DNA from: Aerococcus urinaeequi
GTDB lineage: Bacteria > Bacillota > Bacilli > Lactobacillales > Aerococcaceae
Assembly (NCBI RefSeq): GCF_001543205.1
Contig: NZ_CP014162.1
Coordinates: 744,001-808,000, forward strand
DNA length: 64,000 bases
Reading direction: 5' to 3'
Each line of letters starts with the position of its first letter. Position 1 is the stretch's first letter. Shown here piece after piece: positions 1 to 64,000 of this stretch. The translations under genes and the position numbers were made by a program. The notes beneath the pieces were generated by a model that saw only the letters and a list, made by a program, of their open reading frames with translations, ran no database searches and was not told the origin of the DNA.

Positions 1-8
1 GCATACAC

Positions 9-1736
9 TTAAGCCGTTAAGTCGTTTAAGGCTGCCTCATATGCCTTAATTTTTGCTTGTGTTGCTTCTAGTGAATCAGCGACCACACCAATATAGAACT
101 TGATTTTTGGTTCTGTACCTGATGGTCTAACGGCAATCCATGTTTCATCTGCTAGATAGTATTTCAATACATTTGATTTGTCCATGCCTAAGGCTTCAGT
201 AGTACCGTCAGCAAATTGGCGCGTATCTTGTAGGTAGTCTTCAGTTTCAACAACTGCTTGACCAGCGATTTCACTTAAACCTTCCCCACGCAAATTATTT
301 AGGATGGATTCGATTTTCGTTGCACCCTCTTGGCCTGGTAAGCTTACAGAGATTGTTTTTTCTTGGTAGGTGCCGTATTCAGCAAACAAGTCTTGTAAGC
401 CGTCATAAGCTGTTTTACCTTGTTTCTTGTAGAAAGCGGCTACTTCAGCTAATAATAAAGTCGCTTGAACGGCGTCTTTATCACGAACGAAGGCTTTCAC
501 TAAATATCCGTAACTTTCTTCGAAACCGAATAGGAAATTCTTGCTAGCATCAGCTTCATAGTTTTTGATCTTTTCCGCAATAAATTTGAATCCAGTTAAT
601 ACGTCAACTGTTTCAACACCAAATGATTTGGCAATCGTTGTTGGCATCTCACTTGATACGATGGATTTTAAAATCACTCCGTTATCAGGTAATGTACCTG
701 TATTTTTCTTAGCGGTTAAAATATAATGCGTCATTAATGCGGCAATTTGGTTACCAGTAATCACTTGGTAGTCACCATTTGGCAATTTTACAGCTGCACC
801 CATACGGTCAGCATCCGGGTCAGTCGCGATTAAGATATCCGCGTCATTGTCCTTACCGTACTTTTCAGCCACTTCAAAGGCACCCGCTTCTTCAGGGTTT
901 GGTGATTTAACCGTTGAAAAATCAGCATCCGGCTCTTTTTGCTCAGCCACATAGGTGACATTGGTAAACCCAGCGTCAGCTAAAGTCCGTTCCACCAACA
1001 TTTGACCCGTACCATGTAGCGGTGTATAAACAATAGATACTTGGTCAGCCATCTCATCAATCACAGCTTGGTCCACCACAACAGCCTTCATATTGTCTAA
1101 GTATTTTTGGTCAATTTCTTCACCAATAATCGTAATTGTGCCGTCAGCCTTAAGAGCTGCTTCATCGCCCACTTCAACAGTTAATGGGTTTTCAACCGCA
1201 CGTACGTTGGCCGTTACAGCATCCGCGTCCACTGGTGGCATTTGTCCACCATCTTCCCCGTAAACCTTGTAGCCGTTGTAGTCAGCCGGGTTGTGAGAAG
1301 CTGTGATCATAATCCCCGCAAAGGCATTTAATTCACGAACTGCAAATGACAATTCAGGCGTTGGGCGTAATGCTTCGAATACGTAAGATTTAATCCCGTG
1401 TGCCCCTAAAGTCTTCGCCGATTCCATAGCAAATTCAGGCGACATATGACGAGAATCGTAAGCAATCGCCACCCCTCGGTCCTTCGCATCCTGGCCATAA
1501 TCTTCTAGTAGGTTAGCCAATCCTTCAGTCGCTTGACGAATGGTATAAATATTCATCCGGTTAATGCCGGCACCTAAAATCCCGCGCATACCAGCTGTAC
1601 CAAAACTCAATGGTTGATAAAAAGCATCCTCAAGCAATTTTTCGTCAGCTTCAATAGACGCTAAATCCTCTTTCAAAGCATCGTCTAAGTCTTCAAAATT
1701 ACGCCATTGTAAGTAAGTTTCTTTCCAGTTCATCAT
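9..1736 (-). CDS. pgcA: phosphoglucomutase/phosphomannomutase
   Basis: An alpha-D-phosphohexomutase that interconverts glucose-1-P and glucose-6-P and so feeds GalU with glucose-1-P for envelope sugars. Seen: the phosphoserine loop TASHNP at residues 145-150 (Ser147 is the catalytic phosphoserine), the Mg-binding loop DPDADR at 306-311, the sugar-binding loop GFEES at 404-408, and RPSGTEPK in the C-terminal phosphate-binding domain. All four domains are present and 575 aa is the normal length for the long Firmicutes form. The first of two adjacent ATGs was taken as the start. It is the last gene of the hprK-lgt-gpsA-galU-trxB-pgm series, and galU upstream uses its product. Phosphomannomutase activity cannot be excluded from sequence. 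Confidence 0.95.
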   Translation of the reverse strand: MMNWKETYLQWRNFEDLDDALKEDLASIEADEKLLEDAFYQPLSFGTAGMRGILGAGINRMNIYTIRQATEGLANLLEDYGQDAKDRGVAIAYDSRHMSPEFAMESAKTLGAHGIKSYVFEALRPTPELSFAVRELNAFAGIMITASHNPADYNGYKVYGEDGGQMPPVDADAVTANVRAVENPLTVEVGDEAALKADGTITIIGEEIDQKYLDNMKAVVVDQAVIDEMADQVSIVYTPLHGTGQMLVERTLADAGFTNVTYVAEQKEPDADFSTVKSPNPEEAGAFEVAEKYGKDNDADILIATDPDADRMGAAVKLPNGDYQVITGNQIAALMTHYILTAKKNTGTLPDNGVILKSIVSSEMPTTIAKSFGVETVDVLTGFKFIAEKIKNYEADASKNFLFGFEESYGYLVKAFVRDKDAVQATLLLAEVAAFYKKQGKTAYDGLQDLFAEYGTYQEKTISVSLPGQEGATKIESILNNLRGEGLSEIAGQAVVETEDYLQDTRQFADGTTEALGMDKSNVLKYYLADETWIAVRPSGTEPKIKFYIGVVADSLEATQAKIKAYEAALNDLTA

Positions 1737-1959
1737 GTAGCCTCCCTAGTTTTAAAAGCGATAACATCTTAACCTTATTGTATCAAATTTTATAAAAAAA
1801 GATATATCAAAGACAAGCTGATTGGCAATTTCATATAGGGTGCCAGCTTAAATGAAGATTCGTCCTTTTTCAATCAAAAAGGAGATAGACCAAAGCCTAC
1901 CCCCTTCAAGTTAACGCACATTCACCTTGCTTTAACTGTTTTTTATATGATGTTTAGAA

Positions 1960-2907
1960 CTAGTCGTTTAGGGTTTCAATGTAATTGAAGGCTTCTTGGC
2001 CACCAATGGCACCGTCACCGACTGCTGTTGAAATTTGGCGCAATTTCTTTTGACGAACATCACCAATGGCGAAGATACCAGGAATATTTGTTTGCATATC
2101 TTCATTTGTGATCACCCAACCTTCTTCATCTGTGATGTTTAAATCAGCAAATGCTTCGGTATTTGGAATCAAACCAACATAAATGAAGACACCATCTGTA
2201 TCCACGTCAGTAATTTCACCAGTTTTAACGTTTTCAACGGCTAAACCAGTGACTTTCATGTCGTCTCCTTTGATTTCTTTGACAACTGTATCCCATGTGA
2301 AATCAACCTTATCGTTAGACATAGCACGGTCTTGTAAGATTTTTTGAGCCCGTAATTCGTCACGACGGTGAACGATATTCACGTTTTTACCAAATTGCGT
2401 TAAGTAAGTCCCTTCTTCAACGGCTGAGTCACCTCCACCGATTACACGAAGGTCTTTATCACGGAAGAAAGCCCCGTCACAAACCGCACAGTAAGAAACA
2501 CCGCGGCCTGAATATTTATCTTCACCCGGCACACCCAATTTACGGTGAACAGAACCAGTTGCGATAATGATCGCTTTAGCTTGGTAAGTTTTACCCATAT
2601 CTGTTTCCAGTAAATGCGCCCCTTCATTCGGCGTTACTTTAGTGACCGTCCCAAATTCGTGGACCACACCAAATTGCATAGCCCCTTCGTACATTTCATT
2701 GGCCAAGTCTGGTCCTTGAATGTTTTTGAAACCAGGGTAATTTTCGACATCCGCTGTATTGACCAACTCGCCACCAGGGATTCCACGTTCTAATAATGCT
2801 ACGGACAAGTTAGCCCGTGATGCGTATAAGGCAGCAGTCATACCCGCTGGTCCTGCACCAACCACAACTACATCAAATTTTTGAATTTCTTCTGCCAAAT
2901 TGTACAC
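1960..2907 (-). CDS. trxB: thioredoxin-disulfide reductase
   Basis: A cytosolic FAD enzyme that reduces thioredoxin with NADPH. Seen: N-terminal FAD site GAGPAG (residues 17-22), redox-active CAVC at 140-143 followed by DGAFF, NADPH-binding GGGDSAVEE near 157-165, and C-terminal FAD segment GIFAIGDVR. At 315 aa it matches the family (310-320). The RBS is AAAGGATG upstream of ATG. Gaps of 130-220 bp separate it from galU and pgm, so it may have its own promoter within this block. The assignment is secure. Confidence 0.95.
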   Translation of the reverse strand: MYNLAEEIQKFDVVVVGAGPAGMTAALYASRANLSVALLERGIPGGELVNTADVENYPGFKNIQGPDLANEMYEGAMQFGVVHEFGTVTKVTPNEGAHLLETDMGKTYQAKAIIIATGSVHRKLGVPGEDKYSGRGVSYCAVCDGAFFRDKDLRVIGGGDSAVEEGTYLTQFGKNVNIVHRRDELRAQKILQDRAMSNDKVDFTWDTVVKEIKGDDMKVTGLAVENVKTGEITDVDTDGVFIYVGLIPNTEAFADLNITDEEGWVITNEDMQTNIPGIFAIGDVRQKKLRQISTAVGDGAIGGQEAFNYIETLND

Positions 2908-2992
2908 ATCCTTTCTTGTAGTTTTTCATTTTTATAATCAATTGCTTTTCTTAACGTCGCTTACCATTCTAACACGATTTAAGGGAAAAAGA

Positions 2993-3018
2993 TTGCAACT
3001 AGCTCAAGCTAATTACAA
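2993..3018 (-). terminator. rho-independent terminator after galU
   Basis: On the minus strand a 12-bp stem (TTGTAATTAGCT/AGCTAGTTGCAA, with G-U pairs) is followed by TCTTTTT. It lies just past the galU stop codon and would separate galU from trxB. Confidence 0.6.
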
Positions 3019-3039
3019 CCTTTCACAAAAATTCTCTCA

Positions 3040-3912
3040 TTAAAGTTCATCTTCAATGGATAGTAAATATTCTTTCAAACCTTCTTTGATATCGTCTTGT
3101 TCAAGGCCGTATTCAATGCTTGTTTGCATGTAGCCCAATTTATTCCCAACATCATAACGACGACCAGTAAACTCATACGCAAACACGCGTTGCGTTTTGT
3201 TTAAACGGTCAATGGCATCTGTTAATTGAATTTCGTTACCAGCACCCTCACCTTGTGTTTCCAACAAGTCAAAGATTTCTGGCGTTAACAAGTAACGACC
3301 GATAATAGCCAAGTTTGATGGCGCATCTTCTGGTTTTGGTTTTTCAACGAATTGTTTTACATTGTAGATCTTTTCAGAGAATTGCGCTTCAGGATCGATT
3401 ACCCCGTATTTATCTGTATCTTCATGTGGTACAGGCATTACCGCAATGTTAGACGCTTTTGTGACATCATAAGCGTCAATCAATTGTTTAGTTAATGGCA
3501 CTTCGTCAACCATCAAGTCATCCCCAAGCATTACGACAAAAGGCTCGTCACCAACAAAGGCTTTTGCTTGTAATACCGCGTCTCCTAACCCTTTTGGATA
3601 AGATTGACGTTTGAAGAATAGGTTTAAACCAACCGTTTCCCCGATGATTTCAAGCAAGTCATCGCGACCCTTATCTGCCAAGTTCGACTCTAACTCAACA
3701 TTTGAGTCAAAGTGGTCTTCGATTGGTCGTTTACTTTTTCCAGTAACAATTAGAATATCTTCAATTCCAGAAGCCAAGGCCTCTTCTACGATAAATTGAA
3801 TGGTTGGTTTATTAACAATCGGCAACATCTCTTTCGCCATTGCCTTTGTTGCAGGTAGGAACCGTGTACCTAGCCCTGCTGCAGGAATAATCGCTTTTCT
3901 TACTTTCGCCAT
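3040..3912 (-). CDS. galU: UTP-glucose-1-phosphate uridylyltransferase
   Basis: Makes UDP-glucose from UTP and glucose-1-P, the donor for glycolipids, teichoic acid and polysaccharide decoration. Seen: the nucleotidyltransferase signature [18 protein letters not shown] near the N-terminus with the catalytic Lys in the following segment, VEKPKP, and [10 protein letters not shown] in the middle. The start was moved five codons inward to ATG at 3912 (MAKVRKA), because GGAGG lies 8 nt upstream of it and inside the longer frame. The resulting 290 aa is typical. It follows gpsA with a 58-bp gap, so co-transcription is likely. Confidence 0.94.
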
Positions 3913-3970
3913 GAATGAATCCTCCATTTATCTGTTAAATTTTCTCATTTCATTATAAAACAAATTGCCG

Positions 3971-5023
3971 TTAAAAAATATCCTTTAAGTCATCTTCAAA
4001 CTGCAATTCACCTTTGCGTTCTCTAGCCATTAAGGCGGTGATCACATCTTGAATACTAGATTCTCCTTGAATCACCTTGTAAATTGCTTGGGTAATCGGC
4101 ATATCAACGCCCTCTTCTTGGGCCAATTCATAGGCTGAAACAGCTGTTGCAAACCCTTCAACAACCATACCCATATGGTCTTCTACGTCTTTCACCGCTT
4201 GACCTTGACCAACTTGTTGGCCGGCCCGCCAGTTTCTTGAGTGGATACTTGTAGCGGTAACAATCAAGTCACCGACTGCTGATAGGCCCATAAAGGTTAA
4301 CGGATCAGCGCCCATGGCCACCCCTAACCGGGTAATTTCAGCAAGTCCTCGGGTGATTAAAGCCGCCTTGGCATTGTCCCCGTAACCTGCTCCCACTAAG
4401 GCGCCAGCACCTAAAGCGATAATGTTTTTCAATGATCCTGCCAGTTCAACCCCGATGATATCTGGATTGGTATAGACCCTGAAGTAGTCATTCATGAATA
4501 CTTCTTGGACTAAGTGACAGGCCTCGTCATCAATTGAAGCCGCTGTTATAGTCGTAATATCATGTTTGACCACCTCTTCTGCGTGGCTTGGGCCTGATAA
4601 AACCACCACCCTCGCTTGACCAATTGGCTGGAAGACTTCCGTTAAAATCTCAGAAATCCGCAGATGGGTGCTCTGCTCTAATCCCTTAGCCGCGTGCATA
4701 ATGACCGGTAATTCGTGCACATTTTTCTCCTGCAAAATAGTAACCACCTGGCTTGCTACCTGCCGTATGGCCTTGGTGGGCACGACGAAGTTGATCAAGT
4801 CTGCCTGGTCCAAGGCTAGGGCCATATCATTTGTTGCAATGATATTCTTCGGCAACACTAGATCAGGTAAATAATGGTCATTTTTCCCAGTGGTTTGAAT
4901 CTCACGGGCCTGTTCTGGATTATGCGTCCATAAGGTCACCTGATGGCCATTTTCTGCAAGGACCATGGCAAGTGCTGTTCCCCATGAGCCAGCGCCTAGT
5001 ACGGCAATATTTTTGGACGTCAA
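3971..5023 (-). CDS. gpsA: glycerol-3-phosphate dehydrogenase [NAD(P)+]
   Basis: Reduces dihydroxyacetone phosphate to sn-glycerol-3-phosphate for phospholipid and lipoteichoic acid synthesis. Seen: Rossmann motif GAGSWGTALA at residues 11-20, KGLE in the middle, and the catalytic-Lys helix ELAGSLKNIIALGAG near residue 200. At 350 aa it is slightly longer than the usual 330-340 because of a charged C-terminal extension. The RBS GGAG precedes ATG at 5023. It is 32 bp from lgt and clearly in the same transcription unit. lgt also consumes phosphatidylglycerol, so the pairing makes metabolic sense. Confidence 0.95.
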   Translation of the reverse strand: MTSKNIAVLGAGSWGTALAMVLAENGHQVTLWTHNPEQAREIQTTGKNDHYLPDLVLPKNIIATNDMALALDQADLINFVVPTKAIRQVASQVVTILQEKNVHELPVIMHAAKGLEQSTHLRISEILTEVFQPIGQARVVVLSGPSHAEEVVKHDITTITAASIDDEACHLVQEVFMNDYFRVYTNPDIIGVELAGSLKNIIALGAGALVGAGYGDNAKAALITRGLAEITRLGVAMGADPLTFMGLSAVGDLIVTATSIHSRNWRAGQQVGQGQAVKDVEDHMGMVVEGFATAVSAYELAQEEGVDMPITQAIYKVIQGESSIQDVITALMARERKGELQFEDDLKDIF

Positions 5024-5055
5024 GTCATCACTTCTCCAATCTATTGGTATATTTT

Positions 5056-5898
5056 CTATTTACTTGATTTGTAAGCCGGACCGTTGTGTTCAGAGTAGTA
5101 TTCATAATACTTGTCGTTCATGCGGCGTGCAGCAAAAATCAATAATGCGCCGATGAATAAGACGGCGGCTAATACTTGGCTGACACGGAATGGTCCCCAC
5201 CACAAGCTGTCTGTCCGCAACCCTTCGATGAAGAAGCGGCCAAATGAGTACCAGATCAGATATAGTAAGGTGGTGTCGCCAATACGCAAGGTTTTATTGC
5301 GTGAACGGACGAATAATAGAACAACTACCCCAAGGATGTTCCAGACTGATTCGTACAGGAAAGTTGGATGGTAGTAAGCTCCGTTGATATGCATGCCGTC
5401 AACGATGAATTGCGGTAAATGTAAGGTATCTTGCAGGAATTCTAAAGTCACTTCCCCACCGTGGGCTTCTTGGTTAACGAAGTTACCCCAACGACCGATG
5501 GCTTGCGCTAGTAATAGGTAGGGCGCTACCGTATCCGTTACGAATAAGGGGGCCATTTTCTTTGATTTAGCGTAGAAATAAAGGGTTAATCCTCCGGCGA
5601 TGACACCACCATAAATGGCGATCCCACCATTCCAAATTTGTAGAATTTCGCCTGGATTTTGTAGGTAGTAGTCTAGTTCAAATAAAACGTAGTAAGCACG
5701 TGCACCAACAAAACCAATTAGAATGGTCCATACAGCTGCGTCTAAAATAAATTCTTCATCCCAACCCTTACGACGAAAATCTCTTGAAGCAAATGTAAGG
5801 GCTAATAAAATAGCAGCCCCGATAAAAATCCCGTACCAACGGATTGGCCAGCCGAATATATCAAAAGCGACTGGATCTATTGCAGCTATATTCATCAT
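5056..5898 (-). CDS. lgt: prolipoprotein diacylglyceryl transferase
   Basis: An integral membrane enzyme that transfers diacylglycerol from phosphatidylglycerol to the lipobox Cys of prelipoproteins, for example PstS in this window. Seen: about seven hydrophobic helices, the N-terminal motif IRWYG, the YGG element near residues 96-98, and the Lgt signature GRWGNFVNQEAHGG at 135-148, whose Arg and Asn are catalytic or lipid-binding in the family. At 280 aa it is normal. Two ATG codons in tandem open the gene; the first is used. It sits between hprK and gpsA, as in many Bacillales and Lactobacillales. Confidence 0.95.
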   Translation of the reverse strand: MMNIAAIDPVAFDIFGWPIRWYGIFIGAAILLALTFASRDFRRKGWDEEFILDAAVWTILIGFVGARAYYVLFELDYYLQNPGEILQIWNGGIAIYGGVIAGGLTLYFYAKSKKMAPLFVTDTVAPYLLLAQAIGRWGNFVNQEAHGGEVTLEFLQDTLHLPQFIVDGMHINGAYYHPTFLYESVWNILGVVVLLFVRSRNKTLRIGDTTLLYLIWYSFGRFFIEGLRTDSLWWGPFRVSQVLAAVLFIGALLIFAARRMNDKYYEYYSEHNGPAYKSSK

Positions 5899-5955
5899 TT
5901 TGTTCTTTCTCTCCTATGTGTTAATTCCTTTAGTTAAATCCTTATTTAATACCAT

Positions 5956-6882
5956 CTATAATTTGTTGTTGTCGATAAGTGTCGTTAAACGGTCGTTAAA
6001 CATTTGTGCAGCGTCAAAGCCCATTGATTTGGCTCTAAAGTTGATAGCTGCTACCTCGATAATACTTGAAATGTTCCGCCCAGTTTGGACAGGAATGGTA
6101 ATTTTGGGAATCGCGACCTCTAAAATTTGTTCACGCTCTTCCGCAGTACCCAGGCGGTCAAAATTGCCCCCCCTTTTCAAGTCTTTCAAGTCAATAATCA
6201 AGTTTAGCTGTTGTTCTTTACGAACTGCACCTGCCCCGTAAAGAGTCATCACGTCAATAATCCCAAGACCACGAATTTCCATGACATTACGTAGAATTTC
6301 AGGCGCTTCACCCATAATTGTCGTGTCATCACGTTGATAAAAATCTACGCGGTCATCAGCCACTAAACGGTGTCCACCTTTTACAAGTTCTAAAGCGGTT
6401 TCTGATTTACCTACACCAGAATGGCCAGTAATCATAATACCCAGCCCGTATACATCCACAAATACCCCATGTTTTGAGATTTGCTCTGCTAAGTGAGCAT
6501 GCAACATTTCCGCTAAGTTACTAGACAGACGGGTCGTCGTTGTTGTTGAACTTAATACAGGAATATGATTTTCTTCAGCAGCTTGAATCACTTCATATTC
6601 CGGTTGTAATCCTCTAGAGAAAATAAAGAATGGTGTATCTTCTTTTGAGAGACGGCGCATAATTAATAAACGCTCATCCGAAGTCATTCTAGACAAATAT
6701 GTATGCTCTGCACGTCCAAACAATTGGACACGCTCAGATGGATAATAGTTAAAATAGCCGGTAATTTCCAAACCAGGTCTCGAAATATCACTGGTAATGA
6801 TCTCGCGGTCTAAATAATCTGCACCACAAATAACCTCAAAATCAAATTTTTCGACTAAATCTTTCACGGTTACCTTTGTCAT
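5956..6882 (-). CDS. hprK: HPr kinase/phosphorylase
   Basis: A bifunctional enzyme that phosphorylates and dephosphorylates HPr at Ser46, controlling CcpA-mediated catabolite repression and sugar uptake in low-GC Gram-positives. Seen: an N-terminal regulatory domain, the catalytic-His segment KHGVFVDVYG before residue 150, Walker A GHSGVGKS at 153-160, the DDRV segment, and the HprK signature EIRGLGIIDV. At 308 aa it has the normal length. It heads the hprK-lgt-gpsA-galU run with a 57-bp gap to lgt. The presence of this enzyme is one of the best arguments for Firmicutes. Confidence 0.96.
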   Translation of the reverse strand: MTKVTVKDLVEKFDFEVICGADYLDREIITSDISRPGLEITGYFNYYPSERVQLFGRAEHTYLSRMTSDERLLIMRRLSKEDTPFFIFSRGLQPEYEVIQAAEENHIPVLSSTTTTTRLSSNLAEMLHAHLAEQISKHGVFVDVYGLGIMITGHSGVGKSETALELVKGGHRLVADDRVDFYQRDDTTIMGEAPEILRNVMEIRGLGIIDVMTLYGAGAVRKEQQLNLIIDLKDLKRGGNFDRLGTAEEREQILEVAIPKITIPVQTGRNISSIIEVAAINFRAKSMGFDAAQMFNDRLTTLIDNNKL

Positions 6883-6977
6883 ATACGGTTTCCTTTCTTA
6901 ACAAGTCACTTTGCCCCTATTTTACCATACTAGACCCATATGGACAGTTGGATAAGCTGTAATTTGTGAAAAAGAAA

Positions 6978-7018
6978 AATCCGCCCGTCAATCTGGCATT
7001 CAGATCAACAAGCGGATT
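6978..7018 (-). terminator. terminator of the liaXYZ-like operon
   Basis: On the minus strand the hairpin AATCCGC...GCGGATT, with an inner ATCTG/CAGAT stem, is followed by TTTTTCTTTTT. It lies beyond the intergenic element that follows the YvlD-like gene and upstream of hprK. Confidence 0.7.
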
Positions 7019-7032
7019 AGGATTTAAAATAA

Positions 7033-7290
7033 ATTCGACTAGGTCGGCTCTCGCACCCTAGTCGGGTTCGAGCCTCCAGACAGGGCTGCGTTTCAGCTTA
7101 AGCTGTAGCTGACTTCGCCAACTACTGCCTTAAACTTCCAACGTTCCTGTCTGAGCGTCGGCTCTCGCACCCTTCTTAGTCGAGCTCAAAATGTCAGGAT
7201 CGTGCCGCTTCAGACATGAAGTGTGTGATGTACCATCACACTTATGTCTTCCACCGTTACGAGTCTAAGCGACATTTCTCACATCCTTCA
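7033..7290 (-). repeat. intergenic structured repeat, copy 1 (double)
   Basis: This is the largest copy of a dispersed element family. Read on the minus strand it begins GGATGTGAG four bases after the stop codon of the YvlD-like gene. It contains a hairpin with GTGTGATG/CATCACAC arms, then CTGAAGCGG, then GAGCTCGACTAA, and then a second unit starting AGGGTGCGAGAG that ends with CGAACCCGACTAGGGTG. Other copies are at 33915, 36199, 38921, 42252, 45628 and 60001. The stretch fills the gap between the operon and its terminator, and no credible ORF is present. Confidence 0.7.
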
Positions 7291-7644
7291 TTATTTCCCG
7301 GCTTCGATAAATTTCTCAAAGAACCAATGGTACATCGAGAACAAGAAGGCTGCGGCGATTGCGTAAAAGAAGTTTGCGAATACAAAGGATGTTGGGAAGA
7401 ACAAGCCTACGATAATAAACATAAAGCCATTGACGACTAATCTAAACAAACCGAATGTTAGGATATTTAATGGTAATGCCAACAAGTTTACGATAGGACG
7501 AATAATTGAGTTCACAATACTCAATACGATAGCTACTAAGATTGCTGACCAAAAATCTGCCACATATACATTAGGGGCAAGAATCCACGAAATAGCCATC
7601 AAGCCTAATGCATCAATAAGTGTTGCTAATAAAAACCGTCTCAT
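7291..7644 (-). CDS. liaZ: YvlD/phage holin family 4 membrane protein (LiaZ-like)
   Basis: A 117-aa protein made almost entirely of hydrophobic helices: roughly residues 3-23, 30-50, 54-75 and 85-108. The conserved NSIIRPIVNLLALPLNILTFG segment is typical of the YvlD family (phage holin family 4 superfamily). In enterococci the third gene of liaXYZ is of this type and follows a PspC-domain gene, which is exactly the arrangement here. The role is therefore probably in cell-envelope stress. The stop is followed after four bases by an intergenic repeat and then a terminator. The family fit is clear; the Lia function is inferred from gene order. Confidence 0.8.
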   Translation of the reverse strand: MRRFLLATLIDALGLMAISWILAPNVYVADFWSAILVAIVLSIVNSIIRPIVNLLALPLNILTFGLFRLVVNGFMFIIVGLFFPTSFVFANFFYAIAAAFLFSMYHWFFEKFIEAGK

Positions 7645-7646
7645 AA

Positions 7647-7979
7647 TTAAAAATCACGCCAACTTTCTTCCTCATCAGGATTGTCTTTTGAATCTTTACT
7701 ATAGCTAGATTCATTATAGTCGTCCTGATCTTCAGCATCAAATGATTTAGTCTGACGGTATTCGTCACGGTCATGTCTATCTACACGTGTACGACCTTCA
7801 TCCCTTGGTAAAATCAATGCTAACAATAGATAAATCAGTATCCCAGCTCCGCCAGAAAGTGTGACGAAGACAAAAATTACACGGACAATCGTTGGGTCAA
7901 TTTCAAAGTACTCAGCAATCCCGGCACATACACCATCTAATTTTACGTCATTACGTGATTTTGTTAATTTCTTAGCCAT
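7647..7979 (-). CDS. PspC-domain membrane protein (LiaY-like)
   Basis: A 110-aa protein with an N-terminal PspC domain: the KSRNDVKLDGVCAGIAEYF motif, then a hydrophobic helix around residues 35-57 (VRVIFVFVTLSGGAGILIYLLL), followed by a charged acidic and Lys-rich tail. PspC proteins sense or buffer membrane damage. The start was placed at ATG 7979 because AGGAG is 8 nt upstream; the longer frame uses an upstream GTG. It is 2 bp from the liaZ-like gene and 19 bp from a second, shorter PspC gene. Of the two paralogs this one, next to liaZ, is the better LiaY candidate. Confidence 0.78.
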   Translation of the reverse strand: MAKKLTKSRNDVKLDGVCAGIAEYFEIDPTIVRVIFVFVTLSGGAGILIYLLLALILPRDEGRTRVDRHDRDEYRQTKSFDAEDQDDYNESSYSKDSKDNPDEEESWRDF

Positions 7980-7998
7980 TCTATTCACTCCTACCTTC

Positions 7999-8187
7999 TT
8001 AGTGGCTTCTGTTGGGCATTACAAAAATTAAAATAATGTAGATTAGCCAAACTGGAAACTGTGTCAAACTTAATAATACTGCGATGATACGGACTAAATT
8101 ACCAGAAATACCAAAGTATTCACCAATACCACCACATACCCCAAATAAGTAACTATCTTTTCTTGACTTCATTAATCTCCCTGACAT
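7999..8187 (-). CDS. short PspC-domain protein
   Basis: A 62-aa PspC protein with the motif KSRKDSYLFGVCGGIGEYFGI, then one hydrophobic helix (LVRIIAVLLSLTQFPVWLIYIILIFVMP region) and a very short tail. The start was set at ATG 8187, because AGAGGAGAG lies 8 nt upstream; the longer frame runs back into the liaX stop region. It is a paralog of the neighbouring 110-aa PspC protein but lacks that protein's charged tail. It begins 1 bp after the upstream DUF4097 gene stops, so translational coupling is likely. The enterococcal liaXYZ operon has one PspC gene, so this is an extra member. Confidence 0.78.
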   Translation of the reverse strand: MSGRLMKSRKDSYLFGVCGGIGEYFGISGNLVRIIAVLLSLTQFPVWLIYIILIFVMPNRSH

Positions 8188-8188
8188 A

Positions 8189-9652
8189 TTAAATCTCTCC
8201 TCTACGCATATCAGCATCATCTTTCACGCGAATATTACCACGCATTGTCTTCAAGTTCACTCGATAAGCCTTTTCTTCAGCTACATCATGGTAAAATGCT
8301 TTTTGTTTGTTAAATTGATCGTTGACTTGTGATTGACTCTTAATTAAGTCTGAACGGAACATGATTTCACCTTGGTTGGTGTGGGCTAACCCATCAACCG
8401 CTGTACCTGCTGGCATATTCAATTTAATATCGCCATTTTTTGTTTCTACTTGGGCACGAACTAAAGGTTTTGCGTCCATTGTAATCACGATGTCCCCATT
8501 TAAGGTTTCCATCAATACATTTTCTACGTGACCTTTCAATCGTTGGCTACCATTCAATGATTTCACCACTAAATCTAAGGCTTCCACATCGTTTAAGGTT
8601 AATTGACCATTTTTCGTATCCACTTCAATCATTGAAGCTGTAAAGTTTTCGATATTAATCGCGCCATCAACTGTTTGAATATAGATATCATTCGTATCCA
8701 TATCTTCAACCGTTACAGGGCCAGAAATTGTTCTCGCTTTAATAAAGTCTAAGCGGTCTTTTGGCACTTGTACCACAATATCTGTCTTGATAAAACGAGA
8801 AATCATGTTCAAGTTTAAGGCCCCGTCAACAAATTCTAAGTTTGCTCTTTTTTCAAAGGTAGTTTGCGCATCTTCTTCATCGAAATCGCCGTATAACTTA
8901 CCAACGACTGTTAATTTCGTAGTTGGTTGGTCCCAAGATGTTAACTCAATTTGACCAGCCGCTATTTGAATATCCACCATCGATAATGGTTCAGTGTATT
9001 CATAGGTCGCTTCAAAATCATGGGTAATCAATTTAGGAATTGGAATTGATCCGCTACCTTTTTCAAATTTCACTGTTTTTGATACCTTATCTTGCACTTG
9101 GTCTAAAACTGACCGTGTTTTAGTGAAGAAGTCGCCAACGATATTTTTGTAGTCGTAAGCATTTTCTTCAGTTTCTTCTTCAATCGGTTGGCTTTCGTCA
9201 ACTTTTGAATCTGCTTGTGCCGTCTCTTTTGATGGTCTTGGATTTTCCGCATCGATTTGAATAATATCTTCTTTCAATTGGTGGATTTGTTCCGTCAATT
9301 GGTTGATTTCTTCAGTCAAACGATCAATTTCAATATGAGTTACTTCAGATTTCCCTTCTTGGTTAACCAAATTTTGACGCTCAGTTAACTTGGTTGCGAG
9401 TGACGCTTCCAAGTCTTTTTGAATAGCCACTTTTTGCGTACGGCCAGTAATATCATCTTGATTTACCGCCTGGTCATTTTCCCAATCAGCATAAAAGTCA
9501 TCTAAGATATCTTTTTCTTCCTCAACTTGCGTTTGTGTTGTAGGGTTTGATTCAGCTTGCTTCGCTCTGTTTTCTAATAAGATAATCGCTTCTTCGTTTG
9601 TTAAAATGCCTTCTTTAACTAAGTTTAAAATACGTTCTTTATGATTCGTCAT
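8189..9652 (-). CDS. liaX: DUF4097/YvlB-type protein, LiaX-like
   Basis: A 487-aa protein with three parts. The N-terminus (residues 1-30, ERILNLVKEGILTNEEAIILLE) is the short helical domain typical of YvlB/LiaX. A charged coiled-coil-like middle follows at about 70-150. From about 200 onward there is a repetitive beta-strand DUF4097 region (repeats of the type VETKNGDIKLN, VDGAINIENF, TLNGDIVI). No signal peptide is seen. In enterococci LiaX is the surface-associated effector of the LiaFSR envelope-stress response. Here it is followed by PspC and YvlD-type genes, the liaXYZ order. The RBS GGAGG precedes ATG. Function is inferred from domain and order; no liaFSR genes lie in the window. Confidence 0.75.
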   Translation of the reverse strand: MTNHKERILNLVKEGILTNEEAIILLENRAKQAESNPTTQTQVEEEKDILDDFYADWENDQAVNQDDITGRTQKVAIQKDLEASLATKLTERQNLVNQEGKSEVTHIEIDRLTEEINQLTEQIHQLKEDIIQIDAENPRPSKETAQADSKVDESQPIEEETEENAYDYKNIVGDFFTKTRSVLDQVQDKVSKTVKFEKGSGSIPIPKLITHDFEATYEYTEPLSMVDIQIAAGQIELTSWDQPTTKLTVVGKLYGDFDEEDAQTTFEKRANLEFVDGALNLNMISRFIKTDIVVQVPKDRLDFIKARTISGPVTVEDMDTNDIYIQTVDGAINIENFTASMIEVDTKNGQLTLNDVEALDLVVKSLNGSQRLKGHVENVLMETLNGDIVITMDAKPLVRAQVETKNGDIKLNMPAGTAVDGLAHTNQGEIMFRSDLIKSQSQVNDQFNKQKAFYHDVAEEKAYRVNLKTMRGNIRVKDDADMRRGEI

Positions 9653-9763
9653 TGTGACAACCTCCTAGTTGTTTAGCTTTCCTTTGTTATCTATATTTTG
9701 CCAACTTTGGAGGTAAATGTCATAGGTCTATGGACCTAATTTCACAATTGTTTGATTTTAGCC

Positions 9764-12700
9764 CTATTGAACCCCTGTAAAAAAGGCTTTGGACCCGTCG
9801 TTGCTGGCAGACACTTGTAAGTGGACTGGAATTTGTTGTTTCAATTCAGCCACGTGAGAAATAATCCCAACAATACGGCCGCTCGCTTGTTGCAAATCAG
9901 TCAAGGTTTCAATCGCTTGTTGCAAGGATTCCTGGTCTAAGGTACCAAAACCTTCGTCAATAAAGAGCGTGCCAATTTCAATACCACCGGCATCATTTTG
10001 AATCACGTCAGACAGACCAAGGGCCAAGGCTAAGGAAGCTTTAAAGCCTTCTCCACCAGATAGGGATTGGACCGACCGCTTCCCACCAGCTTGGTAGTCA
10101 AAGACAGCTAGGTCAAGTCCTTTAGCCCCTGCACCAGACTGTCCTTCGACAATCCGTCTAAATTCATACCGCATTTGAGTCATGGCCATCAATCGTTCAT
10201 TAGCATATTGGAGAATTTCATCAAAATACAAACCTAAAATATAGCGTTCAAAGGAAATATAGCCATAAGCCTTCTCTTTCCCATTGGCTACCTTGTTTAG
10301 GAGCGATAGTTCCCCGAAATGACGCCCTTTTTCTTGGTAGGATGCGAAACTATCCTTAAATAGGTAAATAGCATGGTCTAATTGGGCTTTTATTGAAATC
10401 ACCTGATCTTTTCTAGCTTTAAATTCAGCTAATTTAATCCGTTCTTGGGCAATTTCCGCTTGGTAAGTCTCGGCATTTTTATCTAAGTCAGCTGTTTCAA
10501 TTTCTTTTTGATTTGTTGCTTTGTTTTCATTAAAGGCATAAACCTCATTATCAAAACGTTGAATTTCACTTTCAATAGCTGCCCAATTCTTTTGACTTTG
10601 ATGGATTTGACAGATGTCTTCCTGACTTTCTTGACGGTCGGCCATCGCGTTATCCAAAGCAGTTTGATCAGCTTGTAATTCCACTAGCCCTTGCTTGATT
10701 TGACCTTTATATCCTGCAATCTGTGTGGTTAGCTGAGCAACTTCTTGCTGGTGCTTATCTAATTGAGTCTTCAACTCTTGGTCTTTAGTTGTAATTTCCG
10801 CTAAGGTCTTGTTTTTTGCCTCGTATTCAGCTGTGACAACAGCTTTTGAATTGCCAACTAATTGACCTTTTAATTGGTCGATTTCTTTCCGCAATTCTTC
10901 AACAGCGCTTTGGTTAGACGCTGTTTGCCCTTTAAGAGTTGACGCCTCGATTTGCATATTATTCAAAGTCGCCTTCGCTTCATCCACTTGCTTAGTCGAG
11001 TCATTTAATTGTTTGTCCAAATCTTGCTTGGTCTGGCATAACTTATCTAAATGAGACTTGCTTTGTTGAATATCTTCAGCTTCCTTATCTAGATGAGCCC
11101 GCCATACTTCAAGTTTTTCATGATTACTTGTCGCATCCGTCGCTATGCCTTCAATACCTTGGTTAGCAATTATTCGGTCAAACGTCCCCTGAATGGCAGA
11201 TAGACGCTCTATTTTACTTGAATAAGATTGGAAAGCTGTTTGCGCAGCCTCCACCCCTGCCTCAACCATTTCTTTTGTCACTGCATCCTCTTGCACAGCA
11301 GCTGGGGCTGGATGATGAATAGATCCACAAACTAAACAAGGTTGACCTTCAACCAATTGACTGGCTAATTCTCCTGCCAGATTTTGGCTATAAGCCAATT
11401 CCAAACGATTTCGCCTGTCTACTTTTGCTTGATAGACTCTCTGGTCAACTTCTACTTGAACAGTAAGGTCTGCAATCTGTTGGTTGGTTTTCACCATGTC
11501 CTCATAATTTTTTACCAACAAATTATATTGATAGATTTTTTGATCAACTAGGACTTGTTGTTGGTTGAGATCCCCTACTTGTTCTAACTCTGCTTGCAGT
11601 TTTTTCAGAGATGCTTGCCCAGCTTCGACCGCTTTTTCCTGGTCTTGAATCTGACTGGTTAATTTTGTCGCTTGTTCAGCCAAACTTTGGCCGTAAGCCA
11701 CTTGCTTGTTGAGACTACCTTCTTGTATTAAATAGTTATCCCATTTATTTTCTTGTATGGCCAAGTCTTGCAATTCTGCTCGCAAGCTATCTACTTGTTG
11801 AATCTGGTCTTGCCATTCAGCTTGCTCTGCTTTGACAGTTTGTAAACGACCCTTCGCTTCCTGTAATAAGCCCGTTTTCTCCTTCACCAGTTTTTGTAAT
11901 TGCCCCTGTTTATGCGCTTGTTTTTGAATTTGTTGGATCAACTGGTAAGCATTTTGTGTTTCACGGTACTGTTGCAAAGACTTTCGTTCACTAGTAATGG
12001 TCGCTTCACGTTCTTTGATGGAAGCTTCTTGGTGATGTAATTTATCCTGTCTGGCTAAAAGCTTAATAAAGCCTTCTAGCTGTTGAATAGTAGTCTCAAA
12101 ACCAGTGATTTGTTGACTTAAATCAGCATTCTTTTTGTCCAAGTCAGCTACTTTAGTTCCAGCCCATTCAGAAAGATTTTGATAGTCCTCTTGATCTACC
12201 CAATTTTGAACCCGGTCTTTTTCTGTCAAGCTCTTGTCAGCCGTATCGACCTCTTCATCAACATTTTCCGCGATTGCTATCGCTTCATTATCTACAAACG
12301 TCACAAATGATTGGCTATGTTGGTCTACCTGTTTCTTCAAGGCGCCCACTTCCTGGTTAGCTTGCTTAAACCGTTCAGCAATGGCTTGTTGGAACCGGTC
12401 TAAATAATCAGTATGGAATATGGTCCGTAAAATGGCTTCCTTTTCGCCCGAGCTAGCTTCCAAGAGTTTTTTAAACTCTCCTTGTGGCAACATGACAATT
12501 TGTCTAAATTGATCTGCTGACAAACCAAGAACTTCAACTAACTTACTATCCACTTCTTGCGTTTTACTTAGTGAAAAATCTTCCCCTTCTAAGGTTACTT
12601 CCGCATTCTGCTCTCGAATTAAGCCCCTTTTAGTCGGCCGTTTTTGCTTGGGAATCCGTTCCACCGTATAGGTTTTCCCGTGAATCATAAAGGTTAACCG

Positions 12701-12937
12701 TACATATGCAACACTTTCATCTTCAGCTAACTGCGACTTCAATTCATTAATATCACGAGATGAACCAGAAGTCTTTCCGTATAAGGCGTAAACAATGGCA
12801 TCAAAAATGGTCGTTTTACCAGCACCAGTGGATCCTGAAATCAAGAATAAGTTCTGATCGCCTAAGTCTGTAAAGTCTAGGCTCGTTTTTTCTTTATAAG
12901 GTCCAAAAGCCTGCAATTCAAGTTTAATAGGTCTCAC
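9764..12937 (-). CDS. sbcC: exonuclease SbcCD subunit C
   Basis: A Rad50-like SMC ATPase that works with SbcD to cleave hairpin and blocked DNA ends. Seen: Walker A GSTGAGKTT near residue 35, long coiled coils on both sides of a zinc hook CLVC near residue 535, the ABC signature LSGGEGFKASLALALGLSD, and Walker B FIDEGFGTLD near the C-terminus. At 1057 aa it is the usual length. The start is GTG at 12937, embedded in the sbcD stop as TAGTG, with AAGGAGG upstream inside sbcD, so translation is coupled. The annotation is secure. Confidence 0.95.
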   Translation of the reverse strand: MRPIKLELQAFGPYKEKTSLDFTDLGDQNLFLISGSTGAGKTTIFDAIVYALYGKTSGSSRDINELKSQLAEDESVAYVRLTFMIHGKTYTVERIPKQKRPTKRGLIREQNAEVTLEGEDFSLSKTQEVDSKLVEVLGLSADQFRQIVMLPQGEFKKLLEASSGEKEAILRTIFHTDYLDRFQQAIAERFKQANQEVGALKKQVDQHSQSFVTFVDNEAIAIAENVDEEVDTADKSLTEKDRVQNWVDQEDYQNLSEWAGTKVADLDKKNADLSQQITGFETTIQQLEGFIKLLARQDKLHHQEASIKEREATITSERKSLQQYRETQNAYQLIQQIQKQAHKQGQLQKLVKEKTGLLQEAKGRLQTVKAEQAEWQDQIQQVDSLRAELQDLAIQENKWDNYLIQEGSLNKQVAYGQSLAEQATKLTSQIQDQEKAVEAGQASLKKLQAELEQVGDLNQQQVLVDQKIYQYNLLVKNYEDMVKTNQQIADLTVQVEVDQRVYQAKVDRRNRLELAYSQNLAGELASQLVEGQPCLVCGSIHHPAPAAVQEDAVTKEMVEAGVEAAQTAFQSYSSKIERLSAIQGTFDRIIANQGIEGIATDATSNHEKLEVWRAHLDKEAEDIQQSKSHLDKLCQTKQDLDKQLNDSTKQVDEAKATLNNMQIEASTLKGQTASNQSAVEELRKEIDQLKGQLVGNSKAVVTAEYEAKNKTLAEITTKDQELKTQLDKHQQEVAQLTTQIAGYKGQIKQGLVELQADQTALDNAMADRQESQEDICQIHQSQKNWAAIESEIQRFDNEVYAFNENKATNQKEIETADLDKNAETYQAEIAQERIKLAEFKARKDQVISIKAQLDHAIYLFKDSFASYQEKGRHFGELSLLNKVANGKEKAYGYISFERYILGLYFDEILQYANERLMAMTQMRYEFRRIVEGQSGAGAKGLDLAVFDYQAGGKRSVQSLSGGEGFKASLALALGLSDVIQNDAGGIEIGTLFIDEGFGTLDQESLQQAIETLTDLQQASGRIVGIISHVAELKQQIPVHLQVSASNDGSKAFFTGVQ

Positions 12938-14091
12938 TATGCCTTATCCTCCTTTAAGGTTGATTGGAAAATATCACGGACAATTTCCGCTTGGAATGCT
13001 GATAATTCTTGGTCCGTATTATTTTGATAAAACTGAGCAAACTGGTCCCATACAGGTGTTGCTTGCACTTCATGACGTTTGGTTTTCAAGTCTTGTCGCT
13101 GTCTATTTTCTAAAGCTACATATTCTAAGCTCATAGCATTTGGGTACCGTTTCTTCAAGCGATTCATAGCTTCATGCTGAGCATAGGCATCCGTTAGTTC
13201 AAAGAAGATATAGTCATCTGATTGCCCTTGTAACAAATCTTCAAATTGACCGCGCATAACCCGCATATCCTTATCAGGCTTTAATTCGTGCTTCACAACT
13301 TCAATAGTGTCTGCCTTTTTATCCAAGTCAATCTCTAAAAAGACCTTATGATGATGAACTTCTGACTTAGAAAACTTCAAGGGTGAACCTGAATAGCGAA
13401 TTCGCGGACTACCTACTTGTTGCGGCCCGTGTAAATGACCAAGCGCCACATAATCAAAACCATCAAAGACAGTATGGGGTACATATTCACTGGTACCAAT
13501 GGACAAGGGACGTTCTGAATCGGATTTTTCTAAGTCTTCCCCTGCCCCTTCAATGGCCCCAGCAGTTACATAACCATGGTAAAGGATGATATTGACCCGA
13601 CTAGGATCCCATTTGTCTTTAATTCGCGCTACCTGTACCTTAGTGGCATCCTCAATACTATGGATAGTTTCTTCAGGATATAGACGTTTAATTGTTAGAT
13701 GATCGCTAAACGGTAATAGATACACATCTGCGTCACCAACTTCAACCTTTCGAATCTCGGTGCTAGGGACACCAGCCATGTGTAAGCCTTGTCCTGACAG
13801 TAAACCTGCAGCATAACCTACTCGTTCACCTGAATCATGGTTTCCAGCGATAATACAAATGGGACAAGCTAGTTCTTGTGACATTTTCGTTAGCATTTCA
13901 TTGACTAACTGAACCGTTTCACCACTAGGTAAAGTCCGGTCATATAAATCGCCTACCATAATCACCAAATCAGGCTTTAAAGCGACAGTTTGTGCTAGCC
14001 AGTCATTTAATATGGCACGTTGGTCTTCTATTAGAGAGTGGTTATTGACCACTTTTCCAATATGCCAATCCGCTGTATGTACAATTTTCAC
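12937..14091 (-). CDS. sbcD: exonuclease SbcCD subunit D
   Basis: An Mre11-like metallophosphoesterase nuclease, partner of SbcC. Seen: the metal-binding motifs ADWHIGK (residues 7-13), GDLYDR, GNHDSGERV, HGYVT and GHLHGPQ, in family order, then a C-terminal capping domain. At 384 aa it matches the family. Its stop overlaps the GTG start of sbcC by one base. The two genes form a unit; the region upstream to 14195 holds only the uvrA terminator and no obvious SOS box. Confidence 0.95.
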   Translation of the reverse strand: MKIVHTADWHIGKVVNNHSLIEDQRAILNDWLAQTVALKPDLVIMVGDLYDRTLPSGETVQLVNEMLTKMSQELACPICIIAGNHDSGERVGYAAGLLSGQGLHMAGVPSTEIRKVEVGDADVYLLPFSDHLTIKRLYPEETIHSIEDATKVQVARIKDKWDPSRVNIILYHGYVTAGAIEGAGEDLEKSDSERPLSIGTSEYVPHTVFDGFDYVALGHLHGPQQVGSPRIRYSGSPLKFSKSEVHHHKVFLEIDLDKKADTIEVVKHELKPDKDMRVMRGQFEDLLQGQSDDYIFFELTDAYAQHEAMNRLKKRYPNAMSLEYVALENRQRQDLKTKRHEVQATPVWDQFAQFYQNNTDQELSAFQAEIVRDIFQSTLKEDKA

Positions 14092-14132
14092 TACTATCCC
14101 ACTTCCTTCTCATAATCTTTCATTTTAAAGAA

Positions 14133-14188
14133 AAAACACTATGTTTCAAGATGAATGTAATATTTATCGTCAACATAGTGTTTTTCTA
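14133..14188 (-). terminator. terminator after uvrA
   Basis: The long-loop hairpin AAACACTATGTT...AACATAGTGTTT has A and T runs on both flanks, so it could act in either direction. It sits between the uvrA stop and the sbcD start and most plausibly ends uvrA transcription. Confidence 0.7.
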
Positions 14189-14195
14189 TTTTATT

Positions 14196-17015
14196 CTATT
14201 TTTTCAACAATGGTTTTAAGTATTTACCTGTGTATGAGCCTTTCACTTTAGCAACCTCTTCAGGTGTACCAGAAGCAACGATTTTACCACCTTGAGCACC
14301 ACCTTCCGGGCCAATATCCACGATATAGTCTGCAGTTTTAATCACATCTAAATTGTGCTCAATCACGACAATGGTGTTACCAGCATCTACTAAACGTTGT
14401 AAAACACCAATTAATCGCTTGATATCTTCTGTATGTAGACCAGTAGTTGGTTCATCTAAAACATATAAGGTGTTCCCAGTTGCTACACGTTGTAACTCAG
14501 AGGCCAATTTCATCCGTTGCGCTTCCCCTCCTGATAGGGTTGGCGCTGGTTGACCTAATGTCACATAACCGAGACCTACATCGACGATCGCTTGTAATTT
14601 ACGGCGAATTTTTGGCACTGCCGTAAAGAATTCTAAAGCTTCTTCAACGCGCATGTCTAAAACTTCTGCAATATTTTTACCTTTATATTTTACCTGTAAG
14701 GTTTCTGAATTATAACGGGTTCCATGACACACTTCACAAGGTACATATACATCAGGTAGGAAATGCATTTCAACTTTTAAAATACCATCACCTTTACATG
14801 CTTCACAACGGCCACCTTTAACATTAAATGAGAAACGCCCTTTTCCATAACCACGTAGTTTAGCCTCATTGGTTTGTGCAAAAAGATCACGAATATCATC
14901 AAACACAGATGTGTATGTTGCCGGGTTAGAGCGTGGCGTACGCCCGATTGGACTTTGGTCAATATCAATAACCTTATCTAATGATTCATAGCCAGAAATT
15001 TCATCTACTTTACCATGAGGCATCTTTGCTCTATTTAGTTCACGTATCAGATACTTTTTCATGACCTCATTAACTAATGAGGATTTACCTGATCCAGAAA
15101 CACCTGAAATCACATTTAGACGGCCAATTGGAATATCCACATCAACATTTTTCAAATTGTTTTCACTAGCGCCCTTAATATGAATAGTCCCTCTATCCTC
15201 TTTACGTCTTTTTTCTGGCAAATCAATTTTACGGGCACCTTTTAGGTATTGCCCTGTGATAGAGTCTTTATTATTTGCCACTTCATCTGGTGTACCTGCA
15301 GCCACAATTTCGCCACCATATTCACCAGCACCAGGTCCCATGTCAATTAGATAATCTGCTTCACGCATGGTTTCTTCATCATGTTCAACGACAATCAAGG
15401 TGTTACCTAAATCACGCATACGTTTCAATGATTTAATCAGACGGTCATTGTCTCTTTGGTGTAATCCAATTGAAGGTTCATCCAAGACATACATGATTCC
15501 AGAAAGGTTTGATCCAATTTGAGTAGCTAGACGAATACGTTGCGCTTCCCCACCTGATAAGGTACCTGCAGATCGGTCTAAAGTTAGGTAGTTTAAGCCA
15601 ACTTCTTCTAGGAAGTTTAACCGTGAGGCAATTTCACGCATGATTGGTTGAGCAATCGTCGTATTTTGTTCAGATAAATCTAACCCCTCAAAAAATTCAA
15701 TGGTATCCACAATCGCTTTATGGGTTACTTCAGCAATATCTTGACCACCAATTTTTACTGACAAGGCTTGACGGTTTAAACGTTTACCATGACATACAGG
15801 ACATTCTAATTCGGTCATATATTGACCCATAGCTTCTCGCATAGCCTTAGATTGACTAGATTGGTAACGACGACGGACATTTGGAATAACCCCTTCAAAT
15901 ACCCGCATTTTATCTTGAACAGATCCGAATTCATTTTGATAATAGAAATGGAATTCTTCTTCGCCAGACCCATATAAAATCAGGTCTTGTTGTTCTTGTG
16001 TAAGTTCTTTAAAAGGTACATCCATTGGCACCTCAAAGGCAGTAGCTGCTTGTTCCAACATGGTTGGGTAGAAAGCAGAACCTTTTGAATCCCAAGGTAC
16101 GATAGCCCCTTCTTTTAATGTTTTATTTTTATCTGGCACAATTAAATTAGGATCAGCTTCAATTTTTGAACCTAAACCAGTACACTCCTCACATGCTCCA
16201 TAAGGCGCATTAAATGAGAATAGACGGGGTTCTAATTCACCTACTGTAAATCCACAGTGGGGGCATGAATAATGCTCTGAAAAGAGAATTTCGTCACCAT
16301 CAATCAAATCACAGACTGCATAGCCATCAGCTAATCTAAGAGCCGCTTCTAAAGAGTCAGCTAAACGCCCTCTAATATCTTCTTTAATCACTAAACGGTC
16401 TATCACAATATCAATTTGATGTTTTTTATTCTTATCTAATTCAGGTACATCATCGATGTCATAGATTTCGCCATCAATACGCACACGGACATATCCCTGT
16501 TTACGGATACCGTCGATGATCTTTTTATGTTGACCTTTTTTACCATAAACAACTGGAGATAGAATTTGCACTTTAGTCCGTTCAGGCAAACTTAAAATCC
16601 GGTCTAACATTTGGTCTAAAGATTCACTCGTAATTTCGGTACCATCATTTGGGCAGATTGGTTGGCCAACCCGAGCATATAATAAACGAAGATAATCGTT
16701 CACCTCAGTAATCGTTCCTACTGTTGAACGTGGGTTTCTTGAGGTAGTCTTCTGGTCGATTGAGATAGCTGGACTTAACCCTTCAATAGAATCTACATCT
16801 GGTTTCTCTGTATTACCCAAGAATTGACGTGCAAAGGCCGATAAACTTTCTACATAACGTCTTTGTCCTTCTGCATATAAGGTATCGAAGGCTAAAGTAC
16901 TTTTCCCAGATCCTGATAAACCAGTTACAACGACCATTTGATCGCGGGGAATATCAATATCAATATTTTTTAGATTATGGGAACGAGCGCCCCTTACTTT
17001 AATTAAATCTCTCAA
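14196..17015 (-). CDS. uvrA: excinuclease ABC subunit A
   Basis: The damage-recognition ATPase of nucleotide excision repair. Seen: two ABC modules with Walker A GLSGSGKST and GVSGSGKSS, two signatures LSGGEAQR, and zinc modules with CPHCG...CEEC and CEACKGDG...CEVCHG. At 939 aa it is full length. The start is TTG at 17015: AAGGAG is 8 nt upstream, and an out-of-frame ATG lies only 4 nt upstream, which could mislead gene callers. uvrB, often adjacent upstream in relatives, is not next to it here, because the phosphate operon is. A LexA-type box about 155 bp upstream suggests SOS control. Confidence 0.95.
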   Translation of the reverse strand: MRDLIKVRGARSHNLKNIDIDIPRDQMVVVTGLSGSGKSTLAFDTLYAEGQRRYVESLSAFARQFLGNTEKPDVDSIEGLSPAISIDQKTTSRNPRSTVGTITEVNDYLRLLYARVGQPICPNDGTEITSESLDQMLDRILSLPERTKVQILSPVVYGKKGQHKKIIDGIRKQGYVRVRIDGEIYDIDDVPELDKNKKHQIDIVIDRLVIKEDIRGRLADSLEAALRLADGYAVCDLIDGDEILFSEHYSCPHCGFTVGELEPRLFSFNAPYGACEECTGLGSKIEADPNLIVPDKNKTLKEGAIVPWDSKGSAFYPTMLEQAATAFEVPMDVPFKELTQEQQDLILYGSGEEEFHFYYQNEFGSVQDKMRVFEGVIPNVRRRYQSSQSKAMREAMGQYMTELECPVCHGKRLNRQALSVKIGGQDIAEVTHKAIVDTIEFFEGLDLSEQNTTIAQPIMREIASRLNFLEEVGLNYLTLDRSAGTLSGGEAQRIRLATQIGSNLSGIMYVLDEPSIGLHQRDNDRLIKSLKRMRDLGNTLIVVEHDEETMREADYLIDMGPGAGEYGGEIVAAGTPDEVANNKDSITGQYLKGARKIDLPEKRRKEDRGTIHIKGASENNLKNVDVDIPIGRLNVISGVSGSGKSSLVNEVMKKYLIRELNRAKMPHGKVDEISGYESLDKVIDIDQSPIGRTPRSNPATYTSVFDDIRDLFAQTNEAKLRGYGKGRFSFNVKGGRCEACKGDGILKVEMHFLPDVYVPCEVCHGTRYNSETLQVKYKGKNIAEVLDMRVEEALEFFTAVPKIRRKLQAIVDVGLGYVTLGQPAPTLSGGEAQRMKLASELQRVATGNTLYVLDEPTTGLHTEDIKRLIGVLQRLVDAGNTIVVIEHNLDVIKTADYIVDIGPEGGAQGGKIVASGTPEEVAKVKGSYTGKYLKPLLKK

Positions 17016-17169
17016 TCATGCCACTCCTTATTGTTATACCTCATTACTAAACCTCGTTTAAAGTTCAGCAATCAATGATTATACCTTATCACTTATATCT
17101 ATTTATCTATTATGACATAGTTCGCATTTGTTGCGAATAATTTGTCTCAAATACTCTTCTATTTTAACA

Positions 17170-17183
17170 CAAACGTATGTTCG
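17170..17183. promoter_or_regulatory. LexA (SOS) box upstream of uvrA
   Basis: The minus strand reads CGAACATACGTTTG, which fits the Firmicutes LexA consensus CGAACRNRYGTTYC at 13 of 14 positions. The match is seen; LexA binding is inferred. It lies in the AT-rich 330-bp gap 17016-17346, which otherwise contains only the uvrA promoter region and the pstB terminator. Confidence 0.65.
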
Positions 17184-17286
17184 TTGCATAATATTCAACT
17201 TAGTATATCAGCAAAAATATTCAGTTTGTAGCTAACCAAGCCTCACCGAAAAGCCCCTACCCTCCACTAGCTACCTGATTTGCGCA

Positions 17287-17312
17287 TAAAGAAAAACCAC
17301 CGACAAATGCCA
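17287..17312 (-). terminator. terminator after pstB
   Basis: On the minus strand the hairpin GCCACTGG...TCGGTGGT is followed by TTTTTC, about 35 bp past the pstB stop. It closes the pst operon. Confidence 0.55.
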
Positions 17313-17346
17313 GTGGCTTGAAAAGGTTATTGGTTTGGAATATGGA

Positions 17347-18144
17347 TTAACCAAAACGTCCAGCAACATAATCTGCTGTTTGTGTATTGGTTGGGTTGTT
17401 AAAGATTTGGTCTGTTTCACCAAATTCAATAATGTGAGATTTACCTGGACCAGTTTCTGGGTCTGCATAGAAGAATCCAGTGTAGTCAGACACACGCGCA
17501 GCTTGTTGCATATTGTGGGTAACAATTGCGATTGTATAGTCGTCACGTAATTGCTGTACTAACTCTTCAACTTTTAGCGTTGAAATTGGGTCTAAAGCTG
17601 AAGTTGGCTCATCCATTAACAATACGTCAGGTTTAACTGCTAAGGCACGCGCGATACAAACACGTTGTTGTTGTCCCCCAGAAATAGCCATACCGTTTTT
17701 GTTTAAGTCATCTTTTACTTCATCCCAGATTGCAGCACCGCGTAATGAAGTTTCAACAATTTCATCTAATTCATTCTTATCACGGATACCGTGAGTACGT
17801 GGTCCATAAGCAACGTTGTCATAGATTGACATTGGGAATGGGTTTGGTTGTTGGAAAACCATACCAACATTTTTACGTAACATATTTAAGTTCATGTCAC
17901 GGTCAAAGATACTTTTACCATCTAATGTAATTTTACCTTCAATACGACAACCTTCAACAAGGTCATTCATACGGTTTAATGTTTTTAAGAAAGTAGATTT
18001 ACCTGATCCAGAAGGACCGATTAATGCTGTTACTTGTTTTTCGTAAATCGGCATGTTGATACCTTCTAAGGCTTTAAAGTTACCATAGTAAAGGTCCATG
18101 TTTTCTGCCTGCATTTTAATTTTAAGATTGTTGTTTTCAACCAT
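17347..18144 (-). CDS. pstB: phosphate ABC transporter ATP-binding protein
   Basis: The ATPase of the high-affinity PstSCAB phosphate importer. Seen: Walker [10 protein letters not shown], signature AISGGQQQR, Walker [12 protein letters not shown], and H-loop IVTHN. The start was moved to ATG 18144 (MVENNN), because AAAGGAGG lies upstream inside the end of pstA. This gives 265 aa, close to the usual 250-270. It begins 2 bp after the pstA stop. There is one pstB only and no phoU follows it in this window, unlike many Firmicutes pst operons. Confidence 0.94.
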
Positions 18145-18146
18145 GA

Positions 18147-18962
18147 TTAATTTTGTCCTCCTTTTGTAAATCGTTGTGATAACCATGTAGATAGGCCGTT
18201 GATCACTAATACAACTAATAATAGTATTACACCAGTAGCATTCGCTTGGTCACGGTGTAAACCTTCACTTGATAGTACATACATATGTAGTGACAATGTA
18301 CGACCAGAAGAGAAGATTGAGTTAGGTAGTGATGTTGATGTACCTAGTGTATACATCAAGGCTGCTGTTTCACCAACGATACGTCCGACAGCAAGGATAA
18401 TCCCTGATAGGATACCAGGCATTGCAATTGGTAAAACAATTCTAAAAATTGTACGTAATTTACCAGCACCTAAACCAAAACTTGCTTGACGTAAATTGTC
18501 TTTAACTGACATTAATGCTTCTTCAGTATTACGGATGATTAATGGTAATACCATAATTGCTGAAGTAAGAATACCTGAAATTAATGAATATTGGAATCCT
18601 GCTGCGGATACAAAGGCTAGCATACCGAATAAACCAAATACAATAGATGGCACACCAGTTAATGTATCAGTTGCAATACGGATACCCTCAACCCATTTGT
18701 TATTTTTACCAGCATATTCAACTAGATAGAAACCAGCGAATACACCTAATGGAATTGCTAATAATAGCGATCCACCGATAACATAAAGGGTTGTAATAAT
18801 AGACGGCATCATTGAAACGTTATCTGTAGTGTACTTCCATGAGAAAAGATCGGTACTTAAATGTGGTACACCAGACACTAATACGTAACCAACAATCCAA
18901 ATTAGAGAAGCGAAAGTAACTGCTGCAAAGAAATATGTGAGTCCACGTAATACTTTAGACAT
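18147..18962 (-). CDS. pstA: phosphate ABC transporter permease PstA
   Basis: One of the two membrane subunits of the phosphate importer. Seen: six hydrophobic helices and the cytoplasmic EAA-type loop, with [28 protein letters not shown]. At 271 aa it is normal for PstA. Its ATG overlaps the pstC stop by one base or so (TAATG), and pstB starts 2 bp after its stop, so the genes are tightly coupled. The annotation is secure from order and family. Confidence 0.93.
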
Positions 18963-19837
18963 TAGCTATTTACCCCCGTTCTCTTAACATATGCGAAGAT
19001 ACCATTGATAATCAAGATAATAACAAATAATACTGCACCTGTTGCAATTAAGGCGTTTTGGTGAGTACCAGTTGCATAAGCCATCTCTAAGATGATATTA
19101 GCAGTCATTGTACGTGCACCTTGGAATAAGCCACGTGGGAAAATTGCTTGGTTCCCCGCAACCATGATAACAGCCATTGTTTCACCAACAGCACGACCAA
19201 TACCTAAAATGATAGAAGAGAAAATCCCCGATCTAGCAGCCGGCATCATGATCACATAAGATGTTCTATCATGGTCAGCTCCTAAACCAACTGATGCATT
19301 ATAGTAAGTTTTTGGTACTGCACGCAACGAAGACTCAGACATGGTAATAATAGTAGGTAAAATCATAATTGCTAAAACAATACCCGCTGTCATGATACTC
19401 ATACCATTTGATGCAATTCCTAAAGATCTTGAAAAAGTTCGAATACCTGGAACCAATACTTGTAAACCGAAATAACCAAATACAATAGAAGGAATACCAG
19501 ACATCAAGTTCATTGCTGGTTTCAAAACTTTATGTAATTTGGGAGGGCAATAAAAAGCCATAAACATTGCAGTAAATACACCTGTTGGTACTCCTAGTAC
19601 AAATGCTATCAAGGTCACATATAGTGAACCTACTAACATTGGTGCTAACCCAAAAATTTCTTGAGATGGTTGCCATTTGTCTCCAAACAAGAATTGACCA
19701 AAGCCATAATCAGCCATAAAAGGAATCCCTCTTGCAAAGATAAAGTAACAAATTGCTAACAAGGCAAGAATTGAAGTGAAAGCAGCTAACATGAAGACAT
19801 ACTTCATTACTGTTTCCAACATATTATTTTGTTTCAT
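18962..19837 (-). CDS. pstC: phosphate ABC transporter permease PstC
   Basis: The second membrane subunit of the phosphate importer. Seen: an N-terminal helix at about residues 13-34, five further helices, and the loop YYNASVGLGADHDRTSYVIMMPAARSGI that contacts PstB. At 291 aa it is within the PstC range. It follows pstS after a 214-bp gap that contains a strong terminator, so permease and ATPase expression is probably lower than that of the binding protein. Confidence 0.93.
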   Translation of the reverse strand: MKQNNMLETVMKYVFMLAAFTSILALLAICYFIFARGIPFMADYGFGQFLFGDKWQPSQEIFGLAPMLVGSLYVTLIAFVLGVPTGVFTAMFMAFYCPPKLHKVLKPAMNLMSGIPSIVFGYFGLQVLVPGIRTFSRSLGIASNGMSIMTAGIVLAIMILPTIITMSESSLRAVPKTYYNASVGLGADHDRTSYVIMMPAARSGIFSSIILGIGRAVGETMAVIMVAGNQAIFPRGLFQGARTMTANIILEMAYATGTHQNALIATGAVLFVIILIINGIFAYVKRTGVNS

Positions 19838-19982
19838 ATGTTCTCCTTATTAAATTCAAATTCACGATTAAAAATGTGTTCAAGGGAAATTATAACTTAT
19901 CTGGACGGTTTTAAAAACCCCATAAATTCACAATTGGTTATTCGACCTCTGAATAATCCAAAATACCCTTAAAACATAAAAG

Positions 19983-20011
19983 GAGTTGCTACTATATAGG
20001 AGTAGCAACTC
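19983..20011 (-). terminator. intra-operon terminator between pstS and pstC
   Basis: A perfect 11-bp stem, GAGTTGCTACT/AGTAGCAACTC, with a 7-nt loop is followed on the minus strand by CCTTTTATG. It sits 40 bp after the pstS stop. Partial termination here would give more pstS than pstCAB mRNA. Confidence 0.65.
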
Positions 20012-20051
20012 TAACAAGATAAACCATTAGTTGTTACTTAACTAGTCGGAA

Positions 20052-20954
20052 TTATTGAGCAGTATCTTCCCAGTCAGTAGTTTCGCCAGTAAAGATACCA
20101 GCAATTGTATCTAAGCTTAAGTCAGAAACGCCATTCTCAGGGTTAACGATTACCGCAACACCATCAGTAGCAATTGCTTCTGCTGTTACATCCGTTTCAT
20201 CGTCAGCTAATGCACGAGAAGCCATACCTAAGTCTGCAGTTCCATCAGTAGCAGCTTTAACACCTGCAGATGAACCGTTAGAAGTAACATTTACTTGAAC
20301 ACCAGAGTTTAATTCTTGGTAAGCTTCAGCTAATTTTTCCATTACTGGAGAAACTGAAGTAGAACCAACAACGGTGATAGAACCTGATTGAGAGCCATCG
20401 CCTGCATAAGCTTCCGCATCAGCTTTAGCTTGTACATAACCTTCCTCTAGAACAATTGCTTGACCTTCTTCAGAGAAGATGAAATCGTGGAAGTCAGCTA
20501 CTACACCTTCTAATTCGCCTTGATATACAATGTTAAATGGACGAGAAATTGCGTAGTCACCTGATGCAACGTTTTCTTCTGTAGCTTCAACACCATCAAC
20601 AGAAACAGCAGTTACTGTATCGTTTAATGAACCTAAAGAAATATAACCAATTGCATTTGGATCATCAGCAACAGCGGTCATTACTTGGTCAGTACCATTC
20701 ATGATTGTAGCTGCAGCAGTAGTATTATCAACATCATCAGCCATAACGCCTGTAGCCTCTACGAAGGCATCACGAGTACCAGAACCTTCTTCACGAGAGA
20801 TTACTGAAATAGGGCCAGTAATTGCTGCCGCTTCTGTTGTTGAATCAGAACTAGTATCCGTTGAGTCATTACTAGAGTCACTGTTTCCACATGCAGCTAA
20901 AGCAGCTGAAGCACCTAACGCTAAAACCAATTTTGAAAGCTTACTAAAAGTCAT
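20052..20954 (-). CDS. pstS: phosphate-binding lipoprotein PstS
   Basis: The extracellular substrate-binding lipoprotein of the phosphate importer. Seen: a lipoprotein signal peptide with lipobox LAAC near residues 18-21, a Ser/Asp/Thr-rich linker, and the phosphate-binding segments SREEGSGTRDAF and VVGSTSVSPVMEKL with NGSSAGVKA. At 300 aa it is normal. The two binding lobes appear in permuted order relative to some PstS proteins (SREEGSGTR precedes GSTSVSP), which is worth comparing. It is first in the operon behind a PhoP-box array at 21056-21102 and a TATAAT -10 at 21018-21023. Confidence 0.92.
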   Translation of the reverse strand: MTFSKLSKLVLALGASAALAACGNSDSSNDSTDTSSDSTTEAAAITGPISVISREEGSGTRDAFVEATGVMADDVDNTTAAATIMNGTDQVMTAVADDPNAIGYISLGSLNDTVTAVSVDGVEATEENVASGDYAISRPFNIVYQGELEGVVADFHDFIFSEEGQAIVLEEGYVQAKADAEAYAGDGSQSGSITVVGSTSVSPVMEKLAEAYQELNSGVQVNVTSNGSSAGVKAATDGTADLGMASRALADDETDVTAEAIATDGVAVIVNPENGVSDLSLDTIAGIFTGETTDWEDTAQ

Positions 20955-21017
20955 TTATACTTTCCACCTTTTCTTTTTCTTAATCCATATAACCATATTC
21001 CAAACGATTACAAGATT

Positions 21018-21102
21018 ATTATATAAGATGATTGTAAATATCTAAGTGGATAAAATGTAAATTACCGCCAGTTATGTAAATATATTGTAAAGTTTGTGTA
21101 AA
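21018..21102 (-). promoter_or_regulatory. PhoP-box array and pstS promoter
   Basis: Read on the minus strand, TTTACA occurs four times in direct orientation, at 21097-21102, 21086-21091, 21075-21080 and 21056-21061. The spacings are 11, 11 and 19 bp. This is the direct-repeat geometry of Gram-positive PhoP boxes (TTAACA-like, 11-bp period). A TATAAT -10 lies downstream at 21018-21023 with no good -35, as expected for an activated promoter. PhoP binding is inferred; the repeats are plainly visible. Confidence 0.75.
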
Positions 21103-21156
21103 TTTCATTGGTAAATTCTCATTTATCTTCCCTCATCGGCTAAATTTACTATTCGT

Positions 21157-23013
21157 TTATTCTTCTTCAATTTCATCTTCTTCATCTAATTCTAGCGGTT
21201 CTAGCTTAGGAATATAGACCGTAAAACTTGTTCCCCTTCCAAATACACTATCTACTTCAATCCTACCACCCATATGTTCTAGTATATTACGAACGATGGA
21301 TAAACCTAGCCCTGTACCACCAGATGCAGTTGACCGGTCTTTACTTACCCGGTAGAATCGTTCAAATATTCGTGGAAGGTCCTCTTGTGGTATGCCGATA
21401 CCATTATCTGAAATTTTAAATTGAATCATATTTTCCTCTTCAGAAATGAATACCTTAACAAACCCATAAGGATTATTATAAATAATGGCATTATGAATTA
21501 GGTTGGTAAGTACCTGTAAAATCCTACCCCGATCTCCTCTAAAAGAAACATCTGGTTGGGAGTTATCATCTTTAACTAAATCAATATGCTTATCTTGTGC
21601 CCGCCCACTTAGGTGTTGAAATACGTCTTCTAAAAGCTCGTCCGCCTCTAACAATTCACTAGTTTGTTGTACTTGATCCTGTTCAATTTTAGCCAGATCT
21701 AAAATATCCTTAATTAAAGAACCGAGGCGATTACTCTCTTTTTGCATAATTTTAATAAATTCTACTGCTGTATCATGCTCTTCAATGGCCCCATCTAATA
21801 ATGTCTCAGTAAATCCCTGCAAGGCAGTGACTGGTGTTTTAAGCTCATGAGACGCGTTAGAAATAAAATCGCTACGAACTTTTTCCAAATGGCGAATACT
21901 AGTAATATCATAAATTAAAAGGATAATTTGCTCTGAATCATTTGAATTCGTTAATTCTTCATTAGATTCAGCATCGAAATAAGCATCCATCTCGTCATAG
22001 CTTAAATGAATAATATTTACATCTAAGATCACTTCTCTTGGATAATATAAATAGATTTCTTCATTAATCTTCTCTTTAGTTTTAGAAGCTTGGTTTAGCA
22101 TTTGAATCAAACGATAACTTTGTAATACTTCTTCGAAACGACGACCTTCTATCTGTTCCTCTAGCCCTAAAATTTCATAGATAGCTGGGTTAGCTAAACG
22201 TACAATATGGTCTTTATCTACCATCACAACGCCTAACATCATGGCATCTACCAATTTGTTCATTCGTTGTGTTTGATTTGTAATTTGAAATTCTTGAAGT
22301 GCCAGCTCATTGGATAGATCATTAATATTTTCACCAATTTCATCAAATTCTTCAATGTCTATGGGTGTATATTTCGTCGCATAATCATTATTTGCTATAT
22401 GATTTAATTGGCGATTGATTGCCAAAATAGGCAAGTGTATTCTGCGGTTAAAGTGTACAAAAAAGCCCACCAGTAAAATAACCGCACCAAGAGCCATTAC
22501 CACGGCAATAAAGATAATATTTTCTTCAACTGGACGATTAAGAGGAAAATTTCTCAATACTTGAATATACCCAAGTACATCTCCTTTTGAGTTCGAAATT
22601 CGTTCAGAGTAAGAGTAAATAATCGTATTCTTTTCTGTTTCTTCCTGTCTAAATCTATTATCCATATTATCTTCATAGTCTCTAAATGCTAAATCATTTG
22701 ATAATTGCTCATTTCCAACTGTGTAAACACGGTTTCCGTTTGCATCATAAATTAAGATTCGATCATTTAAATTAATCATGGGTTGGATAGTCCGTTTAAC
22801 AGATCGGAATTCAAGCGTATTGTCTGTTATATCAGTCACTTCTAAAGATCTGAAACTTGGTCGAATAGTTGAAACTACATTTACCAACGTATTTTGCACT
22901 TCTTCGTTAACAGTATCAGAAACAAAGCGGTTTACCGTGAAAGCAAATATCACACTATATAAAATAAACAACAGCGCAAACACTGTTGTTATACTTCGAA
23001 TCAATTTTTGCAT
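21157..23013 (-). CDS. phoR: PhoR-type sensor histidine kinase
   Basis: The membrane histidine kinase of the phosphate two-component system. Seen: TM1 near residues 7-28, an extracellular region of about 130 residues, TM2 near 165-187, HAMP, a PAS domain (about 250-310), the H box SHELKTP with the phospho-accepting His near residue 390, then N, G1 (ISDNGIGIP), F and G2 (GGTGLGLSIV) boxes. The C-terminus is strongly acidic. The 618-aa length and layout match PhoR/PnpS and also WalK. Position directly upstream of pstS with PhoP boxes favours PhoR. Its ATG overlaps the phoP stop (TAATG). Confidence 0.88.
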   Translation of the reverse strand: MQKLIRSITTVFALLFILYSVIFAFTVNRFVSDTVNEEVQNTLVNVVSTIRPSFRSLEVTDITDNTLEFRSVKRTIQPMINLNDRILIYDANGNRVYTVGNEQLSNDLAFRDYEDNMDNRFRQEETEKNTIIYSYSERISNSKGDVLGYIQVLRNFPLNRPVEENIIFIAVVMALGAVILLVGFFVHFNRRIHLPILAINRQLNHIANNDYATKYTPIDIEEFDEIGENINDLSNELALQEFQITNQTQRMNKLVDAMMLGVVMVDKDHIVRLANPAIYEILGLEEQIEGRRFEEVLQSYRLIQMLNQASKTKEKINEEIYLYYPREVILDVNIIHLSYDEMDAYFDAESNEELTNSNDSEQIILLIYDITSIRHLEKVRSDFISNASHELKTPVTALQGFTETLLDGAIEEHDTAVEFIKIMQKESNRLGSLIKDILDLAKIEQDQVQQTSELLEADELLEDVFQHLSGRAQDKHIDLVKDDNSQPDVSFRGDRGRILQVLTNLIHNAIIYNNPYGFVKVFISEEENMIQFKISDNGIGIPQEDLPRIFERFYRVSKDRSTASGGTGLGLSIVRNILEHMGGRIEVDSVFGRGTSFTVYIPKLEPLELDEEDEIEEE

Positions 23014-23786
23014 TAGTGAGGCACCTCAAATTTATATCCAAAGCCACGTATTGTAATAATATACTCAGGATTTTTGGTATCTAATTCGATTTTTTCACGT
23101 AAGTGGCTCACATGAACATCAACTATACGCGTTTCTCCGGCATAATCAAACCGCCATAACTTTTGTAATAATTGTTCACGTGATAATGTACGATTCACAC
23201 GACGAGCCATATAAGTTAATAACTCGAACTCTTTAGGCGTCATTTCAATCGATTCCCCGCGCACGTATACAACATAATCATTTACATGGATTTCAATATC
23301 ACCTGCTTTAATGATTTCGACATCTTCATCTTTAAAATTACCCACCGAATCTTTCGTTAAGGTAATTTTGTGTTTAGCTTCAATGCCATTTTCTTCATCA
23401 ACCGTAACTATAGGTGCTGCATACGACGCACGACGTAAGATTGCCTTCATTCGTGCTAATACTTCACGTGGGCTAAATGGTTTTGTCATATAATCATCCG
23501 CACCCAACTCTAACCCGATAATTTTTTCTAATTCATCATCTTTTGCAGTTAACATTAGAATAGGTGTGTTTATCTTATTTTGGCGTAAGTTTTTACAAAC
23601 GTCCATCCCATCCATTTTGGGTAGCATTAAGTCAAGAATAATAAAGTCTAATTGATGATTCATCGCCAATTCTAATCCTGCTTGGCCATCTTCTGCTTGG
23701 ATAACTTCATAGCCTTCTTTTTCTAAACTATATTTTAATAATGTTAATATCGATTGCTCATCATCCACTATCAATACTTTTTTCAT
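23013..23786 (-). CDS. phoP: PhoP-type response regulator
   Basis: An OmpR-family response regulator that likely activates pstSCAB through the repeats upstream of pstS. Seen: receiver residues DDE at 8-10, phospho-acceptor Asp52 in LDLMLP, conserved Lys in MTKPF, then a winged-helix DNA-binding domain with EFELLTYMARR and TRIVDVHVSHLREKI. The start was moved to ATG 23786 (MKKVLIV), because GGAGG is 6 nt upstream. The 257 aa is longer than the usual 230-240: the linker between receiver and DNA-binding domains (about residues 120-165) is expanded and acidic. Confidence 0.88.
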   Translation of the reverse strand: MKKVLIVDDEQSILTLLKYSLEKEGYEVIQAEDGQAGLELAMNHQLDFIILDLMLPKMDGMDVCKNLRQNKINTPILMLTAKDDELEKIIGLELGADDYMTKPFSPREVLARMKAILRRASYAAPIVTVDEENGIEAKHKITLTKDSVGNFKDEDVEIIKAGDIEIHVNDYVVYVRGESIEMTPKEFELLTYMARRVNRTLSREQLLQKLWRFDYAGETRIVDVHVSHLREKIELDTKNPEYIITIRGFGYKFEVPH

Positions 23787-23932
23787 ATATTTCCTCCACA
23801 CACAACTTTGGGAACGTGATTACACCCAACATCAACCAAGTACCCTAGGTCTCAGATACAAGCTATATTTCATTTATTATTATATACCGTTTAATTTGTC
23901 ATTTAAATCCGCCGAGACACAATCGATTACTA

Positions 23933-25046
23933 CTATGCCTCTTCATCACTCAATTGCGCTTTTAAATATGCGTCAATAAACCCATCTAAATCGCCATCCA
24001 TCACCGCTTGCACATTAGCAGTTTCATGGTCAGTTCGGTGGTCCTTTACCATATTATATGGATGGAATACGTAAGAACGGATTTGTGAACCCCAGGCAAT
24101 TTCTGATTTTTCACCACGAATTTCATCTAATTCTTTGGCATTTTTTTCAGCTAGTAAATGCGCTAATTTAGCTTGTAACATCTTCATAGCCGTATCCCTA
24201 TTTTGGAATTGAGACCTTTGACCTTGTGAGGCCACGACAATACCAGTTGGCACGTGGGTTAACCGAACTGCTGAAGATGTTTTATTGATATGTTGCCCTC
24301 CAGCACCTGATGCGCGGAATACGTCCATTTCAATATCTGATTCATCAATTTCAATTTCCGTATTTTGGTCTAATACTGGCATAATCTCCACTGAAGCAAA
24401 GGATGTATGCCGACGCTTATTAGAGTCAAATGGTGATATACGCACCAAACGGTGAATACCATCTTCTGATTTTAAAAATCCATAAGCATTTAACCCTTTG
24501 ATTTCTAGTGTAACAGACTTAATCCCCGCTTCATCCCCATTTTGGAAGTCTAGTGTGGTTACTTGATAGTCGTGTTGGTCTGCCCACCGTTGGTACATGC
24601 GAAGGAGCATAGAAGCCCAGTCTTGGGACTCAGTACCACCCGCACCTGGATGAATCTCTAATAAGGCATCGTTATGGTCATACTCGCCACTTAGTAAAAT
24701 ATTGCGCTCATAGGCGCTAATTTTAGCTTGAAAAGCTTGTATTCGATTAACTAATTCCTTAGATAAATCGGGATCTGGTTCTTCTTTAACCATTTCGTTT
24801 AAAAGTGTCAATTCTTCATATTCATCTGCTAGATTATTGAATTCATCATAGACCTTTTTCAAGGCGTTATTCGCATCAATTACTGATTGTGCTTTTTCTG
24901 AATCATCCCAGAAACCTGGTTGAACCATATCAGCTTCATACTCAGCTAAATCTGCTTCTATTTTCTCTAAGTCAAAGAGACCCCCTGAAGCTGTCAATTT
25001 GGGTTTTATTTTGCTCTAGTAAGTTATTAATTTCATATTGTTCCAT
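23933..25046 (-). CDS. prfB: peptide chain release factor 2 (programmed +1 frameshift)
   Basis: RF2 releases peptides at UGA and UAA codons. The gene starts at ATG 25046 behind AGGAG. It reads 24 codons, then meets TGA at 24974-24972 in the classic context AGGGGG-TCT-CTT-TGA-C. After CTT the ribosome shifts +1 and continues as DLEKIEAD to the stop at 23933, giving 370 aa. The AGGGGG acts as the internal Shine-Dalgarno stimulator known from prfB autoregulation. Downstream, GGQHINKTSSAVR (with catalytic GGQ) and the codon-recognition region are intact. The in-frame stop is a regulatory device, so this is not a pseudogene. It lies 92 bp after secA. Confidence 0.95.
24972..24985 (-). other. prfB programmed +1 frameshift site
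   Basis: The minus strand reads AGGGGGTCTCTTTGAC across this position. The SD-like AGGGGG, slippery CTT and in-frame TGA followed by C form the conserved RF2 autoregulatory site. Low RF2 stalls termination and favours the shift. Confidence 0.93.
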
Positions 25047-25070
25047 CTTATATCGCTCCTAATAAAAACA

Positions 25071-25121
25071 CGGGACCAACATGCATGATGATGTTACTCG
25101 GTCAATGCCTTGTTCGTCCCG
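25071..25121 (-). terminator. hairpin between secA and prfB
   Basis: On the minus strand CGGGAC and GTCCCG pair around a long loop with an inner AACATCATCATGCATGTT-type stem, followed by TGTTTTTATT. It looks like a modest terminator after secA, 18 nt past its stop. Partial read-through into prfB is possible. Confidence 0.5.
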
Positions 25122-25138
25122 ATGTTCATAATATGCTC

Positions 25139-27520
25139 TTATTTAGCTTGTTTACGTTCTAAGTTTTGACGAATTTCTGATTGCATGAACATGCGTGTTG
25201 CATCATATTCAATACCGGCAATCATTTCGTTGAAACGGTCAAATCCTTCAGATTGGTATTCTACCAATGGGTTATTTTGCGCGTAAGCACGTAGTCCAAC
25301 CCCTTGACGTAATTGGTCCATAGCGTCAATATGGTTAGTCCAACGAGAGTCAACTGCACGCAGGATAACCACTTTTTCAAATTCTAGGGCCATATCTTTG
25401 TTATTGATTGAATCAATTTTTTGGTTGAAACGGTCAGCTGCTTTATCTGTAATAAAGGCAATAATTTCTTTTTGGCTTTTACCCTCTAAATTATCGATAT
25501 CCACCTGTGTATTACGGTATAAAGCTGTTTCCGCGAAGTCAGCTAAGGCTTCTAAATTCCAATCAGCACGGTCACCAGCAGTGTATAATTCCACTTGGCG
25601 TTTAATGGTCCGCTCAATCATTGGCCACATCACGTCATCCAATGACTCTTCAGCTGAAATCACTTCGAAACGTTGTGCGTAGATGACATCACGTTGTTGA
25701 CGCATCACTTCATCGTATTCCAGGACGTTTTTACGGGTATCGTAGTTATTCCCTTCAACACGAATTTGTGCACCTTCAACCTGTTTAGTAATCATACGAG
25801 ACTCAATCACCATATCTGGATCATCTTGATCAAGATTTAAGCTTTCCCATAGTTGTTGGATACGCTCTGACCCAAAACGACGCATTACATCATCTTCAAG
25901 AGACAAGTAGAAACGTGAATATCCAGGATCCCCTTGGCGTCCAGCACGTCCACGTAACTGGTTATCAATACGACGTGATTCGTGACGTTCAGTACCAATT
26001 ACAGCTAAGCCACCAAGTTCTTTTACTTCGGGGCTCAATTTAATATCTGTACCACGCCCCGCCATGTTCGTCGCAATCGTCACGGCGCCCTTTTGACCTG
26101 CATCAGCAACAATTTGTGCTTCACGTTCATGGTTTTTAGCGTTCAACACATTATGGCGAATACCTAATTGCGTTAAGGCATCTGATAACATTTCAGAAGT
26201 TTCAACTGCTACCGTACCTACTAAAACTGGTTGTCCAGCTTGGTGGCGAGTAGCGATATCCTTTACAACCGCGTTAAATTTAGATTTTAAATTAGGGTAT
26301 AAGATATCTGATTTATCTTCACGAATAACTGGTTTATTGGTTGGAATTTGAATAACGTTCATATTATAAATTTCACGGAATTCTTCTTCTTCAGTTTTAG
26401 CTGTACCTGTCATACCAGATAATTTTTCATACATTCTAAAGTAATTTTGGAAGGTAATTGTCGCCATTGTTTTTGATTCATTTTGAATTTCAACATTTTC
26501 TTTGGCTTCAATACCTTGGTGTAACCCGTCAGAGAAACGACGCCCTTCCATGATACGACCTGTGAAACCATCAACAATTTTAACTTGACCATCAACTACA
26601 ACGTAGTCAATATTTAAAATCATGATGTAGTTAGCACGCAAAGCTGTATCAATATGGTGGATTAAACGGCCATTTTCCATGTCGTATAAGTTTTTTACAT
26701 GGAAGACATCTTCGGCTTTTTCAATACCTGCTTCAGTAAGGGCTATTGTTTTAGAGGAAACATCAATAACATAGTCTTCCTCTTCTTTTAAACTTTTAGC
26801 AAAATAATCTGCGCGTTGATAAAGTGCTGTTGATTGCTCTGCTTGGTTGGAAATAATCAACGGCGTACGCGCCTCATCGATTAAGATTGAATCCACTTCA
26901 TCGACAACCGCAAAGTATAAAGGACGTTGCACCATTTGGCGTTTGTACACAACCATGTTGTCACGCAAGTAGTCAAATCCAAGCTCGTTATTTGTTGAAT
27001 AAGTAATATCCGCTGCATATGCTTCACGCTTTTCGTCGTTGTTCATACCAGCTTTATTCAAGCCCACTGTTAAGCCTAAGAAAGTATATAACTCACCCAT
27101 TTGCGCTGAGTCACGGCTTGCCAAGTAGTCATTGACTGTCACGACGTGAACGCCTTTACCAGCTAAGGCATTCAGGTACACTGGCATTGTTGCTGTTAAA
27201 GTTTTACCTTCACCAGTTTTCATCTCTGCTATGTTTCCGTAGTGTAAAGCCAAACCACCCATAATTTGTACGTGGTAAGGGAATAATCCAAGGACACGGC
27301 GTGCACCTTCTCTTACTGTAGCAAAAGCTTCCACTAAAATATCTTCCAAGTCTTCACCTAATTGTAGCCGTTCTTGGAATGACTTAGTCATATCTTTTAA
27401 TTGGTCATCTGTGTAATTTGCAAAACGATCCTCTAATGCTTCAACTTGTTTTGCAGTTTTATCAAATTTTTTCAAATCTTTTCTTTGGTTATCAAAAACC
27501 TTTTTTAAAACATTTGCCAT
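25139..27520 (-). CDS. secA: preprotein translocase ATPase SecA
   Basis: The motor ATPase that drives proteins through SecYEG. Seen: [10 protein letters not shown] (Walker A), [19 protein letters not shown] (DEAD-like Walker B), the preprotein cross-linking region, [12 protein letters not shown], and [26 protein letters not shown]. The protein is 793 aa and ends in [10 protein letters not shown]. It therefore lacks the C-terminal linker and Cys-rich zinc motif found in many bacterial SecA proteins (830-900 aa). The RBS AAAGGAG precedes ATG. Order hpf-secA-prfB is the usual Firmicutes arrangement, so this is the housekeeping SecA and not an accessory SecA2. Confidence 0.94.
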
Positions 27521-27726
27521 TATTTTCTCCTTTGGTTCAGAAACTTGTATAAATCTTGGGCTAATGTGTCCAGCGGTATCGCGCTACCCACTATCCCCAA
27601 TATATTTATCGTCCATTATATGATAGCATTAAAAATTTGTCATTAAAACAAGAAACGGATAGCCTTAGCAGAAATTACAAGATTTTTATAATCTTTTTCC
27701 TGGAAAATGACTAAACACATGAAAAA

Positions 27727-27748
27727 AGCCCCGGCAACTACCGGAGCT
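27727..27748 (-). terminator. terminator after hpf
   Basis: The GC-rich stem AGCTCCGG/CCGGGGCT is followed on the minus strand by TTTTTTC, 27 bp past the hpf stop. This is a canonical rho-independent terminator. Confidence 0.85.
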
Positions 27749-27775
27749 TGTCATTTTATCAGTATGTTTTCTTGA

Positions 27776-28360
27776 TTATGCTTCTTCTAAGTCATCTTCA
27801 ATGGCAATTAAACCATAAGATCCTTTACGACGAGCATACACCAATGCGCCTTTACCAGTTTCAGCATCTTCAAAGATGAAGAAGTTGTGACCTAGCATTT
27901 CCATTTGCAATACCGCTTCTTCTGCAGTCATCGGCTTCACAGATAAGGTTTTACGACGCACAATCTTAATTGGGTCATGCCCTTCTTCAGCCTCTTGCTC
28001 AACGCGGTCAGCTTGCACTTGTGTTTCCACAGCGCCTGGTAAACCAGCACTTACACGAGGTTTACGATTCATTTTTGTTTTGTATTTACGTACTTGACGT
28101 TCTAATTTATCTACCACAAGGTCAATAGAACCGTACAAATCTTGAGATGTTTCTTCAGCACGTAAAGTCAAACCACCTGATAAGGGAATTGTAACCTCTG
28201 CCTTAGCATCCTTATTCGGATAAACTTTCGCATTTACATATGCAGTTGCATCAGGTGAATCAGTGAAATACCGTTCAATCTTAGAGATTTTCTTTTCAGC
28301 ATACTCTCTGATTGCTGGAGTGATTTCAATATTCTCACCGCGGACGTTGTATGTAAACAT
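27776..28360 (-). CDS. hpf: ribosome hibernation promoting factor, long form
   Basis: Dimerises 70S ribosomes into inactive 100S particles in stationary phase. Seen: an N-terminal RaiA/YfiA domain (residues 1-100, MFTYNVRGENIEITPAIREYAEKK) and a C-terminal dimerisation domain after a charged linker (about 130-194, EEAVLQMEMLGHNFFIFEDAETG). At 194 aa it is the long form typical of Firmicutes. The RBS AAAGGATG precedes ATG. It is monocistronic, with its own terminator before secA. Confidence 0.95.
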   Translation of the reverse strand: MFTYNVRGENIEITPAIREYAEKKISKIERYFTDSPDATAYVNAKVYPNKDAKAEVTIPLSGGLTLRAEETSQDLYGSIDLVVDKLERQVRKYKTKMNRKPRVSAGLPGAVETQVQADRVEQEAEEGHDPIKIVRRKTLSVKPMTAEEAVLQMEMLGHNFFIFEDAETGKGALVYARRKGSYGLIAIEDDLEEA

Positions 28361-28481
28361 AATCTTTCATCCTTTCTACCAGTAATAAATTACTGGTGAA
28401 GCTCCTATAGCTTCTTTATTAGTACCTTAATTATAATAGAAAACGCTTACCGATACAAATAATCCACACTGAAAAAATACA

Positions 28482-29249
28482 TTATCTTGCAAGGGTCAGT
28501 CCGCTAACTTGACTAAAGCCCGCTAATTCAAGTGCCTTGTAGGCTGAAAACATAGTGGTACCAGTAGTATAGACGTCATCGAATAGGATAATCGGACGGT
28601 TTTTATCTATATTTTCTAGGTCATTTTTCACCTTAATTTTACTTCTATCTTGCAAACGGTCTTGGCGGTTTTTATAGGCTTGCTTCCCCTGACTCCCCTC
28701 ATTCATCAATAGGTCTTGAAAGGGAATGTCCGCTGCCTCAAGTATTAAACGCGTCTGGTTAAAGCCTCGATTCGCTACCTTCTCACTGGAAGAAGGCATA
28801 GGCACCCAAATAGCCTCCATATGCTTTCGGTAGACAGCTTTTAATTCCTTGGCAAAAAGATGACGCCCACGAATATCGCCCTGCCCTTTTAAGACTACCA
28901 GCCAATCTTTAAAGACACGATTATATTGATAGAAAGCCTGGTTGGTAAACTGCCAATCATGGTAAGTATGCCAACTTTGACAGTCCCCACAAAAACCTTC
29001 TTCATCCACTTGACCAGCCGATTCAATAGTCATATCTCGTCCGCATTGTTTACAGGCCGTTTTTAGATCAATGGCGATTAGGCTATTCAAACATTCTTGG
29101 CAAAAAAGTAGTGGTTTTATTGGGCTCAGAGACAAGATATCTGCCAAAGTTAGTGGGTTATCCAAAGTGTTTTGACAAATCACACAAGTAGGTGGGCTAA
29201 CCGCCTCAGCTAGTCCCCCTTCCATCACGCCCTTAAATAAACTAATCAT
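28482..29249 (-). CDS. comFC: ComF family phosphoribosyltransferase-like protein
   Basis: A competence protein that acts with ComFA in uptake of transforming DNA. Seen: zinc-finger Cys pairs in the N-terminal half (CVICQ, CQEC, CKQCGRD, CGDC) and a C-terminal PRTase fold with the PRPP-binding motif ILFDDVYTTGTT. At 255 aa it is a little longer than many ComFC proteins. The start was set at ATG 29249, which overlaps the comFA stop; the longer frame would need a TTG one codon earlier. Whether the organism is transformable cannot be judged here. Confidence 0.88.
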   Translation of the reverse strand: MISLFKGVMEGGLAEAVSPPTCVICQNTLDNPLTLADILSLSPIKPLLFCQECLNSLIAIDLKTACKQCGRDMTIESAGQVDEEGFCGDCQSWHTYHDWQFTNQAFYQYNRVFKDWLVVLKGQGDIRGRHLFAKELKAVYRKHMEAIWVPMPSSSEKVANRGFNQTRLILEAADIPFQDLLMNEGSQGKQAYKNRQDRLQDRSKIKVKNDLENIDKNRPIILFDDVYTTGTTMFSAYKALELAGFSQVSGLTLAR

Positions 29250-30615
29250 CAATTAAACCTCGTTTCCTTGCTTGATCATTCATGGATTGAATTTGCCGAA
29301 TAGCTGCAATAGAGGCTTTAGTTTTACCGTAATGGAGAAAATAAACTGACCCTGATGGCCATTTGGGTTTTCGGCCCACTCGGCCTGAAATCTGGACTAG
29401 AGCTGCTGTAGTAAAGGTCTGGTCCTCACTACCCAATACGATGACATCAATATTAGCAAAGGTAACGCCACGCTCTAAGATAGTCGTTGAAAATAAAAAA
29501 TCATAATGACCATCTCGCATATTTTGTACCTTGATAATACGGTCTGGGTCTTTTGAAGACACGGATTCAAAACGGTAATCAGCAAATACTTGTCGGCATA
29601 ATCTTACGAAAGTTAGCATTAAATCAATGTTGGGCATAAAGACCAAAACTCGTCTCCCTTTGACCAGTAGCCGTCCTAATAGTCGTTTAAAAACACTTGG
29701 TACTTTACCTGCTTGAATAATACTATGCCAGTCGCCTACCCATTGGTGTACGGGGACTGGTAGGTGGTGGCGGTGGTAGCGGGCTGGCAGAATGGACACG
29801 GGTAGCTTGCCATCTTTGATTAATTTCTCATGACTTGGGTTTGGGGTTGCCGTCAGCAAAATCTGGGCCCCTGTCTTTTTAATGGCACGCTCTGAAGCGA
29901 AATAGAGCATAAGGTCACCGTCATAAGGGAAAGCGTCAATTTCATCAATAATCAGCAAATCAAAAGCTGCTTTAAACCGAATTAACTGGTGGGTAGACCC
30001 AATTGTAAAAGCCGCACCACTATATGATTCTTCAGATTGGCCGTGAAGTAATTGAATAGTTACTTCAGGAAAAGCTGCTTTAAACCTAGGTGCCAATTCA
30101 TTAGCAACATCAATCCGTGGTGTTACTAGTGCAACTTTTCCTCCAGCCATCAGCGCTTGATTAACCGCTTCAAAGACCATTTCGGTTTTGCCCGCGCCAG
30201 TAACTGCCCAAACTAAACGTTGACCACCAGTTTGGTAGCTTTGACAAATCTCTTCAGAAGCTTGAGCCTGTTGTTCAGATAAGGTCCCATTCCACGCCAG
30301 ATAAGATTGGTTTCTTTTCCAGTAATGTGCTGTTGCTGTTTCTTCTAGGTGATAGAGCTTGTCGCAGGTCCGTAATTTACCAAAGTTAAGACACTGCAAA
30401 CAGTAAAGACATTCTATTAAGTCACATTGACAGATATTTTGATGAAAGTTTGTATGGTTACCGCAACGAAGACAAGTTAACCGTGAACCGCTTTTCTCTA
30501 TGGCAGGGAAAATCTGTAGTCCGGGAATTTCTAGTGAGGCCATGGACTCATCGGTCTGGTTAATTTCCTTGGCTGTAACGAGTCGACCGGTTAATAAATT
30601 GATTATTTCGTCCAT
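29242..30615 (-). CDS. comFA: DEAD-family helicase ComFA
   Basis: A cytoplasmic ATPase that helps pull single-stranded DNA inward during transformation. Seen: an N-terminal zinc site built from CLRCGNH...C...CLYCLQC, Walker A TGAGKTE, Walker B LLIIDEIDAF, motif III TATPNP, and the C-terminal helicase half with ERGVTFANIDVIVLG and QISGRVGRK. The start was placed at ATG 30615 with GAGGGG 7-8 nt upstream; an in-frame GTG three codons earlier is the alternative. Its last codons overlap comFC. No streptococcal-type cin-box was found upstream. Confidence 0.9.
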   Translation of the reverse strand: MDEIINLLTGRLVTAKEINQTDESMASLEIPGLQIFPAIEKSGSRLTCLRCGNHTNFHQNICQCDLIECLYCLQCLNFGKLRTCDKLYHLEETATAHYWKRNQSYLAWNGTLSEQQAQASEEICQSYQTGGQRLVWAVTGAGKTEMVFEAVNQALMAGGKVALVTPRIDVANELAPRFKAAFPEVTIQLLHGQSEESYSGAAFTIGSTHQLIRFKAAFDLLIIDEIDAFPYDGDLMLYFASERAIKKTGAQILLTATPNPSHEKLIKDGKLPVSILPARYHRHHLPVPVHQWVGDWHSIIQAGKVPSVFKRLLGRLLVKGRRVLVFMPNIDLMLTFVRLCRQVFADYRFESVSSKDPDRIIKVQNMRDGHYDFLFSTTILERGVTFANIDVIVLGSEDQTFTTAALVQISGRVGRKPKWPSGSVYFLHYGKTKASIAAIRQIQSMNDQARKRGLIDD

Positions 30616-30670
30616 GATTCTCACCCCTCATCCAGTTTATACGGCAAATTTTAGGGATTACGCCAAAAAA

Positions 30671-30690
30671 GACCAGGAAATTTCCTGATC
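30671..30690 (-). terminator. terminator after degV
   Basis: On the minus strand GATCAGG-AAATTT-CCTGGTC is followed by TTTTTTGG. It lies 60 bp past the degV stop and immediately upstream of comFA. Confidence 0.6.
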
Positions 30691-30748
30691 TCAATTAAAT
30701 ATAAAAAAATAAGTGCAATTTCAATAAATATAAAAACTTCGTCTTACC

Positions 30749-31612
30749 CTAGTCAATATCAGTGTTTTGCCACCAAACTAAAGCATAGGCAGCTGGACCA
30801 AGATGTGTCCCAATAACCGGACCTACTGGCGTTCGTTGCATATCTAAATCTGGGTGGTTTTCAGTCATATAAGCCACCAAACTTTGAACTTGCGGGGTAT
30901 CGTCTTCCCCTACAATAGCGATTCTTAGTCGCGGATTTGCTTGATAAGCCTGTTCAAATAAATCAAGCATACGTTTCACTGTCTTTTTATGGGTACGAAC
31001 TTTTTCAAAAACCTCAATTTTCCCCTGTTCAAAATGCAAGATTGGTTTTACTTGTAATAGGTTGCCAATTCCAGCTGCACTAGCAGAGATACGGCCACCT
31101 TTAGCTAAGTGTCCTAAATCTTCCACTGAGAAATATGCGTCAGCAGTTAGCTTCAAGGCGTCTAGTTTAGGTAGAATGTCCATCAATCCTAGACCTTGTT
31201 CCCGCAACTTAACGGCTTCTTGAACGAATAACCCTTGACCAATCAAAGAAATATCGGAATTATAAACCTCAATTCGAACATTTTTTTCTTCAGCAACTTC
31301 GCTTGCAATCATACTAAAGGTTTGGAAGGTACCAGAAATACCTTTTGATAGGGTCACAACCAAAATTTCATCATGTGTCTCAGCAAGTCCATCAAAGGCT
31401 TCTGTGACAAGACCTGGCGCTGGTTGCGAACTTGTTGGGATCTCATCTAAGGCCGCCATTTTGGCATAAAATTCATCAATCGTGGTGTCGATATTGTCAC
31501 GGTAAGATCCGTCTGAAAATGTGATTGTTAATGGTAGAACTGTAATATCGTGACGACTAACAAATTCGTCTGAAAGATAGGCAGTACTATCCGTTACAAT
31601 GGCAAGTGACAT
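30749..31612 (-). CDS. DegV family fatty-acid-binding protein
   Basis: A cytosolic DegV protein that binds a fatty acid. Members include FakB, which presents fatty acid to the kinase FakA for incorporation into lipids. Seen: the N-terminal motif IVTDSTAYLSDE, PTSSQPAPG (the conserved TSQPxP element), LSKGISGTFQ, and GGRISASAAGIGNLLQVKPIL in the second domain. At 287 aa it is normal for the family. fakA is not nearby, so FakB function is only a family inference. Confidence 0.85.
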   Translation of the reverse strand: MSLAIVTDSTAYLSDEFVSRHDITVLPLTITFSDGSYRDNIDTTIDEFYAKMAALDEIPTSSQPAPGLVTEAFDGLAETHDEILVVTLSKGISGTFQTFSMIASEVAEEKNVRIEVYNSDISLIGQGLFVQEAVKLREQGLGLMDILPKLDALKLTADAYFSVEDLGHLAKGGRISASAAGIGNLLQVKPILHFEQGKIEVFEKVRTHKKTVKRMLDLFEQAYQANPRLRIAIVGEDDTPQVQSLVAYMTENHPDLDMQRTPVGPVIGTHLGPAAYALVWWQNTDID

Positions 31613-31745
31613 ATAATTTTCTCCTCTAATCCCTGTACTTTACAGATTGCCACTTGAAAAATGATCAACTGACAATAACATCAGTGCCATTTTATCAAAC
31701 ATCTGGATAAAATTCGACAAGTTTATCTAGTAAAGCGCTTCAACT

Positions 31746-31762
31746 TTGTGAAATATACACAA
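31746..31762. promoter_or_regulatory. Rex-like inverted repeat upstream of yigZ/glcD
   Basis: TTGTGAAATATACACAA is an inverted repeat with TTGTG/CACAA arms and a 7-bp spacer. A site differing at two positions lies upstream of rex at 55797-55813. Canonical Rex sites have an 8-bp spacer between the same arms, so binding by Rex is a hypothesis. Confidence 0.4.
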
Positions 31763-31839
31763 AAGACAGGCAAATAGCTAAAAATAATAAAATATGCTAC
31801 TCTCAAAGGAAAGAAATGATTAACAAGGAGGTAAGTCAA

Positions 31840-32478
31840 ATGATTGAATACCGGACTGTAGTTGAAGGCGGCGGTAGCCACGAAATTGAAGTGAAAGGGT
31901 CACGGTTTATTTGCCATGCAAAACGGGTCTTCAATGAAGATGAAGCCAATGCATTTATCCAAAAAATTCGTAAAGAACACTACAAAGCAACTCACAATTG
32001 TGTAGTCTTCCAGATTGGTGACAAGAACGAGATTCAACGCGCACTAGATGATGGCGAACCATCCGGAACCGCAGGCGTTCCTATGCTTGAGGTCCTAAAA
32101 CAGCGAGAATTACAAAATATTATCGTTATTGTCACTCGTTATTTTGGTGGTACTAAACTAGGTGCTGGTGGCCTCGTTCGTGCATACTCATCCGCAGTAT
32201 CTGAAGGATTAGATGCCATTGGTCAAGTAGAACGTAAGCTACAAACCCAATTAGACATCAAAGTTGCTTATCCATTAACTGGTCAATTAGAACATTGGAT
32301 TGCTGAATCACCCTACAGCTTATTAGATACAACTTACCTAGCTGACGTGACTTATCATTTAGGTGTCCCGTCAGATTTAGTAGACCAAGTCCAAGCTGAC
32401 TTAGTTAATTTAACAAGTGACCAAGCTGAGTTTGCTATCGGTCAAGAAATCTACGTAGACCAACCGATTACTTACTAA
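31840..32478 (+). CDS. yigZ: YigZ/IMPACT family protein
   Basis: A conserved cytosolic protein of the UPF0029/Impact family. Its biochemical role in bacteria is unsettled; relatives affect translation or act on amino acids. Seen: the N-terminal domain with SRFICHAKRV, THNCVVFQIG, DDGEPSGTAG and VTRYFGGTKLGAGGLVRAY, then the C-terminal DUF1949 domain. The start was set at ATG 31840, because AAGGAGG lies 7-8 nt upstream; the longer frame includes the RBS. At 212 aa it is typical. It is the first plus-strand gene after the long minus-strand run, and glcD follows 105 bp later with no clear terminator between. Confidence 0.88.
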   Translation: MIEYRTVVEGGGSHEIEVKGSRFICHAKRVFNEDEANAFIQKIRKEHYKATHNCVVFQIGDKNEIQRALDDGEPSGTAGVPMLEVLKQRELQNIIVIVTRYFGGTKLGAGGLVRAYSSAVSEGLDAIGQVERKLQTQLDIKVAYPLTGQLEHWIAESPYSLLDTTYLADVTYHLGVPSDLVDQVQADLVNLTSDQAEFAIGQEIYVDQPITY

Positions 32479-32583
32479 ACTATTCATAATTTTACTCAAA
32501 TTCGCTTCAATAAATCACCTTGCATTTTCAAGATGATTGGAGGACAATATATTTGTAAACCCTTACAAAACGGAGGTTCTAAT

Positions 32584-33912
32584 ATGGAAGTTGAAAAACA
32601 AATTGCAGACAAGTATTTGAAGACATACACGGTGGAAAAAGAGCCCGGATCTGCCTCCTTAATCGCCTTCCCTACTTCAACTGAAGAAGTGGTCGCATTT
32701 ATTAAAGATGCCAACGCGAGAAAGCAACCAACAATTACTATTGGGAGCCAAACTGGTTTAACAAGCGCAACCTACCCAATCAACCATGCTTGGTTATTGA
32801 GTATGGAGAAAATGAATAAAATTCTTTCACTAGATGAACAAACCCTGACTTTAAATGTTCAAGCAGGTGTAACCTTATTCCAAATCCGTGATTATCTAGC
32901 AAATACACCTTATTTCTATGCCCCTGACCCTGGTAATAAGAATGCTTCAGTAGGGGGGAATGCCTCTACAAATGCTGGTGGTATGCGCGCTATCAAATAT
33001 GGTGTAACCCGTGATAATATCCGTGGTTATGACGTAGTATTGGCTAACGGTGATTTGATTCACGTTGGATCCTTAAATAAAAAAGATGCAACAGCTTACG
33101 ATTTGAAAGACCTATTTATCGGTGCTGAAGGTACACTCGGGGTGATCACAGAGTTACAATTGAAATTAACACCACGTCCAGCTTTCGAGAAATCATTAAT
33201 CCTTGGCTTTAATTCATTAGACGGTGTGTCAGACGCAATTTTTGAAGTCGTAAAATCACCTGTTCAACCTATCGCCTTAGAACTTTTGGAAGAATCTGGT
33301 ATCCACTATTCTGAACAATTTATTAATAAGAAAATGCCTGAGGTTCATGGTGAAGCCTTCTTATTGGCAACCGTAGCAGACAATGCAGCAGACGGGTTAG
33401 CCTTCCAGCTTGAAGCCATTCAAGCCCTTGGGAAAAAGGCTGGTGCAATTGAAGCGCGCGAACTTTCTGACGATGAAGCCAGCGAAATGTGGGCCATCCG
33501 TGATAATATCTTGAACGGTATCGTTTCTAAAGGTGACTGGAAAATGTATGACCCGGTTGTACCTAACCACTTGTTTACAGACTTAGTGAAGGAAGGTAAA
33601 CGTTTAGGCGATAAATATAATGTCCAAACTGGATTCTTCGGCCATGCTGGAGATGGCAACATTCATATTTGTATCTTACGTGACGACCAAGATGATGAAA
33701 CGTGGGAACAAATTAAACATGACTATGAAAATGATTTATTCCCATATGTTGCTGAACAAGGTGGCTTATTATCTGCAGAACACGGTGTAGGTTTAGAGAA
33801 AAAAGCCTATCTACCTTACTTCAAAGACGAAGCATATATGGCAGTATTGAAGTCCATCAAACAAGCCATGGATCCAAATAACATCTTGAACCCAGGAAAA
33901 ATGTTTGATTAA
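32584..33912 (+). CDS. FAD-binding oxidase, GlcD family (glycolate/D-lactate oxidase-like)
   Basis: A flavoprotein of the VAO/PCMH family that oxidises 2-hydroxy acids such as D-lactate or glycolate. Seen: the FAD-binding PP-loop TITIGSQTGLTSATYP, DPGNKNASVGGNASTNAGG, and IGAEGTLGVITELQLKL, then the C-terminal FAD-oxidase domain with GHAGDGNIHI and AEHGVGLEKKAYL, which hold the active-site His residues. The start was set at ATG 32584 behind ACGGAGG. At 442 aa it is single-subunit size. The exact substrate cannot be read from sequence; the Rex-like palindrome upstream of yigZ would suit an NADH/lactate-linked role. Confidence 0.85.
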   Translation: MEVEKQIADKYLKTYTVEKEPGSASLIAFPTSTEEVVAFIKDANARKQPTITIGSQTGLTSATYPINHAWLLSMEKMNKILSLDEQTLTLNVQAGVTLFQIRDYLANTPYFYAPDPGNKNASVGGNASTNAGGMRAIKYGVTRDNIRGYDVVLANGDLIHVGSLNKKDATAYDLKDLFIGAEGTLGVITELQLKLTPRPAFEKSLILGFNSLDGVSDAIFEVVKSPVQPIALELLEESGIHYSEQFINKKMPEVHGEAFLLATVADNAADGLAFQLEAIQALGKKAGAIEARELSDDEASEMWAIRDNILNGIVSKGDWKMYDPVVPNHLFTDLVKEGKRLGDKYNVQTGFFGHAGDGNIHICILRDDQDDETWEQIKHDYENDLFPYVAEQGGLLSAEHGVGLEKKAYLPYFKDEAYMAVLKSIKQAMDPNNILNPGKMFD

Positions 33913-33914
33913 AC

Positions 33915-34033
33915 AGGATGTGAGACAGGGCGTCCAGATAGGAGACAATGGAAGAATAGTGCCGTGGCACACAAAGTGTGACGCAAACTATTCTGAAGTG
34001 GATACCTATCTGCCCTGACGAGCTCAACTTCAA
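33915..34033 (+). repeat. intergenic structured repeat, copy 2
   Basis: Begins AGGATGTGAGAC three bases after the glcD stop. It contains AGAATAGT...ACTATTCT with an inner CACAAAGTGTG stem, and ends CTGAAGTGG...CTGCCCTGACGAGCTCAACTT. The last 36 bases match copy 4 (38921-39011, minus strand) at all but a few positions. Confidence 0.7.
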
Positions 34034-34075
34034 AGCAAACGTAATGTTTAGGAGGTAGCCTTCGGCTTCCACATA

Positions 34076-34216
34076 CCTATCACTGCCTTAAAAGCAGTGG
34101 GACCGCCCTTAGAAAATTTTTCTAAGGGCTTTTCTGACGACTCATTCTGTAAGGGGTACCCCCTAACAGAATGATGTGGGTCAGAAATCCTTGTTCCACT
34201 GCTAAGGCGTGCTAGG
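34076..34216. repeat. 141-bp palindromic element with inverted ends
   Basis: The left end reads CCTATCACTGCCTTA then AAAGCAGTGG. The complement of the right end reads CCTAGCACGCCTTA then GCAGTGG. Inside are nested stems: a terminator-like GCCCTTAG/CTAAGGGC (34105-34129), TTTCTGAC (34131) with GTCAGAAA (34180), and CATTCTGT/ACAGAATG (34143-34173). There is no ORF. It could be a MITE-like relic or a large structured 3' UTR of glcD. The remaining 34217-34313 is AT-rich and shows nothing I recognise. Confidence 0.55.
34105..34129 (+). terminator. terminator after glcD
   Basis: GCCCTTAG AAAATTTTT CTAAGGGC is followed by TTTTC on the plus strand. It is the probable end of the glcD transcript, about 190 bp past the stop and after repeat copy 2. 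Confidence 0.65.
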
Positions 34217-34313
34217 TAATTCCAGCCCCTGGCTTGTATATTTTAGAATATAATTGCTATTCAATTCTAATCAATAGACTATTTAGTTTTAAGTTTATTT
34301 GTATTTCAAATAG

Positions 34314-34346
34314 AAAACGCCCTACAATTTTGTGTAAGGCGTTTTT
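34314..34346 (-). terminator. terminator after the sirtuin gene
   Basis: AAAACGCCCTACA...TGTAAGGCGTTTT forms a stem with A and T runs on both sides. It lies 17 bp past the sirtuin stop and may work in both directions. Confidence 0.75.
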
Positions 34347-34362
34347 TCTTGAATATAATGAT

Positions 34363-35094
34363 TTAACTCAGTTGGCTAAAGACGTTTTCAATAGTGTCTT
34401 CAAATACTAAGGCATCGTGATATGGAATTTGAAGTGGTGATTTGTTTACTACAGTTAGATATTGTCCTCGGAAGTAGTTTAAGAAGCCGGCTGCTGGATA
34501 AACGACTAGACTTGTTCCCAAGATAACTAACAAATCAGCTTGGCGGATTTTATCCACTGCTCCATTCACTACATCTTGATCTAATTGTTCTTGGTATAAG
34601 ACAATATTTGGTCTAACAATGCCTTGATCAATTGGGCAGCGCGGAATACCATCTTGGTCTAGTTGAAGTTCTTCTAACTTATAATGACGGCCACATGAGA
34701 CACAATAATTATCTAACGTACTGCCGTGTAATTCATAAACAGCTGATGAACCAGCTTTTTGGTGCAGACCGTCTATATTTTGCGTAACCACAGAAACATC
34801 TTTACCAGACCCTTCTAAGTTAGCGATGAATTCATGCCCTGCATTGGGTTTAGCTTCTGTATAAACTAATTTATCAAAGTGATAAGCAAAGTATTCTTTT
34901 GGATGTTGCGTAAAGAAATGATGTGAGACCACTTCTTCTGGACTATAAGTCCCTCCTAGATCTTCCATAAAAAGACCATTCGCTGACCGGAAATCAGGGA
35001 TACCAGATGCTGTAGACATTCCCGCTCCTGTGAAAAAGACAATACGTTGACTATCTTGAATTTGTTGTTTGAATTGTTGGATTTTTTCGCTCAT
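34363..35094 (-). CDS. cobB: NAD-dependent protein deacylase (sirtuin)
   Basis: A Sir2-family enzyme that removes acyl groups from lysines using NAD. Seen: GAGMSTASGIPDFRS (residues 23-37), TQNIDGLHQKAG (104-115), catalytic His123 in ELHGS, and RPNIVLYQE. The zinc module is unusual: Cys131 and Cys134 (CVSC) are present and Cys153 is present, but the fourth ligand position is Asp156 (CPID instead of CPxC). The DNA at this place reads TGC CCA ATT GAT and is unambiguous. At 243 aa it is normal. It is near the NAD genes nadE and pncB but not in their operon. Confidence 0.88.
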   Translation of the reverse strand: MSEKIQQFKQQIQDSQRIVFFTGAGMSTASGIPDFRSANGLFMEDLGGTYSPEEVVSHHFFTQHPKEYFAYHFDKLVYTEAKPNAGHEFIANLEGSGKDVSVVTQNIDGLHQKAGSSAVYELHGSTLDNYCVSCGRHYKLEELQLDQDGIPRCPIDQGIVRPNIVLYQEQLDQDVVNGAVDKIRQADLLVILGTSLVVYPAAGFLNYFRGQYLTVVNKSPLQIPYHDALVFEDTIENVFSQLS

Positions 35095-35245
35095 GCTAGT
35101 CCTCCTTTATATAATTCTTTACTTATTCTAACATGACCAAATTTTTCATGCGAAATATCGTACATTAAAGCCTTGAGCAATCTGATTGCTTATAAGTTTG
35201 GATTTAACTAATATATAGACTGACATAATAAAAAAGGAGAACACT

Positions 35246-35956
35246 ATGCAAATTGAATTTTTCCACGATGTGATTTGCTCATTTTGTTTCCCCATGTCTA
35301 ATCGCATGCGGAAAATCGTTAGTAAATATAATAACATCGACGTGGTCCACCGATCTTTCGCTTTAGGTTGGGAACCAGATCACTTTATCCAAATGTTTGG
35401 GTCACGTGAAGCCGTTAAACCTGAAGTGTTAACTCACTGGGAACAAGCTAATCAAAATGATGATGACCACCGCTTTAACATAGAGGGAATGCGTGAAACC
35501 GACTTTAACTTCCCAACTTCAAAAAATGGTTTAAGAGCAGCAAAAGCCGCTGGTATTTTAGGCGGGCAAGATGCTTACTGGGATGCTTTTGATGCTATCC
35601 AAAATGCTCTATTCGTTGAAAATAAAAATATCGAAGAATTCGAAACTTTAAAAGCTGCTATAGCGACTACTAATACCGACCTTGACCAATGGGTAGAACA
35701 ATACGAGAAAGCTGAAACAGAAGAAGCTGTTTTACAAGATCTAGCGACCGTTCAAGCTTACGGTATTCAAGGTGCGCCAGCTTTAGTGATCAACCAAAAA
35801 TATTTGATTTCAGGTGCACAACCTACTGAAGTAATCGAGAACCAGCTAAAACAAATTGCTGAAGAAGAAGGTCAACCATTAACACCAAAACTACAAACCC
35901 TTGGTGGTCCTGGAATGGCTTGTAATTTCGTAGATGGTCAATGGATCTGTGACTAA
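35246..35956 (+). CDS. DsbA/FrnE-family thiol oxidoreductase
   Basis: A thioredoxin-fold protein of the FrnE-like DsbA branch. Seen: MQIEFFHDVICSFC with the redox pair Cys11-Ser-Phe-Cys14, a central helical insertion, and the cis-Pro region QGAPALVINQKYLISGAQP. There is no signal peptide, so it is cytosolic, as FrnE proteins usually are. It has 236 aa, and a C-terminal tail contains one extra Cys pair (GMACNFVDGQWICD). The RBS AAAGGAG precedes ATG. It is divergent from the sirtuin gene. The substrate is unknown. Confidence 0.85.
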   Translation: MQIEFFHDVICSFCFPMSNRMRKIVSKYNNIDVVHRSFALGWEPDHFIQMFGSREAVKPEVLTHWEQANQNDDDHRFNIEGMRETDFNFPTSKNGLRAAKAAGILGGQDAYWDAFDAIQNALFVENKNIEEFETLKAAIATTNTDLDQWVEQYEKAETEEAVLQDLATVQAYGIQGAPALVINQKYLISGAQPTEVIENQLKQIAEEEGQPLTPKLQTLGGPGMACNFVDGQWICD

Positions 35957-36126
35957 ACTTTCTTTCAATGAGATGCAGTATGAGATTAGCAGAATATGCT
36001 TAGGGAAAGTTTTAGCAAAAAAATATGAGTCCTAGATAGGTATTTTTAAACATTTCACCATAACAGCGGTAATTCTTAGAAAAGTATAAAATGAATCTAA
36101 CAATTTCACCCGTGAAACATAATAGA

Positions 36127-36166
36127 AAAATAGCCTTTGTGAACAGTAAAATCACAGAGGCTATTT
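36127..36166. terminator. bidirectional terminator between the FrnE-like gene and nadE
   Basis: AAAATAGCCTTTGTGA pairs with TCACAGAGGCTATTTT. It has A/T runs on both flanks, suiting the two converging genes. The region 35957-36126 before it is AT-rich and shows no gene. Confidence 0.8.
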
Positions 36167-36198
36167 TGTATATATAAGTTAATGTCTTTTAGTCTTTT

Positions 36199-36363
36199 GA
36201 CTCGGCTCTCGCATCCTATAAAGTTGAGCTCGTACTTCGCATCCTATTTAGTCGGGTTCATTCGACCAGCTCAAGTCCGCTTCAGACTATATTGCATCAC
36301 ACTCGTGTGATACGGCTATAGTCTTCCATCGTTATTGAGCTTAACGGTCTCACTCACACCCTA
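36199..36363 (-). repeat. intergenic structured repeat, copy 3
   Basis: On the minus strand the element starts TAGGGTGTGAG, and its TAG is the stop codon of nadE. It continues GACCGTTAAGCTCAA, then a hairpin with ATCACAC/GTGTGAT arms, TCTGAAGCGGA, ACCCGACTAAATAGGATGCGA and GAGCTCAACT. It lies between the nadE stop and the terminator. Confidence 0.72.
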
Positions 36364-37191
36364 TTTCTTCCACCATTCATCATAAACGGTGATTGGTAAT
36401 TCACGTTTGTGTTGGGTTTTTAGGTACCAGTTTTCGATTTTTTCGGCTGCGTCTGTTGAGACGTCTTTGCCTTCTAAGTAAGCATCGATGTCTTGGTAGG
36501 TTACACCTAGGGCTACTTCGTCGGCTAAGCCTGGGCGGTCTTCTTCTAAGTCAGCTGTTGGTACCTTAACGTATAAATGTTCTGGGGCATCTAAATATTC
36601 AAGGATAGCACGTCCTTGACGTTTATTTAACCGCCAGATAGGCAGGATATCTGCTGCGCCATCACCGAACTTGGTGTAGAAGCCTGTCACCGATTCAGCA
36701 GCATGGTCTGTCCCTACCACGACACCTGCATTTTCACCTGCGATTGCATATTGTACCAACATCCGTTGGCGCGCTTTGATATTTCCTTTATTGAAGTCAG
36801 AAATGGTAAGTCCACCCTTTTCCAATTGTTCAACGGTAGCATCAACAGCTGGCTTGATGTTGACGCGTACAGTTTGGTCCGCAGCCATGAAATCTATAGC
36901 GTCCATAGCATCAGCTTCATCGGCTTGGTTGCCGTAAGGAAGACGGACTGCGATGAATTGGTATTTATCATCACCAGTTTCTTCGCGTATTTCAGTCATA
37001 GCCATTTGGCATAATTTACCAGCTAGGGTTGAATCTTGCCCACCAGAAATTCCCAATACTAAGGTTTTTAGAAATGGATACTTGTGAAAGTATGCCTTGA
37101 TGAAATCAATGGTACGTCTGATTTCTGCTTCTGGATTAATACTAGGTGCTACTTTTAAGGCATTTATAATTTCTTCTTGTAATGGACGCAT
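36361..37191 (-). CDS. nadE: NH3-dependent NAD synthetase
   Basis: Amidates nicotinic acid adenine dinucleotide to NAD using ATP and ammonia. Seen: the PP-loop SGGQDS at residues 49-54, [18 protein letters not shown] with the following LNKRQGR, and the C-terminal KREL-type end. The start was moved to ATG 37191 (MRPLQEE), because GGGGAGG is 5 nt upstream; the longer frame runs into pncB. The 276 aa matches the E. coli-type, glutaminase-free enzyme. It lies 34 bp after pncB, so the pair makes NAD from nicotinate. The TAG stop is supplied by the end of an intergenic repeat. Confidence 0.95.
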
Positions 37192-37225
37192 GGTATCCTC
37201 CCCTTTTATTGCTTTATTCATCAAC

Positions 37226-38719
37226 TTAGTCTTCGTTGTCACCGTTTAAATCGAATTCTTTAAATTCTTCATTGATGCGTTCACGAATTTCAGCGATTGA
37301 ATTCATTTTTAAATCATATAATTCTTGTGATAAATCAACTGGGTATGGCTCTGGATTCAACATACGACGGTATTCTGACCATAAGGCATCCAAGTGCTCA
37401 CGTGAGAAATTACGAACTGTTTCTAGTGTTGGGATATCGTAAACTAACTCACCCTTATCAATGATGGTACTTAATAATGGACGCGCGTTGAAACGGCGAA
37501 CTGTCTTGTTAATGTAAGTATAAGTTGGATGGAACATGAAGATAGACTCAGCGTCATTAGGATCTTCATTCATGGTTGTAATATAGTCCCCTTCAGATTT
37601 ACCATCTTTCTTGCGGGTAATACGCCAAATTTGTTTCTCACCTGGTGTCGTAATTTTCTCTGGTGATGATGAAATTTTCATTGTAGGAACCATATCACCA
37701 TTTTCATCTTCGATAGCACATAATTTGTAAACAGCGCCCAACGCTGGCTGGTCAAAGGCAGTAATCAGCTGAGTACCAACGCCCCAAGCGTCAATTTTAG
37801 CGCCTTGCATCTTCAAGTTTAGAATGGTTTTCTCATCTAAATCGTTTGAGGCAGAAATGATCGCATCAGGATAGCCCGCTTCATCCAACATCTTGCGGAT
37901 ACTTGATGATAAGTAGGAAATATCGCCAGAGTCGATACGAACGCCCACAAAACGAGATTTATCTTCCATCTCATTGGCTACTTTGATCGCATTTGGTACT
38001 CCTGAACGAAGGGTATCATAAGTATCTACTAAGAATGTACATTTTTCATGGGCATTTGCATACGCTTTAAAAGCTTCATAATCACTTTGATAAGCTTGTA
38101 CCATAGCATGCGCATGGGTTCCTGAAATTGGAATACTGAATAATTTACCTGCGCGTACATTTGAGGTAGAGTCGAATCCACCAATATAAGCCGCGCGAGC
38201 TCCCCAAATAGCCGCATCCATTTCTTGGGCACGCCTTGAACCGAATTCAGCTAATGCGTCATCACCAGCAACATTCCGGATACGTGATGCTTTTGTCGCA
38301 ATTAAAGTTTGATAGTTGATAATATTTAATACTGCTGTTTCGATTAAAGTACAATCAGCTAATGACCCTTTAATTTGCATCAACGGTTCATTTGAAAAGG
38401 CAATTTCCCCTTCTTCCATTGAACGAATTGTGGCATCGAAATGGTAGTTTTTCAAGTAGTCTAAAAAATCTTCCGGATAATTTTGTGTTTCCCGTAAGTA
38501 TGCGATATCATCATCGGTAAATTGTAAATTTTGTACATATTGAATGACACGTTCTAGGCCTGCGAAAATGGCATAGCCACTTTCAAACGGATTTTTACGG
38601 AAGTATACTTCAAAAACCGCTTGTTGGTCAGCTTTCCCAGCATCCCAATAAGTCTTCATCATGTTGATTTCATATAAATCTGTATGAAGTGCCAGGCTAT
38701 CGTTGGTCGTTGTCTTCAT
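37226..38719 (-). CDS. pncB: nicotinate phosphoribosyltransferase
   Basis: First step of Preiss-Handler NAD salvage: nicotinate plus PRPP plus ATP to nicotinate mononucleotide. Seen: the N-terminal [49 protein letters not shown] with the catalytic-region His, and [12 protein letters not shown]. At 497 aa it is the long Firmicutes form. The RBS GGAGGG lies 9 nt before ATG. It is co-transcribed with nadE (34-bp gap). Together with salvage, this suggests that the cell can use exogenous niacin; de novo genes are not in this window. Confidence 0.94.
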
Positions 38720-38824
38720 TTTCTTATTCCCTCCAAGAATTGCAATTTGACTTCCTTATTATACCACTATTACTCAGCTAGTTGTCACCTCTAGACGCTT
38801 ATATCCTTGTTTAAGTAAGCAAAA

Positions 38825-38864
38825 AAGCGTTAGCTACCAGTACATGTGACTGTCGCTAACGCTT
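38825..38864 (-). terminator. terminator after the glycosylphosphotransferase gene
   Basis: AAGCGTTAGC pairs with GCTAACGCTT around a 20-nt loop and is followed on the minus strand by TTTTTTGC. It comes after repeat copy 4. Confidence 0.8.
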
Positions 38865-38920
38865 AATTGACTTTTCGTTTATAAAAATTGAATCAAGAGT
38901 TGACCAATATAGAAATCAGA

Positions 38921-39011
38921 GGTTTCACTCTTTAGTTGAGCTCGCCAGGGCAGACAGGTATCCGCTTCAGATTATGAGCGAGTTGTTGAGCTTAACGGTC
39001 TCACTCTCATC
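38921..39011 (-). repeat. intergenic structured repeat, copy 4 (short)
   Basis: On the minus strand the element starts TAGGATGAGAGTGAGACCGTTAAG and its GGATGA supplies the final Gly codon and TGA stop of the upstream gene. It then has AATCTGAAGCGGATACC and GAGCTCAACTAAAGAGTG. Most of the internal hairpin of other copies is missing. Confidence 0.68.
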
Positions 39012-40413
39012 CTATTACATCAATATTCATTTCTTCTGCTTCTTCTCTTGTTACTGTTGGTTTTTCGTCTTCGTCAATTCCTGATGAGGATACTTTGTCG
39101 AAGAGGATTTTAATGGTTTGTAATAAAATCTTGAAGTCTAAGAACATTGAATACTGTTTGATATAAATTAGGTCAAAGTTCAATTTAGAGTTAAAGTCTG
39201 TGGCATATTTACCGTAGACTTGTGCGTAACCCGTGATACCTGCTTGTACGTTATGACGTAAGTAGTAATGTGGGTTTTCTTCTTGGAATTGGTTAACGAA
39301 GAATGGTCGCTCTGGACGTGGTCCAATCATGGACATATCTCCGCGTAACACATTCAACAACTGTGGCAATTCATCGATACGCAAGGCACGAATATATTTA
39401 CCAACTGTTGTGACACGTGCGTCATTTTTCGTTGCAATCATTGGACCAGATTTTACTTCGGCATCCGTTGTCATAGAACGGAATTTCAAGATATCAAACT
39501 CTTCGCCACCTTTAGTAATACGCACTTGGCGGTAGAATACTGGACCTTTAGAAGTTAATTTAATAATAATTGCTGTAATTAACATAATTGGTGATGCTAA
39601 GATTAAACCAATTAATGCCATCATAATATCTAATCCCCGTTTGATCAACGCTTGGTCCGCTGGAATTGCGAAGTCTGAGGTTTCAATAATAGATTCATCT
39701 TCAAAATTCATAATATTTGGATTTACCATTACTAGGTTTTCAAATTTAGAATTTAAGAATAGTTTTTTATTGGCACGCATCAATAAGTCATAGATTTTTA
39801 GTTTTTCACTTTCATCAATTTGCGATGCAAGATATACAATATCATACTCATCTAAACGACTCTTCACATTGCGGTAGTAATCTTCTAACACCACGTGTGT
39901 CACGATATGACGAGTACTTTTTGAGTTTTTGAAATTATATATTGCTGGAAAAACAGCTTCTTCAGATCCAACAATCATTACACGTTTTGTAGATGCATAG
40001 CGTCGATAAATATCGAAAACTAAGGCTCTAAAAACATAAAGCATGATTACACTAATCGCAAAATCAATCAAGACGACTGAACGCGGAAAGGCTAGCCATC
40101 TACCAGCAAAACTTAAAACCATAGCAACAACTGCTAATATTCCTTGACTGATGATGGTAATGAAGAAGAGGTCGCCTTTGGTTTTATCATAAAGGATATA
40201 AACCCCAAATAAAATATTGATAAATACAAAGATAATTAATATCCAACCAATTGCCCCTTGGAAAGCTTCATAGTTTTTCAAAGGTACATATCGACCATAC
40301 CGCAAAAAGAATGAAACAAGATAAGAAAGGAACAAGATTAACGCTTCTGTCGCCGCGATAACCACGCGGTACCAGTTCGTCCATTCTCCGTTTTTTTGCA
40401 TTTTTTCACCCAT
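39007..40413 (-). CDS. polyprenyl glycosylphosphotransferase (sugar transferase)
   Basis: A membrane enzyme that loads the first sugar phosphate onto undecaprenyl phosphate to begin a polysaccharide or glycan. Seen: four or five N-terminal helices (to about residue 135), a nucleotide-binding-like middle (RVMIVGSEEA), and a C-terminal bacterial sugar transferase domain with KRGLDIMMALIGLILASP, KGPVFYRQVRITKGG, KFRSM, RIDELPQLLNVLRGDMSMIGPRPERP and GITGYAQVYG. At 468 aa it is CpsE/WbaP-like. It stands alone with no capsule operon adjacent. The start is uncertain: ATG 40413 or an ATG four codons later, neither with a strong RBS. Confidence 0.88.
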   Translation of the reverse strand: MGEKMQKNGEWTNWYRVVIAATEALILFLSYLVSFFLRYGRYVPLKNYEAFQGAIGWILIIFVFINILFGVYILYDKTKGDLFFITIISQGILAVVAMVLSFAGRWLAFPRSVVLIDFAISVIMLYVFRALVFDIYRRYASTKRVMIVGSEEAVFPAIYNFKNSKSTRHIVTHVVLEDYYRNVKSRLDEYDIVYLASQIDESEKLKIYDLLMRANKKLFLNSKFENLVMVNPNIMNFEDESIIETSDFAIPADQALIKRGLDIMMALIGLILASPIMLITAIIIKLTSKGPVFYRQVRITKGGEEFDILKFRSMTTDAEVKSGPMIATKNDARVTTVGKYIRALRIDELPQLLNVLRGDMSMIGPRPERPFFVNQFQEENPHYYLRHNVQAGITGYAQVYGKYATDFNSKLNFDLIYIKQYSMFLDFKILLQTIKILFDKVSSSGIDEDEKPTVTREEAEEMNIDVIG

Positions 40414-40529
40414 TTCATTATATATATACTATAAGTAAGCACCTATAATCCCTAATATTCTACCATAACCCAACTGCAATTTAATCCTATTCTAGTTAAA
40501 AATCCTTTAAATTATAGTAGAAAATAAAA

Positions 40530-40556
40530 AAAGCAGCTAGCTTTTACCCTAACTGC
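40530..40556 (-). terminator. terminator after the Ser-rich protein gene
   Basis: On the minus strand AGCAGTTAG...CTAGCTGCT is followed by TTTTTTTATTT, 15 bp past the stop. Confidence 0.75.
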
Positions 40557-40571
40557 TTGAAACCATTTTGA

Positions 40572-42107
40572 TTACTCTGGTGATCCGTATGGAATTGGAC
40601 TAGATTCAGTAGCTGAATCACTTGCAACAGATGACCGAGGTCGTTCTGTTGTATCTGATTCAACCGCTGATTGCTCTTGTGAGCTAGATGATGTCGCACT
40701 ATCCTCTATAACTGAACCATTGCTTGAGGAAGATGATGATTCATCCATCTGACTTGAGTCACTTGCAGTACCATCTTCAATATCTGAGTCATCACGTGAT
40801 GATTCAGATGCACTCGATGATGAAGAATCGCTTGATGTGGAAGTTGATGCACTATCACTTGAACTACTAGTTGATGCGCTACTTGAATCACTTGAGCTTG
40901 CAACACTAGAACTTGAACTAGATGCACTTGCTACATCACTCGATGATGAACTTGCTGAAGAAGAGATTTCTTCACTCGAACTGTCATCAGTTGACGAATC
41001 ACTAGAAGGAGTTGATTCAGCATCGCTTGATGAGATCGATGAGCTAGTATCTGAACTTGATGCAACAACCCTCGATGAGCTAGATACACTACCACGACTT
41101 GATGAATTGCCCCGGCTTGATGACTGTGAAGTACTTTGTTCAGATTGTTTGGATGCTAATACACCAGAAGTTACATTAGTATTCACACCAAATGATGGCT
41201 GGTCTGCAGTTTGACGCAGTGTTATGGTAGCTGATGCGCCATTTGAGGCCAAAATTTCTTCTCGTTTAGCTTCTAAATCAGCAATGCGACTTTTTGAGTC
41301 TTTAATGGCAGCTTGCCCTTCCTTACGAATTTGAGCTAATGCTTCATCTGATTTGTTGGTTGCTTCAGCTTCTTCTATCAAGCGGTTAAAGATATTTTGT
41401 GTCGCTTCCTCATCACTTGTAGCAATCATCTCTAATAATTTATCTTGTAGATAAGGATTTTCAATTTCATTGACCCGTTCAGTGATCTTTGTAAGTTTGT
41501 CCACCAAACTAATGTAAGTAAGCGCACTATCTTCTTCAATCGCTAGTAAATCACTTTTATATTCTTCAATTATATCAACTTGATATTCGGCTTCGTCAAT
41601 CAACGTTACGGCTGTGCTATAGAACCCATCATCTTCAAGGTTTAGTTGACTAGCATAGTTATCACGAAGTAAATCCAGTTTATCAACGGTTACCTCATCA
41701 TCTACAAGAACGTATTCTATAATCGTCGCCCCATTGATGACTAATTCGTTATTACCAAGTTTATCTTTATCAAATAAATCATTTAACTGACTTTGTAAAT
41801 CAAACCGTTGTTGTACAGAATTAATTCGGTCAACGATGATATCTTTATCAGCACTGTCTCTTAAACTATCTACTTCTTTAGTTAATTCAGTAATCTCGTC
41901 TTGTTGAATGTCTGCTTTTAGAAAGGTATAGGAGTTATCAAAATAAAGTGCATTTACTGCTGATGCCACTGCTTCTGTTTTTTCTTCTGCAGACGTGCGA
42001 TTCGTATTTATAAACGCACGAATGATGAAAAAGGCTGTCAGGCATATCACTACACCTGATAGAACATAGGCAATTTGTCGATTATCTTTAAAAAAACGCT
42101 TGCGCAC
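40572..42107 (-). CDS. membrane-anchored protein with Ser-rich tail, unknown function
   Basis: I do not recognise a family. The 511-aa protein has one N-terminal membrane helix (about residues 12-32) preceded by a basic segment, so the bulk is predicted outside. Residues 40-310 are charged and helical with coiled-coil character (many Glu/Asp/Lys, for example ITELTKEVDSLRDSADKD). From about 322 to the end the sequence is dominated by Ser with Asp, Ala, Thr and Glu, and it has no LPxTG or other sorting motif. Such tails can be wall-spanning spacers or glycosylation targets. It lies upstream of the glycosylphosphotransferase gene on the same strand, separated by a terminator. Confidence 0.8.
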   Translation of the reverse strand: MRKRFFKDNRQIAYVLSGVVICLTAFFIIRAFINTNRTSAEEKTEAVASAVNALYFDNSYTFLKADIQQDEITELTKEVDSLRDSADKDIIVDRINSVQQRFDLQSQLNDLFDKDKLGNNELVINGATIIEYVLVDDEVTVDKLDLLRDNYASQLNLEDDGFYSTAVTLIDEAEYQVDIIEEYKSDLLAIEEDSALTYISLVDKLTKITERVNEIENPYLQDKLLEMIATSDEEATQNIFNRLIEEAEATNKSDEALAQIRKEGQAAIKDSKSRIADLEAKREEILASNGASATITLRQTADQPSFGVNTNVTSGVLASKQSEQSTSQSSSRGNSSSRGSVSSSSRVVASSSDTSSSISSSDAESTPSSDSSTDDSSSEEISSSASSSSSDVASASSSSSSVASSSDSSSASTSSSSDSASTSTSSDSSSSSASESSRDDSDIEDGTASDSSQMDESSSSSSNGSVIEDSATSSSSQEQSAVESDTTERPRSSVASDSATESSPIPYGSPE

Positions 42108-42251
42108 TTTTTCTCCCTCCCTTTTCTCTATTTCTCAGTTTCTTAGCCTTAAGATTATCATGCAATTGCACAAAAAAAGCCAACTGTTGCACTTTATCAT
42201 ATAATTTTTATATTAGTCATACATGTGTAATCAATTTGTAACAGCGTAAAC

Positions 42252-42470
42252 ATAGGGTGTGAGCTTTGGCGCTCAGGCAGGTGGCTTCTAACGCATTTAA
42301 GCGAGTTAGTGCTAAAGCACCGACTCGCTCATAAACTGGAGGGAATATGCCGTAGCAATTTTACTTGCTGCAAATATTCCTGAAGTGGAGACCGGACTGC
42401 CAAAGCGAACCCGACTAAACAGGGTGTGAGAATCGAACCCGACTAAACAGGGTGTGAGAGTCTACGTAAA
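42252..42470 (+). repeat. intergenic structured repeat, copy 5
   Basis: In the plus orientation it starts AGGGTGTGAGCTTTGGCGCTCAGG, contains GAATATGCCGTAGCAA...TTGCTGC...ATATTCCTGAAGTGGA, and ends in two tandem 26-bp copies (42406-42431 and 42434-42459) of CGAACCCGACTAAACAGG plus GTGTGAGA. It occupies most of the 533-bp gap 42108-42640. The rest holds the promoter region of the Ser-rich gene and the transporter terminator. Confidence 0.7.
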
Positions 42471-42603
42471 TAAGTATATTAAGTTCAACAATTTCTCTAC
42501 ATTTTACCGTATATTATCTTTTGCCGATTAGAAGCTTTATATGTAACTTAATGATAACTGAGATTGCTATAAAGCTGAAATAATACCAATCAGAATTAAA
42601 AAA

Positions 42604-42628
42604 GCGTCGCAACTAATTGTTGCGACGC
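42604..42628 (-). terminator. terminator after the first arginine-type transporter
   Basis: A perfect 10-bp stem GCGTCGCAAC/GTTGCGACGC with a 5-nt loop is followed on the minus strand by TTTTTTA. It lies 13 bp past the stop. Confidence 0.88.
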
Positions 42629-42640
42629 CAGTTCGTATAA

Positions 42641-44164
42641 TTATTGCGCATATTTCTCATTCATCTTGCGTTCATACACATTTAACAATTTCGTTAGTGT
42701 AAAGGTTAGGATGAAGTAGATAGCCATTGAGATGATTAATGGGATGATACCGTTGAAGGTAATCGTTGATACATTACGTGTCTGGAAAGTCAATTCCGCT
42801 ACCCCGATTGTAGATACGATTGATGATTCCTTGATTAAGGATACAAATTCATTCCCAAGTGATGGCCAGATAGATCTTAATGATTGTGGAAAAATAACTT
42901 TCCGCATCGTCGTCCAGTATCCTAAACCAAGTGAACGCGCGGCTTCAGCCTGCCCTTTATCTACAGAACTGATACCTCCACGGATAATTTCTGCAATGTA
43001 AGCACCTGAGTTTAGAGATACTGCAACCAAACCTGATGTCATGGTTGACCACCCAAACATACCTGCAAAACCGAGGTAAACAAATAATACTTGAATCATT
43101 AGTGGTGTCCCACGAACTACTTCGATGTAAGCTTGAGCAATTAAATCAACTAATTTATTTTCCGATAAACGCATTAACGCTAGCGCTGCACCAATAATTA
43201 AACCAAAGAAAATAGCTGTCGCTGAAATGACTAAAGTAGTTTTCAAACCATTCACGAAATAAGGCGCATAAGCTGCCCAAGTTGATTGACGATTGTCTTC
43301 AATAATTTGGTAAGATTCCTCCAACCATTGGTCAATTAAACCTTGTTCCTGAGCATCTGAAATGGATTCGTTAACTGCTGCTTGTAAGGTAGGTTGGTCT
43401 TTTGGCATTGCTGCTGCCTTACCAGGATCTTGGATTGGTAAATTCGCTTCAATAACTGTTAAATTAGGATTTTCCGCCGCATACGCTCCGGCTACGTCCT
43501 CATCTAATAATACCCCGTCAACTAACCCCGAATCTAAAGCTGAAATGGAATCAGTTGTCGTACGCATTACTTGTACTTCTGAATTAGGGTAATATTCTCC
43601 AACTAATAACTGTTGTGTGGTCCCTTCTCCAATAGAGATTTTTCCACCATTTGAAAAGTAGCTATCATCTGTAATTTCACTCACTTTACTTTCTTGAATT
43701 ACAAATGATTGACCAGAAACTTGGTAGATCTCAGAGAAATCTACTGATTTAGCCCGTTCTTCGGTAGAAGTCATTCCCGCTAATACAATATCGATTTGTC
43801 CTGTATCCAGTGATGTTAATAGGTTTGAGAACTCCATATCTACAACTTGAAGGTCTACACCTAAGTCATCTGCGATTTTTTGTGCTAAGAAGATATCTAG
43901 TCCAACAACTTGATTTTTGCCATCTTTTAAAATAGAGAATTCAAACGGTGCATACGTTGAGTTAGTCCCAACCCGTAACACACCACGTTCTTGAATATCC
44001 TGGTATAAAGTATCTTCCCCTGGTGCTGTTGCTTCACTGGCATCGATGGTAGATGCCGCTGATTGACCCTCTTCAGTTGCCAAAACGGGACTTTGACTCA
44101 ACCCAACAATGGCTAGGACAAGTGTCATACAAACCAAGATAATTTGTTTCATATATTTCATCAT
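42641..44164 (-). CDS. amino-acid ABC transporter, fused substrate-binding and permease protein (probable arginine)
   Basis: A 507-aa fusion. It has a signal peptide (to about residue 30, ending VLA-T), a family 3 solute-binding domain (about 50-290, GVLRVGTNSTYAPFEF, DLQVVDMEFSNLL), and a HisM-type permease domain (about 305-500) with EAARSLGLGYWTTMRKVIFPQSLRSIWPSLGNEF, the site that contacts the ATPase. No ATP-binding gene is adjacent, so the ATPase must come from elsewhere. An upstream T-box with a CGC (Arg) specifier points to arginine. It is a close paralog of 47075-48619, most alike in the permease part. The start is one of three nearby ATGs after GAGGAGG. Confidence 0.87.
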   Translation of the reverse strand: MMKYMKQIILVCMTLVLAIVGLSQSPVLATEEGQSAASTIDASEATAPGEDTLYQDIQERGVLRVGTNSTYAPFEFSILKDGKNQVVGLDIFLAQKIADDLGVDLQVVDMEFSNLLTSLDTGQIDIVLAGMTSTEERAKSVDFSEIYQVSGQSFVIQESKVSEITDDSYFSNGGKISIGEGTTQQLLVGEYYPNSEVQVMRTTTDSISALDSGLVDGVLLDEDVAGAYAAENPNLTVIEANLPIQDPGKAAAMPKDQPTLQAAVNESISDAQEQGLIDQWLEESYQIIEDNRQSTWAAYAPYFVNGLKTTLVISATAIFFGLIIGAALALMRLSENKLVDLIAQAYIEVVRGTPLMIQVLFVYLGFAGMFGWSTMTSGLVAVSLNSGAYIAEIIRGGISSVDKGQAEAARSLGLGYWTTMRKVIFPQSLRSIWPSLGNEFVSLIKESSIVSTIGVAELTFQTRNVSTITFNGIIPLIISMAIYFILTFTLTKLLNVYERKMNEKYAQ

Positions 44165-44225
44165 TTTCCTCCTCTAAGATATTTTTCTTAATATATTTCC
44201 ATACAACTTTACTATTTTTGGCAAT

Positions 44226-44500
44226 AAAAAAATCCCCACCTCTATAACAGAGGCGGAGATCCACGGTACCACTCTAATTTTAGGGGTAGCTTTCACTGCC
44301 CCTTACTTGAAATGGTAACGTCATTAGCGAAATGACCTACTATCTATCGTTCAGTCACTTTTCTCAACAATGCGGTTCAATTATCTATTCTGTAAGGCCT
44401 CACACCAACACCTCTCGCTACACCAGTCGATAATTTACTCTTTGTTTCATTGAATTTTTATTAAAATAGTATGTGGTTATACCACGTCCACTACATTATA
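44226..44500 (-). promoter_or_regulatory. T-box riboswitch (Arg, CGC specifier) with promoter
   Basis: Promoter TTGACA (44519-44524) with an 18-bp spacer and TATAAT (44495-44500) precedes the leader. Stem I has AATTATC/GATAATT and the GAGTA element opposite TGAACCGCATT; the specifier reads as CGC followed by the conserved A. The T-box sequence AGAGTGGTACCGTGG lies at 44261-44275. The terminator CCGCCTCT...AGAGGTGGGG with T7 is at 44234-44256. Uncharged tRNA-Arg should stabilise the antiterminator and turn on the transporter. UGGU in the T-box predicts an A discriminator base. Specifier choice is inferred. Confidence 0.88.
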
Positions 44501-44568
44501 TTGACATGACCATGTATTTGTCAATCACTCTTAGAAGAAAATATCATCATAAAGTAACATAAAAAAGA

Positions 44569-44588
44569 ATCTGACATATATGCCAGAT
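44569..44588 (-). terminator. terminator after the FMN reductase gene
   Basis: The stem ATCTGGCA/TGTCAGAT on the minus strand is followed by TCTTTTTTA, 28 bp past the stop. Confidence 0.65.
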
Positions 44589-44615
44589 CCCCTTTCATTT
44601 ATCTATTTAAATAAA

Positions 44616-45164
44616 TTAGCCAACGAATTTAGCGGCGTATTCTGCAAATTGCGCACCAGCGTTTGCTAAGAATTGTTTAGAGTCTTCGTTAGTTACTTCA
44701 CCAGTCTCCATGTCAGAAGTTTCAGATGTGTTGATGTAAAGTTCTGGTTGAGCCATAGTGTGTAAGTCTAAGAATACTAATGACTGACGTAATGAGTGAT
44801 GAGCTAAAGTACCAGCAATACCAGAGATAGATTGAGAAGCTACTAAAGCAGGTTTACCAGCCCATACGTTTTGACCCCAAGGTCGAGAAGCTACGTCTAA
44901 AGCATTTTTCAATGCAGCTGGGATGTTACGGTTGTGTTCTGGTGTTACAAAGATGATTGCATCTTGAGCAGCAACTTGTGCACGGAATTCTTCATATTCT
45001 GCTGGAGAATTTGCGTCTAAGTCTTGGTTATATAAAGGTAAGTTTGCGATTTCTAGGAAGTTAACTTCTGAACCTTCAGGTAAACCTGCAACGATTGCTT
45101 TCGCTACACCTTCAGATAAAGAGTTTTGACGAATAGAACCTACTACTACACCATATTTTGTCAT
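44616..45164 (-). CDS. NADPH-dependent FMN reductase family protein
   Basis: A flavodoxin-like reductase of the NADPH-FMN reductase/azoreductase family, which reduces flavin, quinones or azo compounds. Seen: VGSIRQNSLSEGVAKAI (phosphate-binding loop, residues 8-24), PLYNQDLD, FVTPEHNRNIPAALKNALDVASRPWG, and SGIAGTLAHHSLRQSL. The start was moved to ATG 45164 (MTKYGVV), because AAAGGAG lies 8-9 nt upstream; the longer frame adds 34 unlikely residues. At 182 aa it is normal. It stands alone, and a perfect palindrome about 170 bp upstream may be an operator. Confidence 0.88.
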   Translation of the reverse strand: MTKYGVVVGSIRQNSLSEGVAKAIVAGLPEGSEVNFLEIANLPLYNQDLDANSPAEYEEFRAQVAAQDAIIFVTPEHNRNIPAALKNALDVASRPWGQNVWAGKPALVASQSISGIAGTLAHHSLRQSLVFLDLHTMAQPELYINTSETSDMETGEVTNEDSKQFLANAGAQFAEYAAKFVG

Positions 45165-45561
45165 ATTAAAAATCTCCTTTTCAAATGTTCTTAATTTTTT
45201 TATCTTACAAGATATATCATAACACCTCGAATTCGAAATATCAAAAGTTAGTGCTTCGTATAACAACTTTTTTTATTGTAAAATGAAGGATTGTCAACCT
45301 TTTACTACGAAGATGCCCACTATATCAAGGTTAACACTTACAAAATGTAAGTTATGAAAAAACAGACTAATCCCTCAATAAGTACATCCTTTGTATTTTA
45401 TAACCTTTATCTTAATTAATTATTCACTCATTTTGCGCAAAAATACACTAGATTGATCCTCAAAAAATGGTCAGATTGTGATCACGAATCCCACAGCAAA
45501 ACCCTGTTCAATCTACCCTTTCTCAGAATTCTAATTTTTTATCTACATAAAGGAAAAAGAA
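45165..45561. other. intergenic region upstream of the FMN reductase gene
   Basis: An AT-rich gap of about 400 bp. It presumably holds the FMN reductase promoter. It contains the perfect palindrome ACTTACAAAATGTAAGT at 45336-45352 (7-bp arms, 3-bp spacer), a shape typical of HxlR/MarR-type operators. I see no credible ORF. Confidence 0.4.
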
Positions 45562-45578
45562 CTGCACCAAAAGTGCAG
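45562..45578 (-). terminator. terminator after argG
   Basis: CTGCACTTTTGGTGCAG (as read on the minus strand) is followed by TTCTTTTTCC. It ends the transporter-argG operon after repeat copy 6. Confidence 0.7.
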
Positions 45579-45627
45579 CCCCTTAACTCGGAAGAATATA
45601 TAAATTTTAAGCTGCGAATTTTGTCGC

Positions 45628-45756
45628 ACTTAGTTGATATCTGGCTCGCCAAGTCAGACTTGGCCGACATTTCACAAAATGCTCCAATTACTTCCAGTAA
45701 TTGTTCGGCTTTTGATCCAACGCGGTGCAAGTCTTAACGGCTTGTCTCGCACTTAG
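45628..45756 (-). repeat. intergenic structured repeat, copy 6
   Basis: Starts CTAAGTGCGAGACAAGCCGTTAAG directly after the argG TAA. It contains AATTACTGGAAGTAATT, GTCGGCCAAGTCTGACTTGG and ATATCAACTAAGTGCGAC. It forms a subfamily with copy 7 (60001-60117): both share AGTCAGA and the AATTACTG/TAGGTAATT-type hairpin. Confidence 0.68.
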
Positions 45757-47046
45757 TTATCTTAACCACTCATTATTTCTTGCAACATCCGAAAAGGCAC
45801 CTGGTTCGGTTGTTTCACCTTTGGCCCAGATTTGTTCAGCCATTTTACGTGCTGATTGTGGTAGACCAAATAGTTTGATGAAGCCTTCTGCATCGTTTTG
45901 GTTGTAGATGTCATCTTCACCAAAGGTTGCTAATTCATCTGAATATAATGAGTAAGGACTTGTCATACCAGCGTCGATAATGTTCCCTTTATATAGAACC
46001 ATTGTCACTGAACCGGTCACAGTTTTTTGTGTTTCATCTACAAAGACTTGTAACGCTTTACGTAATGGACTGAACCATAAACCGTTGTAAACTAGGTCTG
46101 CGTACTTCAAAGCCACGCTTTGTTTGTAGTGTTGTGTGTCACGGTCTAAAGCGATTTGCTCTAATTTTTCATGAGCGTGGTAAAGAATAGTGCCACCTGG
46201 TGTTTCATATACCCCACGTGATTTCATCCCTACTAGACGGTTTTCAACGACATCTAAGATTCCGATACCATTGGCGCCACCAATTTCATTTAATTTTTCT
46301 AGTAGAGCGATTGGCGCTAATTTTTCACCGTTTACAGCAATCGGTATGCCTGATTCAAAGGTCACCGTAACTTCAACTTCTTGGTCAGGTGCTGATTGTG
46401 GTGATACCCCTAATTCCAAGATTTCTTCGTAGTTTGGTTTGTTGGTTGGGTCTTCTAAGTCTAACCCTTCATGTGACAAGTGGAATAAGTTTTCGTCTTT
46501 AGAGTAGTTGGTTTCCCGTGTAATTGGTAGTGGCACGTTATGCGCTTCAGCATAGTCAAAGGCTTGTTCACGAGAAACAATATCCCATTCACGCCAAGGC
46601 GCAATAATTGTCATTGTTGGGTCGAACTCACGAATACCTAATTCGAAACGCACTTGGTCATTTCCTTTCCCAGTACAACCGTGAACAATAGCGTCACAGC
46701 CTTCTAAATGTGCAATTTCAACCATACGTTTAGCGATTAATGGACGCGCGTAGGCCGTCCCTAATAAATAAGTCGACTCGTATTTAGCGCCTGCTTGGAT
46801 CGCTGGGAAAATGTAATCCGTAATGAATTCCTCACGCAAGTCTTCAACATATAATTTTGTCGCCCCGCAGGCTACCGCTTTTTCTTTTAAGAATTCAAAG
46901 TCCTCTTCTTGTCCAACGTTCCCTGTCATCCCAATAACTTCACAGTCATTATAGTTTTCTTTTAACCAAGGAATGATCACTGAAGTATCTAAACCACCTG
47001 AGTATGCTAATAAAACCTTTTTAATTTCTTTATTTGTTTTTGCCAT
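45757..47046 (-). CDS. argG: argininosuccinate synthase
   Basis: Condenses citrulline and aspartate with ATP to argininosuccinate, the penultimate step to arginine. Seen: the N-type ATP-PP loop AYSGGLDTS (residues 14-22), [22 protein letters not shown], and [12 protein letters not shown]. At 429 aa it is slightly longer than the 400-aa Bacillus form, with an extended C-terminus. The RBS AGGAGG precedes ATG. It is 28 bp behind the second transporter gene and shares its T-box leader, so it should be induced when tRNA-Arg is uncharged. argH is upstream in the same direction but behind its own transcription boundary. Confidence 0.95.
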
Positions 47047-47074
47047 GAATAATTCCTCCTAATTTTTAAAAATT

Positions 47075-48619
47075 TTATGCGTATTTTTGATTCATTTTTC
47101 TTTCATATACATTCAAGACTTGTGATAAAGCATAAGTCATGATGAAGTAAATGATCATAGAGATAAATAATGGTACAACTGCTTGGTAGGTAATACTTGT
47201 TACCGCCCGTGTTTGGAAGGTTAATTCTGCTACCCCAATCGTGGATACAATAGATGATTCCTTAATCAAGGTAATGAATTCATTCCCCAGTGATGGCCAG
47301 ATAGATCTTAAAGATTGCGGGAAAATAACTTTCCGCATCGTTTGCCAGTAACCAAGTCCAAGCGAACGTGCGGCTTCAGCTTGCCCCTTATCTACGGATT
47401 GAATACCACCACGGATAATCTCCGCAATGTAAGCACCTGAGTTCATAGACACAGACACTAAACCTGCAGTCATTGTCGACCAGCCAAATATTGACCCTAC
47501 ACCAAGGAACATGAACAAGACTTGGATCATTAATGGTGTACCACGCACAAACTCGATATAGGCTGCCGCCAAGAATTTTAAGATTGGGTTATCCGTCAAG
47601 CGCATAAGGGCTAAGAATATCCCTAAAATCATCCCGAAGAAAATGGATACAGCTGCGATAATTAAAGTTGTTTTAATCCCATTCCAGAAGTAAGGCCAGT
47701 AGATTGTCCAACCTGTCCCCGCATTTTCACCAGCAATAATATCAAATGAAGCTTCTGTCCAAGTTTCAATTAATCCTTGTTCATTCACATCCTCTAAAAT
47801 ACCGTTGATCGCACTCTGGAAGGATGGTTGGTTTTCTGGAATCCCGATTGATTTTCCTTGATCTTCAACTAAGCCATCTAGTTTTGAATCAATAACAACT
47901 AAACCTTCATTCTCTGCTGCATTGGCACCGGCAACCGCGTCATCTAACAATACACCGTCAGCCTGACCTGAAATTAAAGCTGCAATAGCATCTGCAGATT
48001 TACGCATGATCAATAAATCGGGGTTTTCAAAGTGGTCTCTTACATAACCTTCTTGTAATGTTGCTTCTGAAACTGAAATGGTATGCTCCCCATTTTCAAA
48101 TGAGGTATAATCTACAATTTCATCTTCTTCGCCTTCACGAATAACGATTGATTGACCAGATAATTCATAGGCATTTGAGAAGTCAATGGATTGGTCACGC
48201 TCTTCAGTTGCCCCCATACCAGCAATAATCATATCGATACCGCCTGTTTCCAGTGAAGCGATTAGGGAACCAAACTCCATATCCACGACTTCAAGTTCAA
48301 CACCTAATTGGTCTGCAATATGTTGGCCTAAGAAAACGTCAATCCCTACTACAACATTTTTCCCGTCTTGTAAAACTGTAAACTCGTATGGTGAATATCC
48401 AGACGCCGTCCCCATTCTAAGAACGCCACGTTCTTGAATCTCTGTTAATAAGGTATCTTCACCTTCAACCTCAGCTGCTGTCTCCGGGCCTGTCCAGGAA
48501 GATGCCGAAACACTTTTGGCTGGTACAACTAGACTGACCAAGATGGCCAAGATAACCATCAAATTAAAACCCTTCAACTGCCATCCCATTTGATTTTTCT
48601 TCTTCACCTGACTAAACAT
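47075..48619 (-). CDS. amino-acid ABC transporter, fused substrate-binding and permease protein (probable arginine)
   Basis: A 514-aa paralog of the fusion at 42641-44164, with the same plan: signal peptide (about residues 1-42), solute-binding domain (RGVLRMGTASGYSPYEF, LEVVDMEFGSLIASL) and permease domain with EAARSLGLGYWQTMRKVIFPQSLRSIWPSLGNEF. The permease halves are nearly identical while the binding halves differ more, suggesting duplication followed by change of affinity or specificity. The start was set at ATG 48619, 9 nt after AGGAGG; another ATG three codons upstream touches the RBS. It is co-transcribed with argG. No ATPase gene is adjacent. Confidence 0.87.
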   Translation of the reverse strand: MFSQVKKKNQMGWQLKGFNLMVILAILVSLVVPAKSVSASSWTGPETAAEVEGEDTLLTEIQERGVLRMGTASGYSPYEFTVLQDGKNVVVGIDVFLGQHIADQLGVELEVVDMEFGSLIASLETGGIDMIIAGMGATEERDQSIDFSNAYELSGQSIVIREGEEDEIVDYTSFENGEHTISVSEATLQEGYVRDHFENPDLLIMRKSADAIAALISGQADGVLLDDAVAGANAAENEGLVVIDSKLDGLVEDQGKSIGIPENQPSFQSAINGILEDVNEQGLIETWTEASFDIIAGENAGTGWTIYWPYFWNGIKTTLIIAAVSIFFGMILGIFLALMRLTDNPILKFLAAAYIEFVRGTPLMIQVLFMFLGVGSIFGWSTMTAGLVSVSMNSGAYIAEIIRGGIQSVDKGQAEAARSLGLGYWQTMRKVIFPQSLRSIWPSLGNEFITLIKESSIVSTIGVAELTFQTRAVTSITYQAVVPLFISMIIYFIMTYALSQVLNVYERKMNQKYA

Positions 48620-48655
48620 TTTCTTCATCCTCCTAGATTTTTCCTATAAAAAAAG

Positions 48656-48799
48656 CCCACCTCTCCTAAAAAGAAGAGGCGGACGAACATCCACGGTACC
48701 ACTCTACTGTCGCGATTTTTGTCGGTGAGTTTCCCCTTGTCAAAACTAGACTTTCATCCAATCTTTAAAAACAAGCTTCCATTTGTCGGCCCGGAAAAT
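48656..48799 (-). promoter_or_regulatory. partial T-box unit lacking Stem I (second of tandem)
   Basis: It keeps a perfect T-box AGAGTGGTACCGTGG (48691-48705) and a terminator CCGCCTCT...AGAGGTGGG with a T7 run (48656-48682). Only about 100 nt separate it from the upstream terminator, and this stretch shows no GAGTA element, no specifier loop and no Stem I. It lies immediately before the RBS of the transporter. Confidence 0.75.
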
Positions 48800-48807
48800 A
48801 AAAAAAT

Positions 48808-49119
48808 CCGCCCCTTCAAATGAAGAGGCGGTTAATATCCACGGTACCACTCTACTGTTGACAAAAATACATCAACGCTTGATGACTTAACGCGCCTAAC
48901 GAATTGAGCTACTTTTATTATCTAATTAGCTTACTTCACTCAATTATCTCAGCAATGCGGTTCACAATTCTCCTGACATAGACCTTCCACCAATCGTCTA
49001 CTCGCTTTAGACAGTACCCTTGTTACTCTTTGCCTCTATGATTTAATATTCAATTCTCATAAAAAAATGACATCTATCATTGTTTTTTAAGTTTTTATCA
49101 TTTTCTTTTAATCATTCTA
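48808..49119 (-). promoter_or_regulatory. T-box riboswitch (Arg, CGC specifier), full unit of tandem, with promoter
   Basis: Promoter TTGACT (49137-49142), 17-bp spacer, TAGAAT (49114-49119). The leader has AAAGAGTAACAA, Stem I and TGTGAACCGCATTGCTGAG, with the specifier read as CGC plus A exactly as in the leader at 44226. T-box AGAGTGGTACCGTGG lies at 48839-48853 and the terminator CCGCCTCTTCATTTGAAG plus GGGCGG with T6 at 48808-48831. It controls the transporter-argG operon jointly with the partial unit downstream. This and the partial unit fill the 559-bp gap 48620-49178. Confidence 0.88.
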
Positions 49120-49178
49120 ATCTGTAAACTCTAGAAAGTCAACCGGAAAAGTAAAATTCTTTTTACAAAATTTTTAAA

Positions 49179-50555
49179 CTAGGAAATATTGGCTCGAACC
49201 CTTGCGATTGCTGCAGTCACAGCTTCCGGCGCTGGCCCCCCAGCAACATTCCGGCGGTAAACACAATTCTTCAAATCGATGGCGTCGTAAATATCGGCAT
49301 CAAATAAATCAGAGAATTCTTGGTATTCAGCTAAGGTCAATTCTTCCAAGCTCTTGTGGTTTTCCGTGCAGTAACCCACTAAATCTCCGGATACTTGGTA
49401 GGCGTCTCTAAAGGCCATTCCCTTATTCGTTAAGTAGTCCGCACAATCCGTAGCATTTAAAAATCCAGTACCACATGCTGCGTACATCACATCTTTATTG
49501 ACAATTGTTGCTTCTAGCATACCTGGTAACAGCGTTAACATTGCTTTTACATGGTCAATCCCGTCGAAAAGCTGTTCCTTAATTTCTTGCAAGTCTTTAT
49601 TGTAAGCAAGCGGCAGGCCTTTCATAATGGTCAAAACACTCATCAGATTTCCGTAAACCCGGCCCGTTTTCCCACGCATTAATTCATGGATATCCGCATT
49701 CTTCTTCTGTGGCATGATCGATGAACCAGTTGAGAAGGAATCTTTCAGGCTGATGAAACGGAATTCTTGGCTAGACCACATAATCGTTTCTTCTGCATAA
49801 CGAGACATATGCATGGACATCATAGCCAAGTCAGATAAGAATTCAATTGCATAATCGTTGTTGGATACTGCATCGATTGAGTTAACGTATGGCGCTGTGA
49901 AACCTTCTACCTGGTCAGTTGTATAGAAAGGGTCAATTGGGTAAGTGGACGTTGCTAAGGCCCCCGCTCCCAGTGGCATATCGTCCGCTACCCGGTTAGA
50001 AAGGTCTGCAAACCGCGATAAATCCCGGCTAAACATTTGTGCGTAAGCTAGTAAATAATGCGCATAAGTAATCGGTTGCGCCCGTTGTAAGTGAGTGTAG
50101 CCTGGCATAATCGTGTCCAAGTGCCCCTCTGCTTTTGTCAAAATAGCCTCAATCGCTAGTTGGGTTTTCTCGATAAAATCTTGCAATTCATCCAACACAT
50201 AAATCCGCATAGCCGTCGCTACCTGGTCATTACGAGACCGGCCAGTATGGACCTTCTTCCCAATTGTGCCAAGACGGTTAGTCAACTCAGCCTCGATGAA
50301 AGAATGAACATCTTCCGCTGTAAAATCAACGGCTAAAGTGCCTGCTGCATAATCTTGACGCATTTGCTCTAGCTCTTTCACTAAGCTATCTGATTCTTCT
50401 AAGCCAAGAATACCTTGGTGACCTAGCATTGCGGCATGGGCTTTCGACCCACGGAGGTCAGCGTCCAATAAGCGGTAATCTACTTGGATAGATTGATTGA
50501 ATTGATAAGCGTCTTGTGACATTTCCTCATGAAATTTATTAGACCAGATGGCCAT
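49179..50555 (-). CDS. argH: argininosuccinate lyase
   Basis: Cleaves argininosuccinate to arginine and fumarate. Seen: the fumarase/aspartase superfamily signature GSSIMPQKKNADIHEL, with the catalytic Ser in the flexible loop, HTGRSRNDQVATAMR, GYTHLQRAQPI, and GALATSTYPID. At 458 aa it is normal. The RBS AAAGGAG is 11-12 nt before ATG. It is encoded upstream of the T-box and transporter-argG operon, with a promoter between, so it is a separate unit. No T-box is visible in front of argH itself. argG and argH together allow citrulline-to-arginine conversion. Confidence 0.95.
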   Translation of the reverse strand: MAIWSNKFHEEMSQDAYQFNQSIQVDYRLLDADLRGSKAHAAMLGHQGILGLEESDSLVKELEQMRQDYAAGTLAVDFTAEDVHSFIEAELTNRLGTIGKKVHTGRSRNDQVATAMRIYVLDELQDFIEKTQLAIEAILTKAEGHLDTIMPGYTHLQRAQPITYAHYLLAYAQMFSRDLSRFADLSNRVADDMPLGAGALATSTYPIDPFYTTDQVEGFTAPYVNSIDAVSNNDYAIEFLSDLAMMSMHMSRYAEETIMWSSQEFRFISLKDSFSTGSSIMPQKKNADIHELMRGKTGRVYGNLMSVLTIMKGLPLAYNKDLQEIKEQLFDGIDHVKAMLTLLPGMLEATIVNKDVMYAACGTGFLNATDCADYLTNKGMAFRDAYQVSGDLVGYCTENHKSLEELTLAEYQEFSDLFDADIYDAIDLKNCVYRRNVAGGPAPEAVTAAIARVRANIS

Positions 50556-50693
50556 AGCAATACACTCCTTTGATATATCGACAAATTTTTGTCTTTTCTA
50601 GTATTCGTTAATGAGAATGTTAACAAATAATGAGAAAATAACAAGTGTTTTTTATTTTAAAAAATAAAAGTAGCCAAGCTAACAAAAATAAAA

Positions 50694-50720
50694 AGAGCTA
50701 GATAAATAGTAACTAGCTCT
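50694..50720 (-). terminator. terminator after the amidase gene
   Basis: AGAGCTAG pairs with CTAGCTCT and is followed on the minus strand by TTTTTATTTTTG, about 35 bp past the stop. Confidence 0.7.
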
Positions 50721-50752
50721 ACGTGAATAGCATTTAAATGGCTGATAGGTTT

Positions 50753-52255
50753 TTACAAATTGACAATAGCTGTATCTAATAATTGTTGGTCTTCAAATTG
50801 TTTGGCTAATTGTAATAGTAAATAATCATTTCCTTTTTGCGCAACAAATTGTACCCCCACCGGTAAATGATCTTTATTTTTATATACGGGTAAGGAAATA
50901 GCTGGTTGACCTAGCATATTTATCAAAGAGGTATATGGCATATGCGCAATACTTTTCTCAAAATGTTCCCAGATAATGCCTTGTTGGTCGGTCATTTCAT
51001 AATCATCAAAGTGTTGCTCCTTTTCGATTATTTCACTTAGTTTATCTGGGTCAAACTGGCCATGGATAGGTGCTGGACCGTTAGTTGTTGGCGTTAATAA
51101 CAGGTCAACCTCTTCTTCAAACATTGCTTCAGACTGAGCCGTCCACTTGTCCCATTCAGTTAGTAACTGGCTATAGCGATAAGAAGGTACTTTTAAGCCC
51201 GCCCGGTAAATGGCCCAGGTTAACGGTTCAACATCCGGAAAGGTTACTGGGTGACCGCTTGCTTGTTCAATGTCCTTCATCATAGCTGCTGTTTCAACAC
51301 TATTCATCACAAAGTAATTACGCATGGTTTCAGCTCTATCAAAAGGTTCTGTTACTTGGAAAACTTCATGTCCTAGCTTTCTTAGTGCTTGTATCGTCTG
51401 ATTTAAGGCTTCTTTGGCATCCGTATTTAATGGCCAATCTTGGTTTAATTGGTCCATGTAGCCAATCTTTAAAGGTCTATTTAAGGGTTTTAAGTTAGTT
51501 TCTTTAATTGTTGGCATAATGAATGGTGCTTCTAACTGCTCTACTTGAAGATTACGTAATAAAGTCCAGGTATCATCTACACTTTTTGTTAAAGCAAAAT
51601 TGGTAGACGCCCCTTGCCAACCGCGATATGATCCAGGTCCAACAGCTACTCGCCCTCTAGATGGTTTTAACCCGATTAAACCTGAAAAAGAAGCAGGTAT
51701 ACGAATAGAGCCACCACCATCTGATCCAAAGGCTAATGGCACAATACCCGCTTTTAAAGCAGCAGCCGCGCCACCACTAGAGCCACCCGGATTGCGGTTT
51801 AAATCAATTGGATTATTTACTTGACCGAAAGCTTTGGAATCACTGATTCCCTTAAAACCAAATTCCGGTACATTGGTCCGACCAATAATGACAAAACCAG
51901 CTTTAATGATATTTTCAACAAAATACTCGGTTACTTGCATAGTCGTATCTTTCGTTAAATTGGATCCACTTGCTATAAGATGCCCTGCTTGATATTGCCC
52001 CAAATCTTTCAGCAGAGTTGGGACACCAAAGAAATCAGGCAAGCGGTCCACTTCCGCCTCCGTTAATTGATCTAAATAAGCATCGTATTCTTTCGCTTGG
52101 GCTCGTGCAGTGCTTGCTTGCACATATACAACTGCATTCAATCTAGGATTCAACGCTTCAATATTCGCTAGGGTTTGGTTCACTAAATCCAACACTTTAA
52201 CCTTTCGCGTCTTCACTTGCTGTGCATAGTAACCGGCATCTTCTGTAAATAACAT
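50753..52255 (-). CDS. amidase signature family protein
   Basis: A hydrolase of the amidase signature family (GatA-like fold). Seen: the catalytic triad Lys83 (LLKDLG), cis-Ser160 in GGSSGGAAAALKAG, and nucleophile Ser183 in SDGGGSIRIPASFSGLIGLKPSRG. The start was moved to ATG 52255 (MLFTEDA), because AAGGGAG lies 8 nt upstream. At 500 aa it is the stand-alone type. gatC and gatB are not adjacent, so it is unlikely to be the Glu-tRNA amidotransferase subunit. The substrate is unknown. It is monocistronic. Confidence 0.88.
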   Translation of the reverse strand: MLFTEDAGYYAQQVKTRKVKVLDLVNQTLANIEALNPRLNAVVYVQASTARAQAKEYDAYLDQLTEAEVDRLPDFFGVPTLLKDLGQYQAGHLIASGSNLTKDTTMQVTEYFVENIIKAGFVIIGRTNVPEFGFKGISDSKAFGQVNNPIDLNRNPGGSSGGAAAALKAGIVPLAFGSDGGGSIRIPASFSGLIGLKPSRGRVAVGPGSYRGWQGASTNFALTKSVDDTWTLLRNLQVEQLEAPFIMPTIKETNLKPLNRPLKIGYMDQLNQDWPLNTDAKEALNQTIQALRKLGHEVFQVTEPFDRAETMRNYFVMNSVETAAMMKDIEQASGHPVTFPDVEPLTWAIYRAGLKVPSYRYSQLLTEWDKWTAQSEAMFEEEVDLLLTPTTNGPAPIHGQFDPDKLSEIIEKEQHFDDYEMTDQQGIIWEHFEKSIAHMPYTSLINMLGQPAISLPVYKNKDHLPVGVQFVAQKGNDYLLLQLAKQFEDQQLLDTAIVNL

Positions 52256-52505
52256 GGTAAATCTCCCTTCAATCAGCTTCAAATTCTCTTACTTTTTCTA
52301 CTAATAGTCCCATTATAGTGAAAACACTTTTATGATAGAAAGTGATTATCCTTATTTAAAAATTTATAAAAAAATAGGAGATGTGAACTTGATATCACAC
52401 CTCCTATAAAAGAATATCATCAAGGGATTGGCCAATAACTGACCTTTATCCCCTAGTGATTTTTTTGGTTGTCTTCTTTATAAAAGACCTACTTAACTTT
52501 TTTTA

Positions 52506-54128
<1,623 letters not shown>

Positions 54129-54188
54129 TTATTCATTCACCTCATAAAATTTCATATTGTTATTAATCTGTAAATATTGATAAATTGA

Positions 54189-54458
54189 CTAATCTACAAT
54201 TGCGATAATATCGCTTTCTTTAATAATTAATAATTCTTGACCTTCATATTCAAATGTTGAACCTGCATATTTTTCAAATAGAACGCGGTCGCCTTCTTTC
54301 AATTGTGATGTGAAATCTTCCGTATTCTCAGCAACTGCTTCAACAACACCTACTTGTTGTTTCTCTTTAGCAGCTGACGGTAATACGATACCTGAAACTG
54401 TTTGCTCTTTAGCCTCTTCAACTCTCACAACTGCGCGTCCGTTTAATGGTTTAATCAT
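54189..54458 (-). CDS. groES: co-chaperonin GroES
   Basis: The 10-kDa lid of the GroEL chamber. Seen: IKPLNGRAVVRVEEAKEQTVSGIVLPSAA including the mobile loop, VLFEKYAGSTFEYEGQELLIIKESDIIAIV. At 89 aa it is slightly shorter than the usual 94. The RBS GGAGGGA precedes ATG. First gene of groESL, behind a sigma-A promoter and CIRCE. Confidence 0.96.
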   Translation of the reverse strand: MIKPLNGRAVVRVEEAKEQTVSGIVLPSAAKEKQQVGVVEAVAENTEDFTSQLKEGDRVLFEKYAGSTFEYEGQELLIIKESDIIAIVD

Positions 54459-54526
54459 TTACATGTCCCTCCATTTATATAAAATATCTGTCAAACCCAA
54501 GCTAAATTACTTGGTTATTTTAGAGA

Positions 54527-54553
54527 TTAGCACTCTCTATGTTTGACTGCTAA
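54527..54553. promoter_or_regulatory. CIRCE element (HrcA operator) of groESL
   Basis: TTAGCACTC-N9-GACTGCTAA, one mismatch from the perfect CIRCE repeat TTAGCACTC-N9-GAGTGCTAA. It lies downstream of the -10 and about 70 bp before groES, which is the expected site for HrcA repression. hrcA is not in the window. Confidence 0.92.
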
Positions 54554-54567
54554 CCTCTACATTTCTT

Positions 54568-54596
54568 ATCTTAAAACAATCAAATATGAATTGCAA
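54568..54596 (-). promoter_or_regulatory. groESL promoter
   Basis: On the minus strand TTGCAA (54591-54596), a 17-bp spacer, and TAAGAT (54568-54573). The CIRCE starts about 15 bp downstream, covering the early transcribed region. The remainder of the gap 54597-54757 is AT-rich and shows nothing else. Confidence 0.65.
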
Positions 54597-54757
54597 GAGA
54601 AAGATTGACTTTTTTTGACCTATTTTTCCTTATAAGTCGAAAACCTTGATTTTATGCGGAATTTAAGTTATTTTTAGTAGTTGAAGAATGTGTTAAATTT
54701 TGATAAAAGTTAAAATATGTTATATATGTTATATAAGAGAGGAATGTCAGTTTTTTT

Positions 54758-54955
54758 ATGTTAAAAGGACCAGTAATATTTTTATTACTATTCAAATTAG
54801 TATTTATTTTTCTAGCCGTAACCTTCGCTATTGGCAGTGTGGAAGGCTCTGGATGGAACTGGACAGTATATTTAGCCCTAGCAGTTGCCGCATATGAAAT
54901 TGTTGACTTACTAAAGACGCTCAATGTGCTACGTCAATTTAAATCTAAACAATAA
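54758..54955 (+). CDS. small membrane protein, unknown
   Basis: A 65-aa protein with two hydrophobic stretches (about residues 4-25 and 35-50) separated by GSVEGSGWNWT, and a basic C-terminus. I do not recognise a family. Codon use and the clean two-helix profile favour a real gene over chance. The RBS is poor: GAGAGG lies 16 nt upstream of ATG. It stands between groES and rex and is convergent with rex. Existence is moderately supported; the function is unknown. Confidence 0.5.
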   Translation: MLKGPVIFLLLFKLVFIFLAVTFAIGSVEGSGWNWTVYLALAVAAYEIVDLLKTLNVLRQFKSKQ

Positions 54956-55059
54956 GTTTGAATTTGATAGATTTTGATAAAAATTGCAAATAATTTTATA
55001 TCATTTTAGACCCTATATGTGAAACTTAACAAACTTCCACAGCAATTATAGATATAAAA

Positions 55060-55090
55060 AATAGGCCGAGACTAACCATCTCGGCCTATT
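55060..55090. terminator. terminator after rex (bidirectional)
   Basis: A perfect 12-bp stem AATAGGCCGAGA/TCTCGGCCTATT with a 7-nt loop, followed on the minus strand by TTTTTTATA and preceded by A-rich sequence. It ends rex and probably also the small membrane-protein gene. Confidence 0.88.
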
Positions 55091-55119
55091 CGCTTGCTTA
55101 TATAAATGTAGCCATTATA

Positions 55120-55743
55120 TTATGAATTTGTTGAGATGAAGTAGATCAAGGTTTGTAGTTCATTCGTGAAGTCTACATCTTGCACCCGAATGCTATCCGG
55201 TACATCTAACCTCACTGGCGTAAAATTCAAAATACCTTTGATACCCGCTTGTTCTAACGATGGTATCATATCTTGAGCAACTGCCTCAGGTACTGAGAGA
55301 ATAACCACTTCAATATCCATTAATTTTAATTGTTCAGTTAAATCCTTCATATCATAAACAGGTACACCATTGTGGACCGTACCAATGATATCCTGATTGA
55401 TATCGAAGGCAGCACCAATTCGAATATTGTTTGATTTTTTGAAGTTGTAATTTAATAAAGCATTACCAAGATTACCAACACCAACTAGTGCTACTGTTGT
55501 TAAACGGTCTTGGCTTAATGTCTTACCAAAGAAATCTAATAAAGCATCAATATCATAGCCGTATCCACGTTTACCTAAAGCACCAAAGTATGAAAAGTCA
55601 CGTCTAATCGTTGCACTTTCAACTTTTACTGCTTCACTTAATTCTGTTGAAGAAACACGTGTTTTCCCCATATTTTTGAATACACGCAGGTAGCGATGGT
55701 ATAGTGGTAATCTTCTGGCTGTTGCTTTGGGTATTTTACGCAT
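55120..55743 (-). CDS. rex: redox-sensing transcriptional repressor Rex
   Basis: Senses the NADH/NAD ratio and represses fermentation and respiration genes when NADH is low. Seen: an N-terminal winged helix ([49 protein letters not shown]), then a Rossmann domain with [13 protein letters not shown]. The 207 aa is standard. The RBS AGAGGA precedes ATG. A Rex-like palindrome 54 bp upstream suggests autoregulation. Confidence 0.95.
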
Positions 55744-55796
55744 GTTCAGTCCTCTTTCCTATTTTAGAAAATAATTTCTTAAACAGTATAACAAGT

Positions 55797-55813
55797 TTGT
55801 GAAATTAACACAA
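55797..55813. promoter_or_regulatory. Rex-like inverted repeat upstream of rex
   Basis: TTGTGAAATTAACACAA, with TTGTG/CACAA arms and a 7-bp spacer, lies in the 189-bp divergent gap between rex and the ABC-F gene. It closely matches the site at 31746-31762. Known Rex operators have one more base in the spacer. Confidence 0.45.
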
Positions 55814-55941
55814 GGGTTATTACTTTGTTAATTTTGAACTATGTTAAAAAATGCAATATTTACTAAAACGTTTCCAGTAAATGCCCAAATTTTTTTGTGG
55901 TAAAATGATAAAGACTATCAAATGAAAGGATCATGCCTACT

Positions 55942-57900
55942 ATGATCATATTACAAGGTTCAAATCTAGCTCGACGCTATGGCGTTGAAGTTATATTTGA
56001 AAACGTACAAATAACTATCCAACACAACAGCCGCATTGCACTAGTTGGCCGTAATGGTGCCGGTAAGTCGACACTATTAAAAATGTTAGCCAATATTGAA
56101 GCACCTGATAACGGTCAAGTTTCCTTAACTAAAGGAACAACCATCGCCTATATGGACCAACACACAGCCGTCTCTGGTGATCGAACAATTTATGAAGAAA
56201 TGGTTTCCGTATTTGAACCTGTAATCAAATTAATAAAGGAATCAGAAATCGCTGCGCTTGCCTTAGCAGATGAAGAACTTATGCAAGATACAGAGGCATA
56301 TGAAGTTGCGCTCAATCGCTATGACAAACTTCAAGAAGACTTGATTCGCTTTAATGCGTACGGATACGAATCTGAAATCCGCATGGTATTACACGGTTTC
56401 CAATTTTTTGACGAAGACTATAGCCGTAAGATTTCAACACTTTCTGGAGGTCAACGAACGCGTCTTGCTTTAGCGAAAATCCTACTCGAGAAAAAAGATT
56501 TACTCATTCTAGATGAGCCAACCAACCACCTAGATATCGAGACTTTGACTTGGCTTGAAAACTATCTACCAAAGTATCCTGGTGCCTTATTAATCGTATC
56601 CCATGACCGGTATTTTTTAGATGCCGTTACCAATGAGACTTATGAAATGGCGCACCAAGGTATCCATTATTATAAAGGGAATTATTCATTCTACCTGAAA
56701 GAACGGGCACAGCGTCTCACCATGCAAATGAAAGCTTACGAAAAGCAGCAAGAAGAGATCGCCAAATTAGAAGACTATGTAGCACGTAATATTGTGCGCG
56801 CCTCAACGACAAAAATGGCACAGTCACGTCGTAAGCAATTAGAGAAAATGACCAAAATTGAAAAGCCATTAAACGATGAAAAATCCGCACGCATTCAGTT
56901 CTCCGTTGCTGAAAGTTCTGGGAATGATGTTTTACAAACCAATAACTTAGCCGTCGGGTATAGTCCAGATAAAGTTTTGGCTGAACCTATCTCATTCCAG
57001 CTACGCAAGCAGGAAGCAATTGCAATTGTTGGACCAAATGGTGTAGGTAAATCAACCTTACTCAAAACAATTATTAAACAAATTCCAGCTATACGCGGCA
57101 CTATCGAATATGGCGCTCACTTACAAATTGGTTACTATGACCAAGAATTAGGTAATTTAAATTCAAAAAAAGATGTACTTCACGAGTTATGGGACGAACA
57201 TCCATCCATGATGGAACGAGATGTTCGCACTATTCTTGGCTCCTTCTTATTTACTGGAAATGATGTGACCAAGTCTGTAGCAACACTTTCTGGTGGGGAA
57301 AAAGCCCGACTTGAATTGGCGAAACTCGCTTTGGAACATGATAATTTCCTGATTCTCGATGAACCAACCAACCATTTGGATATTGATTCTAAAGAAGTAT
57401 TAGAGAATGCCTTGATCGAATATGATGGTACCCTATTATTTGTCAGCCATGATAGGTACTTCATCAACCGGATTGCTACCTCTGTTTTAGAAATTAATCC
57501 TGATGGTTCCACGCTTTATCTTGGTGACTATGATTATTATGTGGCTAAAAAAGCGTCAGAAGAAGAACGTCTTGCTTTACTAGCAGCTGAAAACAACGAC
57601 GAAAAGGTAGAAAAAACAACTACTCAACCCACTTCCGAGACGAAACAGGCTTTTCAACTATCTAAAGAGAAACAAAGAGAACAACGAAAATTACAGCGTG
57701 AAATTACCCAACATGAAGAGGCAATGGCTGATTTAGAAGGCAAAATTGAAGAAATCCAATTGGATATGACAAAACCTGAATTTCTTGATGATTTTGAGAA
57801 ATTAAACGAATTAAATCAATCCCTTCAAGAAGCAGAAAAAGCCTTAGACCAAGTGATGACCGCTTGGGAAGAAGCTGCAACGAAATTAGAAAACTTATAA
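55942..57900 (+). CDS. ABC-F family ATP-binding protein
   Basis: A soluble protein with two ABC ATPase domains and no membrane part. ABC-F proteins act on the ribosome, as translation factors or in antibiotic protection. Seen: Walker A GRNGAGKST and GPNGVGKST, signatures LSGGQRTRLALAKIL and LSGGEKARLELAKLAL, Walker B LLILDEPTNHLDIE and FLILDEPTNHLDID, the linker between domains with KQQEEIAKLEDYVARNIVRASTTKMAQSR, and a charged coiled-coil C-terminus (about 560-652). This resembles YdiF/Uup more than resistance types. The start is ATG 55942 (MIILQGS) or an ATG three codons upstream; RBS AAAGGA suits either. Confidence 0.9.
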   Translation: MIILQGSNLARRYGVEVIFENVQITIQHNSRIALVGRNGAGKSTLLKMLANIEAPDNGQVSLTKGTTIAYMDQHTAVSGDRTIYEEMVSVFEPVIKLIKESEIAALALADEELMQDTEAYEVALNRYDKLQEDLIRFNAYGYESEIRMVLHGFQFFDEDYSRKISTLSGGQRTRLALAKILLEKKDLLILDEPTNHLDIETLTWLENYLPKYPGALLIVSHDRYFLDAVTNETYEMAHQGIHYYKGNYSFYLKERAQRLTMQMKAYEKQQEEIAKLEDYVARNIVRASTTKMAQSRRKQLEKMTKIEKPLNDEKSARIQFSVAESSGNDVLQTNNLAVGYSPDKVLAEPISFQLRKQEAIAIVGPNGVGKSTLLKTIIKQIPAIRGTIEYGAHLQIGYYDQELGNLNSKKDVLHELWDEHPSMMERDVRTILGSFLFTGNDVTKSVATLSGGEKARLELAKLALEHDNFLILDEPTNHLDIDSKEVLENALIEYDGTLLFVSHDRYFINRIATSVLEINPDGSTLYLGDYDYYVAKKASEEERLALLAAENNDEKVEKTTTQPTSETKQAFQLSKEKQREQRKLQREITQHEEAMADLEGKIEEIQLDMTKPEFLDDFEKLNELNQSLQEAEKALDQVMTAWEEAATKLENL

Positions 57901-57906
57901 AAGCAA

Positions 57907-57949
57907 AAACAAGGTAAGCCCTTTAATGAAAATATGGCTTACCTTGTTT
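57907..57949. terminator. bidirectional terminator between the ABC-F and aldolase genes
   Basis: AAACAAGGTAAGCC pairs with GGCTTACCTTGTTT; a T7 run follows on the plus strand and A-rich sequence precedes it. The two flanking genes converge here. Confidence 0.88.
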
Positions 57950-57974
57950 TTTTATCAACTATACCAAATAGCTG

Positions 57975-58787
57975 TTATTTTAAAAATACCGCATCATCTA
58001 CTTGGTATTCATCTCCTTCTACCCCTTTTCGAACGTCATCAATTCTCGTTTTGGTTGCTTGACGAAAGAAGGCCAAGTCGTTCAATACCGTGACGAATTG
58101 GAATCCTTGTTCAATTCGGTTGATTGCATCTTGTGCATTAGCTGTAAAGATGCCTGGAATTTTACCTGCTTCTTTACATGCTTTAAGGACTTTTTGGATA
58201 TTGGCTTCAAGTTCTGGACTTGTTGATGGGTCTTCAACACCCATGGCATGCGCTAGGTCAAGACGACCGATGTACACACAGTCAATTCCTTCAACACTCA
58301 CGATTTCTTCAACGTTTTCAACCGCTTCTGGGGTCTCACATTGCACAATGACCATGGATTTTTCGTCTACTTCACCCTTGTTATAGTTTTCATAGGCACC
58401 CCAAAGTGGCCCACGCCCAATCCCTTTACCGCGGATACCGATAGGTGGCATTTTAGTATTTTGAATCACGAATTCCGCTTGTGCTTTGGTGTTGACCATT
58501 GGAATCATCAATCCATGCAAACCGATATCCAACATTCGACCCATCATTGGACCGTCTTCAGGATTGTAAACACGGGCATATGGGGCAGTACCGTATAATT
58601 CGGCTGCACGCACCATGTCTAAGGCTGTTTCTAAGCTTGTTTGAGCATGTTCGAAGTCAATCATAGCAAAGTCGAAGCCATTGACCCCTAAAATTTCCGT
58701 ATTTAACGAAGAGCTTGATGCCACAAAAGCACCGATAGCATAGCCTTTTTCAGCAATTTTTTCTTTTACAAGGTTGCGCATTTCCAT
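57975..58787 (-). CDS. HpcH/HpaI family aldolase
   Basis: A class II metal-dependent aldolase of the HpcH/HpaI family, which cleaves 2-keto-4-hydroxy acids to pyruvate or a keto acid and an aldehyde. Seen: GFDFAMIDFEHAQTS near residues 37-51, ARVYNPEDGPMMGRMLDIGLHGLMIPMV, CETPEAVENVEEI (metal-ligand Glu region) and IDCVYIGRLDLAHAMG. At 270 aa it is normal. The RBS AAAGGA is 8 nt before ATG. It is 62 bp after the cupin gene on the same strand. Substrate unknown; family members act in aromatic-acid or sugar-acid catabolism. Confidence 0.88.
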   Translation of the reverse strand: MEMRNLVKEKIAEKGYAIGAFVASSSSLNTEILGVNGFDFAMIDFEHAQTSLETALDMVRAAELYGTAPYARVYNPEDGPMMGRMLDIGLHGLMIPMVNTKAQAEFVIQNTKMPPIGIRGKGIGRGPLWGAYENYNKGEVDEKSMVIVQCETPEAVENVEEIVSVEGIDCVYIGRLDLAHAMGVEDPSTSPELEANIQKVLKACKEAGKIPGIFTANAQDAINRIEQGFQFVTVLNDLAFFRQATKTRIDDVRKGVEGDEYQVDDAVFLK

Positions 58788-58849
58788 TTATATCATCCTT
58801 TTCCCGTCTTTAGTCCTATTCAAATCAGTCCTAATGTCTCTATTTCTAA

Positions 58850-59260
58850 TTAGTCAATTATGTTAAAGCCTTGGTAGCCTTGTTCTTTCAAGAATTGGCT
58901 GTAAGCTTCGTTGTAGTCTTCACGCGCTGGGGCGAAGATATCCACGTTCACCACTGTTTCTGGCGAATCGTACACATGAATGTAATGTTCAACACCCTTC
59001 GGCACAACTACCCATGAGCCTGCTGTCATGCGGAATGGCTCACCGTCAACGTAATAGTCACATTCACCTTGTAAGATCCAAGCGATTTGTTGGTGATCAT
59101 CATGCGTATGTGGGCGTAAGTCGTTGCCATTATCTACTCGGTTAACTGTTACATTGACGCCATCACCTGACATGGCGAACACGGCTTGATCGATTCCAGG
59201 GCGTAATGGACGGTAGGGAATTTCATTGATGTTTCCAAAATCTACATTTTCTAGTGCCAT
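58850..59260 (-). CDS. cupin-domain protein
   Basis: A 136-aa single-domain cupin. Seen: motif 1 RPHTHDDHQQIAWILQGE with His51 and His53, where the usual Glu is replaced by Gln, and motif 2 SWVVVPKGVEHYIHV with His92, so the metal site is probably kept in altered form. The start was moved to ATG 59260 (MALENV), because GGAGG is 8 nt upstream. It is encoded just upstream of the HpcH/HpaI aldolase and probably co-transcribed. Such small cupins often act on keto or sugar acids or bind ligands, but no specific activity can be claimed. Confidence 0.82.
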   Translation of the reverse strand: MALENVDFGNINEIPYRPLRPGIDQAVFAMSGDGVNVTVNRVDNGNDLRPHTHDDHQQIAWILQGECDYYVDGEPFRMTAGSWVVVPKGVEHYIHVYDSPETVVNVDIFAPAREDYNEAYSQFLKEQGYQGFNIID

Positions 59261-59690
59261 GATGCATTCCTCCAATATTGATACTTTGTTTTTATTAAAA
59301 CTTTATGAGTTTTTCGATTGGTGTCACCTTACCATCTCATTTTATTAAAAGCAACAAGAGAAAGTATTTGCCAACGAATCCTTTTGATATTGTCCTAAGG
59401 ATCTCTGAAAAAATGGGTGACCAACTTTTTCTAGCCTTCTTATGAAGGAATTGACATCTTTTGGTCAAATTTAGGGGCATATTTTGTCAAAATAAGCATC
59501 TTTCAAAATGTACAATTTTTGTTTTCAACTCGTTTTCAGCTGACAAAGTGGTTCAGCTCACCCTCATAAATCTCATCATTGTCTCATTTACAAAAATATT
59601 ACAATTGACCGAATCCCTTGATACATATAAGATTAACCAATTTTTATGTTTCAAAAATGACATTAAATTAAAAATAAATGTGGGAAAGAC
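59261..59690. other. intergenic region between cupin gene and leader peptide
   Basis: An AT-rich divergent gap of about 430 bp containing the cupin promoter region. Inverted repeat TTGAC-N8-GTCAA at 59451-59468 might be an operator. A 78-codon frame within it has no RBS and low-complexity AT-rich composition, so I do not call it a gene. Confidence 0.35.
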
Positions 59691-59719
59691 TTGTTAAAAT
59701 GAAAATATGATGATAAGAT
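59691..59719 (+). promoter_or_regulatory. promoter of the Leu leader
   Basis: TTGTTA (59691-59696), 17-bp spacer, TAAGAT (59714-59719). The predicted start of transcription is about 59726, ten bases before the leader-peptide RBS. Confidence 0.6.
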
Positions 59720-59752
59720 AGCACTAACTTAAACCAAAGGAGTGAGACCAAT

Positions 59753-59857
59753 ATGGCAATGCATACAGATTTTACAAATATGACCAACACCTCTTGGTCA
59801 ATGACCTCTACTGATCACCAGACACATACATCTTTATTATTATTATTAGCTAACTAG
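59753..59857 (+). CDS. leader peptide with five tandem Leu codons
   Basis: A 34-codon ORF behind AAAGGAG (10 nt before ATG). It is rich in Thr and Met, and ends T-S-L-L-L-L-L-A-N-stop, with all five Leu encoded by TTA. This is the architecture of an amino-acid attenuation leader: ribosome stalling at Leu codons when charged tRNA-Leu is scarce, followed by a terminator at 59915-59952. It is too short for routine gene callers. The downstream gene is a thiolase and not a Leu biosynthesis gene, which is odd. The reading frame and context are seen; attenuation is inferred. Confidence 0.75.
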   Translation: MAMHTDFTNMTNTSWSMTSTDHQTHTSLLLLLAN

Positions 59858-59875
59858 GATTGTTCCAACATATGG

Positions 59876-59952
59876 AAGAGTCCTATTTCTCGTGAATGCG
59901 GGCTCTTAGCTAGTAAGACTGCGGGCCGCATAAAAGGTTCGCAGTCTTTTTT
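59876..59952 (+). promoter_or_regulatory. attenuator region of the Leu leader
   Basis: Two consecutive stems follow the leader peptide. AAGAGTCC (59876-59883) pairs with GGGCTCTT (59900-59907), and the terminator AAGACTGCG (59915-59923) pairs with CGCAGTCTT (59940-59948), followed by a T run. TAGCTAA at the end of the peptide frame (59847-59853) can also pair with TTAGCTA (59906-59912). Alternative folding could therefore be switched by the ribosome. Confidence 0.7.
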
Positions 59953-60000
59953 GTTTCTGATGATCGGCTTTTAAGTGAATTTGATTAATATGACTCACAA

Positions 60001-60117
60001 TATCTGGTTCCAAAAGTCAGAATTATCCGACGCTTCCCAAAATACTCTAATTACCTACAGTAATAGTTCTACTCTTGGTCTAGCGCGTATATTCTAAGCG
60101 ACTTTTGTCTCACCTCA
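60001..60117 (-). repeat. intergenic structured repeat, copy 7
   Basis: On the minus strand it begins GGTGAGACAAAAGTCGCTTAG, contains ATTACTGTAGGTAAT and ends AATTCTGACTTTTGGAACCAGATA. It matches copy 6 in order and spacing. It lies between the attenuator and the thiolase RBS, and is one of two copies not directly behind a stop codon. Confidence 0.62.
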
Positions 60118-60144
60118 ACTTAACCCTCGAAAGGAGTTTTTCAA

Positions 60145-61332
60145 ATGCAAGATGTCGTAATCGTAGCTGCACAAAGAACCCCCATCGGATCATTCGGTGG
60201 CGTATTTAAAAATATTTCCGCTGTTGACTTAGGTAAGGTAGCCGTTCAAGGTGCCATGGCTAAGGCCAACATTGATCCAACCCTAGTAGATGAGGTCATC
60301 TTCGGTAACGTCTTAAGCGCAGGTTTAGGTCAAAACGTGGCCCGTCAGGTTGCAGTTGCCGCCGGAATACCTGTAGAAAAACCAGCTTTCGCTGTCAATA
60401 AGGTTTGCGGTTCAGGTTTGAAAGCTGTCGCCCTTGCCGCTCAAAGTATTATGGTGGGCGAATCGGACGTCGTGGTTGCTGGCGGGACCGAAAATATGAG
60501 CCAAGCGCCTTACATTGTTGAAGATGCACGTTGGGGTATGCGAATGGGCGACCAGAAAGTGGTCGACACCATGATTAAAGACGGTTTAACCGACGCCTTC
60601 AATAACTACCATATGGGCATTACCGCAGAAAACATTGTTGAAAAATATGGATTCACTAGAGAAGATCAAGATGCCCTAGCCGCTTCCAGCCAACAAAAAG
60701 CGGAAGCCGCCATCAATGACAATAAATTCAAAGATGAAATTACACCCGTTGCTGTGCCTCAAAGACGCGGCGACGATATCCAAATCGAAGCGGATGAATA
60801 TCCAAGAGCTGGTGTTACCCAAGAATCATTAGCCAAATTAAGACCAGCATTCAAACGTGACGGTGGAACGGTTACAGCAGCTAACTCTTCAGGTATTAAC
60901 GACGGTGCAGCAGCTATCGTTTTGATGTCAAAAGAAAAAGCTGAAGCTATCGGTGCTAAACCACTGGCAACGATTAAAGCTTTCGCAAGTGCCGGTGTTG
61001 ATCCATCAATCATGGGAACTGGTCCAATTCCAGCAACCAAAAAGGCCCTAGCTAAAGCCCAATTAACAATAAAAGACATAGACTTAATCGAAGCCAATGA
61101 AGCCTTTGCAGCTCAAGCCTTATGTGTATTACAAGACCTAGATGCAGACATGGAGAAAGTCAATGTGAATGGTGGGGCTATCGCCTTAGGTCACCCAATC
61201 GGTGCATCCGGCGCTCGCATCTTAGTCACCCTGGTTCATGAAATGATTAAACGACAATCTCAATATGGTCTAGCTACCTTGTGTATCGGGGGTGGCCAAG
61301 GAATATCGATGATTATCGAAGGTAACTATTAA
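60145..61332 (+). CDS. acetyl-CoA C-acyltransferase (thiolase)
   Basis: A type II biosynthetic-type thiolase that condenses two acetyl-CoA to acetoacetyl-CoA or runs in reverse. Seen: active-site Cys88 in [20 protein letters not shown], catalytic His near residue 350 in [16 protein letters not shown], and Cys near 380 in LCIGGGQG. At 395 aa it is full length. The RBS GAAAGGAG precedes ATG. It is preceded by a Leu leader/attenuator and followed 115 bp later by a metallo-hydrolase gene on the same strand. Whether it serves mevalonate, ketone or degradative metabolism is open. Confidence 0.93.
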
Positions 61333-61447
61333 TTGGCTGTGACACCAGCTAAGGGCTAAACCCCTTTTGACAATTGAAAAATGAGTCGTATTTAAAAACT
61401 GATAACCAGCTAATAGCTAAAGCACATATATAAAGGAGATTTTTATA

Positions 61448-62365
61448 ATGATTGATACATATACTTTCCACGAAATGAAACTATCTTGGTTGAACGGCGC
61501 AATGATTGGTACAGATGGCGGCACGATTTTCGGCCCAGTACCAAGAACACTTTGGGGTCGCTACTATCCTTATAATGACAAAAACCAAGTAGCTGAGGTT
61601 TGTGACCCGATTGTCATCCAATACCAAGGGAAAAACTACATCATTGATGCTTCCTTTAACTTGGATAAATTCAATGAAAAAGGGAAACGAAATGTTGGGC
61701 TACAACAAGAAGGTAGCATCCAAGAAGACTTTGAAACACTGGGGATTACACCTGAAGATATTGACGTCGTGATGATGACTCATATGCATAACGACCACGC
61801 TAGCGGTTTGACTTACTTTGAAGATGATCAATGGCAATCAACCTTCCCTAATGCCACGATTTATATCTCTGATATCGAGTGGGATGCGGTAAAACATCCG
61901 AATGCACGGACTAAAAATACTTATCCGAAAGAAAACTGGGAAGCAATCCAAGGGCAAGTAGAAACCTTTACGGATAGCATTACGATTGCTGAAGGGATTA
62001 CCATGGAAGTTACAGGTGGTCACAGCCCAGGTCATACGATTATTCGTCTTGAACAAGCTGGCGAAACCATGCTACATATGGCGGATATCCTACTTACTTT
62101 CGTCCACACAAACCCACTTTGGGTCGGCGGTCTAGACGATTACCCAATGGATTCGATTTCAGCCAAACAAGACTTGATGCCAGAAGCCCTAGCCAACAAC
62201 TACCGCTTTATCTTCTACCATGACCCATACTACCGCGTGGTTGAATATACTGAAGACGGGAAAAACATCCAATACGCTATGAAGTCGTCGCGCGATGTCT
62301 TTATCCCATTCACTGACCAACAAGACCGTGTCCCAAAACAAGTTGAAGCAGCCGTTGCGAAGTAA
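61448..62365 (+). CDS. metallo-beta-lactamase fold hydrolase
   Basis: A 305-aa hydrolase of the metallo-beta-lactamase superfamily. Seen: the zinc motif THMHNDHASG with His112, His114, Asp116 and His117, GGHSPGHTII further on, HMADIL, and FYHDPYYRVV near the C-terminus. This set resembles YtnP/AiiA-type lactonases, but the substrate cannot be set from motifs. There is no signal peptide. The RBS AAAGGAG precedes ATG. Co-orientation and the 115-bp gap suggest it may follow the thiolase in one transcript. Confidence 0.85.
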   Translation: MIDTYTFHEMKLSWLNGAMIGTDGGTIFGPVPRTLWGRYYPYNDKNQVAEVCDPIVIQYQGKNYIIDASFNLDKFNEKGKRNVGLQQEGSIQEDFETLGITPEDIDVVMMTHMHNDHASGLTYFEDDQWQSTFPNATIYISDIEWDAVKHPNARTKNTYPKENWEAIQGQVETFTDSITIAEGITMEVTGGHSPGHTIIRLEQAGETMLHMADILLTFVHTNPLWVGGLDDYPMDSISAKQDLMPEALANNYRFIFYHDPYYRVVEYTEDGKNIQYAMKSSRDVFIPFTDQQDRVPKQVEAAVAK

Positions 62366-62402
62366 GCAATAAGTCTCTTCGTTAATTGAATATGAAATAC
62401 CG

Positions 62403-62470
62403 ACAAGTTTCCTTCTATATAAGGTGTCAATCAAATGACCTATTATATAGAAGAAACTTGTTATTTTTTT
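62403..62470 (+). terminator. terminator after the metallo-hydrolase gene
   Basis: ACAAGTTTCCTTCTATATA pairs imperfectly with TATATAGAAGAAACTTGT, and a T7 run follows on the plus strand. Confidence 0.7.
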
Positions 62471-62486
62471 GAAAAGACCACAAAAA

Positions 62487-62526
62487 AACCAGCTAGTAAA
62501 GGTTTCAGGAACCCCACTAGCTGGTT
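62487..62526 (-). terminator. terminator after the hydratase-like gene
   Basis: AACCAGCTAGT pairs with ACTAGCTGGTT and is followed on the minus strand by TTTTTTTGTGG. It lies 10 bp past the stop. Confidence 0.8.
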
Positions 62527-62536
62527 ATCTTTTGCT

Positions 62537-63325
62537 TTATTCGACTACTTCAAAGGTAATGTCATCCATGGTATCGAATTTCACTTCGACCTTATCGCCA
62601 ATTTCAATCTTGTTGGCCTTGGTCATTCCACCGGTCATAATTGGCACGCCGGCCTCTAATTTCACACCCCGCTTATACAAGGCATTGGCTAGGAAGACCA
62701 CCGCATTGGCTGGATGGTTGGCTACATCCTTCCCGACCCCTTCATCAATCTTCTCACCATTGATATAAACGACAGCCTTCTCATTCAAGATATCCACTTG
62801 GTCTAAGCTGAAGTGGGTATTTGAGTAAACAGCCCCCTGGCAAGAAGTGTTGTCAGCAACCACATCTTCCAAGGAGAAGCGGAAACCGTGATAGCGAGAG
62901 TCTACTATTTCAACAGAAGAATAGACATAGTCAATCTTATCCATGACCTCTTCAAAAGTCACATTCTCTTGGTAGATATCCTCCTTCAAGACAATGGTCA
63001 CTTCCGGCTCAATACGCGGGTGAATAAACCGTTCCATCGACAAAGGCTCGCCGTCATAAGAAATCATATACTCAAAGATGTGGGCATAAACCGGCTGATC
63101 AATATTCAACTGTTTAATCTTAGCCGGTGACGTCAAACCAATCTTATAAGCTGCCGTCTTCCCGTCCGTTTCTTTCTTCAAAGCCACGACCAAATCCTGA
63201 ATATCGTAGGCCTCCTGCTCATCGAAGGAAACATTAAACACCTCCGTCACATTATCAATCGCCGTCTTATTCTTCTCCGCATCATACAAATACTGCGCAA
63301 TCTCCTGCATCTTCGACTCTTCCAT
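62537..63325 (-). CDS. 2-keto-4-pentenoate hydratase-like protein (FAH superfamily)
   Basis: A protein of the fumarylacetoacetase-like hydratase/decarboxylase group (MhpD, HpcG, DmpE/DmpH). Seen: AAYKIGLTSPAKIKQL, the metal-binding EPEVTIVLKEDI segment with the conserved Glu pair, SSVEIVDSRY, ADNTSCQGAVY, and NHPANAVVFLANAL near the C-terminus. At 262 aa it is normal. Family enzymes hydrate 2-hydroxydienoates to 4-hydroxy-2-oxo acids, which are substrates for HpcH/HpaI aldolases such as the one at 57975. The two could be sequential steps, though they lie in separate transcripts here. Confidence 0.86.
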   Translation of the reverse strand: MEESKMQEIAQYLYDAEKNKTAIDNVTEVFNVSFDEQEAYDIQDLVVALKKETDGKTAAYKIGLTSPAKIKQLNIDQPVYAHIFEYMISYDGEPLSMERFIHPRIEPEVTIVLKEDIYQENVTFEEVMDKIDYVYSSVEIVDSRYHGFRFSLEDVVADNTSCQGAVYSNTHFSLDQVDILNEKAVVYINGEKIDEGVGKDVANHPANAVVFLANALYKRGVKLEAGVPIMTGGMTKANKIEIGDKVEVKFDTMDDITFEVVE

Positions 63326-63434
63326 ACCTGTCAGCTCCTTTTAATTCATTAAGAAATAATGATAAATATTAACCCCATTGTATCAAAACTGACAGATAAA
63401 GCAATCCACACTCTCATATATTTTTAATAAAAAA

Positions 63435-63467
63435 AGGGCATCCGCCCCGATTGCTGGCAAACACCCT
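63435..63467 (-). terminator. terminator after the quinone oxidoreductase gene
   Basis: On the minus strand AGGGTGTTTGCC pairs with GGCGGATGCCCT, with G-U pairs, followed by TTTTTTT. It is 31 bp past the stop. Confidence 0.7.
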
Positions 63468-63497
63468 AAATCACTTCATCAATAAAATCACGAAACT

Positions 63498-64000
63498 TTA
63501 GTCTTCCAAGCTGATAATGATTTTACCTAAGTTTTTATTGGCTTCCATATATTCATGGGCCTCTGGCAAGCGGTCAAAAGCCATGACTGTGTCAATCACT
63601 GGTTGAATAGTACCGTCTGCAATTAAAGGCACGACTTCTTTATTGACGTCTGCTACGAGGCGGGCCTTGTAGTCGTCTGACCGTGGTGACAGCAAGGTGC
63701 CTTGGAGCTTCACCCGCTTAAAGAGCAATTGCCCCATATCAAAGTCCGGGACCACTGTACCCCCAAGAACCCCAATTAAAACCCAGCGACCGTCTTGGCC
63801 GATAGCGGACGCATTTTTATTAGCATAGGACGCCCCAATGAAATCTAGAATGACATCGACACCCCTTTTGTCAGTGGCTTCAGAAATCACGTCGGCGAAA
63901 TTTTCTTCCTTATAATTGATGGTGTTTTGAGCGCCTAACTCTTTAGCTAGGTCTAGTTTATCTTGACGGCCTGCAGTGGCAAAGATTTCTGCCTTGGACA
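63498..64000 (-). CDS. zinc-type alcohol dehydrogenase/quinone oxidoreductase, 5' end outside window
   Basis: Partial: the open frame runs through the right edge, so only the C-terminal 167 residues or so are visible. An internal GTG at 63890 could be mistaken for the start. Seen: part of the NADPH-binding domain (KAEIFATAGRQDKLDLAKELGAQ), GVDVILDFIGASY, and the MDR C-terminus with DRLPEAHEYMEANKNLGKIII. No structural-zinc Cys cluster falls in the visible part. It resembles the Qor/TP53I3 quinone oxidoreductase group. It is followed by its own terminator. Confidence 0.82.
   Translation of the reverse strand, partial: SKAEIFATAGRQDKLDLAKELGAQNTINYKEENFADVISEATDKRGVDVILDFIGASYANKNASAIGQDGRWVLIGVLGGTVVPDFDMGQLLFKRVKLQGTLLSPRSDDYKARLVADVNKEVVPLIADGTIQPVIDTVMAFDRLPEAHEYMEANKNLGKIIISLED

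Follow-up and report, generated by a model that had tools for sequence, protein, structure and literature searches.

The dispersed repeats found in a 64,000-nucleotide stretch of the Aerococcus urinaeequi genome (the window) are probably copies of a non-autonomous mobile element of the Lactobacillales, which is recognised by its structure and is akin to the enterococcal EFAR/Efa-1 repeats. In Aerococcus the element has one hairpin, is arranged in head-to-tail arrays and lies flush with stop codons, a form best read as a new variant. Compensatory change maintains the fold of the unit, copies of it move and build arrays by recombination, and near-identical dispersed copies show that the element has multiplied recently in some genera. 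A sequence-only reading of the window had described seven copies of a structured intergenic element placed between stop codons and terminators; this observation is confirmed in part, and its interpretation, that selection acts on the structure, is supported in part.

Units of the window and their fold

Covariance model R1 gives seven matches in the window, at six of the seven sites named earlier, and model R2 adds the site at 60001-60117 on the minus strand, which R1 did not find. Family members are thus present at all seven sites, as eight units. In correction of the first description, 7033-7290 consists of two tandem units and a stub, 42253-42416 has an extra internal hairpin, and 36199-36249 and 42417-42470 are short stubs:

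32533-33912: FAD-linked oxidase gene, preceding site A
33914..34029, plus strand: site A, intact unit (R1 128 bits, R2 111.5 bits), 1 nt past a TAA stop codon
36250..36363, minus strand: site B, intact unit (R1 111.3 bits), which opens with the TAG that ends an NAD synthase gene (36361-37242)
36199..36249, minus strand: stubs, a left end and a right end without the hairpin, seen in the sequence
42253..42416, plus strand: site C, unit with an extra internal hairpin (R1 46.6 bits), flanked by two minus-strand genes
42417..42470, plus strand: 28-nt stubs of array C without a hairpin, seen as a direct repeat
7178..7288, minus strand: site D, first unit of a tandem pair (R1 83.9 bits), 2 nt past a stop codon
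7060..7174, minus strand: site D, second unit of the pair (R1 82.2 bits)
7033..7059, minus strand: terminal stub of array D, starting AGGGTGCGAG, seen in the sequence
38934..39014, minus strand: site E, unit with an internal deletion (R1 23.3 bits, E 1.8e-4; absent from the R2 list at E 0.01), in which a TGA is the stop codon of a sugar-transferase gene (39007-40413)
45638..45756, minus strand: site F, divergent unit (R2 67.2 bits), 0 nt from the stop codon of an argininosuccinate synthase gene
60001..60117, minus strand: site G, divergent unit (R2 57.8 bits, E 6.1e-12), upstream of a thiolase gene

Six of the eight units are 111-119 nt long, one measures 164 nt owing to its extra hairpin and one 81 nt, and each copy has a single hairpin domain, not two adjacent stem-loops. 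Five copies do start at a stop codon, as claimed (33914, 36363, 7288, 39014 and 45756), and no sense gene ends before the copies at 42253 and 60001. The terminators said to follow five copies are borne out by a consensus scan for three of the seven sites, with same-strand terminator-like sites 42-76 nt downstream (34105-34129 on the plus strand, 7018-6978 and 45584-45556 on the minus strand). Site G has only a weak terminator-like site about 200 nt away (59800-59781, minus strand), and the scan lists none close behind 38934 or 42416. A fourth terminator, at about 36165-36124 on the minus strand behind site B, was recognised only by eye.

The unit is one long imperfect hairpin of about 116 nt, the ends of which pair as the hairpin base (2-116, 3-115) and so form a short imperfect inverted repeat. 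Almost any letters are allowed in its helices, and its unpaired motifs, namely a tandem G.A pair at the base, a bulge C-GYUY-AG/CUG and an asymmetric loop UGGA/GAA, are nearly fixed; among 60 clustered sequences, loop letters carry 0.94 bits of conservation vs 0.54 bits for stem letters. The statement that the hairpin arms differ between copies and yet stay complementary is upheld by a MAFFT alignment of eight copies, chosen as the better conserved ones, in which 90.1% of pair cells hold standard pairs, 22 of 31 pairs are changed on both sides, and covariation is 0.548 vs 0.221 shuffled; none of 500 shuffles attains the observed pairing values. This alignment (A1) was not fitted to a model, whereas A2-A4 were, which favours the structure of the model. 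In 92 distinct rows all 39 pairs are changed on both sides, 88.5% of cells are paired (57% in shuffles), and covariation reaches 0.754, compared with 0.198 after shuffling and no more than 0.132 after sliding; in a more distant set, whose 25 distinct rows come from genomes with four family codes, the value is 0.735 vs 0.206. Covariation in these three alignments supports a conserved structure. On the drawn strand, G-U pairs outnumber A-C mismatches by 99 to 30 (clustered, pairs 4-114 and 5-112 left out) or by 153 to 92 (unclustered, both pairs included), and one strand therefore looks functional.

Chance similarity of short motifs has practically no probability left. CTGAAGYGGA does occur outside the family, with 16 of its 29 genome matches in unrelated sequence, but chance is already refuted by full-length model matches that reach E 1e-34 and by covariation far over shuffles. 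A likeness to 5S rRNA (shared words CGATGG and GTTAAGCTC) was rejected after cmscan at relaxed E returned no 5S match.

Family size, placement and orthologous sites

The covariance-model search proposed earlier finds many further copies, both in the genome and in relatives within the order. At E 0.01, R2 has 53 matches in the 2.01-Mb genome, which bears out a dispersed family, and R1 has 46 at E 1. In an order-wide sample 91 of 395 genomes matched, spread over seven family codes, and in a phylum-wide sample of 398 genomes the A. urinaeequi genome was the sole match; as no more than 24 or 9 candidates were scored per genome in searches that covered over 40 genomes, the copy numbers are lower bounds and weak members were missed. 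Ten units of one genome score 93.9 bits or lie within 0.4 of that score. Rfam at its gathering score matched no element in the window, where two T-boxes were found elsewhere, and at relaxed E nothing matched over the element in 2.5 kb of the window and 11 relative loci. Searches by blastn found nothing for copy A on plasmids or for the G126 copy on plasmids and phages; Enterococcus-type queries gave matches on plasmids and on two Listeria phage records.

Placement is non-random, at the 3′ ends of genes, in this genome as in other genera, with gene context taken throughout from longest-ORF calls and not from annotation. Of 40 arrays in the genome, 21 begin −8 to +5 nt from a sense stop codon, 11 sit between two genes that run opposite to them and no array lies between divergent genes; these 40 arrays hold 51 units from the R1 list and the R2 matches listed, which is not exactly the set of 53. 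The strong preference for one orientation and for stop codons in Aerococcus could also mean host function. Copies in other genera (n = 48) lie between convergent genes in 25 cases, between same-direction genes in 13, antisense in eight and between divergent genes in one, with one undetermined.

At orthologous sites in relatives (about 85-93% identity) we find from zero to four units, of different subfamilies. Orthologous copies of site B are 98-99% identical in two relatives, with the element conserved as much as or more than its flanks. At site D, one relative carries a hybrid in which the left half of unit 1 is joined to the right half of unit 2. Three relatives have one to three full units at the site E locus, the hairpin core of site F is missing in three relatives, and the site G copy is present in three. 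At sites G and 52.5k the identity of the element is lower than that of either flank or falls between the two in nearly all comparisons. Copies at three orthologous sites are not consistently slower-evolving than their flanks, which speaks against selection at single loci and makes selection on the recogniser or mover likelier than selection on a 3′-UTR job at each gene. The Aerococcus arrays grow, shrink and recombine, and their unit lacks the terminator hairpin and often adjoins stop codons.

These loci also bear on the alternative that the copies are host-functional cis elements, namely 3′-UTR structures that protect mRNA, RNase III sites or regulator-bound sites, kept because they help the upstream gene. 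The sense orientation flush with stop codons in 21 of 40 arrays, as opposed to no array within 41 nt of an antisense stop, the strand asymmetry, the fixed purine-rich loops and the conservation at site B all favour such a role; orthologous sites that have no copy, another subfamily or a broken fusion, the low element identity at sites G and 52.5k, the 11 arrays between opposing genes and the eight antisense copies elsewhere go against it, and we consider it unlikely, though deserving of some weight.

The unit in other genera and its proposed movement

Of the 48 copies from three other genera, 46 are units of 170-174 nt that comprise the hairpin, a linker and a terminator hairpin; the folds of two such units and of plasmid copy L333 show two adjacent stem-loops. 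Flank comparison of dispersed copies gives sharp ends. The flanks of 46 copies (two with an unclear 3′ end were dropped) are complementary, with a score of 250.5 against a permuted mean of 146.4 and a permuted maximum of 188 in 5000. A second genome with the same genus code has an empty orthologous site, a terminator hairpin whose lower stem, GCGCGATG/CATCGCGC, is bordered by runs of A and of T; the filled site reads AAAATGCGAT, unit, ATCGCGTTTT. This one clean orthologous site, at about 80% identity, indicates that the unit replaced the tip of a terminator hairpin, the lower arms of which remain. A second query, in ten Trichococcus relatives, gave no clean empty site because all ten lack the entire 1.5-kb region containing the element. 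Examined by eye, dispersed copies have no target duplication, no TA duplication and no tetranucleotide tag beside the hairpin.

In the A. urinaeequi genome itself, the flanks of 36 of the 40 arrays display no complementarity (1435 of 2000 permutations attain the observed value), and targeting of terminators is therefore supported for the other genera, not for Aerococcus. A 118-nt insertion between CTTAAAA and GCAGTG in genome G003 was considered as an insertion into the loop of a 6-bp hairpin. A second structured repeat surrounds this site, however, and pairs these bases otherwise in its minimum-energy fold; that reading was dropped, and the case lends hairpin insertion weak support.

Template switching, by which replication of a long DNA hairpin copies one of its arms into the other, would account for complementary arms with no selection on structure. 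Such switching can create and repair hairpins, according to Monttinen and Loytynoja 2022 (PMC8794818), and many insertion sites have outer arms that are complementary. It should, however, heal mismatches, whereas the G.A tandem, UGGA/GAA and the GYUY bulge stay unpaired and conserved in the 60 clustered sequences, and at one site the relative without the unit also has a counterpart of the arms. The persistence of unpaired motifs across families disfavours template switching as the sole cause, for which we see little chance, and it may contribute.

The preferred reading, a mobile element recognised by its structure, suggests the following model. Some factor would recognise the folded strand, either RNA or single-stranded DNA, via the fixed purine-rich loops, and would insert copies of the element into hairpins. 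The fold would then be preserved by the requirement for recognition and not by a job at each host gene, and copies behind genes would ride in 3′ UTRs, where they cause little harm.

Could the factor belong to a known enzyme class that acts on single strands in transposition or recombination (the REP/RAYT Y1 transposase, IS200/IS605, or the enzymes of integron attC-like hairpins)? The folded hairpin, its conserved extrahelical bases, the asymmetry between strands and the insertion into hairpins are reminiscent of such substrates. Against this, Y1_Tnp is missing from the A. urinaeequi genome and also from the copy-rich genomes G010, G013, G039, G122 and G201, and by eye neither the tag nor the target duplication was noticed; we regard this proposal as improbable. 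RVT_1 is likewise missing from the A. urinaeequi genome. By inspection, Y1_Tnp and RVT_1 domains do not track copy number across 36 genomes, and a Y1 transposase or reverse transcriptase was rejected as the mover. A kinship with integron attC sites or group II introns was suggested by resemblance alone, and no test supported it.

A more speculative proposal, to which we give a low probability, dispenses with an own or fixed-partner transposase: long structured hairpins would spread by replacing the tips of other hairpins. Host processing (e.g. SbcCD-type cleavage or template switching at the fork) would open resident terminator hairpins at the tip, and their repair would copy in a folded element. 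If this is true, the fold and its fixed purine loops are the mobility signal, and terminators throughout the genomes of a bacterial order form a network of docking sites.

Comparison with known repeat systems

The family now has a defined covarying fold and a searchable model, absent from Rfam, and insertion into terminator hairpins is indicated in further genera. It offers a clean system for studying how bacterial miniature elements with no known transposase move, and it cautions that strong covariation in the 3′ UTR of a bacterial gene can be the sign of a mobile element and not of a host regulator.

BOX, which is modular, and RUP of Streptococcus pneumoniae are, like the present elements, described as small intergenic repeats that are dispersed in genomes of Firmicutes. 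PMC2229807 links RUP to the ends of IS630-Spn1 and to TA targets; we noticed no such ends in the present elements. REP sequences, which are recognised as a single strand, and BIMEs share with our element the character of extragenic palindromes. REP/BIME and the GTAG- and CGTC-tagged palindromes measure 20-40 bp, according to PMC3733652, vs about 116 nt here, and the REP/RAYT system further differs in its Y1 transposase (PF01797), absent from the A. urinaeequi genome despite 53 copies. YPAL/RU-2 of Yersinia (Delihas, PMC2229807) is about 168 bp long, has internal inverted repeats and uses targets that span or adjoin dyad symmetry; judged from this description, it is similar in size, inverted repeats and targets, and differs in making 3-26 bp target duplications and in its host group.

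Among known repeats, EFAR/Efa-1 are the closest relatives found. EFAR reportedly inserts into stem-loop targets, deletes most of the target and keeps parts of the stems. Complementary flanks and one empty site that is a hairpin support such target use in the other genera; in the A. urinaeequi genome the flanks show no complementarity. Efa-1 is a 163-nt intergenic repeat with 65 copies and two adjacent stem-loops, according to Petrillo et al. 2008 (PMC2267715), and the units of other genera resemble it in their 170-174 nt and in combining a hairpin with a terminator hairpin. EFAR itself is mentioned, after De Gregorio et al. 2009 FEMS Microbiol Lett 292:7-12, in PMC3733652, and we infer that EFAR and Efa-1 are the same repeat. 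An E. faecalis-labelled plasmid copy behind groEL has both hairpins and matches the model weakly, at 23 bits. Four stretches of Enterococcus-labelled plasmids gave low R2 scores, with 20-37 bits in three and no match in the fourth: copies on E. faecium DO plasmids reach 35-37 bits, and another E. faecalis-labelled plasmid copy has no match. Pending direct alignment with published EFAR copies, the seemingly isolated enterococcal repeats are linked to an order-wide family. The Aerococcus units differ from EFAR/Efa-1 in having no second hairpin and no flank palindromes, in measuring mostly 111-119 nt in the window and not about 163-170 bp, and in forming head-to-tail arrays that often adjoin stop codons, and the family as a whole reaches beyond enterococci to seven family codes of the order.

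Copies, consensus fold and covariation

The element, a folded hairpin repeat, belongs to a family that is real, mobile, structure-selected and partly known; how it moves, and any gain for its host, are what we infer. The sequence-only reading had claimed seven dispersed structured elements in the window, and two covariance models, R1 (built from the eight copies of alignment A1) and R2 (built from the 95 aligned copies of alignment A3), jointly confirm units at 7/7 sites, eight units in total. Five of these sites hold distinctive copies:

7060–7288: site D, a tandem pair, two units at one of the seven sites
38934–39014: site E, an internally deleted copy
42253–42416: site C, a copy with an extra hairpin
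45638–45756: site F, a divergent unit, 35.6 bits with R1 and 67.2 bits with R2
60001–60117: site G, a divergent unit listed by R2 only

Five of the copies had also been said to start at a stop codon and to be followed by a terminator. The former holds at 5/7 sites, in two of which the stop codon sits inside the element; as to the latter, a scan places a same-strand terminator-like site close behind 3/7 and inspection by eye adds one more.

The consensus is a single long hairpin of 116 positions, built as follows from the base upward:

2–116 and 3–115: closing pairs
7–110 and 8–109: next pairs
G9·A108/A10·G107: tandem mismatch
11–18/99–106: helix, followed by a bulge G-Y-U-Y
23–29/92–98: helix
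33–35/85–87: pairs
U36 G37 G38 A39 opposite G82 A83 A84: loop
40–46/75–81: helix, followed by a small internal loop
51–59/63–71: apical helix

Two-sided changes occur in 39/39 scored pairs, the covariation is 0.754 compared to 0.198 in shuffles, and the distant set of copies retains the fold (90.3% paired). Of two weak pairs, 4–114 is paired in only 16/92 rows and was retained in the model, and 5–112 (49/92 rows) was excluded. After clustering at 80%, which left 60 sequences, the information content is 0.94 bits at unpaired and 0.54 bits at paired positions, so that the sequence signal resides in the loops more than in the stems. In the same set G-U pairs outnumber A-C mismatches by 99 to 30 (153 to 92 without clustering and with both weak pairs counted), an excess which suggests that the structure belongs to one of the two strands. 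The extra conserved hairpin of the 42253–42416 copy (AAGCGAGT..ACTCGCT), located within the internal loop, is a subfamily trait that recurs at loci L002, L012 and L006.

Other structured features lie in the window:

34055–34245: a second dispersed structured repeat with a strong fold (−93.5 kcal/mol), directly downstream of the element copy at 33914
44246–44459, minus strand: T-box leader (Rfam gathering score)
48821–49047, minus strand: T-box leader (Rfam gathering score)

The ends of the genes behind the two leaders have a common 300-nt stretch, 75% identical. The second repeat has similar pieces at three other loci of the source genome (L129, L006, L045), and two further genera (L058, L060) have such pieces beside a copy of the element. 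The latter two loci, each from a single genome, hold units of the Aerococcus type that are nested with the second repeat in the same way, which would reflect either recent transfer or assembly contamination.

Range and placement

In the one-contig source genome (2,013,339 bp, of which the window is 744001–808000), R2 gives 53 matches (E 0.01) and R1 gives 46 (E 1). R1 matches occur in 41/149 genomes, the source genome among them, and R2 matches in 91/395 genomes of the order Lactobacillales, spread over seven family codes; in a phylum-wide sample R2 matched 1/398 genomes, the source genome itself. In very copy-rich genomes the matches number 55 and 51 (at E 0.01) and 81, 41 and 40 (at E 1e-4). 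A degenerate pattern scan returned 110 stretches, and the 80 listed fall in Aerococcus, Trichococcus, Lacticigenium, Jeotgalibaca and Desemzia, with four labelled Streptococcus and four from outside this group. R2 matched 3/3 of the Streptococcus-labelled stretches tested and none of the four outside stretches. An Aerococcus agrisoli contig (L236) holds a recently expanded array of seven head-to-tail units, mostly 123 nt apart, five of them with identical model scores.

Placement, as judged by simple ORF calling both here and in other genera, was assessed for 51 units of the source genome grouped in 40 arrays. The upstream gene runs in the sense direction for 28/40 arrays, and in 21 of those 28 its stop codon lies at −8 to +5 nt of the element. 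Another 11/40 are flanked by two genes running against them, one array is not assignable, and none of the 40 lies between divergent genes; the closest antisense stop behind any array is 42 nt off. Among 48 copies in three other genera, 25 are convergent, 13 in the same direction, 8 antisense, 1 divergent and 1 not assignable.

Mobility and turnover

Many nearly identical, dispersed copies are present in three genomes of other genera (G201, G025, G071). In the unit found there, a ~26-nt linker joins the hairpin to a terminator hairpin, itself ~26 nt long, and the whole measures 170–174 nt in 46/48 copies, those with both ends found (171–173 nt in 44). Its flanks are complementary, scoring 250.5 versus 146.4 when permuted (maximum 188 in 5000 permutations), many individual arms being short or A/T only; among 36 flanks tested in the source genome, no such complementarity was found. 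Fold predictions for two complete units place both hairpins inside the flanking arms. A locus of genome G058, orthologous to one G025 copy at ~80% identity, has a plain terminator hairpin instead of the unit, and the lower stem of this hairpin matches the arms flanking the unit in G025. This sequence match suggests that the unit took the place of the hairpin tip at this site. Near the empty site (L344), three tandem hairpins TGCGCACTCAAATGG..GAGTGCGCA, perhaps another repeat family, precede the terminator.

Synteny comparison of the source genome with three relatives (G003, G011, G007; ~85–93% identity) shows zero to four units, of differing subfamilies, at the same intergenic places. At site D, one relative carries a fusion whose left half comes from unit 1 and whose right half comes from unit 2, and in a second relative only a stub is left; at site F, the hairpin core is missing in three relatives. 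Compared with their own 120-nt flanks, some of them coding, orthologous copies are 98–99% identical versus 89–98% at site B (36250), 85–97% versus 94–99% at site G, and 94–96% versus 84–98% at the 52.5k site, which reveals no general slow-down of the element relative to its flanks at these three sites. As candidate movers, PF01797 (Y1_Tnp) and PF00078 (RVT_1) were rejected: both are absent from the source genome, and their patchy occurrence across 36 genomes does not track copy number.

Relation to known repeats

EFAR elements insert into stem-loops, the stem ends being retained. No Rfam family matched our element, and in the literature searched, which left most subscription papers out of reach, repeats of this kind are not described for Aerococcus or for its relatives. 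Efa-1 of E. faecalis is an intergenic repeat of 163 nt with 65 copies and two adjacent stem-loops (Petrillo et al. 2008, PMC2267715), and a 2013 paper (PMC3733652) counts the EFAR elements of Enterococci among miniature elements, citing De Gregorio et al. 2009. Efa-1 and EFAR are probably one repeat. R2 also matches copies in genomes of family code f3, several of these copies having two hairpins side by side, and blastn searches with f3-type copies returned mainly enterococcal plasmids (107/110 and 63/76 records); R2 gave 20–37 bits on three of four plasmid stretches and no match on the fourth. The Aerococcus copies differ from EFAR/Efa-1 in size and in the two-hairpin features and are for this reason not filed as EFAR, and we take the family as a whole to be EFAR-related in a wide sense.
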